Assembly: GCF_020085105.1 (NCBI RefSeq) | Contig: NC_058052.1 | Span: 7,301,733-7,365,732, forward strand | Length of the DNA stretch: 64,000 nt | From: Siniperca chuatsi | Taxonomy: Eukaryota; Chordata; Actinopteri; Centrarchiformes; Sinipercidae | Reading direction: 5' to 3' | Shown here: piece by piece, positions 1 to 64,000 of the stretch | Layout of the letters: each line of letters starts with the position of its first letter | How positions within the stretch are numbered: the stretch's first letter is position 1 | Program-made: the position numbers and the translations under genes | Notes under the pieces: model-generated | Told to the model about the DNA's origin: nothing | Database searches by the model: none | What the model saw: only the letters and a program-made list of their open reading frames with translations

Positions 1-104
1 AGCAAGAAACTGAAGATCTTTGATGTTACTCTTTGTACAACAGACATGTTTTTCCTAAAATAAGGAGTTTCATTACAGCTAGTTTCACAACAATATATTG
101 CTGG

Positions 105-540
105 TATCTGAAATATCTCAACAACTACTTGATGGATTGGCATGACATTTTGTGGAGATTAATGGTCCACAGAGGATGAATCCTACTGACTTTGGTGATC
201 CTCTGTTGTTTCATCTACCGCCACCAGCTCATCATTATTTCACTTTGTTTAATATTTGTTTTATGGCCAAATACCTGCAAAACTAATGACATTTCCATCA
301 GTCTGAACTGTACTTTGTGTTTAGCAAATGTTAGCATGCTAACACGCTAAACTAAGATGGTGAGCATGGTAGACATTATTCTGGCTAAACATCAGCATGT
401 TAGCATTGTCATTGTGAGCACCTACTGTATGCCAACATGCTAACGTTAGCATTTAGCTCAAAGCACCACCGTGCCTAAGTACAGCCTCACAGAGCTGCTA
501 GTGTGGCTGTAGACCCTTAGTCTTGTTAATAAACTGCTAA
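105..540 (+). repeat. Dispersed teleost repeat (GTTAGCATGCTAAC-type)
   Basis: The stretch has a 'caacaacta..tggattg.catga' block, a 'ctttggtgatcctctg' block and repeated GTTAGCATGCTAAC words, ending in 'acagcctcacagagctgctag'. The same words recur within this window at about 23390-23640, 24270-24370 and 45535-45790 on the same strand, as a short tail at 35860-35910, and inverted at 42190-42545 and 42900-43080. The within-window copies are direct evidence that it is interspersed; I cannot assign it to a named family. Confidence 0.75.
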
Positions 541-1077
541 AAAAGATAAAGCTGACACTAAACTATATTTTCATTATTGTCAAGCAATCCCAAGAAAAGA
601 CAAAAACCACAATGTGTTAGTTTGTCTGTCCATACTTTGTGACTTCTTCAACCCTGTAGCACTCCCCTATCATGGCACACAGACAATACTTGTAAATAAG
701 ATCAGTTCATTGTTGGTTTTCATCTTTTGGTGTAATTTGATAACAATAATAATAATAATAATAATAAGGAAAATACAGCATATTGCCAACTCCACCAACT
801 CCCCTGCATTTTTCAAAAATCAGTTAGCTATTTTAATTTACAGATAATTCTCCTAAAAAGATGCTAGAACTGATCACCAATCAAAGATAATAAAAGACAG
901 TGGTCTGTCTGTAAAGATAGAATTGGACATTGGAAAGTAGTTAGAAATTGTTGTCCAACATTTTTTATATAACAACATAACATTATATTTATCAAAGTAT
1001 CAGGTCTTTATCAAGGAAATTATAGGTGATTATTGGGTTAGTGCATCATAATGCAGCAATTTGTGGTAATTTTTGGT

Positions 1078-1332
1078 ATACTTGTTAAGCTGCCTAATCT
1101 TCTGGACCCAAAAGCAGGACTTGGACAAAGGCTCTTTAACAGTTCAAATGGAAATATTCACAAGACTGGAAAAAGATGAGTTTGAGAGGGCAGGCAGGCA
1201 GGCAGGCTGGCAGAGAACACAGGTGAGTGTGGACCTGAGACACAGGAAAAACACAGGTTATGAGTGTATGAGTCGCAGGTGTGCAGGTGATTCGGCAGCA
1301 GGAGTGAGGCAGAATGCCACGCCCAGACAAGG

Positions 1333-1401
<69 letters not shown>

Positions 1402-1500
1402 AAACAGGAAACACAAGGAAGGGGAGAGAACAGCTGGAGACACTAGGAATGAGGGAAAGGCAGACCATGACAATACTAACATTATTATGGAAAGCATGAT
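1078..1500. repeat. Interspersed repeat with internal (GA)n
   Basis: A moderately GC-rich block ('gacccaaaagcaggac', GGCA repeats, 'agagaacacaggtgagtg') surrounds a perfect (AG)n microsatellite at 1340-1398. It resembles a dispersed element often seen in fish introns. The open frames across it on both strands are low-complexity RE/SL repeats and not genes. Confidence 0.5.
1340..1398. repeat. (AG)n microsatellite
   Basis: An uninterrupted AG dinucleotide run of about 29 units in a kndc1 intron. It creates spurious RERERE / SLSLSL reading frames on both strands. Confidence 0.95.
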
Positions 1501-1781
1501 AACCAATTGAATTATAATTTATTATTTGCTAGATGATATAAGTTTATATAAATGAATACTTGTTTTGTTTTTTGTTGTTGTTGAAGGGCCTCTGACTTTT
1601 TTGCGCCCCTCCCCCCCCAAAAAAACAGAAAGATGATTCTCTGCCAATCGTGTGATCATGTATTGCCACGGGTTACTAATTCCTTAACTTGCATTGGAAT
1701 GTTTAATAATACATTTCATTGAACAACGTTATTAAACTGTTTCTGAATTATTCAGTGTCACTCTGTTCCCTTTCATCATAG

Positions 1782-4415
1782 AAATGCTGCTGTGGAGGGC
1801 TACATCCAGCAGTTCCTGTATACCTATCGTTTCCTCTGCACTCCTGAGCAGTTACTGCAGTTCATAATGGATAAATTCATCAGTGCTGCAAGGTGCTGTA
1901 TATCCAGTAGCTCATGATTGCATAGAGAACAAGCTATGTACAGTTTGACAAGAAAATCCATGAAAATCTCCAGTCCAGCCTCTCCTGTAAACTACAAAAC
2001 ATAATGCACAATAGCACACAGTATGAAACATCTTGCACTGATTGTATGATGATTATGTTTGTTTTCTATGCCAGACAAGGTCCAGACATGTCTGGAGACA
2101 GTGAAAAGATCTTCCATCGCAGTCTGGACCTGCTCCAGTTTTGGATAACAGACTGTAGAAGGGTGGACTTCACACCAAAGTCCAGCCTTGTGGATACGTT
2201 AGAAAACTTCCTTAATACTGAGGTAATCACATAAGCATACATGTTGCTCCGCACTTTACAGAGATGACTTGTCAGTCAAATATGACAGTATTTTACCCTG
2301 GAATTTCCTGTCTAAATATTTGCGTTCCTGAAGGTGGCTGTTTCTGCTCCTGCTACCTACACACTTCATCTTCTGTTAGTTATAATCAATCTTTCTGCTG
2401 TTGGAAGCATCAAACTTCCTGTGTGTCATCATATTTTATGGGTGAAAAGACCGTCGGACACTGGGTATTTAGAACAGCATAAGTAGAATCTTTCATGAAG
2501 CATACAACTCAAATCACCAGTGCAGCATATTATTATATGACAGATAGCAAAAGGCATCAATTAAAACATGTTTTTGCTATAAGATGCAGTTTAAGCCGTT
2601 TAACCGTGTAAAATCATCACGTCACCTTTTTGTCTGTATGAAATGTACAATGTCTACATTCTGTAGTTTCCTCTTATTTCCCCCCAAAGGTGATACCTGT
2701 AGACAGCCGAGGGGAGGCCATTCTTGCTGCTCTCCACAGCCCTCCATGTAGAACTTGGAGCCAAGGCAGAGGAAGCCTGATCAGCTTTGAGGAAGATGAT
2801 GATTCTATGTGTCTGCATTCATCTACTGAGGATCTTGGGAGAAAGGTCAGTATAAAATGGTGATAATATGCTTTGTTTGGATTTTGTAAATACTCTCTGT
2901 CATCAAAAAAAATTAACTAAAGTAATCTAAAAACGGTAGCTCTGGTCATCCCAATCTTTTAAGGTTTTCTATAGTGGTCAGCTACAATATAATACAATAG
3001 AAACTGCATTCATTTTGCAGTTTGATGCTACTTAATACCAGCAGGTTCAGCCCTTGTTGATTAGGGTTTTTCTTTTTCTTTTCTTTACTGAGCTTTTACT
3101 TCTGTTGGGGACAACAAATGTGCAAACACTTTCCTACCAAAATCCATACCTGCCATCTAAATTGAATCTGGGCAAATATGCAGAATCTATTAGGTTTTTA
3201 TTTAGAGAAGATCTGTCGCAGCCTGACTTTCTGGTGATAGGTAGACTGTAACTGGCCACTCATTTATTGATTCTATTGTCTCGCTGCTGTTGAACAAGGG
3301 CACCCTGCATGAAATACAAAATAGCATAGCTATTGTCAGTGTGTTTACATAATTCAGAGCATGTACCCTCTCTTTCTCAACCCTTCAGTGGAGATTCTCA
3401 AGAGTAGTGGAGCCATCTGCATCCCTGCCTAAAGAGAAGGCCTTCTCCATTGCTGCAGCCCTGCCTATGCCTTGCTACGGCTCCATGGTGGACGACCTCT
3501 CCAACGTCTGCCTGCACAGTGAGGAGCGACTCCCCTTCAGCCAGAATGAATGCAGCGCACAGCACATAGCTCAACAGCTCACCCTCCTGCAGCAGGTACA
3601 CACACATACTGTACAGTCCACTCCCCCACCTTGCGCTTAAGTTGCTGTTGTCTCTTTTTACCACAAGAGGGAGACATGCCTTTATAAATGCAAAGTAAGA
3701 GCTTGATTAATACAGTCAACTCCTGATATAATATTGAAGTTGTACCTTTTGTAATGCAGGGAATGTTCCAAGGATGTCATCCAGTTCATTTCCTCAACTC
3801 CAGAATACAAGGAATCAGGGACAAAGTCTCAACCCCCAACAAGTGAGTATAATGTTTCAGCTTAACACAATGTTTACTTATGTTACATACAAATAGATGA
3901 CAAATCAATTCAATTCAGTTTTATTTATATAGTGCCAATTCATAACAGAAGTTATCTCATTGCACTTTTTCTATAGAGCAGGTCTAGACCGTAGATATTC
4001 CTACATTTCTGTTTTCCCCCCACCAGGAATGTGTCTCAGCATATCCCGCCAGAGGGCAGCAGTCTGCTTGTGTGTGATGGGACGCCATCAGACAGCCACC
4101 TCCAGCAGCTGCTGACATATGCTGACAGTGTCACTAACTGGATCTCTGCTGAAATAGTCATCTGCGACTCTGTCAAGGTGAGAGGAGACGTAACTCATGA
4201 AAGTAAAAGGCAGCCATTACTGTCACAGCCTGTGCTTTGATTTCTCACTGGACATGGACTCTCATGATGTCAGTCACAGACTTTCCCCATGTGTGCTTTC
4301 TGTTGCTTCTCTAGTCTTGTGGTTGAATGGTGTATAGACAGTTAGGAACAAGAACATATGGGTCTAAACCCTGAAACAGTTCTTTAGTAAAGTAATTTGT
4401 GTGCCTTGTGCCTAA

Positions 4416-4468
<53 letters not shown>

Positions 4469-7400
4469 CTTGGTTACATTTTTGTCCTTCACCTACTTCC
4501 TCATACTTTCACACAGACACTGAATTCAAACTTTAAAATGTTCAGCTCGTTTAGGACATGTGTGCATCTATTCAAATTTTGTATATCTTTCATACTGACT
4601 CAAATACACTTTAACTATTTACACTGTACTTAAACTATCTCTGGTGCTTCAACTTTAGTTGAAATTTCAACTGCTTTCATCATTTCAACTGCTTTCACCT
4701 CTTTTTAAATGACAGTTCAACTGCTTTCAATCCTTTACACTTCACAACTACTTTCAGTGCTAACATACAAGCTGGCAATTCAGTTGCTTTCACCTGTTAC
4801 CCTTTAAATTACATTTCAATTGCTTTCAACTTTACTCTTTAAATGCCCTCTTACTCTTTAAATGACAATTCAACTGCTTTCATCTTTCACACTTCAACTG
4901 ACAATTCAACTGCTTACAGGGCTTGGACTAGAAATTCAAATTTTAACGATTACACCGATTTAAACTGCTTTCGGGTTTTCACTTCAAAAGACGCTTCAAA
5001 CGCTTTCAGTGTTTCAACTTAAACTGCAACACCCATTCAACATCTCAGATGCAATTAACATTTTAAGACATTTTAACCTCTTCACAGCATTTGCACCTGC
5101 ATTGTTCAGCATAACTGAGCACACTTGCATTGGCCAGTGCACAATGCATTGATAACATTGCCTACATATAGTATTTCTTATTTTTCCAGTGGACATGCTT
5201 CATTATGCAGTCTCCTGTAGTCCTAAGAAAAGCAAACCACTGTGAGAATATACTAGGTTTTTGCATTTTGCCTTGTTTAGCATTTTTTCTCATTTTTTTT
5301 CATTCCTCTGTTGCAGACACAAGTTGATTTGCTGACCAAGTATCTGTGGATAGGAAAACACTGCTATGAATCAAGGAACTTTGCCACAGCCATGCAGGTC
5401 CTCGGAGGTCTGGAGAACGTGATTGTCAGGCAATTACCAGTAAGGCCGCATCTCATCAATTCCTCCTCACATAAATTCTGAGTTTCTGTAATAAGTCAGA
5501 TGCCCTCAAGCTAAATGTTTTCTTCAGCTGTGATAGAAGTGGTTGGTGTTTAATTAGTTTCACAAAAGTGAAATTAGCATTAATGCATTCAAATAAGATG
5601 TAGAAAGTGTGAGCACAGTGAGGTGGAATGTGGCCCATGAATGGGAGTAATTTTAAAAAAATCACAATTTAAAGATACCAGACGCCGAGGTTATATTCAT
5701 TGACTCTTGTGTTGCATTGAAGCCAAGGTATAATTAGTGTTCATTTTGGAGCTACTAAATAAAACTTCCTCCTCTCTTGCCAACAGGCTTGGAAACATCT
5801 GTCTTCCAAGGTGTGTGAGATCCTGGAGGAGCTACGAGCCGTGCAGGTGTGTATGTGTAGGTGGACCGTATTCCAGCAAGCACACACGTATGTTGCTTGT
5901 AACTGAAGGCTAGGCTGGGCTGCAGGGCAAACAAATCAATAGAAAAACAGCTTCAAGCAACTCGCCTGTGTGCTGTGGGCTTACAACTGGCTCTGCTTCT
6001 GAAAGTTACCCTCAAAAGAACCTGATGCATCAAAAATGATGCATCACTCTCTTACCAGCTATTTAGCTACAATCAAGAGAAACATGTAAAATAATTTGTC
6101 TTAAAGAGGTTAAATTTGTTGAAAAGAGTCTTTCAGTCATATTACACTACTCCATTGGACATGCTTATTACTGCATCAAGCACCTGAGACTTTGGCTTAA
6201 TTGGAAATTTAGTCATTTTTCCGTTCCAGTAAGAACTCATTTATTTACTGTGCGGATAAATTGCTCTCTCCTCAGGTGTTTCTGAAGAGTGACGACCTGT
6301 GTCTGATGGGGGGAGAACACACGAGGAGGAGGCCCACCCTGCCATCAGCGCACATCCTGGCCATGCACGTCCAGCAGCTGGAGATCGGAGCCTTCACTCT
6401 CACTACTGGAGCTTACAAGTGGCCCAAGCTCAGGTGAGGAGAAATCCGGATCATTTTTAGATCTGTACTGAGCTGCTATTGACCAATGTTTTGTCTGTTC
6501 CGTTTCTGCTTTTGATTAACATTAACATTATTTGCATTCTTACTGTAGTCCCTCTGATCTGGTTGCTAAGAAGAGATTCAAATTATATTATTAATAATAT
6601 AAAAATTATTATTACTATAAGTTATTAATTATTAGTAGTAATGTAATTTGCGTGGAAAAGGTGTGGTTGGATCACAACTGTTTTGCTCCACAGTAAAGTT
6701 AAAGAGTCCATATGAAAATCCTGCGTAGTGTAACAGTGTAACCACATTAAAAACCAAATGAGTCTCCACTGTGCAATCTATGTTTTGGATGAAGAAATAT
6801 TGTAGTAGCACATGTTTTTATTGCCACAATCTGATATTTTCTGTTATGGTATGTTTTTTATAAATACACATTAAAAAAACACAAATACCAACACATTCTG
6901 ACCAATCACCGACAGAACTAGCTCATCTAATTAGCACTGCTATGACTGCTAATAGCTATAGATACGTTTATAAAACTGCCGGGAAAGAAAGTCTCTCATT
7001 GTCTTCCAGATGTAGTAGTCCTCACCGCTATACGTTATGTAGTGAAACTGGTCAAATCTTTTGCTAAAATCTTTTGCTAAAAAAATGTAGGCGTGAGGTG
7101 ATCACAAACATCAGATGTCCAGCAACACAACGCAGAACATTCCCATTTCTGGTGTGGACAGGAAGTTAAAAGAGAAAACATCTCCGCAAAGCACTTCCTT
7201 GTTGCTGAGAAACATAAAGTGGATAGATGCTCTGGGCCAACAACGAAAAATCCATGATGGGAAGTGCCCGATCCCATCCCTTCCTTTAATATTCCAACCA
7301 TAATTTTACTGCATGCTGGAATTTGTGCTAATTTTATTTTGATAGAGGTGTGATATTGATGAAATGTACATACAGCCAGGGTCATTAACGGAAAATTAGC

Positions 7401-8134
7401 TTTCTCCCCACATCCTAAGTATCCATCTATGACAAAGTCGGCCAACTCCCTATGAGGACACATTTTCCTGTGTCCTTCTCCTTCACTCCAATATGGCTGA
7501 CCAGATGCTGAGGTCACAGCAAGTGGCGGTTGGATGGTAATGGCGCAGCTGTTGAATTTGGGTTGCTGGTAGGGGTGCCAGTGTTGCACCAGATGGCGCC
7601 CGTGGGATGGGATCTGATTGGAAAAGAGGTTTTCTGGCCAGATGCTGAGAGGCGACTGGCTGTAGCCAGATGCTGGGGTCAGGAGATCTAGCAGGGAAAG
7701 GCAGAGACACAGCTGGTTACGGTGGACCCAGGGTTATCCCCGCTCTCTCCAAATCAGGTCACAGACAAAGCTAATGATGCTGCTAGGAAGAAAGCTCAGG
7801 TATGACACCTAGATATTAATTATTTTCATGTTTTCACTTTTCCTTTTGTTCTTTATTCCCATTTCACGTTGCTCCGTCCTCTCATCCATCCGTCCTTGGC
7901 TCAAGGAGCATAGCAAAGGTTGTGAGTCAGGTACACGCCTTCCAGGAGGCTGTATGCCCCTACAGCCCAGACCGGGACCTGCAGGCCTACCTTCGGCGCC
8001 GCATCGCCAGGCTCGCCACCTCTGACATCCACCTCTTGGCCGCCGACAACGATGCCAACTTCCAGCAGTCCAGCGAGCGAAAAACACGGAGGATCCAGGA
8101 CACGTTGAGGAGGGTTAAGGCCACTTTCCAGTGA
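1782..8134 (+). CDS. kndc1: Kinase non-catalytic C-lobe domain (KIND) containing 1 (v-KIND / RasGEF), C-terminal ten exons
   Basis: The 3' end of a Ras guanine-nucleotide exchange factor; the 5' part lies before the window. Ten exons join in frame with GT-AG introns: 1782-1892, 2075-2222, 2690-2845, 3389-3595, 3760-3842, 4027-4177, 5317-5439, 5787-5846, 6276-6433, 7906-8134, giving 474 residues and stop TGA at 8132. The last acceptor could instead be at 7909, one codon shorter. The first two exons read as a RasGEF-N (REM) module (EGYIQQFLYTYRF.. FWITDCRRVDF). An acidic linker follows (ISFEEDDDSMCLHSSTEDLG). The Cdc25-type RasGEF domain then starts near AQQLTLLQQGMFQGCHPVHFLNS and runs through WIGKHCYESRNFATAMQVLGGLENVIVRQLPAWKHLS and SIAKVVSQVHAFQEAVCPYSPDRDLQAYL (each named here by key residues). 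The protein ends RRVKATFQ. KNDC1 is known as a neuronal RasGEF that limits dendrite growth and binds MAP2 through its KIND module. The neighbours vent and mir202 support orthology. Confidence 0.9.
3908..4006. repeat. Dispersed teleost repeat fragment (TTTTATTTATATAGYGCCAA type)
   Basis: Intronic, just upstream of the 4027 exon. It carries the block 'cagttttatttatatagtgcc', followed by 'gttatctcattgcac' and 'atagagcaggtctagacc', a combination familiar as a repeat tail scattered through teleost genomes. Recognition is from memory; there is no second copy in this window. Confidence 0.6.
4416..4468. repeat. (TTA)n microsatellite
   Basis: About 17 perfect TTA/ATT units in a kndc1 intron. They give a spurious poly-tyrosine frame. 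Confidence 0.95.
4647..5030. repeat. Imperfect minisatellite of TTCAACTGCTTTCA units
   Basis: In the kndc1 intron between exons 4027-4177 and 5317-5439, the 14-mer TTCAACTGCTTTCA and close variants recur about ten times. They are separated by variable spacers that often contain 'ctttaaatgacaa' or 'ttcaca'. Spacing is irregular (about 15 to 60 bp), so this is a degenerate higher-order tandem array rather than a clean satellite. Confidence 0.85.
6434..7905 (+). other. Last kndc1 intron
   Basis: About 1.47 kb between donor 6434 and acceptor 7904-7905. A 170-codon minus-strand open frame (7077-7589) lies here. It has no recognisable domain and a composition typical of chance or old repeat sequence, so I treat the stretch as non-coding. 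Confidence 0.7.
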
Positions 8135-8646
8135 GCCCTGCCCCGGTCACATCTCACAGCCCAGAGCGAGACACCACCACTAGGTCGGCACCCCATGTCC
8201 AAGCCCAGGCTGAGAATCCATGCCTAAGCCACGACCCTCAGATGCCCCTGTTGTCCTGACAGCTGAGCCTTCTGGACTGGAAAACTTTTTTCTGCTGTTA
8301 TACGTTCACTATTTGTCGAAGGCCCCTTAACTTAAGTCCATAACATCAGTTTAGATTCCCAGGCAAGCTTTATTTATAACTCACACCTTTAACGTTACAC
8401 AGGTTCGGCTGTTGATCACACGTAGTTTCCGTCACAGATCTGTTTTGTTTTGATATTAGCATTTTTCTTCCACCAAGAGAAGTAACAGGCGATGTTTGTA
8501 ATTTGCAATGATTCTTCCTCAGCTCATAGACTGATATTTTTTTAGCATTATTTGTGAATTGACCCTGTAATTTAGCTGTTAGCCTCTATATAATCATATG
8601 TGGACTGAACATGGCAGCAATGCAGAATGCATGTCCAACATCAAGC

Positions 8647-9222
8647 CTGGATTATCAACTGCACCAGAGCCCGAGACCCCCAGGGTCCCCCAAAAGCCAC
8701 AGGTTCACTGTGTAGCAATGTGGTAATATGATCAATTGTAACTTTGTTTGGGAATATGCACCCCTAAAGCACGATAACAACTGACGTGATGAGGGCCTTT
8801 AGGTAAGAATCCTGCTTTTTTTAGCCATGCTAGCAGCATGAAAAACTTAGTAAAAGTCAAAGAAATTGTTGCAGCTGTTCAATCATCTGACATCCAGTTC
8901 TGATGGAGTATACTGGCCCCTTGTTACCTAATCTTGTGGACCTGTCTTGAAGAAGGGTCTTGTGTCAAGATCTAATTTTAAGGCCTTTTAATGCACCTTG
9001 TAAGCACAGTATCAGCTGAAATAATCGCTGATACTGTGCTTACAAGGTGCATATTCCTAAATTATATTATATTTAATAATATCATCACACAGCTAACCTG
9101 GGAACATGTGACATTCCAGCAGAGGAATACTGTGCACATTGCACAGAAAGGAGAGGGAATTGGGGGTAAATAGGGGCCCAGCAGCTAATTTTTACCCCGG
9201 GCCCCCTAGCAGGATAATCCAG
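8647..9222. mobile_element. MITE-like element with a perfect internal hairpin
   Basis: Inverted termini CTGGATTATC (8647-8656) and GATAATCCAG (9213-9222) bound a 576-bp segment whose subterminal parts are C/G-rich (runs like gggcccc). Inside is a perfect 26-bp inverted repeat (8991-9016 against 9027-9052) with a 10-nt loop. A related end (gggccttcggggcccccaag ... ggtaatccagtc) appears at about 27970-28055. There is no transposase frame, so it is non-autonomous. The family is not identified. Confidence 0.55.
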
Positions 9223-9238
9223 CCATGTCAAACATTCA

Positions 9239-9244
9239 AATAAA
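9239..9244 (+). terminator. kndc1: AATAAA, candidate kndc1 polyadenylation signal
   Basis: A canonical hexamer on the coding strand about 1.1 kb after the kndc1 stop codon. Confidence 0.4.
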
Positions 9245-9259
9245 ATCTATTTGATGTTG

Positions 9260-10573
9260 CTGGAATGTGTTCGACTTGTAGGAAACGAGACAGAATAATG
9301 CAGAATGTAGAACCGTTTATTGATCACATATTTTGCTTAACCTGCAACCCGTAGTTTCTGTTTGTTTACCAATTAGGAGTTTACCAAATGAGATTTATAT
9401 GACTAGATTGGTAAATGAATATCTAATATTAATCCCATTTAAACAGCACAATGTGAAATAATTGCATTTACTATCAGTAGTGTGCCATGAAGGGCAAAAG
9501 CTAGAGAGGCTTACTGTCATGACAATACCTTACCATTACAGAGAAAATGATAGAACATAATGAGATGTCAGTGTGAAAAATGTTATTTGAGGAATGATGT
9601 TCAGTCATTGTATATTTTTCTATTTTCCTGCCCGCTTGGTCTTCTGCCGTGAAACACACCGTGGAGATGGAATGTGATGTGCTATGAAGATTTGCTTAAT
9701 TTAGCCAAATAAATTAGATTTTATAAGCCCCGTCTTGCCAAAGCGTATTATTGTCAGACAATATCCGTGATAGAAGGGCTCTATGGCAGGATACAGCCCC
9801 GTTACGTCGGGGAATGTGGAATGTGGTGGGAGGAGCTGAAGCTGGTCTTCCTCTCCTCCTGTAAGGATTTAAAGTGTATGGTAATGACTTCATAGCGAAC
9901 TTAGTGTGCTCTCTGGCATTTCCTCCTCTTAATTATCACTGGAGAATTTGCTGTGGCATAATATCTAAATAATAATTATCCGGGCAAATTTAACCCTTGT
10001 GTTTTGTTGACATTGGCTTTAAGTTTTTTTCCCCTTTAAATAGCTTCTACTGACCTTATTAAACCCCATGTAGAAAATTGGCAACCCTTCCCTTTGCACA
10101 AACTTGGCTTGCACATTTGATGAAGGAGAATAAATATGGAAATTGCTGTAAAGCATAGTTATTACATCAACTCAGAAAATATTTCTTGCTTAGTATGTTA
10201 TTTGGTCTGTGCGTGAGCAAATAAAAATACTCTTTTTTTGTTTTACAGGCAAAGAAATGAACAGTATTTTGTCATACATAGGGATCTCACGCATGTTCGG
10301 GGTCAATTAGTTAGACCTCTTGTGAACAAACTGCTATAACACGCCAATAACATAAATCAAAATAGACGTATTTGTGGCTCATGACGGGTAGTGCAGCCTA
10401 AACAGTACTGGCAACTGAAACAACCATGTTTTCCAGATGGTGTCTCTGAGACCCCAAACAGAAGTCATGCATCATTTTCTCTGGTGGACTTCTGAAACAT
10501 GTCATCAGCTCAAACATGTTCATAAGCAATTATCCTAAAATTAGAAACAGTGATGAAGTATCAAAGTGATAAC
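9260..10573. other. Intergenic, kndc1 to vox, proximal part
   Basis: No gene seen. The segment 9700-10000 is not obviously repetitive and contains homeodomain-type ATTA/TAAT words (for example around 9932-9982). It could hold conserved non-coding sequence, but nothing here proves that. Confidence 0.4.
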
Positions 10574-11155
10574 AAGCAGTGGTGAAATGAAACTGTGCAC
10601 ATTTACTCTTGTACTGTACTTTACTACAGTTTTGAGCTACTTGCTCTTGAGTATTTTCATTTCGTGCTATTCTTCTATTTCACTACATTTAAGAGGGAAA
10701 TATTGCACTTTCTACTCCACTACATTTATCTGACAGCTACGGTTAAAATAACACTAATGACTTTATTAAGGACCCAAAAAAGGTCCATGTAGCGCACAAA
10801 ATCAAACAGACAATATGTGCAAAAATACACGATCTGTCTACTTTGTAGATTTAGATTTTACATTCAAAACCTGTAATCGTGTCATAAAAGATGCAGTGTT
10901 TTAGATGACTCTATCCAGCAGGTAGCCTACATCAAGTACTTAAAATGTGCATACACGTTTATGCATGTGTAATTATTATGCTATAATATAATACAACGCT
11001 GACAGGGGCCATTCGACTGTCTAATACCTCATTTTACTTTTGATACTTAAAGTACATTATGCTAATAAAACTTACACACTTATGAATGCAGGACTTTTTC
11101 TTATAATGGAGTATTTTTACAGTGTGGTGTTGCCGACTTCTCCCACCACTGACCT
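10574..11155. mobile_element. Non-autonomous element (AGCAGTGGTG...CACCACTG ends)
   Basis: It begins 'agcagtggtg' and ends 'ccaccactgac', so the ends are inverted. Inside are 'acatttact', 'ttgagtattttcatt' and 'tactccactacattta'. Partial copies lie at 12354-12560 and 18648-18850, ending at about 19335. The repeated internal words within this one window show it is a dispersed family, and similar sequence is abundant in teleost genomes. Confidence 0.75.
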
Positions 11156-11472
11156 GGGGTCACCAGGACAGTAGAGATATTCCCATGAATAACCTGAAAA
11201 GGCTCATATTAAAAAAAAAACACCAGAAATTCCTAAATGTGTTGATTTGATTTACAGTGAGTTATGAAAGATGCAGGATTGCTGTGCCACTTCCAAACAG
11301 CACAAAACACCATTACCTATTGGGTGATTTGCTGTCCAGGCTCTAGTGTTTCAGCAAAAATTAGAATACAGTTACTTCTTCCAGCTTTTCCCCTGGGACA
11401 GACAGAACCCATGCGGGCAGAGCTGAGGAAATAGGCGCAGTGTGAAGGCGACGTCCCGGGCGCTTTCTATTG

Positions 11473-11600
11473 TTATCTAACGGGATCGGGGCGCATCTTC
11501 AAAGCTTCAGAGATAAAGCGCCTCAAAAGGCTGAAGGGACTCCTGCCTCCACAGAGACAGATCGCCGATAAAGGGGACAAGTAGGCCCAGCCTCTTATCT
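11473..11600. promoter_or_regulatory. Cluster of GATA-type motifs in GC-rich sequence
   Basis: Four WGATAA-type words fall within about 130 bp: TTATCT (11473-11478), AGATAA (11511-11516), GATAA (11567-11571) and TTATCT (11595-11600). They sit in a non-repetitive, GC-richer island (about 11400-11760) 1.7-1.9 kb upstream of vox. This is a candidate enhancer only; the motif is short and chance occurrence is possible. Confidence 0.3.
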
Positions 11601-12353
11601 GCTTTGTCATATAACTAAACGATCAGTTTAGCGGCATTGTCCCTCGGCTGCTGCATGCAGAGCTCTCTCAGTGGAGGGCCCGCAGACCCCTCGGGTCCGG
11701 CGCTGCGTGTTGGAAAGCTGTCTCTCGGTTTATTTGGCACCTAATAGACATTATGCGATACTGTCAGCCACCACGTTAACGGTTTACAGATAGTGGAGAA
11801 GCCAACCCTGATGACAGGCGTAGGCTAGTTTATAGTGATCTTACCTATTTATGCCTAAGTGATTATTAATGGGATATCTAGATTTGTTGGTATGTGAAGC
11901 GGTCAGTTTGAGGGTTCCGTCATGTTTCCACGGGGCTTGTTTGCGCTCACGGGGTTTCCCCAGCTTCCTCGCAGCTTGTTTTAGCAGATTTACATTTGAA
12001 CCGGCCGACAATCAGCCGTGATTGTGTCGCTACTGTAATACCTTTGATCCGTAATGTTTGAAGCGCCTGTGCCAAATGCCTGCGTTTTTTTTTTTTTTTT
12101 TGGGGTAGCTGGCGCCAGCGCTCACCAGGGTACCAAAGACATGTCAATACGAAACCATCGAGGATTGTGTTTCCCCCAAGTGCGAGCTGAAGGTTTCACA
12201 AGTGATGTGTGTTGAGGTTTGGGAGGCTACGATGCAGAAACTGATAGGATCGCGATATGAATATCTCTAAAGTTGGGTTTTACGCATACAATCCGTTCTT
12301 TTACATTCTTCTTTCCATTTGGTCACTGTTAGATGTCTTTAATAGACCTGTTG

Positions 12354-12560
12354 CCAGTGGTGGAATGTAACTAAGTACATTTACTCAAGTACTGTACTTT
12401 GTATAAATGTGAGGTGTTTGTACTTTAGTTGAGTATTTCCATTTTATGCAGCTTTATACTTCTACTCCACATCTCAGAGGCAAATGTTGTGGCTACTTCC
12501 CCCTCCACCACACTTGTCTGACAGCTGTAGTTACTTTTCAGATTATAATTTTTCATACCT
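12354..12560. mobile_element. Partial copy of the element at 10574
   Basis: It shares 'cagtggtgga', 'acatttactcaagtactgtac', 'gttgagtatttccattt' and 'cttctactccac' with the copy at 10574-11155 (words given in pieces). It is truncated at its 3' end. Confidence 0.7.
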
Positions 12561-13172
12561 TTCCTGTCCGGTGAAAACCATGTATTTCCAAATGTGGGGG
12601 ATTCTGAATTCAGCTAGAAAACGCATCCGCAAAGCTGAAAACAGGGCTGTTTTTCTGAGCTCATGAAAAGTTGACTCTTTAGAGATACGTGGTTCTCACA
12701 GGACAGCGACTCACTGCTGTAATCTATAACAAAGCAGCATATTCTATCAACTGATCATGTTGTGTGTGTAAAATCCAGTAATTATAGTTGTGAACTAAAT
12801 ACAGTGAAGTACAGTATTTTGCTCCTGAAATGTCTTTTAGGCTTCGGGGGACATTCTTGACACATTCTGCCCTAGGTGTAAGAATGTACTGTATGTGAAC
12901 ACACACTTGGATAGTAAAGCTGATTCTGAGACACATTTGATTAAGTGAGACATTAGATAAATCATGAACTAATCAGGTTTTATTGTTTAAAATGAGAACC
13001 TTAACTGAGCCAGGCTTAATAAGAATGGTCACTTTGTCACCTTTCCTCCGGCTGCATACAGTCGGCAGCAGCAACATGAAAGTCTCCACCTCTGCAGGAG
13101 ATACAGCTGTTTCTGCCCCCCCCCCCCGTTTCAGTCGGGGCGGACAAATGTATGAGCTCAGGAGGGTTCTCA

Positions 13173-13189
13173 CAGACACAGTGGCGCCA
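13173..13189 (-). promoter_or_regulatory. BMP response element (GGCGCC-N5-GTCTG) upstream of vox
   Basis: The + strand reads CAGACACAGTGGCGCCA. On the - strand this is a GGCGCC box, five bases, then GTCTG, the composite layout bound by Smad1/5 with Smad4 in BMP-responsive enhancers. The element ends 207 bp before the vox ATG. The vent promoter has the same element at 15791-15807 with 15 of 17 bases identical, which argues for function. Confidence 0.75.
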
Positions 13190-13226
13190 AGTCTTCACAC
13201 ACACTCACTGGGTTTCGTAAAGACTT

Positions 13227-13242
13227 CAATTAACCCCTAATC
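13227..13242 (+). promoter_or_regulatory. Shared ATTAACC / homeodomain-type block, vox promoter
   Basis: CAATTAACCCCTAATC carries ATTA and TAAT cores. The matching block in the vent promoter is CTATTAACCTCAATTA at 15855-15870. Both lie between the BMP element and the octamer (51 and 59 bp upstream of it, measured start to start). This could be a homeodomain input, perhaps auto- or cross-regulation by Vent proteins, which is inference. Confidence 0.4.
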
Positions 13243-13279
13243 ATCGGGATCGATCAGGCGTTAACAAGGGCCAATACAT

Positions 13280-13287
13280 ATGCAAAT
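13280..13287 (+). promoter_or_regulatory. POU octamer ATGCAAAT, vox promoter
   Basis: A perfect octamer that ends 21 bp upstream of the TATA box. The same octamer in the same orientation, preceded by the same AT (ATATGCAAAT), lies upstream of vent. Pou5f3 (the fish Oct4 relative) is known to promote ventral vox/vent-class expression in the zebrafish embryo, so this is a plausible direct site. Confidence 0.65.
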
Positions 13288-13308
13288 CGCAGCAAGGGCC
13301 AGGGCCCC

Positions 13309-13316
13309 TATAAAAG
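13309..13316 (+). promoter_or_regulatory. vox: TATA box of vox
   Basis: TATAAAAG follows a GC-rich stretch 88 bp before the ATG. This predicts transcription start near 13338-13342 and a 5' UTR of roughly 55-60 nt. Confidence 0.75.
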
Positions 13317-13396
13317 CTGACCCTGCACAGGGGCTGCTACCACGCGCTCCCTCTGACACTTGGCGGATTTACAGGTCACTGAGCAGCACTGCGAAC

Positions 13397-14297
13397 ATGG
13401 TGAAATACTTTTCTGTGGACTGGCTGGCCCAGAGCCACGCCGCGCCGACCTGCAGACCTCATGTTCCCTGCATGGTGCAGCCGCGCCCGCCGGCTTATGG
13501 CAAGAGTCACCTGCAGCCAAAACCCAAAGCATCAAAGCCCGCAGGACGCATGGAGCCAGTGGAGAGCAGCGGGCACCAGGAGTCCAGCCTGCGCTCACCT
13601 TCACATCCATCAAGCTGCGCCTCGCCAAGTAAGCAAGCCTACACCTCCTAACTGTGAACCAACGCTTCAGTCTTGGGGCACCAGCAGTGTTTGTAACCAG
13701 AGTTTTCATTTGCTCAGTTTCAGAAATCAGCGGGTATTCCTCTGGGTACGAGAGCGAAGCAGCTTCCTCCGAGTGTCTCTCTGTGGACGAGGGAAGCGAC
13801 GCGGAGAAAGACGGACCGCGGCGCCGAGTCCGCACCAAGTTCACCCCGGAGCAGATCAGCAAGCTGGAGAAGATCTTCACCAAGCACAAGTACCTGGACG
13901 CTGGGGAGAGAGTGAAGACAGCGCAGAGGATGAACCTCAGCGAGACCCAGGCAAGACCAGACTCTCAGCGCAAACAAACCGCTTCAGTAACATTCAGTGA
14001 AGGGATCTCTAAGTCTGCATTCTTCTGGGAACTCACTTTATTTTGGCTTTCCCTCAGGTGAGGACCTGGTTCCAGAACAGGAGGATGAAGCTGAAACGGG
14101 AGGTGCAGGACTACCTTGTCCCACCGGTGATGTTCCAGTCTCTGCCCCCGGTTCAGTACCACAGCATGGCCGGACAGAGACCCCTCTACCCAGCGACCGG
14201 CCCGGCCTTTTACCCGCTCCCCGTCCCGCAGCTGGTCCTCCGGCAGCAGATGCCCCCTCAGCACCCTCCTCATCGCATGATCCGACATTTCTACTGA
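13397..14297 (+). CDS. vox: Ventral homeobox transcriptional repressor, vox-like (Vent family)
   Basis: Three exons, 13397-13628, 13724-13950 and 14058-14297, encode 232 residues. The start ATG has a good context (gaacATGG) and follows a TATA box. The N-terminus FSVDWLAQS (residues 5-13) fits an eh1-like Groucho-binding motif (FxVxxLA). Homeodomain is residues 110-169, with Arg5 (R114), Thr47 (T156), W48, F49, N51 (N160) and helix 3 VRTWFQNRRMKLKRE; the Thr47 and MKLKRE pattern is Vent-like. The C-terminal tail is Pro/Gln-rich and ends RHFY, as in the next gene. Intron 1 is phase 1 and 95 bp. Intron 2 splits the homeobox after residue 44 and has a GC donor (13951) with AG acceptor (14057). 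Vent-family proteins act in the nucleus downstream of BMP to repress dorsal organiser genes. Calling this copy vox rather than vent rests on its larger size and first position, and is tentative; membership of the family is not. Confidence 0.9.
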
Positions 14298-14443
14298 AGA
14301 ACTGTCAGAGACTCTTCCGACTGAAACACTTAGAAATCCAAACGAGTGCAATCCAGAGCTGTTTTTATCTGATGTGTGATTTTTTTTAATTATATTTGGA
14401 AAAAAAGTTGTAAATAATTTACAGAAAAGTCTATTTATCACTG

Positions 14444-14449
14444 AATAAA
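14444..14449 (+). terminator. vox: AATAAA, vox polyadenylation signal
   Basis: A canonical hexamer 147 bp after the vox stop codon, in AT-rich sequence, giving a short 3' UTR. Confidence 0.75.
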
Positions 14450-14469
14450 GTTTCTTCTATACTGCAGCA

Positions 14470-15790
14470 CTGGACTCCGCCTTGTAACTGTTGAACATTT
14501 AGGCCATTAGATGCAGGCCCGGCTACCATGGTGCCAACAGTGTATATCTTAAAGATGCAGCTGATGATATTATCTTTATTGCAGGATTAGTTCAACATGA
14601 ATAGACCATCCTGTTTTTCATCTTAAGGCGGGAGGAAGTTGGGGGGGTTGTCCATTAAGGTTAAAGGTTCTTATCACAACTCATTGTATGGATCTCCTGG
14701 TTTGCTTCTCTCATAATATCAAGCTGATATGAGGCCAAAGGCCAGTCAAACCTATCCATACAAACAAATCATACTAAATTAAATCACTGAGGATTTTGCA
14801 TGATTTTTTTTTTTTTGGGGGTCCTTACCTGTCAACAAACACTGGCCATATGCTTTGCTTTGCATACGCGCTGTTTGTCCCCCTCTCTGCACTTCAAACG
14901 CCTGCTAACGGGGAGATCATGGTCAACAATTAGTCCCAACAAAGCCGCTCACTGATGAGTTTACACTTGCGACGGGAGCCCCGCGGCCCGGCTCCAGAGA
15001 GTCTGGGCTTTTGTGTGGCCAACGAATCCGACGTCTGAGGCCTGCGGTTAAAACCTGATTATGCCATGAGATTTGGAGATAGCACAGGTGATTAAAAGTT
15101 CGTGTATATGTGCAAGTCGCAGGCCTGTATTTACAGTTTCCTTCTAGATGATTTGGCTCAGGACGTTATGTGAATATTTCCAGTCCAAATCCATTTTATG
15201 CAAACGCGGGGAAATGGCAGGTAGATACAAAGAATTAACGCAACTTTTGCTGTAAATGATTGATTTGAAAACGGGAGAAGCTGCTTTGCGGGTCACACAG
15301 GTCAGCTGTGGCGTGGGGGGGGCCCTGAGGCCCTTCAGCAAATGTCTCGGTCAACAAAGATCAAACGGAACTTTCTCACTCTCCGCCGGTGCTTTCTGGC
15401 TGCGGTCACACCAGAACACCAGAACAAAGGCTGCGTGATGCTCAGACAGCTGGGCGCTTCTGTCTGCAACTGCAAAAAATCAATAACAGATTTGACAGCA
15501 GCCAGGACTGAGACATTCTGATTGAAAAAGTTTCTTGTTTTGTTTTTTTTAATTTGGGAAATTCTCTTAAAACACCAACATATGGCTTAAATATACGATG
15601 ATTTGATACACTGTGTCAGTTCATGGAACAGGGAATACTTTACATAAGAATGTCTTTGGCCAATGGGACATTAGGACTTAAAGCTTAAAGCAGTCGGGCT
15701 ACCTATCTGACATTTTAGTTTTGCATTCAGTAGCGGATATAGCCCGGAATCACTTTATGCAGAGATCTGAGATGCCAGGTAACTGATACT
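14470..15790. other. vox-vent intergenic region
   Basis: 1.3 kb with no gene. It holds a T13G5 homopolymer junction (14804-14821). The part 14900-15320 is not obviously repetitive and is moderately GC-rich; it is a candidate for shared regulatory sequence, without a decisive motif. Confidence 0.45.
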
Positions 15791-15807
15791 CAGACTCACT
15801 GGCGCCA
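15791..15807 (-). promoter_or_regulatory. BMP response element (GGCGCC-N5-GTCTG) upstream of vent
   Basis: The + strand reads CAGACTCACTGGCGCCA; the reverse complement is GGCGCC, five bases, GTCTG. It ends 223 bp before the vent ATG and matches the vox element at 13173-13189 in 15 of 17 positions, in the same orientation and at nearly the same distance. Confidence 0.75.
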
Positions 15808-15854
15808 GAGCATCTCAGCCAGCCATGAACGTGAGAAAAACCACAGCCCAGCCT

Positions 15855-15870
15855 CTATTAACCTCAATTA
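15855..15870 (+). promoter_or_regulatory. Shared ATTAACC / homeodomain-type block, vent promoter
   Basis: CTATTAACCTCAATTA, the counterpart of 13227-13242 in the vox promoter. It sits between the BMP element and the octamer. Confidence 0.4.
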
Positions 15871-15908
15871 CAACGGCCATCAAGTTTCTATCGTTCCGTC
15901 GAGACCCC

Positions 15909-15923
15909 TTTGCATATGCAAAT
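15909..15923 (+). promoter_or_regulatory. Palindromic POU octamer pair, vent promoter
   Basis: TTTGCATATGCAAAT contains a perfect octamer ATGCAAAT (15916-15923) overlapped head-on by a near-octamer on the other strand, making a 14-bp perfect palindrome (15909-15922). Its TGCATATGCA core resembles the dimeric POU site known as MORE. It ends 18 bp upstream of the TATA box. Confidence 0.65.
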
Positions 15924-15941
15924 AAAGACGTGTGTCCCTCC

Positions 15942-15948
15942 TATATAG
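15942..15948 (+). promoter_or_regulatory. vent: TATA box of vent
   Basis: TATATAG lies 89 bp before the ATG, against 88 bp in vox. The predicted 5' UTR is about 60 nt and includes a short (CA)n run near 15990-16004. Confidence 0.65.
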
Positions 15949-16030
15949 CGGCCAAGAGTCACCCAAGGTGAAGCAACACAGACCAACGCACACACACACA
16001 CACACCTTGAGACCGCTGCTGAGGAACAAC

Positions 16031-16943
16031 ATGGCAAACTTCTCTGTAGAATGGCTTTCCAAAAGTTATTATGAGGAGACGAGTGTGCAGGGTCGGGCTG
16101 CTGCGCGTCATTCAAAAGTCCATAGTGAAATGGAGGAATTTACAAAGGACTCAAGAAGCCACTACTCTCCGACCTCGCCAAACAGTAAGTTCACTGATAA
16201 AACTTTGTCTTAAAACGTGTTGTCTTGTGTAGGTACCGATCTAGACCAAATGAATAAAACGCTCTGTTCTTCCTTCCAGATAGTTGCGGATACACTTCGG
16301 GGTCTGAGAGCGAGGTGGGAGATGACAGCGAGGGGGAAGCCACCCAGCAACGAAGGATGAGGACAAAGTTCACCTCCGAGCAAATCAGCAAACTGGAGAA
16401 TACCTTCAGCAAGCACAAGTACCTGGGCTCTGTGCAGAGGAGGAAGATTGCCGAGAAGCTGAACCTCTCAGAAACTCAGGTGGGTTTGCGTTGCAGCGGG
16501 TCTCGAGGCCTCCTGTGACACTGCAGAGGTCTCTGAGAAAGTCACAGCACCTTGTCATTAGTTGGCCTGTGTTGTTGTGTAGTTCTATGTAAAGCAACTT
16601 TAAAGTAGGTCTACGGTGTGGGGCTCCCTGTGTGTGTTTTTCAACTAGTGATTACAGCTGAGCATGTAGTGAATGGCCGCCTTGTATTTCCCAGGTGAAA
16701 ACGTGGTTCCAGAACAGGAGGATGAAGCTGAAGCGGGAGGTGCAGGATCTGCGTCCTGAGTTCCTGCCGGTCCCGGCCGCTCTGCTGCCGCCTCTGCTGT
16801 TTCAGCACCCCGCCCTGCGTGGACAGCTCCCCGCCAGCAGCGGCTTCTACCCGCAGCTGCAGCCGCTCCGCGGGACGGCCCTGCCCGCTCCTCCGCACCA
16901 ACAGCGCCCCCACCCTGTCAGCATGCCTCCACACTTCTACTGA
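16031..16943 (+). CDS. vent: Ventral homeobox transcriptional repressor, vent-like (Vent family)
   Basis: Three exons, 16031-16184, 16280-16479 and 16695-16943, encode 200 residues. The start has a strong context (aacaacATGG). The N-terminus FSVEWLSKS (residues 4-12) is the same eh1-like motif as in vox. A Ser/acidic linker (SGSESEVGDDSEGE) precedes the homeodomain at residues 75-134, with Arg5 (R79), helix 3 VKTWFQNRRMKLKREVQD, Thr47 (T121) and N51 (N125). The tail is Pro/Leu/Gln-rich and ends PHFY. Intron phases (1, 0) and positions match vox exactly, and intron 1 is again 95 bp; intron 2 has an ordinary GT donor (16480). It sits 1.7 kb after vox in the same direction, so the two are a tandem duplicate pair. 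The likely role is BMP-dependent repression of dorsal genes. The name vent is tentative relative to vox. Confidence 0.9.
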
Positions 16944-16964
16944 CCCCCCCCCCCCCAAAAAAAA
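16944..16964. repeat. C13A8 homopolymer junction directly after the vent stop codon
   Basis: Thirteen C then eight A start at the base after TGA. Similar Cn-An or Tn-Gn junctions occur at 1611-1625, 14804-14821, 28695-28715, 52868-52884 and 63080-63100. Confidence 0.9.
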
Positions 16965-17144
16965 CCGTTTGTCTAGAATCTAGATATTTCCCCGTTGCTC
17001 TCTCTAAAAGAGGGGCTTAAAAGCGATTATATCCTTAATATAACTTTAACTTTTAATATGTCTGAAGCACTACCGTATATATTGTTGTATGATCAAAAAT
17101 AATGTAAATGTATTTGCTGCAAATGCTCTCTGTTTTATGCCACA

Positions 17145-17150
17145 AATAAA
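17145..17150 (+). terminator. vent: AATAAA, vent polyadenylation signal
   Basis: A canonical hexamer about 200 bp after the stop codon. Confidence 0.7.
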
Positions 17151-17174
17151 AACAGAGCCAAACGCTACAAGCTG

Positions 17175-18640
17175 CCTCTTCACGTCTTTGTCTTCGCTTG
17201 GAATACTGACAATATTTTCTCCAGCTGTTATACTTGGAGCCTGATATCGTACAGCCCGTTACTCATGCATATTTAAACAATCACAGCATCTAAAATTAGA
17301 TTTGGGGTTATGACATGTGAAGTACACATATGGGCATTTTGCAGGTTAGCGGTCTAGTGTTAATGTGGCCTGTAACCATGTTGTGCTTTATTCCCACTTT
17401 TTCTGTACCTCCCTCCCTCTTTCCTTTCTTTGAAAAACCTTCACGGACAAGAAGGTTGTCACACTCAGGTCGCTTATTTGTTAGAATATCTGCAGGCACG
17501 GTTCGGGGCTATCACAGAGAGACAAAAAGATGCTGTCTCCGGCTGCTGCAAGCAAATATTTTCATTTGGCGTCCGGTGGCATGACTCCAAGCTGTGATAG
17601 CTCTGTGCTCCTGGTAGATTTGCATCTTCAAAAGGACTTCAAAGCGGCGGTAACTGCTGGATCATTGAGATCCAGTGAGCTCTATTGTCTCTCGATTGAA
17701 CAATTCGCACTTACTCGAGAGACGCGGAGGGATGGCGCCCTCAAGTCTGCTTAAGGTGTATATTGCCTCACGTTAAAGTCATTAGGTGGCCCCGGCTAAA
17801 TAGGTAACTGATTGAGTCTCTCTGTCATAAAGCGGCTGTGCCTTGTTCGCTTATAATTTGCGATTCGGATCCAGCATAGGAAATACCCGCTGGTGGAGTG
17901 ATTCCATCAGACACTGACTGCGTCAGTCGGATCTTTGGCAGGTTTTGCGTTTAGAAGCCACACTCCCGATTCCAAGGAGGTTCAGCAGGGCCTGCTCCCT
18001 GCATGTGCAAGTACATTTAAAAAGAAAAGAACTACTGACGCCTCCCACCAGGAGGCACAATTACCAAAGGAGACGATTAGAATGCCATGCATCAGTTCCT
18101 ACTGTAATGAGAAGAACATTATTCATTTAAAGTCTTACTGGACCATATATTCATTTATGCAGCGCCTCTATGCAAAGCACCACACAGTGCTAGGCCTCAG
18201 TCTGCAGCATTCCCTGGGATTGTTCCTGGCCCTAATGGCAACATGAACATCAGTAAATGATCTAATGTGAGAGGGCAAAGAATTGGTGGCTTGAATGACA
18301 ATGAGTGATCCCTTTGAATCAGGTGAGCGGCTAGGTGAAGAGGCGCTAACAGTCGCTCTGAGGCTGCAGCTGGATGGCAGCAGACAGACTGGAGCCAAGA
18401 CTGGATGATAGGGAGAGGCCAAAGGTTGCTAATGAGATCTACAACATCAGCTGATGATTGCAGTGATGAAATTAAGCTTACAGTATGCAGCTCTCAGGGG
18501 AATTCTTTCAACTGCTCTAAATGTAGACTTAGCCTTTGGATTTGGATTTATTTATTTATTTTTAAACACTCAAGAGAAGTGTGGCCAATTCTGAAAACCC
18601 CCAGAGGTTACAAATGGTAGTTTAATAACTCAAGTCCCCT
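17175..18640. other. Intergenic region downstream of vent
   Basis: No gene seen. The part 17500-18100 looks single-copy and contains an inverted octamer (ATTTGCAT, 17618-17625) and SOX-type words (ATTGT at 17684-17688, then ACAAT near 17700) within 100 bp. It is a candidate enhancer shared by vent and mir202. Confidence 0.35.
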
Positions 18641-18647
18641 TTTGTCA

Positions 18648-19335
18648 GTGGTGGAAAGTAAAAGTAACAAAGTAGACAAGCATTATGCTGAGTATTTCCA
18701 TTTCATGCCACTTTAAACTTCCACTCCACTACATTTCTTACTTTCTACTCGACTGCACTTATGTGACAGATATAGTAGCTAACTGGTTACGTTGCAGGTT
18801 AAGTTTTTACATATAAAAAAAAGCATATGATAAGTGTATATAATATAATGCATTGCTAAAGATTAAACCAGCGGTTCCAGTGGTTTATGAGTTCCACCAG
18901 CAGATATTTCCCCTTTAAACCTCTCAGATGGTTTCATTAAAATAACACTTTGAGGCACAAAGACTTTCCAGTTTTATCCATTTTTTCACAAAAGAAAGCA
19001 AAGATTCAAGCCAAAGTGTAGCTGAACTTTTTGTTTTTTCTTCTTTCCTAGCCCATTAATCATCTAACCGGCCCTCAGATTTATCTCTGGAGGGGCCCGA
19101 CCCCTTTGGTTGGGAACCACTGGACTAAACTACCAAACTGTATATAAAGCAGTTAAAACGAGCTCCACCTCAAGCAGCTACAGCAGTGACATGTTACTTA
19201 TGCCCTTGTGCATCAACAATCTAATAATGTCATATATATCAGTCACAAGGGCCATTTTCCTACAGAACCAGTGCTTTTATTGATTAATTTTAAGTACATT
19301 TTGCTGGTAATACTTTTGTACTTTTACTGTGAGTG
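18648..19335. mobile_element. Copy of the 10574-type element with a nested repeat
   Basis: The ends match the 10574-11155 family ('cagtggtggaaagtaaaagtaac' in pieces; 'tttgtacttttactgtga'). The interior 18870-19135 ('ccagcggttccagtgg' to 'ggttgggaaccactgg') has inverted ends and looks like a second element inserted into the first. Confidence 0.6.
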
Positions 19336-19787
19336 AAATAGATAATTCCATGTATGTGATATAGTATGCTGACAGTCTCGTTTTAGGCTTGAAAAACATA
19401 TAAGCACAAATGGAAGCTTTAGTAGACCCTTTTGGTGTTTTTTTAAGTTATTTGGTGGTGACACACTGGGCAGAATTGGCAATGTATAATGACAACACTT
19501 AGTGGCAAACAAAAAGGTGAAGAAAATTGTAGAATCTGTTAATTTATGGGGTTAAAGCAGCAATACTGAGGCAATTTCTTGGGCACTGTTGCCCATCAGA
19601 GTTGCCCAAAAAAATGCCTAGTGTATCACCACTCTAAGTCATTCTGGTGCATGTAAGAATAATAAATAAAATGGTTCAAATGTCTTTACTGTCTAATTCA
19701 GCCTCCTCAACTTAAAGACCCTGTTACTTACAGGCTAAAAAGTCAGAATGCATAAATGTCAAATCCAGTATTTAATGCCAAGACGTC

Positions 19788-19793
19788 TTTATT
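19788..19793 (-). terminator. AATAAA, polyadenylation signal of the mir202 host
   Basis: The + strand reads TTTATT, so the hexamer is on the - strand, about 375 bp downstream of the miRNA hairpin. Confidence 0.5.
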
Positions 19794-20059
19794 CAAAAAC
19801 AACAGCAAACAAATGATTCAGAGGCAAACAGGTGTTTGAAACGATACAACAATAATGTAGCAAGAATGCAATAACACCTCACTCCACACACACAATGTCA
19901 TCATGAATGAATATGATGAAATTTGAGTTATGATATTACATAAAAAAAAGAAAAAAAAAACGAATCACAGATACACAAAAATCACCCGTGGTCAGTGTGT
20001 CAGAATGTGCGCTTTGCAGTCTTCCTCTATACAGTAAGTCCATGGCAGGCTGGAGCCCG

Positions 20060-20060
<1 letters not shown>

Positions 20061-20090
<30 letters not shown>
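20061..20090. repeat. (GT)n microsatellite
   Basis: Fifteen perfect GT units. It lies in the predicted last exon of the mir202 host as (CA)n on the transcribed strand. Confidence 0.95.
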
Positions 20091-20093
<3 letters not shown>

Positions 20094-20154
20094 TCTTTGA
20101 GGTCAGCTGTCATGCGGAGAGGATGATGAAATGGCTGTCTGCCTGGTGGAATAC

Positions 20155-20238
20155 CTCTGCAGCCCCATTTTCCCATGCCCTATGCCTCTTTAAAGTTACA
20201 TCTGAAAGAGGTATATGCATAGGAAAAAGGAACAGCGA
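20155..20238 (-). ncRNA. mir202: Precursor microRNA mir-202
   Basis: On the - strand the 5p arm (20225 to 20204) begins UUCCUAUGCAUAUACC and the 3p arm (20189 to 20168) begins AGAGGCAUAGGGCAUGGG, the sequences I know for vertebrate miR-202-5p and miR-202-3p. The arms pair with a loop of about 14 nt between them, and the hairpin lies some 50 nt into the predicted last exon of a spliced transcript. miR-202 is known as a gonad-enriched vertebrate microRNA, and in fish the 5p arm is the main product in ovary and testis. In human it lies at 10q26.3 next to VENTX, on the opposite strand to VENTX, as here. The precursor ends are approximate. Confidence 0.95.
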
Positions 20239-20537
20239 GTGCAAAGAGCCGTGCTGCCCTGTCGCTGCACGCTGGAGCCTGGAGGGCAGGGATGAAAAAA
20301 AAAAAAGCTGGTCAGTTACACGACTGCACAGACAACAGAAGTAATAACTCACATATTCTTTCACTGTCTCACATCTAGAGGCAGCAGGCTTCGGTTGTTG
20401 GTTATGAAAATGAAACAAAATACATATTTTATCTTTAAAAAAAAAAGCCTAAGTAAATGTTTGGATGACATTTTTCTAGTTTTTAAACAATTAAATGAAT
20501 TAGTTTATAAAATGAATGAGGCGTGAAGAGGACTTAC

Positions 20538-20719
20538 CGTGTAAAGCTCCAGATGAGTCTCTGCTGGGAACACACCTCCTCTTGGCCATTTATCCGTCCA
20601 CAGGGACCTTGAAGATGTTAGAGAAAGACAAAGTAGCTGTTGTCTGTGCTCACTCAGCACTTATCCTCCCTTCTTGGTTTCAAGCCATGGCGACACACCT
20701 GCGGACACCACAGATGCCT
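20538..20719 (-). ncRNA. Predicted internal non-coding exon of the mir202 host
   Basis: On the - strand the exon is preceded by a long T tract and 'ctccag' (acceptor AG at 20721-20720) and followed by a perfect donor gtaagt (from 20537). All three frames contain stops within 182 bp, so it is non-coding. Splicing to the acceptor at 20279 gives a 259-bp intron. Because it has an acceptor, at least one more upstream exon should exist beyond 20.72 kb; I could not place it with confidence. Confidence 0.45.
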
Positions 20720-20739
20720 CTGGAGAAAAAAAAAAAAAA

Positions 20740-21615
20740 CAAAAACTGTTCACTTCACTACACTGATACACAAATCTCGGATGCTTACGTAAAGTTCATT
20801 GTCTGTTATGTCCAAATCACTCTAGTTAACAGCCAACTTGTTGCGGTTGTTATCTCCTATCTGGCACCCGCTGTAGACGTCAGAGGCACAGCGAGGAAGA
20901 GGGGAAACGTTCAGGACAGCTCGTTCCTGCCGGTGGACAAGTTTCTTATCTGTTCAGGGTTTTTTTTTTTGGGTTTTTTTTTTTTGTTTTTGCTCTCTTT
21001 CTCTCTCCCAGAAGAGGGGGGCCCCCCTGCGTTTTTGCACTCAAGGTCTCCAGGCAAGGACTCTCAGGGTGTGCTGAAGTGAGACACTGACACACTCATG
21101 CAAACACACCCAGGCTTGTGTAGTGTGTAGCGTGGGGAGTGTTATGGCATGTCAAGGCCGGTGCAACCAGCCGAAGATGAAACTGTGCTCTTTTCTCTCA
21201 ACCTCTGAGTTTGCACCGTTAAGAGCAGCAGTCATTCATCACAGGGTTCGGTAAAGGAGGATCTATCTTAGATGATCACGTTGGCCCAGTAGAAGTCATC
21301 TCACACCACACTGTGACTGATGATGAGCACCACAAGGAGAGATGCCTGATGTTCAAATCTTTACAAGCATTTTCTATATCTGGGTGTTGAGTTTTGGTCA
21401 ATGCATACATGTTTTGCTTTGTTATCATCGCATATGTTAAATCATATATTAACATAACATATTAACATAAAAAGTGCGCTGCCCCAAGACAATCATATAG
21501 GAGGCTGATGTGCTCTACATCGACAGGATTCATCTGTGTTGTAGTGTTAACTTCATCAAAAGCAAGATTTTATGGAAGTTTGAAGAGAAATTGTTTGAAA
21601 ATAAATTTTATTACG

Positions 21616-21647
<32 letters not shown>

Positions 21648-23380
21648 CATAATTAGGGCCATATATGCATTTAAACAAACGTATGGGCCTGAATCATAGG
21701 TTACATCTTGCTTATCTAAAAACCAAAGATCTTTAGTTGCACAGTTGAGATTCAGATTGAAAAACATTCAAGAGGAAAACAGATTACGTGAGCTGCCTGA
21801 AATGGAAAGTGAGTCACAATAGATTTTTCTGTTGTGCACACTTGTTGATTTAAGAGGGTCAATTTTCTATGAAATGGTGCGACGAAACCCTGAAATATTC
21901 TGGTGTACAGATGAGTTGTTTTACTTTGTCTTTAAAGCCTGGAAAAGAAGGCAAGACTGTTTAATGAATTAATTCTAATTTCTCCAGTACTGTAATTATA
22001 GTACATGTGTTGTAAGGGATTTATGCACTGTGCTGTAGACGTGAAGGTCCGCAAACATGATGGAGAACAATATTTCAATTGGCTTCTTTGTCGTAGGTTT
22101 GAAAATGTACATACGGCATTCTGGACTTGGCTTTCAGTAGCTCGTGGGGTCTTGTAAGGCCATGTGGGCTGGGCATGTGTGCTGTATGCACGTGACCGTA
22201 AAGACAGTGGCTTTACTTGTAGAATGCAGACTAAATTATTCGAATGATGTGTTATTTGCTACATTCAAGCTTAGACCTTTTTCCAACGAGTCAGACATAA
22301 ATATAAATCCTCCAAAGCACCACTTGGTGGCGGCACTGACTGGCAGCTGTCTGAGGTCAAACACTATTTGAATACAGTATAATGCAATTGTAAATGTTTG
22401 TTTTAATGTACTCAGAATCATATTTAGGTAAGTGTTACAATGTATGACACTACAATGAGTGGCACACTCTGTGACCCACACTGACAGTGTGTGAGTGATG
22501 CTGTGAGCCGTGCCCCTTTGGTGAGCTCAACACAAAACTATTTGATCAAGGGCTGATGAGCAATGGCATGTTTGTGCTCTGACGGTGGAGTATGCAGGAG
22601 TCATGGAGAACCCGTGTTTACTGTTATCTGCATGTACTGTACTTATACAGTAAATCCAAGGGACAGCATCCTCTCCTCTGTACTCCTTTGGGCTGCAAAA
22701 CAAACGGCTAAAACCAACAGTGGCAAACAAGTGTACTCTATTGCAGCACTTCCCCCTTCATCAAAATGTCAGACTCATTTCCTCCACGTCTCATGAGGGA
22801 CTGCTTTTAATTGGGTACACTTTAACATGCAGCTTTTAAAATCCAGTCTTGTTTTTTTTTGTTTTTTTGGGGTTTTTTTTGCAGAGTGTTTCATTTGAGC
22901 GGGGCAAATTTGCAGAGTTAAGCAGAAATGTCTCACTCCCCAGAAAAAAGGCAACAAAAGCTGCTTGTTCATCTAAACGCATCTGCCACGGAGCAGGAGC
23001 GAGTTCACTCAGCACAACATTTCAGAGGCAAAAAAAACGTGGATTTGACATTTTGACAGGATGAGGGTATGATTATTTCCTGAATTGTAACACAACAAAC
23101 ACCTGTAGTTGTCTTTGGGCTTGAATTGGCAATCTGGGGCAATTTTATGCTCATTAGCAATAAACGGAGATTCAGTGCGCTCGGTAAACACCACGTTTGA
23201 CTCAAAAATACCTGCTGTGCAGTTTTGTATGTTTGTAGGAAAAAATAAGGTACAAATTACTTTCTAGATATATACTAGTGCAAGCCAGTGTGTTGAAGAT
23301 ATTATTATTAGCTTAGCTTGAGTCAGTCTGTCAGTTGGTCCATCACTTTGGTCAAATATAGTTGTAGTCAGGGATCTGTA
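20740..23380. other. Intergenic region beyond mir202
   Basis: No protein gene is recognised. It holds poly-T/G low complexity (20958-20990, 22850-22880) and an (AT)n microsatellite at 21615-21643. The promoter and first exon of the mir202 host may lie here. Confidence 0.4.
21615..21643. repeat. (AT)n microsatellite
   Basis: About 14 AT units, self-complementary. Confidence 0.9.
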
Positions 23381-23389
23381 GTTATAGTT

Positions 23390-23640
23390 ATTAGTTATCT
23401 CTAGTAACTATTCGATGGATTGCCATGAGATTTTGTACATAAAGCCTACTGCCTTTAGTGACTGCTTTTCCTCTAATGTCACCATGAGGCTGACATTTTT
23501 GGTTTTTAGTGAAATGTCACGACAGCTATTTGATCGATTGCCATGAAATCTGGTTCAGATATCTGTGGTCTCCAGATGTCGAATCCTAATGACTCTGGTG
23601 ATCCCCTGACTTTTAATCTAGTGCCACCAGCACTAGTTGT
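23390..23640 (+). repeat. Copy of the GTTAGCATGCTAAC-type dispersed repeat
   Basis: It contains 'ctattcgatggattgccatgag', 'caccatgaggctgacattt' and 'ctctggtgatcccctga' (in pieces), matching the unit at 105-540. A short imperfect tandem duplication follows (23645-23690 and 23735-23780, sharing 'aattctgggtaaat'). Confidence 0.7.
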
Positions 23641-23789
23641 TGACTATCTCAAGTAGGACTAATTTGCTAGGAATTCTGGGTAAATGTGTGCTTTTTTTGA
23701 ACTAAAAACATGCACAAAGCTGTCTAGTTATTAACTATTGCAAGCAGAATTGATTTGCTATGAATTCTGGGTAAATTAAGTACAAAACT

Positions 23790-25994
23790 GTACTGGGAAA
23801 ATTCAGCCGAGTTTAAGAATTCACAAAACTTCCAGTAGCATAAAATCTCATCACAGTGCAGACCTGCAGCAGAGCTGAGATGCTGTGGCTTCTTAATGTG
23901 GCAGTGCTCACTTCTTCTGCTAACTCATCAGACAGGCTCAGGATAGTTTCTTTGGACAAATGAAAACGACTGGTGATGTCCTGACTGCTGTTTATTTCCA
24001 GCGGATCTCTCGGCTGTCTAAAAACTCTTTCCCTTCTCATTATTCACTCCACAATATTGTTATAAAACCACAAATTATGAGTCATGTTTTCCCCTTTTCT
24101 GGAGTGGTACTGATTGTTACCATGGGAACCCTGGGTAGGGAGGCTAACATCTTAGGCTTTTCTTTATTTTTGTGGAACTTGCATTAGACTAATCTAAGAG
24201 CAAAAACAAGACTGGCCTAACACAACAGACCGGTCTGTGAAACTGGCCCCTAGTCAAGATTTCAGGTTGTCCAATGTTTTGGTCTATTATCAGCTATACT
24301 TTGTGTTTAGTGCTACTTTGCTTGTTAGCAAATATTAACACTTTAAACTAAAATACCAAATTTAAAGACGAATACTGAACTATAAAAAGGAGCCATGGTT
24401 TAAAATAGCATGAAATATTGAATTTTGAACATGTATTAACTTTAGGAAAACACAGTATTGCATTCACTGCAGTGTATACTGAACAATGAAATAGAACTGC
24501 CTTCATCTCCTACGTGAAGCACACTGGTCCAAGGTCATTTAGATACAAAGAATGTTTTCAATAGCTGGGCCAATGCTAGCGCTTGCTATTATTATAACAT
24601 TCTTTTCGATCTGAAAATGCTACTTTGTTGCTCACCTCTGGGAGGCTGTGAGTCTGAATCCCTGTGTCTCCCTCTTCCTTTCCTTTTCTCAGCAGTTAGT
24701 GAATTTTAGCTTCCCCTCCCTCCATTTCCCTTGTTGTGTTGTGCTTTGGTGCAGGATGCTGGAGATGCAGTTAAACAGATGGAGACGGGGGGGGTGGACT
24801 CCCTGGGCCCCTCATGTAGGGGCCAATCTGCACCAGGCAGGGGGTCTGACAGAATAAGGCCAATGTGGAGGTGAGACAAGCACCTCAACCAGGTCCTCTG
24901 GGGAGTCGGGCCACCACGCTGCCAATAGGAGGCTCGTGAAGCATGCAGAAGCTAAAAGTTCTCCTCACCTCTGAGCGGTTATGGCTCTTTTCATCTGTTC
25001 TGCACACGTGTGTGTATGTCTGAGAGAGGAGGCTGAGGATGGGAGGAAGAGAATGATGGAGCATGACGAAAAGCAGTTGAATAAAACAATGATTACAGGA
25101 GGTCAGTTGTGTCTGTGAACCCCAGCGTTAGTCTCTGCGTCTGAAACACAGCTAAGCAAGCTAAAAGTGAACAGATGCAAACCAATAGAAGCCAATACTG
25201 CCTCACCACTTTTGTGTGGCGTGAACATTATGACTGCATAACCTCATTTTACATTTAAATGAATTCCTCCGGCTTAATTTTACCGCTTGCATGTTTGTAA
25301 ATTGTCTTTCTCTGCTCTCTGCAATGTGCAGGAATCTATTTGTGGTTCACAGCCAGCTGTAATGGAAACCAGGCAATGTTTGACCTCAAGCTTTCTCATG
25401 TTAGCGTCATGCGCTCATATGATTCAAGGCTGTATCCAGGCGTTTACTGTATCTGACGCAGAGTTACTGACAAAGAGCAACAGCAGCAGAGGCTTTGGTT
25501 CCATGATTGCAGGCATATTGGGAGGTTTTTCTTCTTTTTTTTCAATAGCTATAGACATCCTGGAGACATCACTATTCAAAGATGGTCATTTTACATATGA
25601 GAAAATCATACCATTAAAAGACTTAGCTAGCAGTAAAATCCATGAAGTACTCAATGGAGAACTTATTAGGGCTCATGTCACCACATGGTCATGATGGAAT
25701 TAAGCATGTTGCCATTTAACAGTAATTACAGTCAGATCAAACAAAAAAAATCCAGTGTGGCTACTCTTTTTCTGTCCTTGTTACTCTCACTTTCTCTGTC
25801 TATGTCTCAATCTCTTCCTCCCCGTCTCCCTCGCTTTCTCTTTCCCTGAAGGTGTCTCAATCAGACGACAACGGTGGCTGTCTGTGGTCGTCAAAAGACA
25901 TTTCAATTTTGGCAACCCTCCCTTGGGTTCGGGGGCAAATTACCACTTCAAAAGGCTGCGAGTCCCCAGGTCGCTCCCAGCGGGGTCTGCCCAG

Positions 25995-26035
<41 letters not shown>

Positions 26036-26630
26036 CCTCTCTCTCACCCCGCTGCTCAGCAATGCTGATGAGGGCCCAGGCCCCCTTGAGCATGCTTGTC
26101 CCTCCACACTAAACAAAACTCTCTCTCAGGAGAACAGGGAGCATGCTTCATTATTCTGCATGAACAGCATAATGTCTTTAATTCGCGTTAGGTGGAATGT
26201 GTTTGTAGCTTTTTAACCACTGGAAAAGTTACAATCGCTCAGTCGAAGTTTTGACAGAAGACGCATGAACTTTTAGGGTGAGGCTTTTGCGAAGCAATCC
26301 ATCACACCAATTTAGAGTTTTTGTGTAAATGATGTATCCTTTTCATTAAGTACAGTAGTTTAATTGTGCAGCTAATGCTAATTACTGGGTGACCAAAAAG
26401 ACTTTACAGGTTCAGATCCAGCTAAACCTAGGTCAATCAACAGCCTTGTGTCCTACACAATCAATGCTTAAGGCCACAATTTTATAGCCTGATGGTATAA
26501 GTTTTGCTTGTAGAAAAAAAATGAAACAATCCCACTGAAACGTGGTGTACTCCCTGTCTTTCGTCATGGTGTCATTTCTGATACATCAGGAGTCACAAAA
26601 GTTAGACATTTTCAAGTTCTATGCATGTAA
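23790..26630. other. Intergenic, no gene recognised
   Basis: It contains a repeat-like block at about 24090-24250, part of the 105-540 repeat (24270-24370), and a (CT)n microsatellite (25999-26031). Open frames such as 25287-25694 show no domain or codon pattern that I recognise. Confidence 0.45.
25999..26031. repeat. (CT)n microsatellite
   Basis: About 16 perfect CT units. The overlapping open frames are artefacts of the repeat. Confidence 0.95.
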
Positions 26631-26635
26631 CTTTA

Positions 26636-26972
26636 AAGGAATAGTTTGTGTTTTTGGAAATTCTGCGTATTTGCTTTCTTGCCAAGAGTCATGTCCGTAT
26701 GCTAAACATGAAGCTGGAGCAAGCAGGGGGTTAGTTTAGCTTAGTGCAAAGACTGTGTCCAGGGGTAAACAGCTAGCCGAGTTCTTCATACTTTTTGTAC
26801 AGATTAACAAACGAGATATAACGTGTTAGCCGTTTCCCCCTGCAGCCTTTATGCTAAAGTTAGGCTAAGTGCGTGCTGTCTTTATAATTCGACTCCTGAG
26901 ACGAGAGTGGTAAGAATCTTCTCATTGAACTCTTGGCAAGAAAGTAAATAATAATTTTTCCCAAAATGACTG
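26636..26972. mobile_element. MITE with inverted ends (TTGCTTTCTTGCCAAGAGT)
   Basis: The left end holds TTGCTTTCTTGCCAAGAGT (26671-26689) and the right end its near-exact inverse (ACTCTTGGCAAGAAAGTAAA, 26929-26948). The middle has 'ttagtttagcttag' and 'aacgagatataacgtgttag'. This pattern is a familiar short non-autonomous element in teleosts. Confidence 0.8.
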
Positions 26973-26979
26973 TTCCTGG

Positions 26980-29900
26980 CATTCAATCAAAATAACACCC
27001 ACAATGGATCAAGTTCATGTTCGCAGTTGTTATTTATCATATACAGCTCTCCATTTACACTGTGGAGTGAAAGCCTTTTTTCATGAAGTGTTTGTGTAGC
27101 CCATTTAGTGGCCAATAGACATTTGACACACTGCAGTGTCAGTTATGTAATGTTCTTGTTGTTTTTGAGATCAGAGATGAAATTGTGATAGAAGTCAACA
27201 TCACGATATTTCTTTCTGTCTATGCCATCATATATCTGAGTGATTAAAATCACACGCCAGTGAGATATTTGTGAGGCCTCAAAGGTGAACCCTGAGGCCA
27301 TAATCCTCCCAGGTTGCATGTGTGAAAGAGGTATAAGACACTACATTCCTTTCTGCTCACTCACTGTAAGTCACAGAGGATAAAGACATTAGCTAAAAGC
27401 CTAAAATGTGACATAAAATATAAAAGACATATATTAACTGCAGTACAAAGACATGAATTGAAGAACTAGCTTCCTTAATACAGTGAGAAGATTGACTTGT
27501 GTTAAAAGGGACTTAAATAATCGTTGTGTTGTTCCACCCTGTGAGTTTTTGTTTTGTTGGGTAAATGAAGGATGACAGTCCCTCTTTCAGCACATGTGCA
27601 GCTTCTCTTGTATTATAGGAGGAATTGTAATAAGTCTTGCAGTGAGTAAAGCAGACATTACAGTGCTTGGCAGGGAGCTGACAGAGAGTGAAGGCGCGCT
27701 ATTGTCTGAGCTGACTGACACTCACAGACTCACCATGCATCACCACTGCTTTATTGTGGCGTGCTGCTCTTGAATGGCTCTGTTTGGTTTGATCATGGCT
27801 AATGGTGAGCTAATACGGCAATTAAAGATCAAGCGCCGATTTATGAAATATTTAGTGTTCGCACACCATTCAACCCTGCCTCTCTGACTTGTGTCTCTGA
27901 GCCTTTGACTCGGCTGCTGCACAGAGGTTTTAATTAATTAAATTAGCACAAAGTAATTGCCACAAAACAACGTGGGGCCTTCGGGGCCCCCAAGAGTCTG
28001 AAACCCCTGGGCAGTTGCCTACTTTGCCCAATTGGTAATCCAGTCTTTTTTTCAAATTTTTTTGTGTGCGTTATTTCTAGTGTACCCTGTGACCCATGAG
28101 CTGTCCATGCACTCCAAGTATCAGACTGATCTTCTCTTAGTCTGATTTATAATACAGTGTATCTGACATGTTACATTAAATACTATTTGCTTTGGAATAT
28201 TCCCTACCCTCGGCTGGTTTGATGCCTTAACCTCCCACGTGACCACACAGCCTCTCAGGTTACTGGAATATACAGTATATGTTTGTGGTAACCATTTTCA
28301 CGCATTTTGACGTGACAAAGATCTGACTGGGATAAAACCATAGTCTATTGAAAAACATTTGCTGTTTGAAGCCAGTGTCCGGGTGCAACTTTCTGATTAT
28401 CTTTTTTTTCATTCATAATCTGGGGATATTCGAATGAGGGAATGTGCTTGATTCATTTGCATGTTTTAAAGGGTCTAAAATTGCAATGCAAATCTGTTGT
28501 GCAAACTAACTGCAAGACTTACAATCAAATGAAAAAATTATGTTCTCATTTAAGTGGTGATCCAAATCCACACTTGTGACAGACATGACTGACATGTAGA
28601 GTCACCTGTACTGCTTGACAAAACTGCAGGCTGGCACACTTAGGCATGTTTCAGTGGAATATCACTGAAACCCTCAAGTTCAACATTATTATTATTTTTT
28701 TTTTTGGGGGGGGGGTTACTTAACTCTTATGAGGGATCCAGGACCCTCCCAGCCCCCCTCATTCAAACACTGTCTTCTTATCTGCTGACATTACTGTATG
28801 CACACACACTCACACACAAGTAGCACATCAGAGCTGCTGATGGAAATGGAAATGTGGAGCTCTGGCTCTGCCTTTCTATAACCTCATGTAGTGCCCGTGC
28901 TGTGCTGAGGTTGCAGAGGGGAGATGTGAGGGTCGTCAGGCTGTCTCTAGTTTTTGACATTTCTCCTGTTTCGTCTCTCACTTCCTCTCTGTGAATGTCT
29001 CACTCCGACTGAGGTGAGATCTCTCTGTATTCTGCGCCCTGGTGCGTCTGATGATCAGACGTGGGCATGGGAAAGCGGGGCTGTGGCCTTGCGCAACGGG
29101 GGCTCTCACCTCCTACCTCCCCCCTCATCCTCCTCCCACCTCCTCCTCCCCCTTCTAGTCTAATGATAAGAGTCGTATGAAAGACCTTCCTTTCCTGGTA
29201 GGAACTCGGAGATAAGGTGGGCGGTGGGGTGATTGCTGGGCCTTCTCCCGGGAACAGGGAGTTCCCAGACTCCTCTGATACTGTTGTACAGAGCGGATGA
29301 AGGTTGCAGAGCGTGTCTTTGCGCGCGCACGGCTGGTATTTGAGAGCTCGTGTTCATCTTAGCTTGCACCCCTGAATGCATGTGGCACTTTTCTCAGGTA
29401 ACATTATCACAGCTCGTCAAAAAAAAACCCCACCTTCGCTCAAGTTTTCAGCAAAGAAATGTGTTCTCTCAAAATACATACTATACATGCTGTCAGCCTG
29501 AAACTGTCTGCCACATCCTTGAGAACCTTGTGGTGGCACAACAACACCTAATATCTGATGAAGGTTAACCAAAACACCGGTCATGCTGACCCTGCACAGA
29601 GCAAACTGCCTCAGCCTTGACTCAGTGTCTCACTGTAGCCTTTAGTAGAAGAGCACTGAAATGTATTGTGGATGAAAAAGAACTGCTACTTCAGATACAT
29701 TTTTCTTGAGTCATAGGAACAGTCAAAGTAATTACTCAAGTCAGGGCGAGGGATAAATAATCAAGATTTATCCCTCAAAGATTTGCCCTTGAATAACTGA
29801 GTGGCTGTTGGAAGCTAAAAAGTTGGCAGTGATTCCTTTTACGGTCTTATTAACAAAAATATAGAATCTGTCATGGGAGGCTGCCCATTAATCTTATCTC

Positions 29901-31230
29901 TTATCTTAAGAAAATTAAAGTTACAGAACATAAAAGTCGGCACAATTAGCCAAGAAGTGAAAGCATGCAGATATTTTCCACCTCTGTGCCCATGTCCCTC
30001 CTTGTCTCAGCCCAGCTTGAATATAAAACTTAACTTGATTCCTCCAGCTTTACCTCTATTTTCCAAGGTTGTTGTCTGTGTTCAGGAGAGGGTAATGAGC
30101 TGTCAATCAATTGACCAGGGTTTGATTCATGGGTACCTTCCAGGGAGGACAGACTTACTGCTCCAGTGAAACCTGAGCAGCAATGACAGTTGATGCTTGC
30201 AGAAAAAGAAACAAACAGGCACATTTGCATTGCTGTAGTTTTTTTTTTTTCAGAACTGCCATAACCTATTCAGTTTTGACATAATATATGATTGTATACC
30301 CCCCCATGTGGTTTACGGTAGGAAAAGGGAGACAAGATGCACGTGTGTGTTTAGGTAGCGGCTTGAGGAAGGAGTCTGTGGTCGTCTTTGCACACCTCTC
30401 TCTGCTGGATGCGCTTTGTGTGTCCCTGACACTTTCTCTCATTATTAGATACACGGCCTCCTGCTGGGAAGACCAGGTGTTGTTGGGGCTGTCATACATA
30501 CTGTACAACCCCAATCAAGATGCCTCATGCACACAGACACATGCATGCACACACACACACACACACACATATATACACCCACCCACCCACGCACACATCA
30601 AAGGTGGTTCTAGGAGAGGACAGATGTGATATATTTATCAGCCCATCACTACTACACAGAAGAGGTGTTAGATTGTGGTCTGGAGAGGTGGAACCTAAAC
30701 TTCAGGACCCACTTTTCAGCTAATAGCTGTCCAGTCTGTGTGAAATATCAAGATGATCTGGACAAGGGTAGGAGGGTGTGGGGCTGTTCACTGGTCCTAG
30801 ATCAGCACTATAAAGAGGGAAAATCCTCTTGGCAATACAATTTAATATTCCTGGCTTTACCAAAAACTGTGCTCTTGACCTCAGGGATGACAGATGAAAA
30901 TTAAATGCATTTGAGCTATCAAAAGGTAACAACAGGACTGATTTGATTCGATTTATGAACCTACAAATCACACAGATCCATGGGATAACGTGTAAAAGTC
31001 AGAATACTTGTTTCCAACATGGAAAAACAGATAGCTCAAGTAAAATTTCATTAATAACCTGGCACCTTACTCCATAAATAAGCTCGAACCTGACCTCTAA
31101 AAGCCTCTCTTATTTTTGTCAACTTCATATTTAATGACAGGATGTTCCACAATACAACACCAGTAAAAAAGGGTACATAGGCTACATAATTTACAGGCAT
31201 TTACATGAACGCCTGGTTTTATGTTGCTTT
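26980..31230. other. Intergenic, no gene recognised
   Basis: It contains part of the 8647-type element at about 27970-28055, a T11G10 junction (28695-28715), a GC-richer stretch at 28950-29330, and a (CA)n microsatellite (30548-30569). Nothing else can be supported. Confidence 0.45.
30548..30569. repeat. (CA)n microsatellite
   Basis: About 11 CA units followed by imperfect CCCA/CA repeats to about 30597. Confidence 0.9.
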
Positions 31231-31239
31231 ATCCACGGT

Positions 31240-31470
31240 TGCTACACGGTAACAAATTTTCCTGTGGAATTACAGTAAACTACTGGTTATTTCTACAGTC
31301 TCATACTTTAATTTACAATAACAGCGTAATACTGTAATTGTCACATTCTACTGTAGAATGTGAAAATTACAGTATAATACCTTAGCTAGTCATGCCAGTA
31401 ATATACTGCAATTCTACAGTGTTGTTGTTGTAATCTACATTAACAGTTTCTAACTGTATGTATAACAGTA
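31240..31470. mobile_element. Palindromic CTGTAAT-rich MITE-like element
   Basis: Repeated ACAGTAAACTACTG words occur near both ends (31273-31286 and 31467-31480). A 23-bp inverted repeat with one mismatch sits at the centre (31329-31351 against 31353-31375). It is likely a small non-autonomous element; the family is not named. Confidence 0.5.
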
Positions 31471-32338
31471 AACTACTGAAAGGTTTTCTTCATATTCATA
31501 TTATTAAAAACAAATGTGTCTTTAATCTTAATGGTCCAGTATTGAGATCTAAAAATTAGCTCAGTTTTACATTTAAAATGCATAACCCCTAAACACCAAA
31601 CACCAAAAAGGATGAGAAAAGTGACAGCTTTATGGAACTGAACATTTATTCAAAGGCATTGTATGACAAATTGTAAAGTTTTATTGTATCTCCAAATATC
31701 TTAGAAACCAAGCAAAATACGACATAGCCTACTTTGTGTTTGAAAAGTAAATTCTTAAAGTGCATGCCCTGTCTCAGGGCATCAATGTAAACCTATTAAT
31801 GATAATATCCTGAGCTCCCTCCCAGACTTCATCATGAGTCTAAACATACATAACTGCTTTGCAAACTACTGTACGAGAACCTTTTTTCAATTAAAACAAA
31901 AACAATATAAAAGCACTATTAAACCGATTGCAGGTTAACATTATTTGCAATGGCTTCAAATGTCCTTTATTTTAATCAGCAGAGGGCTAGCATCCAGGTG
32001 TTCAGACTTACAGCTCACTGAGTGAGAGACACTTTTCCCTGGCTGGTCTTTTTTCCCTTCTCTGGGTTAATCCCAATGAAGCACCTAAAAACAGCATGTA
32101 ACACTTGTATGAAGTAAACAGACATGATATTGCCTGGAATTCACCCATTATGTCCCAGCTTTTAGTACACCTTGGCAACAAACTGCAAATATCCATGCAG
32201 CAACATAGCTACAGCTTAGAAACACACTTAGGTTGAGCTAACAACAATAATCTTGCAATGCAGTCCAACCAATGAGTATCTTGGGGCTCAGCAGCCAAAA
32301 CAAGAATGGTACATTACTGTTAGAATTTGGCCATATTT

Positions 32339-32566
32339 TTACAGCAATTTATTAATTGGTTGAATATGGATCATCATTACATATGGACACAAATATTCAG
32401 GAGCATGCCCGTTGATGATATTATACATATGATGCAGCTTCTGTCGTTCTACCCTGAGCTGTAAAGGCAGCTGTCCGACACATCTGAATTCATCATTACC
32501 AACATGAGTTTGAGGGAAATTCTCATTCAGTAAATGCAAAATAATGGTATTTTGTTTCACCCTCAA
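32339..32566 (-). pseudogene. Fragment of LINE reverse transcriptase C-terminal region
   Basis: The minus-strand frame reads QLPLQLRVERQKLHHMYNIINGHAPEYL. That pattern (W/QLP..LR....KL...Y.I.NG.APxYL) is typical of the region after the reverse transcriptase domain in fish non-LTR retrotransposons. The fragment is short and decayed; the clade is not assignable. Confidence 0.55.
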
Positions 32567-33774
32567 TTTGTTTAGCTGTCAAATCTCTATACTAAGCAGA
32601 ACAGGCATGATGAAAATGACTACGGTTAGCACTAAAGGCAATCATTCATCAAAACGGCGTCATCTTACACCTTAATTTTTGCAGGGGAGTAATGGAACAA
32701 AAAGGAGCAGCCACACCTCCAACTCCTTGGCAAGGTAACCAACTTTATTGTGTCCTGCTGTTGTGTGAAAAACTAGTCGTGCCACGTGCAGCAGGAAATC
32801 AGACCACTGTTGCATATATTATTGACTGACTTCTTTATTTAAACAATGTGAGTTTGTTTGGCTGCACTGTAAACAGATACAGTACACCAGTTGGTCTTCT
32901 GTTGTATTTCCCAACCAGTGTTTGCTATAGTATTAAACTGCATAACAACTTAAATTGGAGCTATTTAGTAGAGTTTCAGGAGCAGGACCGCACCTCAATC
33001 ACGGCACTTCCGGCATTCCCATAAATACCCACCTAACCCATCTCCTCCCCTTTCGCTCTCGTATTCTGCGCCAGAACCGAGATCACGCAACATCGCCTTG
33101 AGCACACTCAGAAAAGTGAGCTAATGTTACTACTTCACCCTAAGAGCAACTTCATCTATCCACTCACCTTATCTCGAATATGGACTTCATCTCACATTGC
33201 TGCCGCTTCAGTTCTCTGACTCCATCGCCTCTGATGACAACTCCAGTCCCTGCCATCGTCTTGACCACTACGGCCTCACAACATGTCTTCAACCCTCTGG
33301 GGTCTGAGGGCATTTTCTCGATTTTACCCATCTTCTGAAATTCACTTTTTAAAGGCACTTGCATAACATGATACCCATGTGTTTTATATCAAAATGAGGC
33401 ACCACTTGTCCTAGAGCATTGTGTAAAGAAATATTTTGGCCCTAAAGATGAAAAGTTGAAATCCGATTTTGAAATTCTTCAAATCTCTTATGAAAACATA
33501 TCATTACTCATGTGGACAAATTGTTTTGGTGCTTATAATGGGTTTACCAAAGTCTCAGGTTCACAAAAGTAGTGGAATGTATGAATACAATAGTAGATAA
33601 ATGCATAATGTCTGAAATGACATTTTGTACTATCATTTTTTGAGTACAAGTGTTGTCTGTGACTCTACTTTCACCAAATGTTAGAGGGACTGAAAAATGA
33701 CTTCTTACAACATATCAAGCTTCATAGGATGTGTGCAAATGGAAAATTTGCATTACAACAGTCTTTTTTTTCTC

Positions 33775-33960
33775 AAACCAAACATGTACTATGTATGTAC
33801 ACACAGAAATAACACACTATTTATAATAATTATATAATGTGCATGTTTTCAGTTTCACTTTTTCAGCAAGTTTTTTTCACACCAAATATTTACTATGTAT
33901 GGAAAACAGAAAAACACACTATTTACAATATTTACATAATGTGCATGTTTCAACTGTCTT
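33775..33960. repeat. Short tandem duplication in the piggyBac remnant
   Basis: Two copies of about 75 bp ('tttactatgtatg..acacactatttac/ta.aat...ataatgtgcatgttt') lie at about 33778-33850 and 33885-33950. Confidence 0.7.
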
Positions 33961-34255
33961 GCCATGCTGCAAAACAGTTTCTGTCCAGCTGCATGCAGAG
34001 GGCAACATCACATTCCCTGCGTTTCCATGGTGTGTCCTTACCTTTCCTTTGGCAATGTTCACATCTCCTGCAACCCGTGTTGGCTTTCGTGCAGGGGCCT
34101 GCTGCATGGACATCAGCAACAGGTACAGGAAGATGGAGATGCTTGCCACAGAGCTCAGCAGTCAGCTCCTCCATGAAAGCAACAATTTCTACCATATCGC
34201 GTCCACTCTGCCACCAAAGACGCACCCTGTCTTCAGCAGGCCAATGAGGACACAT
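33950..34255 (-). pseudogene. piggyBac transposase C-terminal cysteine-rich domain (remnant)
   Basis: A 101-residue open frame ends GCRRCEHCQRKG, ECDVALCMQ, RNCFAAWQDS, with cysteines spaced CxxCxxC...C...C...C. That is the C-terminal zinc-binding domain layout of piggyBac transposases. The catalytic DDD core is absent from the visible frame, so it is not a functional transposase. Confidence 0.65.
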
Positions 34256-34339
34256 GCCAGGTCACACTTGACAATGAAATTTACTGCCGCATCCTCGCCA
34301 CACGTGTAGCCCTACCATGTGGTGCCCCATCTCACCCAG

Positions 34340-35500
34340 CCTCTTCCTGCACTATTGCTGCCCACACTAAACCAATTTCCTCCTCGCCCCATGTTGCACC
34401 AAATGCCAACTTCTCTCCCTCCTAGATCACCTCAACTTCGCCTGCATATCAATCTCCAAGGGCGAGCCTTTATCTCTCACTGAAATGCATGCTGTGAAAA
34501 GATAAAACCAGGATCCCAAATGGAAGAAACAAATGTGCATTTAGGATATTCAAATGTAATGGCAAATTAATATTTCTTGCAACTGCCATTTGCAATAAAA
34601 GAAGATAAGGAGTTTTTTAAGCGCCTCATGGACTCATACTTCAGTAAAAAATGTGTTGCATTACCCTGACCCTCTGGGATGCTCTTGACTGTGAAGTCAT
34701 TGTGGATGAATTTCTATATAATTCCTATAATAATAACCAGCCTGCAAAAGTGGAGGTTCTTATGCCATTCCATCCAGCCATTTATTCCAACCACGTCACA
34801 GGAGGATGAGTTCAAACATCTCCAGAGGTCCCAGTGGAACGTAAACAGCTTACACTAGAAGAGGCAGTGCCATACTCTTCCCATTGAAGTAGCTCTCCAT
34901 CTCATTATCAGTATTTCAATTAAAATGTGCATATTCTCATCTTCAGCACTGATACCAAATCTATGTCTTGCTTTTTTTCACCCCTCTTCATTAGCTTTCT
35001 TTTCAAGTCATTTCCCACCAAGGTTAGGGTTAATTCTTAATCTATTCAATTAATTCAAATTGTGGGCCAAGATCTGAGTTTGTAATTATGGGGAATTAAT
35101 TATCTCTTATTCATTAATAGATTGAATAGTACAGCTTCCTCATGCCAAAAAACCTTTTTAACATTCAAATTTTAAATATCCTCCCCCCTAATTGAAAAAG
35201 TTCTGAAATATAGTTGGCTAAGGTGATCTTTGGAAGGAACATTCAAGTAGGCAAAATTACAAATTCTCTCTAAAAATTGCTTTTTTTTTTTAAATTTGCA
35301 ATACAAATTTGAGTATATTGTAAGGTAAATAATCAGGCTAAAGCCCATTTGCAGCATTACACACAGCCTTATTAAAGTCACAGATTTTTTTTTTTTACAA
35401 CACCTGATTGGGAAAACAGTGACTTTTTCAAAGTCTGACCCACAGGGGTCTGCAGGATTAGCAGGTCATCTGGTTGCTGTTATAGCTGTCATGGACTAAA
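34340..35500. other. Intergenic, no gene recognised
   Basis: C/A-rich sequence to about 34520, then AT-rich single-copy-looking sequence. No supported feature. Confidence 0.4.
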
Positions 35501-35509
35501 AGCCATAAC

Positions 35510-35910
35510 AGGTTTTTACAGATTTTTACTCAGCAAAGTTATCCAGATAATTAAATGAACCAGTATTGTGAGACAGGTACCAGATGGCTATATTGCGTGT
35601 ATACACAAGAAAAAAAAGATTTAAAGAGCAACTTAACAGCAGCTGAAAAACTTGTTTTTGCTGACTTCCACTGGTAGAACTTTTCATCTTACTGCAGTGA
35701 TGTAGAAGTGTGCTCCAGGGTGTGTCAGTACACCATGACATCACTGCTGGGTGTGGTTACGTGGGCAACAGGATTGAAATTTTCAACCAGAAAGGGCAGT
35801 AAAACACTGCTTTTCAGCCTGCAAGTTACTCTTTAAAATGCAAAGTGTTGCTATGACTAGGTACAGAGCCGCTAGCTTGGCTGTAGACTCCTTTTAGTCT
35901 TGTTAGGAGA
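35510..35910. repeat. Interspersed repeat block
   Basis: It includes 'gacatcactgctgggtgtgg' and 'aacttgtttttgctgacttcc' followed by a short tail of the 105-540 family (35860-35910, 'gagccgctagcttggctgtag'). This is recognised as common teleost repeat sequence, mainly from memory. Confidence 0.5.
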
Positions 35911-35919
35911 TGTTGTATT

Positions 35920-37680
35920 GCTTTAAAACTCCTGAATGGCTTACACAGTGCGACAAATGCTACAAAACAATGCTACACCACAATGCTACAAAAAGTCATA
36001 TGTTTGTACCCTTTGAAAGATAAAGAAGCCAAGACAGAAGCTTTTCACTAACTTGTCCTGTAGTGTTACAACCTTGGTAGGGGCGAGGATGACAGGCATC
36101 TTAAAAGATTCCAGTTTAAAATATTCCATTCTATGATGGGATTTGCAAAGAGGGCGTCTCCTGAGATTGCCTTCATCCTTAGAAAAAGTTCAGATCAAGA
36201 AATAAACTTGGCTTTAAAAGATGTATCCTTACCGGCAATTGTTTATGGTCTGCTAGATTAAAATTGGGTCAGCATTAGATCAGAAGCTTCAGACTGTCCC
36301 ATTTAATCAAAACATCAAAGCAGAATAGCTCTCACTGAGGACAGGGCACTGAGCAGTGGTGTGATAAACAAAAGTGTCTTGCCAGTGCCCTCTATGCCCA
36401 TAAAGAGGAGAAGCCTCCCTGTACACATCCACAGCCCAGCAATTACAGCTGTGCCTGACCGTTAGCTGCTTCTCTTTTTCTGCTCTATCGACATGTCAGT
36501 GCTGAAGTCTGACAGCACTGAGGATGAAAGAACAGGCAGTGGACAGCGGGCAGAAGGAAACAGCAGAGTTGGGAATAATTTACTTTTGTTTTGGTCACAT
36601 GGGATATGTGATTTTCTGCACAGTTCAAATATTGATATTTTTTTGGAAAAAGAAATGGCTATCCAATCCAATTTATTGGCAAATAACTGAAATTATTGCT
36701 GCATAATTAGAAATATATGTTTGCCAGATTACACATAGGGCAAAAAACACTCTTTTCCCTTCCCATCACTTGTATCTATCGACATTTGACAGATTTATAG
36801 CCTGTTTGTTCGCTCTGTCCAAGTTGATCTTTTTACTACAGGCCATGCCCCTGAAAGCGTCTGTGGATGCCACCGGTTGCTTGAATATAAAGTGCTGCAT
36901 AGCTTCAACACGTTAAGTGTATGTTTGTTTTAGATTATCTCCACAGCCATACAGTTTAAAAACCAGCCACAGTTTAGAAATTTTTAGACACTTGTAAACT
37001 CTTTCCTCATGAGGACTGGAGAAGATTGGAGAGCAAGTGTGAAATTGTAAATTGCGACAGCCTGGTTTGATGTCGAATTCCACAAAAAAGAAAGTCGTAA
37101 TCTTGGACTCAGACTTCTTTCCCTTCAGAGAGCCAGGCTTTGCCGACAAATAATCCTTGCACTCATTCACTAAGGCTGCTCGCTGCCTTGCAAGCGAAAA
37201 CAGCTGCGAGGAGAAACAGTTCTTGCCCCCCTTTCCTTCTTTGTTTCTCTTTAATTGACTTTTTAACAAGGCTGTGTTCAAGTTGACCAGCTACACCCCT
37301 TCATTCTAGGCCACCACTCACACACATACACACTTCTCTTATTGGCTGAGGTGGGAAACTCATTAAAACTGTGTGTGTATATGTGTGTAAAATGCTCCCA
37401 ATTTCTGAATCAATGAGCTATGTGCTGAGAAGCATAAATGAACAACATGTTTATATGCATGATAATGCCGACCCCTCGGTTTCTGTCAGGGGAGGTCAAA
37501 CTACATAATGTATTCTGACTGAGATGAAAACACCCTCTTGGGTGGATTTGGATAATCTACAACAGTAAATGTGAAGGCTTTAATTGACTGTCACCCATAG
37601 GTTTCTGAAGAGCCGTTGTAAAGCTCAAAGTGGGCAGCTCTGGTGGCATCTTGGTAAGAGGTGGTGCTGAAGCACCTAGC
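35920..37680. other. Intergenic, no gene recognised
   Basis: No open frame with recognisable protein features; no strong repeats were seen. Confidence 0.4.
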
Positions 37681-37689
37681 CGCAAGCCA

Positions 37690-38060
37690 CCTGATAGGGC
37701 ACCCACCTGTCACTCAAAGCAGCCACGTCCTTAATTATGCATAACTTTAAGCCTTAGTATAATTTAAACGGGTGAGTTCTAAACCCCCTCCCCACCCCCC
37801 ACAGTTGTCTTGAAGGGGGGAAATTAACTATAGAGACCGAAACCGTTTTTGTGCCAGGCTGTAAACATGTTTATTTTTGCTGTAAAGATGGGCTTTTTAA
37901 CATGGGGGTCTACAGGGATTAACTCGCTTTTGGAGTCAGCCTCAAGTGGCCATTTGAGGAGCTTTTTGGCACTTCTGCATTGGCTTCATTTTTCAGCCCT
38001 GGAGGTTGCCACTTGGTGTAGACTGAATCACTACTTTATTATTTCACATGGCCAATAGAA
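37690..38060 (+). repeat. Dispersed teleost repeat (CACCTGTCACTCAAAGCAGCC type)
   Basis: It contains 'cacctgtcactcaaagcag', 'ttatgcataactttaagcc', 'aggctgtaaacatg', 'tgggggtctacaggga' and 'agcctcaagtggccatt', the order seen in a very common teleost dispersed repeat. Open frames in it are not genes. Confidence 0.7.
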
Positions 38061-38069
38061 AATGCTAAA

Positions 38070-40320
38070 ATAAACATTGACATTTCACATGTAAATACCT
38101 CAGATTATTAGTTTAAGTTGGTGATGTATCTGAACATTCACCATATTGATCTTATGGTGGGTAAACAAGTATTTAGCAAATGACCCACTAAGAGGGCTGT
38201 ACTGCAAAGATCTCATTCCAATACATTTTTGTATGTAATTGAGTCCTTAAAGTTCTATTTTTTTTAAAAAGAACTAAATCTGCCAGTTAGTATATTTCAA
38301 CCTCTGCTTAGGCAAGTCAGCTTCAATTTCAGCATGACACTTAAAGAGATGTAAGGAACAGTAATTTGACCAAAAAAGTGTTAACTCAAGGTCTTAAGTA
38401 TGGACTGACAATGGTGATGACAACTGAGCTATCTCCATGACAACAGAAGAGTGCCCATGAGATGTGGTTGAAAGCTCTGGAAAAAGCTAATAATAATTTT
38501 CTCAAATCAAGTTCAGTTTTTCTTGATTCTACGGCAGCAATCTGCCTCATTGTTTGCTTGATTTCTTTTAATAACTGGTTGAATCTTACACCAGTGGTAG
38601 ATTTCTTTTCAATTAAGGTTTTAGAACTCAGTTTAACTCCACAGAAAAGAACTGTTCTTTAATAGCCTATAGCCTGCTGAAAAGTATCACTGCTTTTGCT
38701 ATGCCCCAAAATGTACTGCAGTCACTGTGGCTACACGTGGGAATTATGGGACAATGCTAAATGCTAAAATGTATCAATCAAGTATTTCTGATTTCTGATT
38801 CTGTATCATAAGAGTAGCACAAGTAGAGAAGACTCATAAAGTGAGTGAACTGACTCAGTAATGTCAGGTACACAGCAATATGTAAACTTTGCTAACATTA
38901 GCTTACGTTAGCCACCATAAGCTACTGGTCATACCAGACCAAGTAATGCTGTAGCAGCAAAACCCCTGAGTGTATTATGCTGATTATTAACAGAGCCTTT
39001 CATTCCTGATAAATTCATCTTTTCATTTGTGGGAGAATGAGCTATTTATTCTTTTAAAAGTTACACAGTCTTGATTTGAACTAATGCACAATGCTAAAAA
39101 CTGCACCATTTGCATTACCTATAACATATTATAAAGCTAGAATCTGCAATTTTGCACATTAGCAGCTCCAAGTGGCATCAACAGATAAAAGTATTAAAAC
39201 TGTTTGAACGTCAATACCCCCAAAATCCTGCAGTGTAACGTCAGTAAACTGCACACAGCACAACCTGGCTGGTCTGTGACACTTTATGATACCAAATGAT
39301 ACTAAAGGGACTGAGAAGCAAAAGGTCTAACATCGAGTGAGTCCAGCTTTCTGTACATGGATCACTCGCTCACTGCTGCTAAGGAGACAAGTATTTAGTA
39401 CCTCTTTTCCAGCAGGAGACGATTTCACACCAGTCACCACACCTGACATTTAGGCAAATACCATATATGCGTGTGCCACCCACAGAGGAGTGATGGGAGT
39501 CTCTTCTCTGTTGTAGCTCCACTTTGTGGTGTAGTCTGATAAGACAGGGGTAAGTATCATGCCTCACGCAGGTTTCGTTAAGTGGCAATTGCAATGTACT
39601 AAATTCAATTGTGAGCTTTTATGACACTAAACCTGCACGTCATTTTAGCTGCTCTACTTTCATACAACACTCTGGGTATTTCTTGGATAATATTTTCTCT
39701 TATTGCATTCTGATTAAGCAGTGGAACAATTCCAGGTATTTGATGCATCAGTGTAAAACTTGCTGACCACCTCTGTGTGCTGGAAACACACACTGTTCAA
39801 GTGCAAGTGCTGATGTGCTAAATATACAACAATCATAGCTTTAATAAGTCTGAAACAGATGCCAGTGTTCAAAATAAAAACATACTTTTGGGAATCATTT
39901 TCAAGAAGTGACGCTGAGAGGTTGTTTATTTCTTTTTTTCTTTCCTTCCTGTCCTTCCGCTTGGCTTATTTACCTGTTTCAGCTGCCACAAGGCTGGTGG
40001 ATTAGCAACCACCCCAAGGGGTTGTTCACTTTACAGAGGACTTCAGGGGGACTGAGCTGATGTTATCGTTTCCTCCTATCTCTTTGAACACACTTTATCT
40101 TCACATCTCTGCACTCGCCTGCAAATGGAGCAACTCACAGGGGCTGCTTTGAAATGAATTAGCAATAGGAAGGTGCCCGAGTTACTTGTGAAGCATACTT
40201 AATTTGTATAACATAAATTAATGTTCTAAAAATAAGAACCTCCTCCACCCTGTGAGTGGGCTCACTGAGAGCTCGAAACAATGAAATTCAGACAGTGATG
40301 AGGGACGACATTGAAAAATT
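38070..40320. other. Intergenic, no gene recognised
   Basis: AT-rich sequence with no supported gene, and short repeat-like words only. Confidence 0.4.
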
Positions 40321-40327
40321 AGCAGAG

Positions 40328-41511
40328 TCAAAATGTTATGGAAGTTTTTATTGGACTTTATTATTTGTAACCCACAGAAGATGAAGAAGACTATTTATTT
40401 GTGGAATCTTGTCCAGTTCGTACCGCAGCAGGTCTGTAACAAGGAATCTGTAAATTAAGGTGCAGTTACTAGCTATGCTGTTCCCTCACATGAGCTGACG
40501 GGACTACAGTCTGTAAGCTACTGGAAGAAGGCTGAACAAGAGTCATCGTACAACAGGAGAAAACTAGCTAGCTTCTACCTAAAGGTCGTGATTCAGGTTC
40601 GGGTTCATCATTGTGATCTCCAGGTGAGTGTGCTGTGCTGTGCTTGCTCACTGGCGTCACCTACAGTTTGCTAACGTCAGTGTTAGCTAGCTGCGGCAGC
40701 GGTGCACAAGCTAACTCATGTTAGATTATTTGGTTCGGGGCCCTGTTTCAGAAAGCGAGTTTAGTGAAAACTCTGAGGGGGAACTCTGGGTTTTCAGTTC
40801 CAGAAAGAGAGGTAACTTAAGCTCAGTTACCATGGTAACTGACTCTGAACCTAGCCTGCTCGCTGGCAGGTTTTCAGGTTTTCGAAGCACATTAGTTAGC
40901 GGAGGTTTACTGTCAGCATCTAAATCCTGGCTAGATATCAGTTCGTTACTCAGGACTGTCTGAAGTTGCCACTTTTATGCGCTGTCAGTCATTTCTTTGA
41001 ACAGCGGTTTTTGCCCTCACATTCAAATATTCCACAGCATCAAGTCATCAGTTCAGGATAAACCTCTGCATGTCCTTCTGTTTTTATAACACTGACTCTG
41101 TGCACACAAGAGAGCTGTCAGTCTATTAGAGCAGCTCCACTAAAAAGTTTATTGCACATAACGTGTAATCTCAGTTTAAATGGTGAAAAAAAGGCTGCAC
41201 TAACCCTACTTTTCTGAATTTATTAGACTGTTGTAGCTGTTCTGTTATTTGCCTCACTTTACATGTATTTTTTGGGGTGACACTATTTACATTTGTAAGA
41301 CTATCATTTTCTGTGAAATTAAAATGCGTTTTTACAGAGTAAATTATGCATATTTGCAAATTGATCAGTGTTTTTGTGGACATAACTTTACACAACACAA
41401 ATAAAAAAATCTATGGAAAGTGAAGTGTTTGTGTATTATGCTACACATTTGTGGATTGTCTTCTGTGGGTTACAAATAATAAAGTCCAAAAAAACTTCCA
41501 TAAAATGTCAC
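40328..41511. mobile_element. 1.18-kb DNA transposon with about 50-bp terminal inverted repeats
   Basis: The left end (40328-40380) and right end (41459-41511) are inverted copies of about 50 bp with only a few mismatches, sharing the cores TTATGGAAGTTTTT and GGACTTTATTATTTGTAACC. No transposase frame lies between them. The interior holds a second repeat-like block (about 40730-40950) and an exon-like stretch ending CTCCAG-GTGAGTGTG at 40617-40631. It is a non-autonomous or internally deleted element; the superfamily is not determined because no clear target-site duplication is visible. Confidence 0.75.
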
Positions 41512-41519
41512 CTTCCCCC

Positions 41520-42180
41520 CAAGAAGTGTCGCAGCCAAGCAACCATTAAAAAAAAGTACAGAAAAAGAAGATGAATGAACGCAAGAGGCGCTAAGCATCC
41601 AACGCTAGCTGGGATCCCAGCTGACGGAGAAAGCAAGGCAAAAAGACTGACAGACTTCAAGGGAGCTCAGAGAGACCTTCTTGCTTTTGTCTGGTCCCTC
41701 TTGCCCCTTTCTACTATGGCTGGAAATAGCATTTGTGTGACACTTGGCTCCTGTGGGCCCGGGCTGCTATAAGCCAGTAGTGAAATGCGATGCTTTCTGC
41801 CATGGCTGTGCACTCCAGTTGTTGTTGTTTAGCTGTGGAGGAATCAGTGCGGGGACTCAGGGCTGTACTGTACACCCAAAGGAGAGTAGATTTCATATTC
41901 CAGAGTGAAATGCCTTCTGGCACTCTTCTGCCAGCCCTTGATTTGAATAGACAAGAGCTGGTGGGGAGGATTGAGGGATAAAAGAGGCTGTGGGAGAGAA
42001 GTGACTGGAGCCTCAAGAACAGACACAAAGTCTATATGCTGTATCAGCACTCAGACATATGGAGAAACGGAGCTCTGGGTGACTTGGGTGACTTGAAAAC
42101 CCGACTCTCTTTAGCGCGTGAGCGATACGTAGATGTCAACATGCTTTGTTAATTAGTACCAAACAAAGTACAACTAATGC
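41520..42180. other. Intergenic, no gene recognised
   Basis: Open frames on both strands overlap and lack domains. No supported feature. Confidence 0.4.
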
Positions 42181-42189
42181 TGATGGAAT

Positions 42190-43080
42190 TAATTTTTTTG
42201 CAGGTATTTGGTTATAAACCAAAGTATTGGACAAACCTAGACCTTATGATGGTGCTAGGTGAAAAGTCAGGGGATCACCAAAGTCATTGAGATTCATCCT
42301 CAGGGGATTGTGAATGTCTCTACCAAATTTTGTCCCAATCCATCCAGTAGGTGTTGAGATATTTTAATGGATAAGTGAAAACTTTGACCTGCTGGTGGAA
42401 AAGTCAGAGGGTTACCAAAGTCATAGAAAGTCATTCTCTGGAGACCATGAAAATCTGCACCAAATTTCTTGTCAATCCATCTAATGGTAGCTAAATGTTT
42501 CACTCAAAACCTAAAAGGTCAACCTCATGGTGGCACCCGGGGCCAGGGAATGGCCTGTGAAATCTGATTGGCCACCCCAGGTGCCACTCCATTACCCTAA
42601 ACTATTATTGGCTATCTGCTCAATCAGAGGCAGGACCTTAGGTCGAACCAACTGTTTGGGCTGTGTCGCAAGAGGCAGCTAGTAGCTTTTGTGACATTTC
42701 CCTGTAAGAGATTTGTATTGCAGATTTGAAGTTTTGCAAAACAATAACAATATTGTTTTGAATTTCGTCAAGACAATATTTTATGCACATATATTATTTT
42801 AACTTTGTTGGTACTTTATACTGTGACTGTATTTTGGAATGTGCATTGTTTTCTTTTGTTTTCTTTTGGAGGTACAATTTCTTTTTGAGGAATTAAAGTA
42901 TAAGCCAGAGGAAAAGCCAGGGGATCCCCAAAGTCATTCAGAAGCATCATCTGGGGAACATGAATATCTGTACAAAATTTCATGGCAATCTAATAGCTGA
43001 TTAAATATTTTAGTGTGGACCAAAGTGATGGACCCACTGATCGACATTGCGATGGCTAGAGCCACAGCACCTGTATTCAG
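42190..43080 (-). repeat. Two inverted copies of the 105-540 type repeat
   Basis: The segments 42190-42545 and 42900-43080 both carry 'ggggatc.ccaaagtcatt' and 'caaatttt...caatccat' on the + strand, the reverse complement of the words at 105-260 and 23390-23640. The material between (42545-42895) appears unrelated. Confidence 0.7.
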
Positions 43081-43089
43081 CTAGCATGG

Positions 43090-45530
43090 TGGCTCAATGG
43101 TTAGCTCACATGTCTCCCAACTTGAAGGTTTTGTTTTCTAGAAACATGAATAACACTAATCTTATTTTAAGTCATTTGATCCTGTTTTAAGACTTCTGGT
43201 AGCTTGACATCCTGACTTATTTTTAAAAAATCTTATCAAGTGAAAATCACTTACTGCACCGGCAGCTAAATTTGACTTGTTTCAAGCTAAAGAAAACTCA
43301 ATTCCAAAATGTTTTCATTTAAATTTGATGGGGCATTTTTGCAGTGTAAAAGTTTGTTAAGAGGAGCTCTATAATGCTGCACCAGTAACTCATATCGTCA
43401 TTCTCCTGCAGACCAGCAAGAGGTCAACTAGCATGTGGAAGTTGTGCTTCATTTTCGCTCACACATACGTACACAGTCAATTTGCACAATGAACTCTGCA
43501 TTCGTAGCCCCGACCTCACCTCAGGTTTTTTATACCCTTTTCTTTTCATCGCCTCAAAGGATTAATCAGAGGCTTTTATAATGCAGCCACAAATAAGCAG
43601 ACATGTCTCTGTCTCCTCCCTTTGACCTCAATGCAGCAGCAGCCTTCCTTCCACTTTAGTAAAGACTGCCATGAGAGCACATCAAACACATGCCCTCTGC
43701 AACCGAGGCAATGAAAAATAAATCAACAAACAAATGAATAAGTAATCACAAAGGGAAAAAAACAACAACAAGGAGCCTTTAAATTATGTGCAAAAAACAC
43801 GTTTATCTGAACAGTTCTTGTGTTTTCTGAGCCTTTTGTGTCTGTGATAATCTGTGTATTTTGGGAAACATGTCGGTTTCCGGGTCCCTGATCTCATTAG
43901 ATTTATGTTCATTGTTCTTTTTCTGATCAAGCAAGACGTAAAAAGGCTTCAGTGAGTTGGTTTTGTGTGCGCCATTGTTGGCTATGTAGTATGCATCACT
44001 CCCCACAGGCTTCTTGCATTTGAGCCAGCAATATAGAACTAAAAACACCCCAGTCCTGCTGGGTGATGTGTTGGCTGCAAGAATTGAATGAAAGTGGGTT
44101 TTTTGGGAGTTTTTTATCCTGCAACGGAGCCACCTTGATGTTTTAGAAATAGCTTCAGTGATGAGAGCTCAGAGGCATCATCCAGATGGTCACACCTGTG
44201 TGCACAGCTGTGTGGAGTAGCTGTGTATTTAATAGAGGAATAAACACAAAGATACTCATTCAGTAGGCAATAAGGTTATCTTTGAAATCCTATAAAAGGA
44301 CTGTATCATCATTAAAACAGTATGTAATTAATGGCTTGTAGAGACACTGAAGATGCTGCAGTGTTCATAAATTTGAAAAAAAAAAATGTAGAAACCAAAT
44401 CCTGCATCTTATCGAGCCGTAACCCGATTCACTAACCCATGCTGTTTATAGCTTATGTATACCTGCTGAGCCATGTCAGTCGACTCTTAATGTGCATCAG
44501 GTCCTGCTTCCAATGTTGACACAGAGGTCGTTAATTCACATCAAGTACACCTCCGTTATAGACTTGTATGAAGCAAATACAGTGGCTGTTAGTTTGCAAA
44601 CAGCTTAGCAAGCAGCAAGCGTTCCTTGTGCTTTGATTCGATGCTAAGTGCTTCATCAATCACAATCCCAGACAGATCATTAGAGGCTTCTAGGATGACA
44701 GGACCAGCCAAAACATCAACAGCAGATTGTTCCAGACCACCCCTCAAACCTTTAATTACGCCCGAGGTTGTCAGTTATCAAAGACATGCAGTGATAAGTG
44801 ACTCACTCAATAGTAGCCATTAGTTAAGGCAACTTGTTAGTGTCAAGGGTTTTAAATAACTTACATTGCATTATCGTATGTCAGGCCCAAAGCAACATGT
44901 GCTTTTTCTGTAGAGCAGAAAAAGTAGTACTCAAAATATCCCACTGAACAACACAACAACATATTGCAGTTTTTAATAACAGAGCTCTAATTGAGCTGTT
45001 TTCGGCTTCAGATTTACGTGGCAGACTTTGTAACCAGATGGCTGCTGGATTGAATCCCCAGTCAACATGCTTTTAATCAAGGTACTTAGAAAAGATGAGG
45101 AAGATAACTAGCTTTAGTTTAAATAATAAAAATATTGCTTAACATAGAAACATGGGACCCTCCTGGATAATTTAACAATACTGTAGGTTTATGTTATGGC
45201 CACCAGTTTGAATTATTTCAACATAATTTCTGAGGAATCGTGTTTTTTTCCGTCAGTTTGCAGTGGTGGGTGGCTCTAAATACTACAATACCCGTAAGCC
45301 TCGGCCGCTGTTGCTATGGAGAAAAAGCCAGTCAGAGGCGCAAATCAGAGCAGTAGCAAATTCATAATACTTTGTTTTTGCAGTTGAGAACAATAGCTGC
45401 TCAGCCATTGACCCAGAATCTAAAAGTGAATTTATTTAAGCTGCAGATTGTGTTTTCAGTTTTCTCAACACAGTCATCTTTAGCTTCCACCAAGTATTAG
45501 ACAAATTTTGGTTTATGAGAATATACCTAC
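43090..45530. other. Intergenic, no gene recognised
   Basis: It contains repeat-like words around 45250-45340 ('actacaatacccgtaagcctc'). No gene is supported. Confidence 0.4.
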
Positions 45531-45534
45531 CAAA

Positions 45535-45790
45535 CTAATGCCTCAGATGTATGGTATTTAGTGCTAATTAGCTGATTTCAGCATGCTAAGCTAAACTAAA
45601 CTAATATACGTTAACATATTACACTGAAATAGTGAACATGGTAAATATTATACCTGCTAACATCCGCATGTTTGCATCATTGTGAGCATGTTAGCATGCT
45701 AACATTAGCATTTAGCTCTGACACCACCATGCTTTAAGTACAGCCTCACAGAGCCGCTAGCATGGCTGTAGACTCTTGTTCAAGGATAAC
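45535..45790 (+). repeat. Copy of the GTTAGCATGCTAAC-type dispersed repeat
   Basis: It contains GTTAGCATGCTAACATTAGC and 'acagcctcacagagccgctag', matching 300-540 closely. Confidence 0.8.
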
Positions 45791-45799
45791 ACAATAAAG

Positions 45800-47470
45800 A
45801 ACGGAATCTCCATTGTGGTCTTGATATATAAACAGTAAGATTAACACATGGATGCATTTATTATGGCACTATTATCATTTTATTATCATCAACAAATGCC
45901 ATGAACAAAGCAAAACCAACCCTGGATTATCATACAAAAAAGCTGGCGTAGTCACAGCTTGATATAGGCTACTGTTTAAAAGGTTATGCCTAGAGAACTC
46001 TATAAAAGAGTCATATCGTTGCATTTGTTACAATGACATGAACTTAAGGGGATTTGCTGATAAAAACATCCTTATCCTTAAACAACCCATTGCTGACTGC
46101 AGTTCCTCCGAGTCCAACATTAGACAGCGACAGATGCACTACGCAGCTCCCAGTGTTTCTGCAAAATAGCAAACATACTCAGTCAACTTTGCCCCAAATA
46201 AATACAGGTTATAAATGGGAGTGTGTTCAGTGTGTACTCTCTTAGTGTAAGCAAAGCATGCCCTTTTGTCCTTCCTGCCCACCTGCTTAATGGAAACACT
46301 GTGCTGCTGCGCACAATGTAACACCCCAGGAATGATTGGTATCGTGTGTGTATGTGTGTGTGTGTTGTGGCAGTGGTGCGAGGCCATTGTGCCGTTGGAC
46401 AAATCGCTCTCTTCCTGTTGAGCGGCTGCGTGATACATACCAGAGCAGACAGGCATCGGTCAGGGTCACGAGGTAACTGTCACAGGCCCTTCACCTGCGT
46501 GTGCACCAACAGAGGGGATCCTAGAAAGAGCACGTCTAGACACATTTCCACAGACTGTTCCCTCATGAGTTAGTCTGGAGTTCAAGTGCCCCCTGGTGAG
46601 CAGAAGGAAGAAAAGTCCCTGAGCGAGATGAGTTATGGGGGATTTAGCACTGCCTTTGTCATCAAACAGAACTTGTGTACGCACATGAAAATCACACAAT
46701 TTTCTTCTCTAATTATACTTTAGAACCCCAGATAAGCCATGAACTACACTCTTCATGTAAATATGGAGCATATTTCTGTATAGCCCAAAGCTATATTCCC
46801 CCCTCCCATGTTCTGTTCTGGATATAAATCCAATGTAGCATCAGTGACTACTTGCCTCCAGAGAGTTATAGTGCTTATTCCAGCAGACAGAGCGGGGAGA
46901 TCACATGGATATCAGATCCCAGTGGAGCTGTAGCTTTGGCTGCTGTTTAAAGCCTAATCAATGAAAGAAACATGACCCATGTCTGTCTGTTGTGTATTGG
47001 ATTGTTTCTGGGAAAACTGCATGTCAAGTATGATTCAGGAAAGAGATAATATGTAGAAAAAACATTTACACAGATACAGTATCATTTGTAAATGTTTTGC
47101 AGCACTGTTAGGCATATGATTTAATGAATACATTTAACACCTGAGCAAATTGTTGAACAGAGCAGCAGCAGAATGCAACAGCAGCTCCCTGGATCTGAGC
47201 TTGCTGACTATGGAGATTTGACTGATTTAGCTGCAGGCATAGGCTACCTTCAATGTCCAAAGCCATTAGTGATTCCTGTACTACTAAAGCACTGCTCCAG
47301 GGTACCCATTTCCTTGCATTAATGTCTACCTTCCACCACAGCAAATCACAGGCTTATTCTAATGCCTCTGCCTACCTTAGTATAGTCCCTAAATAACACA
47401 GGTTAGAGGGCTCAGGGGCTTCTGATGGCCAGAATGAATTGGAGAGAGACAGAAACATGCCACTTGTAAA
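45800..47470. other. Intergenic, no gene recognised
   Basis: A short (GT)n run lies at about 46344-46365. The remainder shows no supported feature before the 3' UTR of the sulfotransferase gene. Confidence 0.4.
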
Positions 47471-47486
47471 TTTGAAAGCAGAACAA

Positions 47487-47492
47487 TTTATT
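47487..47492 (-). terminator. hs3st1: AATAAA, candidate hs3st1-like polyadenylation signal
   Basis: The + strand reads TTTATT; this is the canonical hexamer on the coding strand, about 350 bp after the stop codon. Confidence 0.5.
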
Positions 47493-47843
47493 ATCAAGAA
47501 CAAGAATATCAAACAAGAGAGAGGAAAAAAAGTTCATCAGTTTCACAAACTTGTTTTTGCTGCAATTTGATCACTTAAACGCTTCCAGCACAGAGAGAAT
47601 GACTTATTAAGCTTGGAGATTCTTCCATTTAATCTTACGCCTCTAGTTACAGTTTTTCATATTTTTTTGCCTTATCGTGTAAATATAGAACTGCTCTGCT
47701 GAAACCAGAGATCACAACAGTAGTTATTAAGAGGCTATTCAAAGGGTTTTTTTTAAATGTCAGTTCTATAAAGTGCTGTATGCCCCCTTTTTGTCAAAGA
47801 CAAGGTAGTGGCTCCCTTACGTCTGATTTGTGATCTTGGTTCC

Positions 47844-51395
<3,552 letters not shown>

Positions 51396-51400
51396 GTGTG

Positions 51401-51475
51401 CGGTGGCTCAGTGTGAGCACTGCTGCCTTACAGCAAGAGAGTCCAGATTCAAATCTTGGCTCTGGTCACTTTTTT
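51401..51475 (+). repeat. tRNA-like SINE-type fragment
   Basis: It reads 'cggtggctcagtgtgagcac', 'tgctgccttacagcaagag', 'ccagattcaaatcttgg': an A-box-like start and a decayed B-box-like 'ttcaaatc', the layout of a very common teleost repeat. It is not a functional tRNA. Confidence 0.55.
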
Positions 51476-51598
51476 GCTTAAGGAGTATGAAGGTACAGTC
51501 ACCAGAATTGGCAAGGGGACATTTAGCTGGTGAAATGCAGGTGGAACTGAAAATACTATGGAAAGGGTTGTAAGCAGTTTCCAAAACCGGAATATAAA

Positions 51599-51811
51599 CT
51601 AGGGATGCACAGATCCGCTATGCTGGATCGATATTGGTGCCGATACTGACCTTACTCATGGTAGCCTAAATAAAAATGATGCCAGTCACAGTGATGTATA
51701 CAGATATTAAATTTCAGGAAAGTGTCAGATCATCTGTATCGGCAAATACTGAGCTATGAGGTATTGCAATAGGTATCTGGAGATAAACTGTTGGATCACT
51801 TCATCCCTAAT
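51599..51811. mobile_element. MITE with CTAGGGATGCAC ends
   Basis: The left end is CTAGGGATGCACAGATC and the right end ATCACTTCATCCCTAA, imperfect inverted repeats. The interior has 'gatattggtgccgatactg' and 'tgtatcggcaaatac'. This is a familiar short non-autonomous element in teleosts. Confidence 0.75.
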
Positions 51812-51819
51812 TTGAATAA

Positions 51820-53690
51820 CGAATAGCTCCTGAATTACAGTTCATTTCCACTCTCTCTTTCAAAATGGCTAGATATTTTTTTAGTTTTAGTATTTTTCAG
51901 TTCAAGCTCAGTTTTCGAATGAAGGGGATCAATTTGAGAAAGGAAGCAAAGGGGGGGGTAGTATATTTCGGTTTGACCGTACTTACACTGAATTAGTTTT
52001 TAAGTGTATTAGTTCTGTGATTGGCCAGTGATATGCTCAAGATGTCTCCCTGCCTTGCACGCTGGGATATGCTCCAGCCCCTCTTTTACCCTGATTATGA
52101 ATAAGTGGAAATATGGACACAGTACAGACAAAGGCATGATCGCTTATATAAAAAAGCAAACCTATACAGCACTGCCACTTGAACCCATGATGCAGAGCCT
52201 CCGCACATGAGAGCTGCACTTGCTGACCATTATCTAGGCTTTAAAACTTGTCTGGCACCAGAGCAAAAGTGCTGCCTACTGCCTGAGCAGACAGCACAGC
52301 AACAGATCTGCACTATTCATTATATCCCACCAGGCTAAGAGGAGGGCTCCACAGGTTCTCAGTGCCACAGGAAACCAGGTTCCCACTAATTAACCCAAAC
52401 AGCCGCCTCTATACATCCACCGAACAAACCCTCATTCATATTCAGCAGGGCTCCCCGCCATTAACTGTGGCAGGCAGCAGGTATTGAACAGGGCAGTTTT
52501 GTTTTTTTAATTCATTAGAGACGCTAGTACAAAATAATTATGACTGCAATAAAGGTTGATTACAAAGGGTGGCTTTTGTGCTAATAAAGTGATTGATTTC
52601 AAGTGAGGAAGGAAGTATTAATCATTGCTACTATTCATATTTTTGTTGTGGCCACACATTTTAAAGAATTTCCACACGTAAATACGCACATGCAGCTAAG
52701 ATAGAAGTTGGAGTTAATTTTGTTTTCAGCATGACGGAAGACCAAAAATCATGTAATCTTAAGGAGAAAGAAGAGAGTGCAGAGACAAACCTCCTTATCT
52801 CCTGGTTGTTTCTTTCTCTTTCACTGGCTCACAGCATTGTTAGATGATCTCTTGTAAGATGCAGTGACCCCCCCCCAAAAAAAACTATCACTTGGGACGC
52901 AGAAACGCACTCACCTTCATTCTATTTGCTTCTGCGCTTTCCCCTTTGCTCCTTCTTCTTTTCCTCAGCCATTCTCTCCAACAGGCCCTCAAAAACCAGT
53001 ACAATATATTTCCCACCCACACACATCCAACTGTAACTCTGAGACTGTACTCCCACATACACGATGGGTTTTAAATTATGAATGCATTTTGGTTCACAGT
53101 GGGATTCCTGGCTCAATTTATTAATTTCTGGTACAACAATGTAAGGCTTTAGCTACTCACAGAGGACAGAGATAAAAAAAAAAGTATTCACATGTTTAAT
53201 TTCTGGGACAGAGGAGGTATACTCCAGAACAAAACCAGTAAAATTCTTAATTCCCAACCATGTGTTAAGTATCCAAAACTCTAACCAAATGCTCTGCATC
53301 AGCATGCAAGGGATTTTAAAGCAACACCTTGAGCACTGCGGAACATTTCAATCCTCCCACAAAGCTAGCTTGAGCATGATGTGCCAATCTATTTACATTA
53401 CTGGTATATTACAGCCACTTACTGGTGAGTAGATTGGAGGCTGTGGTAGCTTGAGAACAGAGAGTGGCCACTTTCAACCTCCAGGCTGGTCAGGGAAATG
53501 CAGTTGGGGAATGAGTAATACTCTCACCTTCCTAGAAAACTAGGTGCCCTTGACTTAGTTGCCCTTTAGCAACCCCCAACTGCCCTGTGGAGCCATTTAT
53601 TGGCCCACAATGAAAGAGTGGAAGCACAAAAGACCATGTGTCAACTTTCTCTGAAAAAAGGCTCAGAGATCTATTGCTACTGCAATGGTT
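51820..53690. other. No gene recognised
   Basis: It contains the C9A8 junction at 52868-52884. No supported gene. Confidence 0.4.
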
Positions 53691-53699
53691 AGCATATAA

Positions 53700-53870
53700 A
53701 TGGGGTGGACAAAATAATAGAAACACCTGTCAGTATAATGCAATACAATTTAACAGCACCACAAACTACATCCTCCAAAATGATCACCCAGTTGAATCAA
53801 CACCTCTCTAAAAAGCTGAACATAACATGACTTTCATGAAGGTAGGATTTATTGCAGGAGTTTTGTATAA
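53700..53870 (+). repeat. Repeat with GTGGACAAAATAATAGAAACACC core
   Basis: It shares 'gtggacaaaa', 'gaaacacct' and 'gaa..aacacctct' with 63370-63470 and 63880-63990, so it is a dispersed family with three copies in the window. A similar 'ggtcaaataatggaaacc' occurs at 54349-54366. Confidence 0.6.
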
Positions 53871-53879
53871 GTCACTGCA

Positions 53880-56800
53880 CTGCCACTGGAACCTGTATCA
53901 CAGTAATACTCTCCTATGGGGCCACCTGGTGGATACGTATCTCAAACTAATTTCACATAATTTTAGCACTTCCTGTGTTCACAACAGCTATTTTTCCGAT
54001 GTGTCTGAAATGATATGGGCATCCGTTTCCAATGAATACATCTCATCATCATGTTGTACAGTGATTATAAAAGTAATCTCCGGCTCATGTTTTTCTTCAG
54101 TCTTTCTTAGGTTCGGGAACGAAGACCACGCTGGGCTCTGATTCAGTTTCCTGTGCTTACCTATATAGGTGTGTTTAACCCCTTTCTCTCTCGTTTATCT
54201 CAGTTCTCATAACCCAAACTCCTTCTCTGCCTCCTCTCATGCTTCTATCTCATTAGTGACATGTATTATATTAAGTAATATTGCATTATGTTTGGTAAAA
54301 ATCAGTTGCAGCAATGGAACTATTATCTGATAGGACTTATTATAAATTGGTCAAATAATGGAAACCTGGAATAGACTTTCAACCTTGAGTCTGAGAAGTC
54401 TGAGAAAGATCTATGCCATAGGACATGTGCTGTCTAATAAAGATGGTTCTGTCTGACACCTCAGCAGCATTTCCTTGTTTTGAGAAGAAACAGCTCTGAT
54501 GGTAAGCAATATTTGGCTATTTCGGGAGTGCATGAGCAATACAACGACCTAATCCACACCCACATGTCAGCAGAGGCATTCATTACAGACTTCAAGAGGA
54601 GGTAATCTGTCATTTGCTAGTACGCCCTGACCCATGTGGCCCCAGGGACTAATTACAGTGTTTTAACTGTGATCATCTATACATTGAGTTAAGCCTTCGC
54701 AGTACAGCGGATTTTTCAGCACTTTTCTTTCCTTGCAGAGTGGTTCAGTGTGCAAAGCAGTATCTTCCAATTACCAATGCCTCTGCCCACTGCCATCTGT
54801 GCACAAGTAGAACATGGGCCACCCAACTTGATGAGGGCCTGTGCCACATGAACACATATATGTTTATGATACACTGGCAAAATCTACATAAAGATCTGTA
54901 TCAACAAACAACACCTCACACCATTTTACATGATATCGAGGATGGAAACGTTGTTGGTTTAGATTTGATTCTGATTTTGGCAGAAATTACAGGGGTCAAA
55001 CAATGCTGCATCGAGCCACAAACTGTCATTTCCCATGGTATTACCCACCAGTTACTCTAAACACGCCATTGTTCAACTGACACAGGATCGCTTTAGCAAT
55101 CTCTGCTACCCCACTACGTACCCTGGCCCATGCATCCTCCAGTTTAGGTTTGACATTTGTCAATGCTCTGAGATTTATTTCAAGCATCAGCTGACATTGT
55201 CTGGATTCCCAGGAGGCATTTTCACAGATAAAATAGGCTGACTTGCTCATCACCCTTGGATGAATGGAGCAACCAATCCCAGGGACGCTGACTCACTCAG
55301 GGAAGTGTTCCGTGGTCGTTCAGAAACAACAACAAACTATGAGAAGGAATTCAATCAGAGAGTGGCCTGATGATCCTCATTTAGCCTGCCACTTCTGATA
55401 AAGCACCTATGCTTTCCGCAGCGTCGAGATCCCCCCGCTGCAATAGCCTCCTCATCACCAACACTAAGATAAAGCTAATTCTGCTCCACCAATTTAATGC
55501 TACTGTAATTCTTATCATGCTTTTCCCATCAAGCCTGCCCCAGTTCTCACAATGAGTCTGATCTTCTCCGTGTAAAGTAATTGCTCTACAGTTCATCGCA
55601 GTGGGAACACTGAAATGCCGACTTAATCAAAACAAATGCACCAACTTTATTCTCTCTTCTTGGGTCTAAGCCTTTGGAAAGCTGATGCTGTTCTCCAGTC
55701 TCGCAGGCATCCTGCAAACTGCAATATACACATATATTATGGATGAATTACTTCATCAAATAAAAAGCAGGGCATCTTGTAATAAACTGCGAGGATACTC
55801 TTAATCTTTGATGAAGCCTATCTGATGAATAGTTTAATGAGAAAAACTATGGGAAGGCCTGCCGGGTGTTGACAAAGACATCTCAGCTCTGATGAGTAAA
55901 GTGCAGAAAAATGCACAATGTTTAGAGAATTTTACGATCTTGTAGTGTTGTTTATTAAACGGCATCAATCTTACAGCTCATAAACAGCATTAAGTAATAC
56001 ATCAAGTGTAATCCCACCTCAGCCAGCGTTATGCACTGTGCGTGCTATACTCCAGGGCAAAGCACGTAATACATATTAACTAAGGGGTATGTACACCGGG
56101 GGGTTTGGAATTTTCTTCGAGGAGGTCAACTTTGATATCTCGTGTTTATTTCCCCAAATTACAACTGGTGTGTGCAGTTCTGCATAACTTGGAAAACCTC
56201 TCTCGCTCTGGCACAGCAGCATTCTATTGGTAGGCGCACGCCACAGATCTGCCTGTGTTTTCCTGCCATTACAAATATGTATTCAGCACTGCAGAACTCG
56301 AGGTGTAGTATTTGGACCTTCTGTGATGTGCTGTTGGCTGCCAAGCGCTGAAGTGATTCAACACCAGGCTGCAGTTAGTGAGCTGATAATAATGCATTCA
56401 ACTTAAAGCCGTTTCCCACAGGGGTGACCTGTGTTTGCTCGCATCAGAGGTTGACGCATTATACAGTTAGATGTGTCAGCACTGGTTGTGGTGCTCCCTG
56501 GTGCAGCAGCGAGATATCACTGGCACACATACACTAAACAAACAGGAGGGAGTACACTCTGTAGCCAGATACACAGTGAGCAGAAGATAGTATCCATGAG
56601 GAGAAGCTGTAACAAAGCAGTATATGTATACTCTCTTACTGACAATCAGAAAAGTGAGATCTAGTTGGAGAAAGGAGTTGGAGTTGGAGGCTGACCCCCG
56701 GTGTACATGACTTGGGTGTCACATGAGTGCGCAGCCAGGATTAGCTTCATTTGTTTGTGCAGTACGTGTGAATGACAAATCAGTCAAGCGTAACTGTGAG

Positions 56801-57685
56801 ATGTGCAGATCAGAAATGGAAAGAGTATCAGACTGACACTGACAGCAACACATTTCTGGAATGTAATTTGGCCACAGCAAATGACCTTGAACTGGAACTT
56901 TCACAGTATCGAGCTACCTCATCTGCATAAGTAATTCAAGTTGTCGACTCACATGCTGGTCATTGACTGTAATATGATCAGAGGGATCGGACTGTGTGGG
57001 TTGAGGTGGCTTAGTCATTTATCAGTGCGGAAGTTTGAAACTTGCTAAGTCTTTTCTTTTTAATTCTTTTAATGAATTGTGGTTTGTATCAGACGTATCG
57101 TATTTCATTAAGGATAGGTTTACGGTTTTTCAAGTCTGTCTTAAAACAATATGAACCTATATGAACACTGGAACAGGTTCTGCTTGCTGTAATCATCCGT
57201 CCTGTTCATACTGGCCATTAAGGGATCCCTTTCTAATGTGCTTCCAATGTAAGAGACGGGGGACAAAATCCACAGTTTTGTGCAAAAACTGAAGTTAATA
57301 TGAGGCTTCAGCAGTCTGAGTTAGACAAACCAAGTGTATATCCTTCAAAGTTGCAGCCTTTTAAGTACAAAATTTCTGTTTTTGTTACTATCCACTGCAG
57401 CTCAAGAGGGAAACGCTGTCCAGGGAAACACAAAGAAGACATAATGTGGACTGTGGCTTTTGTCCCCATCACTGGAAGCACATTAGGAAGGGATCTTTTA
57501 ATGGCCAGAATGAACAGGATCAATGATTACAGCAAGCAAAAGCTGTTCCAATGTTCATATGGGCACCTGACTATTGTTTTTAGAAAAATTGCAAACCTAT
57601 AGTTTAAGTAATTAATCATAGCACATTTAGAAAAATTCAGGCAAACTTTTTTTTTTAACATTAAAAATAATTTAGCCTTTTGGAA
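53880..57685. other. No gene recognised
   Basis: Single-copy-looking stretches (55370-55660 is one) with no coding signal; open frames such as 54740-55060 show no known domain. Possible conserved non-coding sequence cannot be judged by eye. Confidence 0.4.
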
Positions 57686-57691
57686 TGTAAC

Positions 57692-57942
57692 TTAGGGCTG
57701 CAACTAATGATATTTTGTCAAAAAGTGTGAAAAAGGTAACATTCTCAAATGTCTTGTTTTGTCTGACCAACAGTCCAAAAGACCAACAGACACACAAATA
57801 CTGCAAATGTTCACACTTGAGCACCTGGAACTGGAGATATTTTTTGCTTAAAATAACAACTGAAAGTGATAATCAAAATTGTTTCCGATTAATTTTATGT
57901 CGATCGACCAATCAATTAAGCAACTATGTGTTTCAGCTCTAC
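57692..57942. mobile_element. MITE with TAGGGCTGCAACTAAT ends
   Basis: It starts TAGGGCTGCAACTAATGA and ends 'tttcagctcta', imperfect inverted ends. The interior holds 'ccgattaattttatgtcgatcgacc'. Related copies lie at 61350-61699, 63100-63330 and 63522-63830. Confidence 0.75.
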
Positions 57943-57949
57943 AAAATAT

Positions 57950-60900
57950 ATAAATGTCTCCTCAAAATAACCATAGACTAAACACAAACTCCCAGCATCA
58001 CTTGCTGAGATGCTGAGCACAGTTTGTGACTGTGCACACTGGCACCTTGGAGGCAAATAAAAGCAGTTGCATCTGTGCTCAACTTTGAGCAACATCTTTG
58101 TAATTTCCTACTTGCAGGGCAAACTAGATCGTAAGGGAAGTGTTTATCTATAATAACAATCTGCAGCTCCATTTCCTCGTGCCTAGTCTCTGCTTCTCTG
58201 GCAGGGAGTGCTTCAGACTGGGCAGAGATGGGGGAGGATGTAAACCATCATAGCTCCACGCGGCTGTCGTACGCTCTAGCATTACACTGTTTACAGCGTT
58301 TGCCTTTGCACTGCTCCACACCATTGCCTATGTAGCACCGGGCAGCTAGTCGGCTTTACCTCTTCCTGAGAGGAAATGAAAACTTCTCTGTCAGCTGGGC
58401 TTTACATCTGCTTCTAAGCCGAGTTTCCACTACCAGTGAGGCTCTGTTTACAGACATTTTCAAGGAAGGCTAACCGCAAGTATTGGCACTCTGTTACTTT
58501 ATACTTTCTCCTCTTGTTCTTTCTGGCGAACACAACACTGAATGCAATCCTACCGTACACTTCTTGTGTTCAGTCTGCATAGCAAGGTGGGATTTGCCAT
58601 CAGTTTAAATCACTGGAGCATGCACAAACTGAGATGAGTTGTGGGTTAAAAAAAAAAAAAAAAACACAAACAAAAAAACCCACTCCTGGCTTTAACTGAA
58701 TTGAATGCACATGAAAAAGAAAACAGAGTTGTTAGGTGAGGTGCATGTGACAAATTCAGGCACATTTAAATACCTGAGAAGACCTGTCTGCGACTTAATG
58801 AGAAGGCCCGTGCATGTGCAGTTCTGAGTATGTGACAGAATCAGGTTAAGAAGATAGGGAGAATAAAACATCATGTCATTTGAGCAGGGTGACTTTCATA
58901 GCAGAGCAGAGCTTTGTCTCTGCTGCTGTGATGGTAAACCCACAAGCTAATGTTAGAGCCCCGGTAAAGCTAATGACTATGCAGTATTAATTTATATTTC
59001 TCCCAAAAAAGAGCACAAGCACTCTGTATTTGATCCTTAAATACATCACTATTGAAATGAGGCCCAAGCCAAATATGAATCAGCTTCAAGTACAAGACAA
59101 GTCTTATCAGAACTACATAACAACTTGTAGTATAAGGACATCTCACTGTCAATTTCATCTGTGCCGTCTTGTTGCGCCGTTCTTCATGAATAAGTTATCA
59201 GTCCCACACTATTCCCCTTTGGCTTATTGCTCGTTCTGCTGCCTCCATGGCCCTGTAAAACCAACTGAAGTGTTTATGGGAGATAAGAGGCAAAGGAGGT
59301 CGCAGGCCCAATAACTCCTTTTATCACCCCACGTTCTGCAGCAAGGGCCATTTTATGGGTGAATTTGCTGAAGACGAATTCTTAATTAGAGAAGTTTGTG
59401 GACCCAGCATCAGAGGCCTAATGGGGGAATAAAAAGAATCACCAAAAGGGCATCTGCAGGATTGCTTGCTGGCCTGGCTTGTTACTATGTCTTGTAGCAA
59501 GGATATGAAAACAGCCTTAGTTTGTTCGTAAAGCAATATAAATGAAAAAGACCTTTTAAAAATTGGTTTGTGAGGCTTGTTTGGTTAGGTGTGAATGCTG
59601 TGTTTGTCTAGACAACCCTGAGTCCTTTCGAAATTAGTTCACATTATTGATTTTCTTGGGGGCTTATCTTTATTAAAGGAGTCTACCTTGTCAATGGAAT
59701 TACTGCCTCAGCCATTAAGGTGAGCTGATTCTATTTCCCATTATTGTAAATTCATGCTCCAGAGACTTAAATGGCTTAGGTTAATGCAATGTTTTGTCCT
59801 GATCTTATCTTATTAGTCAACAAGTTTGACAAAAAATAATGTAAAACTTTACATTTATTTTCTATCCCTTTAAAAACCCATAGAACCCGACTATTTTACA
59901 TTAAAGGACAAAATGTTCCGGGCACAAAAAGCTGGATACCTAAAAAAACTGTGTCTTGTTCTGGTGTCATGAAGTGGCACCTTTGACAAATATGAATAGT
60001 GTGGGATGGAAGGGAACTAGCACACGTTTTAATTAGCCAACTTGGCAGCCATGTTTCACCAGACCAGACCAGATAATGACTAGGATCCAGTGTTCCCAGT
60101 CGCCTGCATATTAACTGAGAAAAAGGAGAAAATTAATTACTCTTTTTCCCAGACAGTGGGAGGGGGGATCTCGTCCTTGATTGGATGATTTTAAAACTCC
60201 ATAATTATCTCAACTCCATAGCAACAATGAAGCAAGTGTAGATACATATGAGTTCCATTTTCTCCAGCGGACTCATCAAAGCTGAAGCAGGTTGGGACTG
60301 AACACACTTTGTGCTTTGTTGGGGACCCTCTCAACCTAAGTGGTACAGTCTCTGAGGTTAGACCAAAAGACTCGACAACTAAATTTAGCAAACAGTGGAA
60401 CACTGGAACATTAGTCAAGAAGTGTGATGCAATCCACCCCCCTTCCTCACTCATCATCAACCCCTGCTGTAAAGCCTAGATTAACCATCTTTCACTTCAT
60501 TTAGATAGAGGTTTGTTTAGGGGTTTGCCTGATTATATCTGTCTTGAGCACACACCACGCTTCTATTGGTATTTAACAAAGATTAGCTTTAAATTGATGA
60601 TTAACCTTTGTAATCCTTCGTGCATATTGAAAATGGCTTGCTTGTCTTTACCACAGCCACACAAAAGAGAGGCCGCATTATCGTTCAGGGAAAATTGAGA
60701 CTCGGAAAGCAAATGAGGCAGTGTTATCTGCCTGGTGCTTGGCTGGATAATGAAGATGAATCTTCAGACCAGAGAACCATCTCATAATGAATCCGAGCAG
60801 ATGAATTCTTTTGCGTTCTTAGCGTGCATCTTTTAATAAAACTTCACTGTGACACTGACAAGCAATTGCCACCCTTATCTTGCAAACAAGCAGAATTTAC

Positions 60901-61340
60901 TTGCGGGAATGAGTGGTTACCATTGTTTAGATGGCTGTATTAGGGAGTAATCAGACATTAAATGAGTCATTTCTCCATATTTGACTCCAACTGGGGAGGT
61001 AATGGTTTAATTTGCTGGGCAATGAGTTTTCCCATGTGGAGTGCTCCTTGCATTAAATCACAGCCCAACGCAACTGCAGCTGTTGCTCTGGAATTCATCA
61101 ATGCACAGATACAGCTGCCCAAACTTCCCCGAGCAGAATACAATTCAAAGTACCTCTTTAGTCCTCTTTGGTGACTTTACCTATTTGAGGAAAAAAATCC
61201 AACATACCTTACAGAGTACCAGTGGTTTAGAGACACACAAACACAGCAATACATCCCCAATGTATGTCACACGTTGCACTCGGGAATTCAATTTGAATTT
61301 AAAAAACACTTACATTTGAATTGGGTGGAAGCTTTTACTG
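57950..61340. other. No gene recognised
   Basis: There is an A-rich tract at 58648-58679. The segments 60700-61150 and 59620-59800 look single-copy. No supported gene. Confidence 0.4.
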
Positions 61341-61349
61341 TAGTTCAAA

Positions 61350-61699
61350 GTGTCAAATCTGATAATTATATATTTATTATGTGTTCTATAAAATGTCAGA
61401 AAATAGTGGAAAATGCCCCTCACAATTGCCTAAAGGTCAAACAGATATATTGAATGTGCTTGTTTTGTTCGATCAATCCGTCCAATCAGTCCAAAACCGA
61501 ATAATATTAAATCCACTACCATTGAAAACTAAGAAAAACAGAAAATATTCACATTTGAGAAGCTGGATCCAGTGAACTTTTGGAATCTTTGCTTGAAAAT
61601 GACTTAAATAACTAATCAACTATTAAAATTGTTGCTGATTAATTTTCTGCCGATCAACTAATTGATTCATCGATTAATCGACTAATCGTTTTACCTCTA
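61350..61699. mobile_element. Copy of the TAGGGCTGCAACTAAT-type MITE
   Basis: It contains 'tctataaaatgtcagaaaat', 'gaaaatattcacatttgag' and 'attgattcatcgattaatcg', and ends 'ttttacctcta'. It is the same family as 57692-57942. Confidence 0.65.
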
Positions 61700-61709
61700 A
61701 ATATATTTC

Positions 61710-63070
61710 ACATGAGAACTCACACACACTTCCTTTCTAAGCTGTAAATCGGAAAACCTGAGCTCACTTTCAGTGCTATTGCAGACAATGGCCAAAACCA
61801 CCTTCTCTGTACTTTTACGTACAGTGATGAAATGAGGATGGTATATTATTCTTTGAAACCTTGGAAGCTGACATCAAATGCCATCCCTACTGTGCTCCAG
61901 ACCTCTGGAGCAGATCACAGCCTACACCTTGTAATCCTATTGCAGTTTATTAAGGGGATATGATGTAAAGAGGAAGCTGTGTGATGAAAACTCATTGTGT
62001 GAAGGTGCGGCCCAAAATCTGTGATTTTTATTGGGCCGAGCTAGCCCAGAGTTATCCTGTTAACTGGGACAGTTTTTATCACACACTCACTCTCTGAACT
62101 AACAAAAAGATCTTATCAAATACAAAGATATAATGTAAAGACTACCCTCCAGAAAATCTGTATTAACACATTTTCAAACCCCTGTAAAAACTTGTGTGTG
62201 GATGTGGACTGTATGATAAATACTGTAGAACACAAATTTGGACAAATCTGTTTGTCTGCTGCCTATGTAATACTCAGATATGAGCAAATATGTAGCAAAG
62301 CCCCAGTAGCAAAAAGTATTTCCAATAACAGAATATGCATAAACACATAAATTGAACATATGTTTTGCATGCATATCATGAAATATTTACCAGACACTAA
62401 AATGAAGACTAGTAAGTGGGTTAATTTACAGTGATATATGAATGTTGGAACACAGGTTTGAACAAAATGCATTGCAAATGAATCATCCTCTTTTACTAAA
62501 ACATATTGGTAACAACAGAGAGAAAAAACAAGCTTTTTTAAAACACATAATTTCCAAATCATTTTAGGCTGTGTATTATTTACTGTGATTTGCTTAAATC
62601 CCATTTATGAGATAATGTGGTTTCTTTGGCTTGTTTGCCTAGATGATAAAAAACTAAGAGCAAATGTGAAAATAATCGTCATTATCCTCTTATACCCAAA
62701 TTATCGCTGCACATAATTATAACTGGTCAAAGAATAAACTGTTAATGATAAACATGCTGAACATCTGCTACACACATACTGTAGATTTGTGGAAATAAAT
62801 GATATAATTACAAGATTAGAATGAGTAAACAAATATGTTATCAACTGAATTGGAAAAAATAAACACATCTGAAAAAGGACATGGATAAATCAATAAAAAG
62901 CTAATCTGAATGTCTCCAATATCTGAGTGAGCTTCAAATTATTGTTGCATTAACAGATCCATGCTGATTATATGTTTATATCCCCAGATAATAATACTAC
63001 ACGCTGTCACAAACATGTCAGTAACAATACAGAGCAGACTACCAAACCCATAACAAATATGGTACACAAG
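61710..63070. other. No gene recognised
   Basis: AT-rich, no supported gene or strong repeat. Confidence 0.4.
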
Positions 63071-63099
63071 TAAGAACAACCCCCCCCCCCCCAAAAAAA

Positions 63100-64000
63100 A
63101 TCTGACATTGGAATTTAGGTAAACTGGCCTAAAAAGCCTAAGGTGACTTTTTTTAAGACCGACACCGAAACCCCAAAATATTCAATTAAACATCATGACA
63201 GAGAAATGCACAACTCATCACACTGGAGAAGCTTGAACCAGAGAATGTTTGGCAATTTTGACAAATTAATAAATAAATAATAAACGACTATCAGAATAGT
63301 TGCTATTTTCAGTCTATAGACTAGTCCTGTTTAGCTCCATATTATATTGCTCCTCCACACATATAAATGATGTGGACAAAACACCTTTCAATATATTGTA
63401 TTCCTATACAGTATCAGTTGCTTAAAATAACCACAGAGTTCAATGAACAGCTCTCTGACAGTGTCAAATTTTACAAAGGTAGTATGGTATGAAAGGATTT
63501 TAGTTTTGAATTGCATAATACTGTAGGGCTGCAACTAATGTTTGCTTTCATTATCAATTAATCTCTCAATTATTTTCTCAATTAATCATTTGGTCTATAA
63601 AATATTCTGGGAAAAAAAGTGATTTCCTAAAGCCCGAGCTGAGGCCAACAGTCCAAAACCCCAAAATATTCAATTTACCATCATATATGACAATGAAAAA
63701 ATCCTCACAATTAAGAAGATAGAACCAGTAATATACTTGAAAAAATGACTTGAACGAATAATTCATTATCAAAATAGTTAGTGATTATTTTCAGTCGATC
63801 AGCTAAATGAATAATTGACTAATCGGTTTACACTATATTGTTTGAAATATTTTGCTCCTCCACATATATAAATCATGGTGGGAAAAATATTAGAAACACC
63901 TTTTAATACAATGTATTCCAATACTAGTACATAGTATCTTAAGCCATGACAGTGACCGGAGTTCAATGAACACCTCTTAAAGTTCAGAGTTTCTGGAAAT
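63100..64000. repeat. Tandemly duplicated composite repeat
   Basis: Two units, about 63140-63480 and 63640-64000, each contain the TAGGGCTGCAACTAAT-type MITE interior ('aaccccaaaatattcaat..a.catcat') followed by 'gctcctccaca.atataaat', the GTGGACAAAA-type repeat and 'gttcaatgaaca'. The same two families lie in the same order at an offset of roughly 480-500 bp, so the pair was duplicated as one block. The second unit runs off the window end. Confidence 0.7.

Follow-up and report, generated by a model that had tools for sequence, protein, structure and literature searches.

The two near-identical blocks in front of the vox-like and vent-like homeobox genes are best read as Smad-type BMP response elements of the proximal promoters, which would have been inherited from a common ancestral promoter and would activate the genes via pSmad1/5-Smad4, probably with Pou5f3; we give this reading a probability of about 85%. 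The block CAGACACAGTGGCGCCA lies at positions 13173-13189 of the window (the whole 64-kb stretch of DNA that was analysed), with 207 bp from its end to the ATG of the vox-like gene, and CAGACTCACTGGCGCCA lies at 15791-15807, with 223 bp from its end to the ATG of the vent-like gene. On the minus strand they read GGCGCC-ACTGT-GTCTG and GGCGCC-AGTGA-GTCTG, respectively, and in both of them GGCGCC agrees with the R-Smad half-site GRCGCC, the Smad4 half-site GTCTG is present and the spacer is exactly 5 nt. The sequences, coordinates, shared orientation, 15/17 identity and distances to the ATGs given in the earlier note were all exact on recheck, as was its description of both blocks as complete GGCGCC-N5-GTCTG on the minus strand, while its interpretation of them as putative Smad1/5-Smad4 BMP elements gains support from the motif with its spacing and position, from the identity of the genes and from retention across species. 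The vox-like gene (13397..14297, plus strand) has exons at 13397-13628, 13718-13950 and 14058-14297, the start of exon 2 having been deduced from the Siniperca chuatsi model P0001. The vent-like gene (16031..16943, plus strand; exons 16031-16184, 16280-16479 and 16695-16943; 200 aa) owes its name to its homeodomain, its genomic place and fused vox-vent models. Both genes help set the ventral (belly) side of the embryo. Their homeodomains (translations; Pfam Homeodomain) contain RTWFQNRR / KTWFQNRR, the Thr of which we take to be homeodomain position 47. Thr at this position is a trait of the Ventx family (PMC8911082).

The 15/17 match of the pair is by itself only mildly unusual, since a match at least as good turned up in 92 of 6000 pairs of 300-bp segments drawn at random from the window (about 1.5%). 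The composite motif GGCGCC-N5-GTCTG, in contrast, is far above chance: the strict form has 3 sites in the 64 kb versus a mean of 0.005 expected from 400 first-order Markov simulations, an excess of about 600-fold. When widened to GGCKCC-N5-GTCTG, the motif has 6 sites in the window, the top count of 1800 letter arrangements, and among the other arrangements only two exceed 1 site (3 each), both of which still contain GGCGCC. Moreover, when the spacer of GGCKCC-Nk-GTCTG was varied from 0 to 15, k=5 gave 6 sites and all other values of k summed to 1. A chance resemblance selected by eye, which the random segment pairs taken alone would allow, is rejected on these counts against the simulations and the 1800 arrangements, and the motif is also compatible with all examined promoter peptides that reach the element; we consider such an origin extremely improbable.

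Conservation among fish was assessed by back-translating accidental promoter translations within 129 proteins, a proxy that yields compatibility with DNA and not identity; the fish DNA compared was the window alone, and the other fish were represented by these promoter peptides. The vox-type proteins were found via their coding part, among the best 120 of 398 matches, or, as we infer, via the downstream promoter; 28 sequences were taken by id (17 + 1 + 10), and all 129 proteins were used in tblastn and in the extension check. With E up to 1e-3, tblastn matched 10 proteins to the vox promoter and 5 to the vent promoter. The vox element is covered by P0020, P0091, P0121, P0127, P0128 and P0129, and P0001, P0014 and P0068 start downstream of it; P0100, with a tblastn match downstream only, was positioned on the element by hand (LADCVAP). 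The second Menidia record P0121, which was judged by eye and has the same peptide there as P0091, and P0001, a model from the species analysed here or one near to it, were excluded from the counts. The gene start was unrecognised in 12 of the 129 proteins, four of which are the vent peptides P0122, P0123, P0124 and P0126.

Eleven counted peptides, 6 of vox and 5 of vent, extend as far as the element; all 11 accommodate the two half-sites at a spacing of 5 bp, and of the spacer lengths from 0 to 11 only 5 fits. The pattern CAGAC-N5-GGCGCC fits these peptides at the aligned place in 11/11 cases versus 0/496 other offsets in the same peptides. A vox-type extension reaching the element was present in 7 of the 129 proteins, all 7 of which fit, with none lacking the element. 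The earlier note had named absence from related species as the observation that would speak against it; at the level of peptide compatibility we found the opposite, in six vox and five vent promoter peptides, all of which keep the halves and the 5-bp spacing. Among the constrained letters, those compatible with the window were 92/92 in the half-sites, 29/41 in the spacer and 344/395 in the flanks (core versus spacer p=2e-7, core versus flank p=2e-5, the fish being related and the cells not independent). After three peptides were dropped, the values were 66/66, 22/29 and 236/265 (p=1e-4, 0.0024), and after five were dropped, 49/49, 17/22 and 187/205 (p=0.002, 0.028). The half-sites are nevertheless not unique within the promoter, because the flanks are well kept and further runs of 11 contiguous nt also contain no incompatible letter (19/193 in the vox promoter and 18/208 in the vent promoter). 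Constant halves around a drifting spacer are in effect a natural experiment on the 5-bp rule.

The two promoters also share a wider architecture. Global alignment of the proximal vox and vent promoters gave 94 identities in 146 aligned columns, with a score of 80.5 versus a null of 53.2 (sd 6.6) and 0/300 null scores as high. The claim that the surroundings of the blocks have largely diverged therefore holds in part and fails insofar as the proximal promoters still align. MAFFT on the 700-bp upstream stretches did not bring the two blocks into register, whereas the global proximal alignment did so. Common to both promoters are the element, an octamer and TTAACC, the last two in the same order. 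The homeodomain-type box TTAACC is at 13230..13235 (plus strand, inside ATTAACCCCTAAT) in vox and at 15858..15863 (plus strand, inside ATTAACCTCAATTA) in vent, and its conservation is not significantly above that of the remaining promoter in either gene. The octamer, a POU site, is found as CATATGCAAAT at 13277..13287 in vox and at 15913..15923 in vent (both plus strand), where ATGCAAAT begins 117 and 115 bp upstream of the ATG, respectively; it is compatible in 57/57 constrained cells in vox (33/33 minus three hand-added taxa) and in 35/35 in vent. A TATA box, TATAAAAG, lies at 13309..13316 in vox and a TATA-like box, TATATAGC, at 15942..15949 in vent, both on the plus strand. When TCF/LEF, GATA, T-box, forkhead, bicoid-class and a few other words were sought in the 1 kb upstream, only the octamer, TTAACC and TATA stood at matching places besides the element.

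Such kinship of the promoters, together with the conservation of flanks and other stretches among the orthologues, would also be expected if the blocks were a neutral relic of the tandem duplication, kept by descent and not by function. Against this, the half-sites stay constant while the spacer between them drifts in sequence at a length unchanged in 11/11 peptides, and the match to frog spans the fish-tetrapod split (PMC3153937), which makes a neutral relic very unlikely. A recent gene conversion limited to the 17 bp was rejected as well, because the spacers differ and each gene keeps the element in other fish.

Three additional BRE-type sites lie less than 3 kb from the vent element. GGCTCC-AGAGA-GTCTG (14990..15005, plus strand) is situated between vox and vent, the strict site GGCGCC-CTCAA-GTCTG (17734..17749, plus strand) about 0.8 kb beyond vent, and GGCTCC-AGTCT-GTCTG (18381..18397, minus strand) about 1.4 kb beyond vent; the first and the last match the Xenopus 17-mer described below at 15/17. 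These sites at 14990, 17734 and 18381, the octamer and TTAACC partners and the frog match all go beyond the earlier note. A third vent-like gene or remnant was rejected as the source of the extra sites, tblastn of the window with Vox and Vent having returned only the two known genes and one weak match (E=0.4) at 3510-3659. The sites themselves offer concrete targets for tests of vox/vent redundancy.

The preferred reading, activation by BMP Smads, would work as follows. Ventral BMP would lead to phosphorylated Smad1/5, which would pair with Smad4; the GGCGCC palindrome would hold two R-Smad MH1 domains, and GTCTG, five bases off, the Smad4 MH1 domain. This fixed geometry might recruit a zinc-finger partner of the Schnurri/Hivep or Oaz/Zfp423 type, and a POU factor, probably Pou5f3, would act jointly with the Smad complex from the ATGCAAAT octamer beside the TATA box. 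The Smad and POU complex would turn on or maintain vox and vent, both of which would then repress dorsal genes. In zebrafish, vox, vent and ved are maintained by BMP (PMC8753366), and vox is directly regulated by Pou5f3 (PMC9240670). Among the matches listed, no title or abstract opening in the open-licence literature places a BMP element in the vox or vent promoter of any fish, and we do not claim that it is unpublished.

The closest known counterpart is the BRE with the "Oaz element" (-180/-162) of Xenopus ventx1.1 (PV.1A), a gene of the same family, in which CAGACTCACTGGAGCCA shares 16/17 bases with the vent block and 14/17 with the vox block (PMC3153937). The spacer TCACT is shared in full by the vent block and frog ventx1.1. 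At the GC half, frog carries GGAGCC (GGCTCC on the other strand) and the two fish blocks GGCGCC; the Oaz part TGGAGC of frog corresponds to TGGCGC in fish. The position of CAGAC is -170 in frog and would be -167 in vox and -182 in vent, within about 12 bp of the frog value, on the assumption that the fish start site is at TATA+31. According to the frog study, which assigns the GC part to an Oaz site, changing CAGA to CCAA abolished the response to BMP4/Smad1, and changing TGGAGC to TAAAGC abolished the BMP4-Oaz cooperation (PMC3153937). Given its close resemblance to this element tested in frogs, the element in vox and vent is very probably genuine, and it belongs to an already known kind; its function in fish is deduced from the sequence.

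GGCGC motifs bind all R-Smads, and the blocks could thus be general Smad sites serving mainly Nodal through Smad2/3-Smad4. The R-Smad dichotomy is indeed loose, 5GC motifs being bound by Smad3 and Smad4 (PMC5727232), and Smad3 bound the frog BRE repeat in vitro (PMC3153937). We nevertheless hold a mainly Nodal role to be distinctly unlikely, for the GGCGCC-N5-GTCTG geometry is the one linked to Smad1/5-Smad4 (PMC3439458, PMC8569018), the frog promoter was raised by Smad1 and Smad4 and unaffected by mutant Smad2 isoforms (PMC3153937), and zebrafish vox and vent are maintained by BMP, as cited above. Within the BMP reading, five BMP elements might even act across the vox-vent locus as a single array through which both genes sense BMP together: one in each promoter, one intergenic and two past vent, with two of the five having the GGCTCC of the frog element. 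In that case the frog "Oaz element" TGGAGC would be at least partly an R-Smad half-site of the same composite, kept since the ancestor of ray-finned fish and tetrapods. This extension is tentative and rather doubtful, and it is weakened because a synthetic triple repeat with CAGACTC and without GGAGCC still responded to BMP4 in frog (PMC3153937), a result that also counts against the preferred reading.

Other known BMP elements have the same layout. The Id2, Id3 and ventx2 elements follow the consensus GRCGCC-N5-GTCTG, in which the 5-nt spacing is required (PMC3439458), a consensus also given as GRCGNC-N5-GTCT (PMC8569018); Xenopus id3 and ventx2 and mammalian Id2 thus agree with the fish blocks in half-sites, order of the halves and spacer, although the Id elements sit in other genes and ventx2, a family member, is likened via the consensus (PMC3439458). 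The proximal BRE of Xvent-2 (-243 to -191), likened by description, belongs to the same family and also carries Smad and OAZ sites in a proximal promoter, but lies somewhat further upstream than the fish blocks (PMC3033397). The Drosophila Mad/Medea/Schnurri element GRCGNC(N5)GNCT has the same bipartite layout with T at position 15 and differs in being a silencer in the fly (PMC7669266). Both fish elements, with 5 nt followed by GTCT and T at position 15, have this form and do not match the activator form GGCGCCA(N4)GNCV (PMC7669266), and a Schnurri-type silencer, in which that T recruits a co-repressor and BMP lowers the genes in some tissue or stage, might be considered. It seems distinctly unlikely, as the same form activates in vertebrates at Id3 and ventx2 (PMC3439458) and the near-identical frog ventx1.1 element is an activator (PMC3153937). 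The activating element proposed here would probably explain, at the level of sequence, how BMP controls the two ventralising genes of fish, and because it is nearly identical to a frog element dissected by mutation, the fixed geometry of the Smads at so central a gene of axis patterning looks ancient.

The window carries two adjacent homeobox genes of three exons each on the plus strand: a vox-like gene (13397-14297), identified by a database protein match and the Pfam homeodomain, and a vent-like gene (16031-16943), whose name rests on its homeodomain, its position and the fused vox-vent models of other fish. For the vox-like product, the top one among the best 120 of 398 matches is, at 99%, a 'ventral homeobox' model of Siniperca chuatsi. 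The Pfam homeodomain is present in both products, and both homeodomains presumably have Thr at position 47. Thr-47 is described as a mark of Vent and Bar proteins (PMC8911082). Fused Vox-Vent models of Anoplopoma (P0003), Coryphaenoides (P0064) and Menidia (P0121), from the 129 database proteins compared (P0001-P0129), indicate the same tandem order in other fish.

The earlier note had claimed near-identical Smad BMP response elements in front of both genes, and its sequences, coordinates and distances are exact: CAGACACAGTGGCGCCA at 13173-13189 ends 207 bp before the vox-like ATG, and CAGACTCACTGGCGCCA at 15791-15807 ends 223 bp before the vent-like ATG. Of 6000 pairs of 300-bp segments drawn at random from the window, 92 held a 17-base match as good as their 15/17, and taken alone this match is mildly unusual only. 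The strength of the case lies instead in the composite motif GGCGCC-N5-GTCTG, as each block reads on the minus strand. Using the Id2/Id3 consensus (PMC3439458), 3 sites were found in the 64 kb against a simulated mean of 0.005 (400 simulations). With the frog variant GGCTCC allowed (GGCKCC), the 64-kb window has 6 sites against 0.03 expected, a figure that is partly post hoc since the variant was admitted after the frog primers were known. Moreover, all 6 have a spacer of five bases, while the remaining spacers from 0 to 15 sum to 1 site. When 1800 arrangements of its letters were counted on the actual sequence, the true motif came first with 6; only two others had more than one site (3 each), both still containing GGCGCC. 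On the plus strand at 15801-15815, the vent GGCGCC is followed by five bases and ATCT, one letter off GTCT, which makes the vent block nearly a two-sided element around one common GGCGCC.

Five of the six GGCKCC-N5-GTCTG sites lie within 5.3 kb around vox and vent. The three extra candidates from the motif scan there (14990, 17734 and 18381) may belong to a common array or be partly fortuitous. The sixth, GGCTCCCTTACGTCTG (47810-47825), lies immediately beyond the stop codon of a minus-strand reading frame for a sulfotransferase (47844-48950, Pfam Sulfotransfer_1), which we take to be like heparan-sulfate 3-O-sulfotransferases. In addition, a repeat-like stretch, GTGGAATGTAACTAAGTA...TGAGTATTTCCATTTTATGC, occurs in two diverged copies of the same orientation (about 12347-12470 and 18638-18729), one on each side of the vox-vent locus.

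Since some gene models and assembled reading frames happen to extend across the vox or vent promoter, the promoter sequence of other fish is recorded in these 'proteins' up to codon degeneracy (Mugil cephalus P0020, Menidia menidia P0091, Nerophis P0100 and P0122-P0129 are among them). CAGAC-N5-GGCGCC is encodable at the aligned place in all 11 counted peptides (6 vox, 5 vent). The other 496 offsets in them gave 0 fits, and five was the only spacer length from 0 to 11 that fitted. A vox-type extension reaching the element is found in 7 of the 129 proteins, all of which fit: besides the six already counted, there is one further Menidia record. The vox search did not select for the element, because these peptides were found via the coding part or, as a query coverage of 9-10% suggests, via the promoter part downstream of the element; for the vent peptides the query did contain the element. 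Peptide-constrained letters agree with the window at 92/92 cells in the half-sites, 29/41 in the spacer and 344/395 in the flanks. When P0100, which was placed by hand, and one member of every similar pair are left out, the counts are 66/66, 22/29 and 236/265 (half-sites p = 1e-4 against the spacer, 0.0024 against the flank), and with two more peptides removed 49/49, 17/22 and 187/205 (p = 0.002 and 0.028), p values which serve as a guide only because the fish are related and the cells not independent. Fixed halves, drifting spacer letters and a constant spacer length are telling, being what a two-part site of fixed geometry would predict. The half-sites are among the best-kept promoter parts and not the only ones, since 19 of 193 contiguous 11-nt windows in the vox promoter and 18 of 208 in the vent promoter are fully compatible too. 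In P0126, a well-kept vent promoter peptide is followed by a degraded-looking homeodomain, perhaps a vent gene decaying in some fish.

The proximal vox and vent promoters are related by descent, as their global alignment exceeds chance. The BMP element is their best local match, and it is not an isolated island. The second-best match is an octamer, CATATGCAAAT, whose ATGCAAAT lies 117 bp (vox) and 115 bp (vent) before the ATG. Its peptide cells are compatible at 57/57 in vox (9 taxa) and 35/35 in vent (5 taxa); three of those nine taxa, chosen manually because their models begin MQI/MQM at the octamer's ATG, fit by choice, and without them the vox count is 33/33. P0059, outside these counts, begins MCK, and by eye its octamer is apparently one letter different. 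From the octamer's ATG the frame is open up to the vox ATG (13280-13396), and five fish models (P0001, P0014, P0054, P0070 and P0073) start there, their N-termini probably being promoter annotated as protein. TTAACC, 167 bp (vox) and 173 bp (vent) before the ATG, has 13/14 and 24/24 compatible cells, not significantly above the rest of the promoter, and in the vox and vent promoter peptides the conservation of the TATA boxes does not exceed that of the remaining promoter. Between the vox TTAACC and the octamer, GGATCGATCAGGCGTT (13247-13262) is fully compatible in the covering vox peptides; no clear vent counterpart was seen in the global promoter alignment, and it is perhaps a vox-specific element.

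The simplest reading of these sequences is that both blocks would be a pSmad1/5-Smad4 element activating the two genes. After the fly scheme (PMC7669266), the GC half would hold two R-Smads and the other half a single Smad4; the partners of the complex would probably be a zinc-finger protein and, bound to the octamer, Pou5f3. In zebrafish, vox, vent and ved are reported to be maintained by BMP (PMC8753366). Direct regulation of vox by zebrafish Pou5f3 (PMC9240670, PMC8753366) and the decrease of vox, vent and ved in Pou5f3/Sox19b mutants (PMC8831532), as described there, fit the octamer. Such elements, also in the ventx genes of the frog, were known before; the present analysis adds the strict paired element in both fish genes, the evidence for its retention in other fish and the candidate extra sites.

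According to PMC7669266, a T at position 15 makes the fly element a silencer, whereas vertebrate elements of the same form, with the T that the fish blocks also carry, are described as activating (PMC3439458). A close likeness is to Xenopus ventx1.1 (PV.1A), whose promoter in the primer table of PMC3153937 reads ACTAACCTGACAGACTCACTGG from -180 and continues in the -162 primer as ACTGGAGCCAGGACCAGG. Its block CAGACTCACTGGAGCCA matches fish vent at 16/17 bases, whole spacer included, and fish vox at 14/17; the chance of a match of at least 16/17 in 1 kb on one strand is about 3e-6. The CAGAC lies at -170 in the frog and at -167 (vox) and -182 (vent) in the fish, assuming a start 31 bp after the TATA box. 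Smad1 and Smad4 are reported to bind a repeat of the frog BMP response element (PMC3153937), and ChIP-PCR placed Smad1 on the proximal ventx1.1 promoter (PMC6065435). That repeat, a synthetic triple one with CAGACTC and without GGAGCC, retained the BMP4 response and also bound Smad3 (PMC3153937), which counts against a strict two-half reading. In the same report, changing CAGA to CCAA abolished the response to BMP4 and Smad1, and changing TGGAGC to TAAAGC abolished the cooperation with Oaz. From this comparison, the sequence called the 'Oaz element' in the frog may, at least in part, be the half-site for R-Smads within one and the same composite element.
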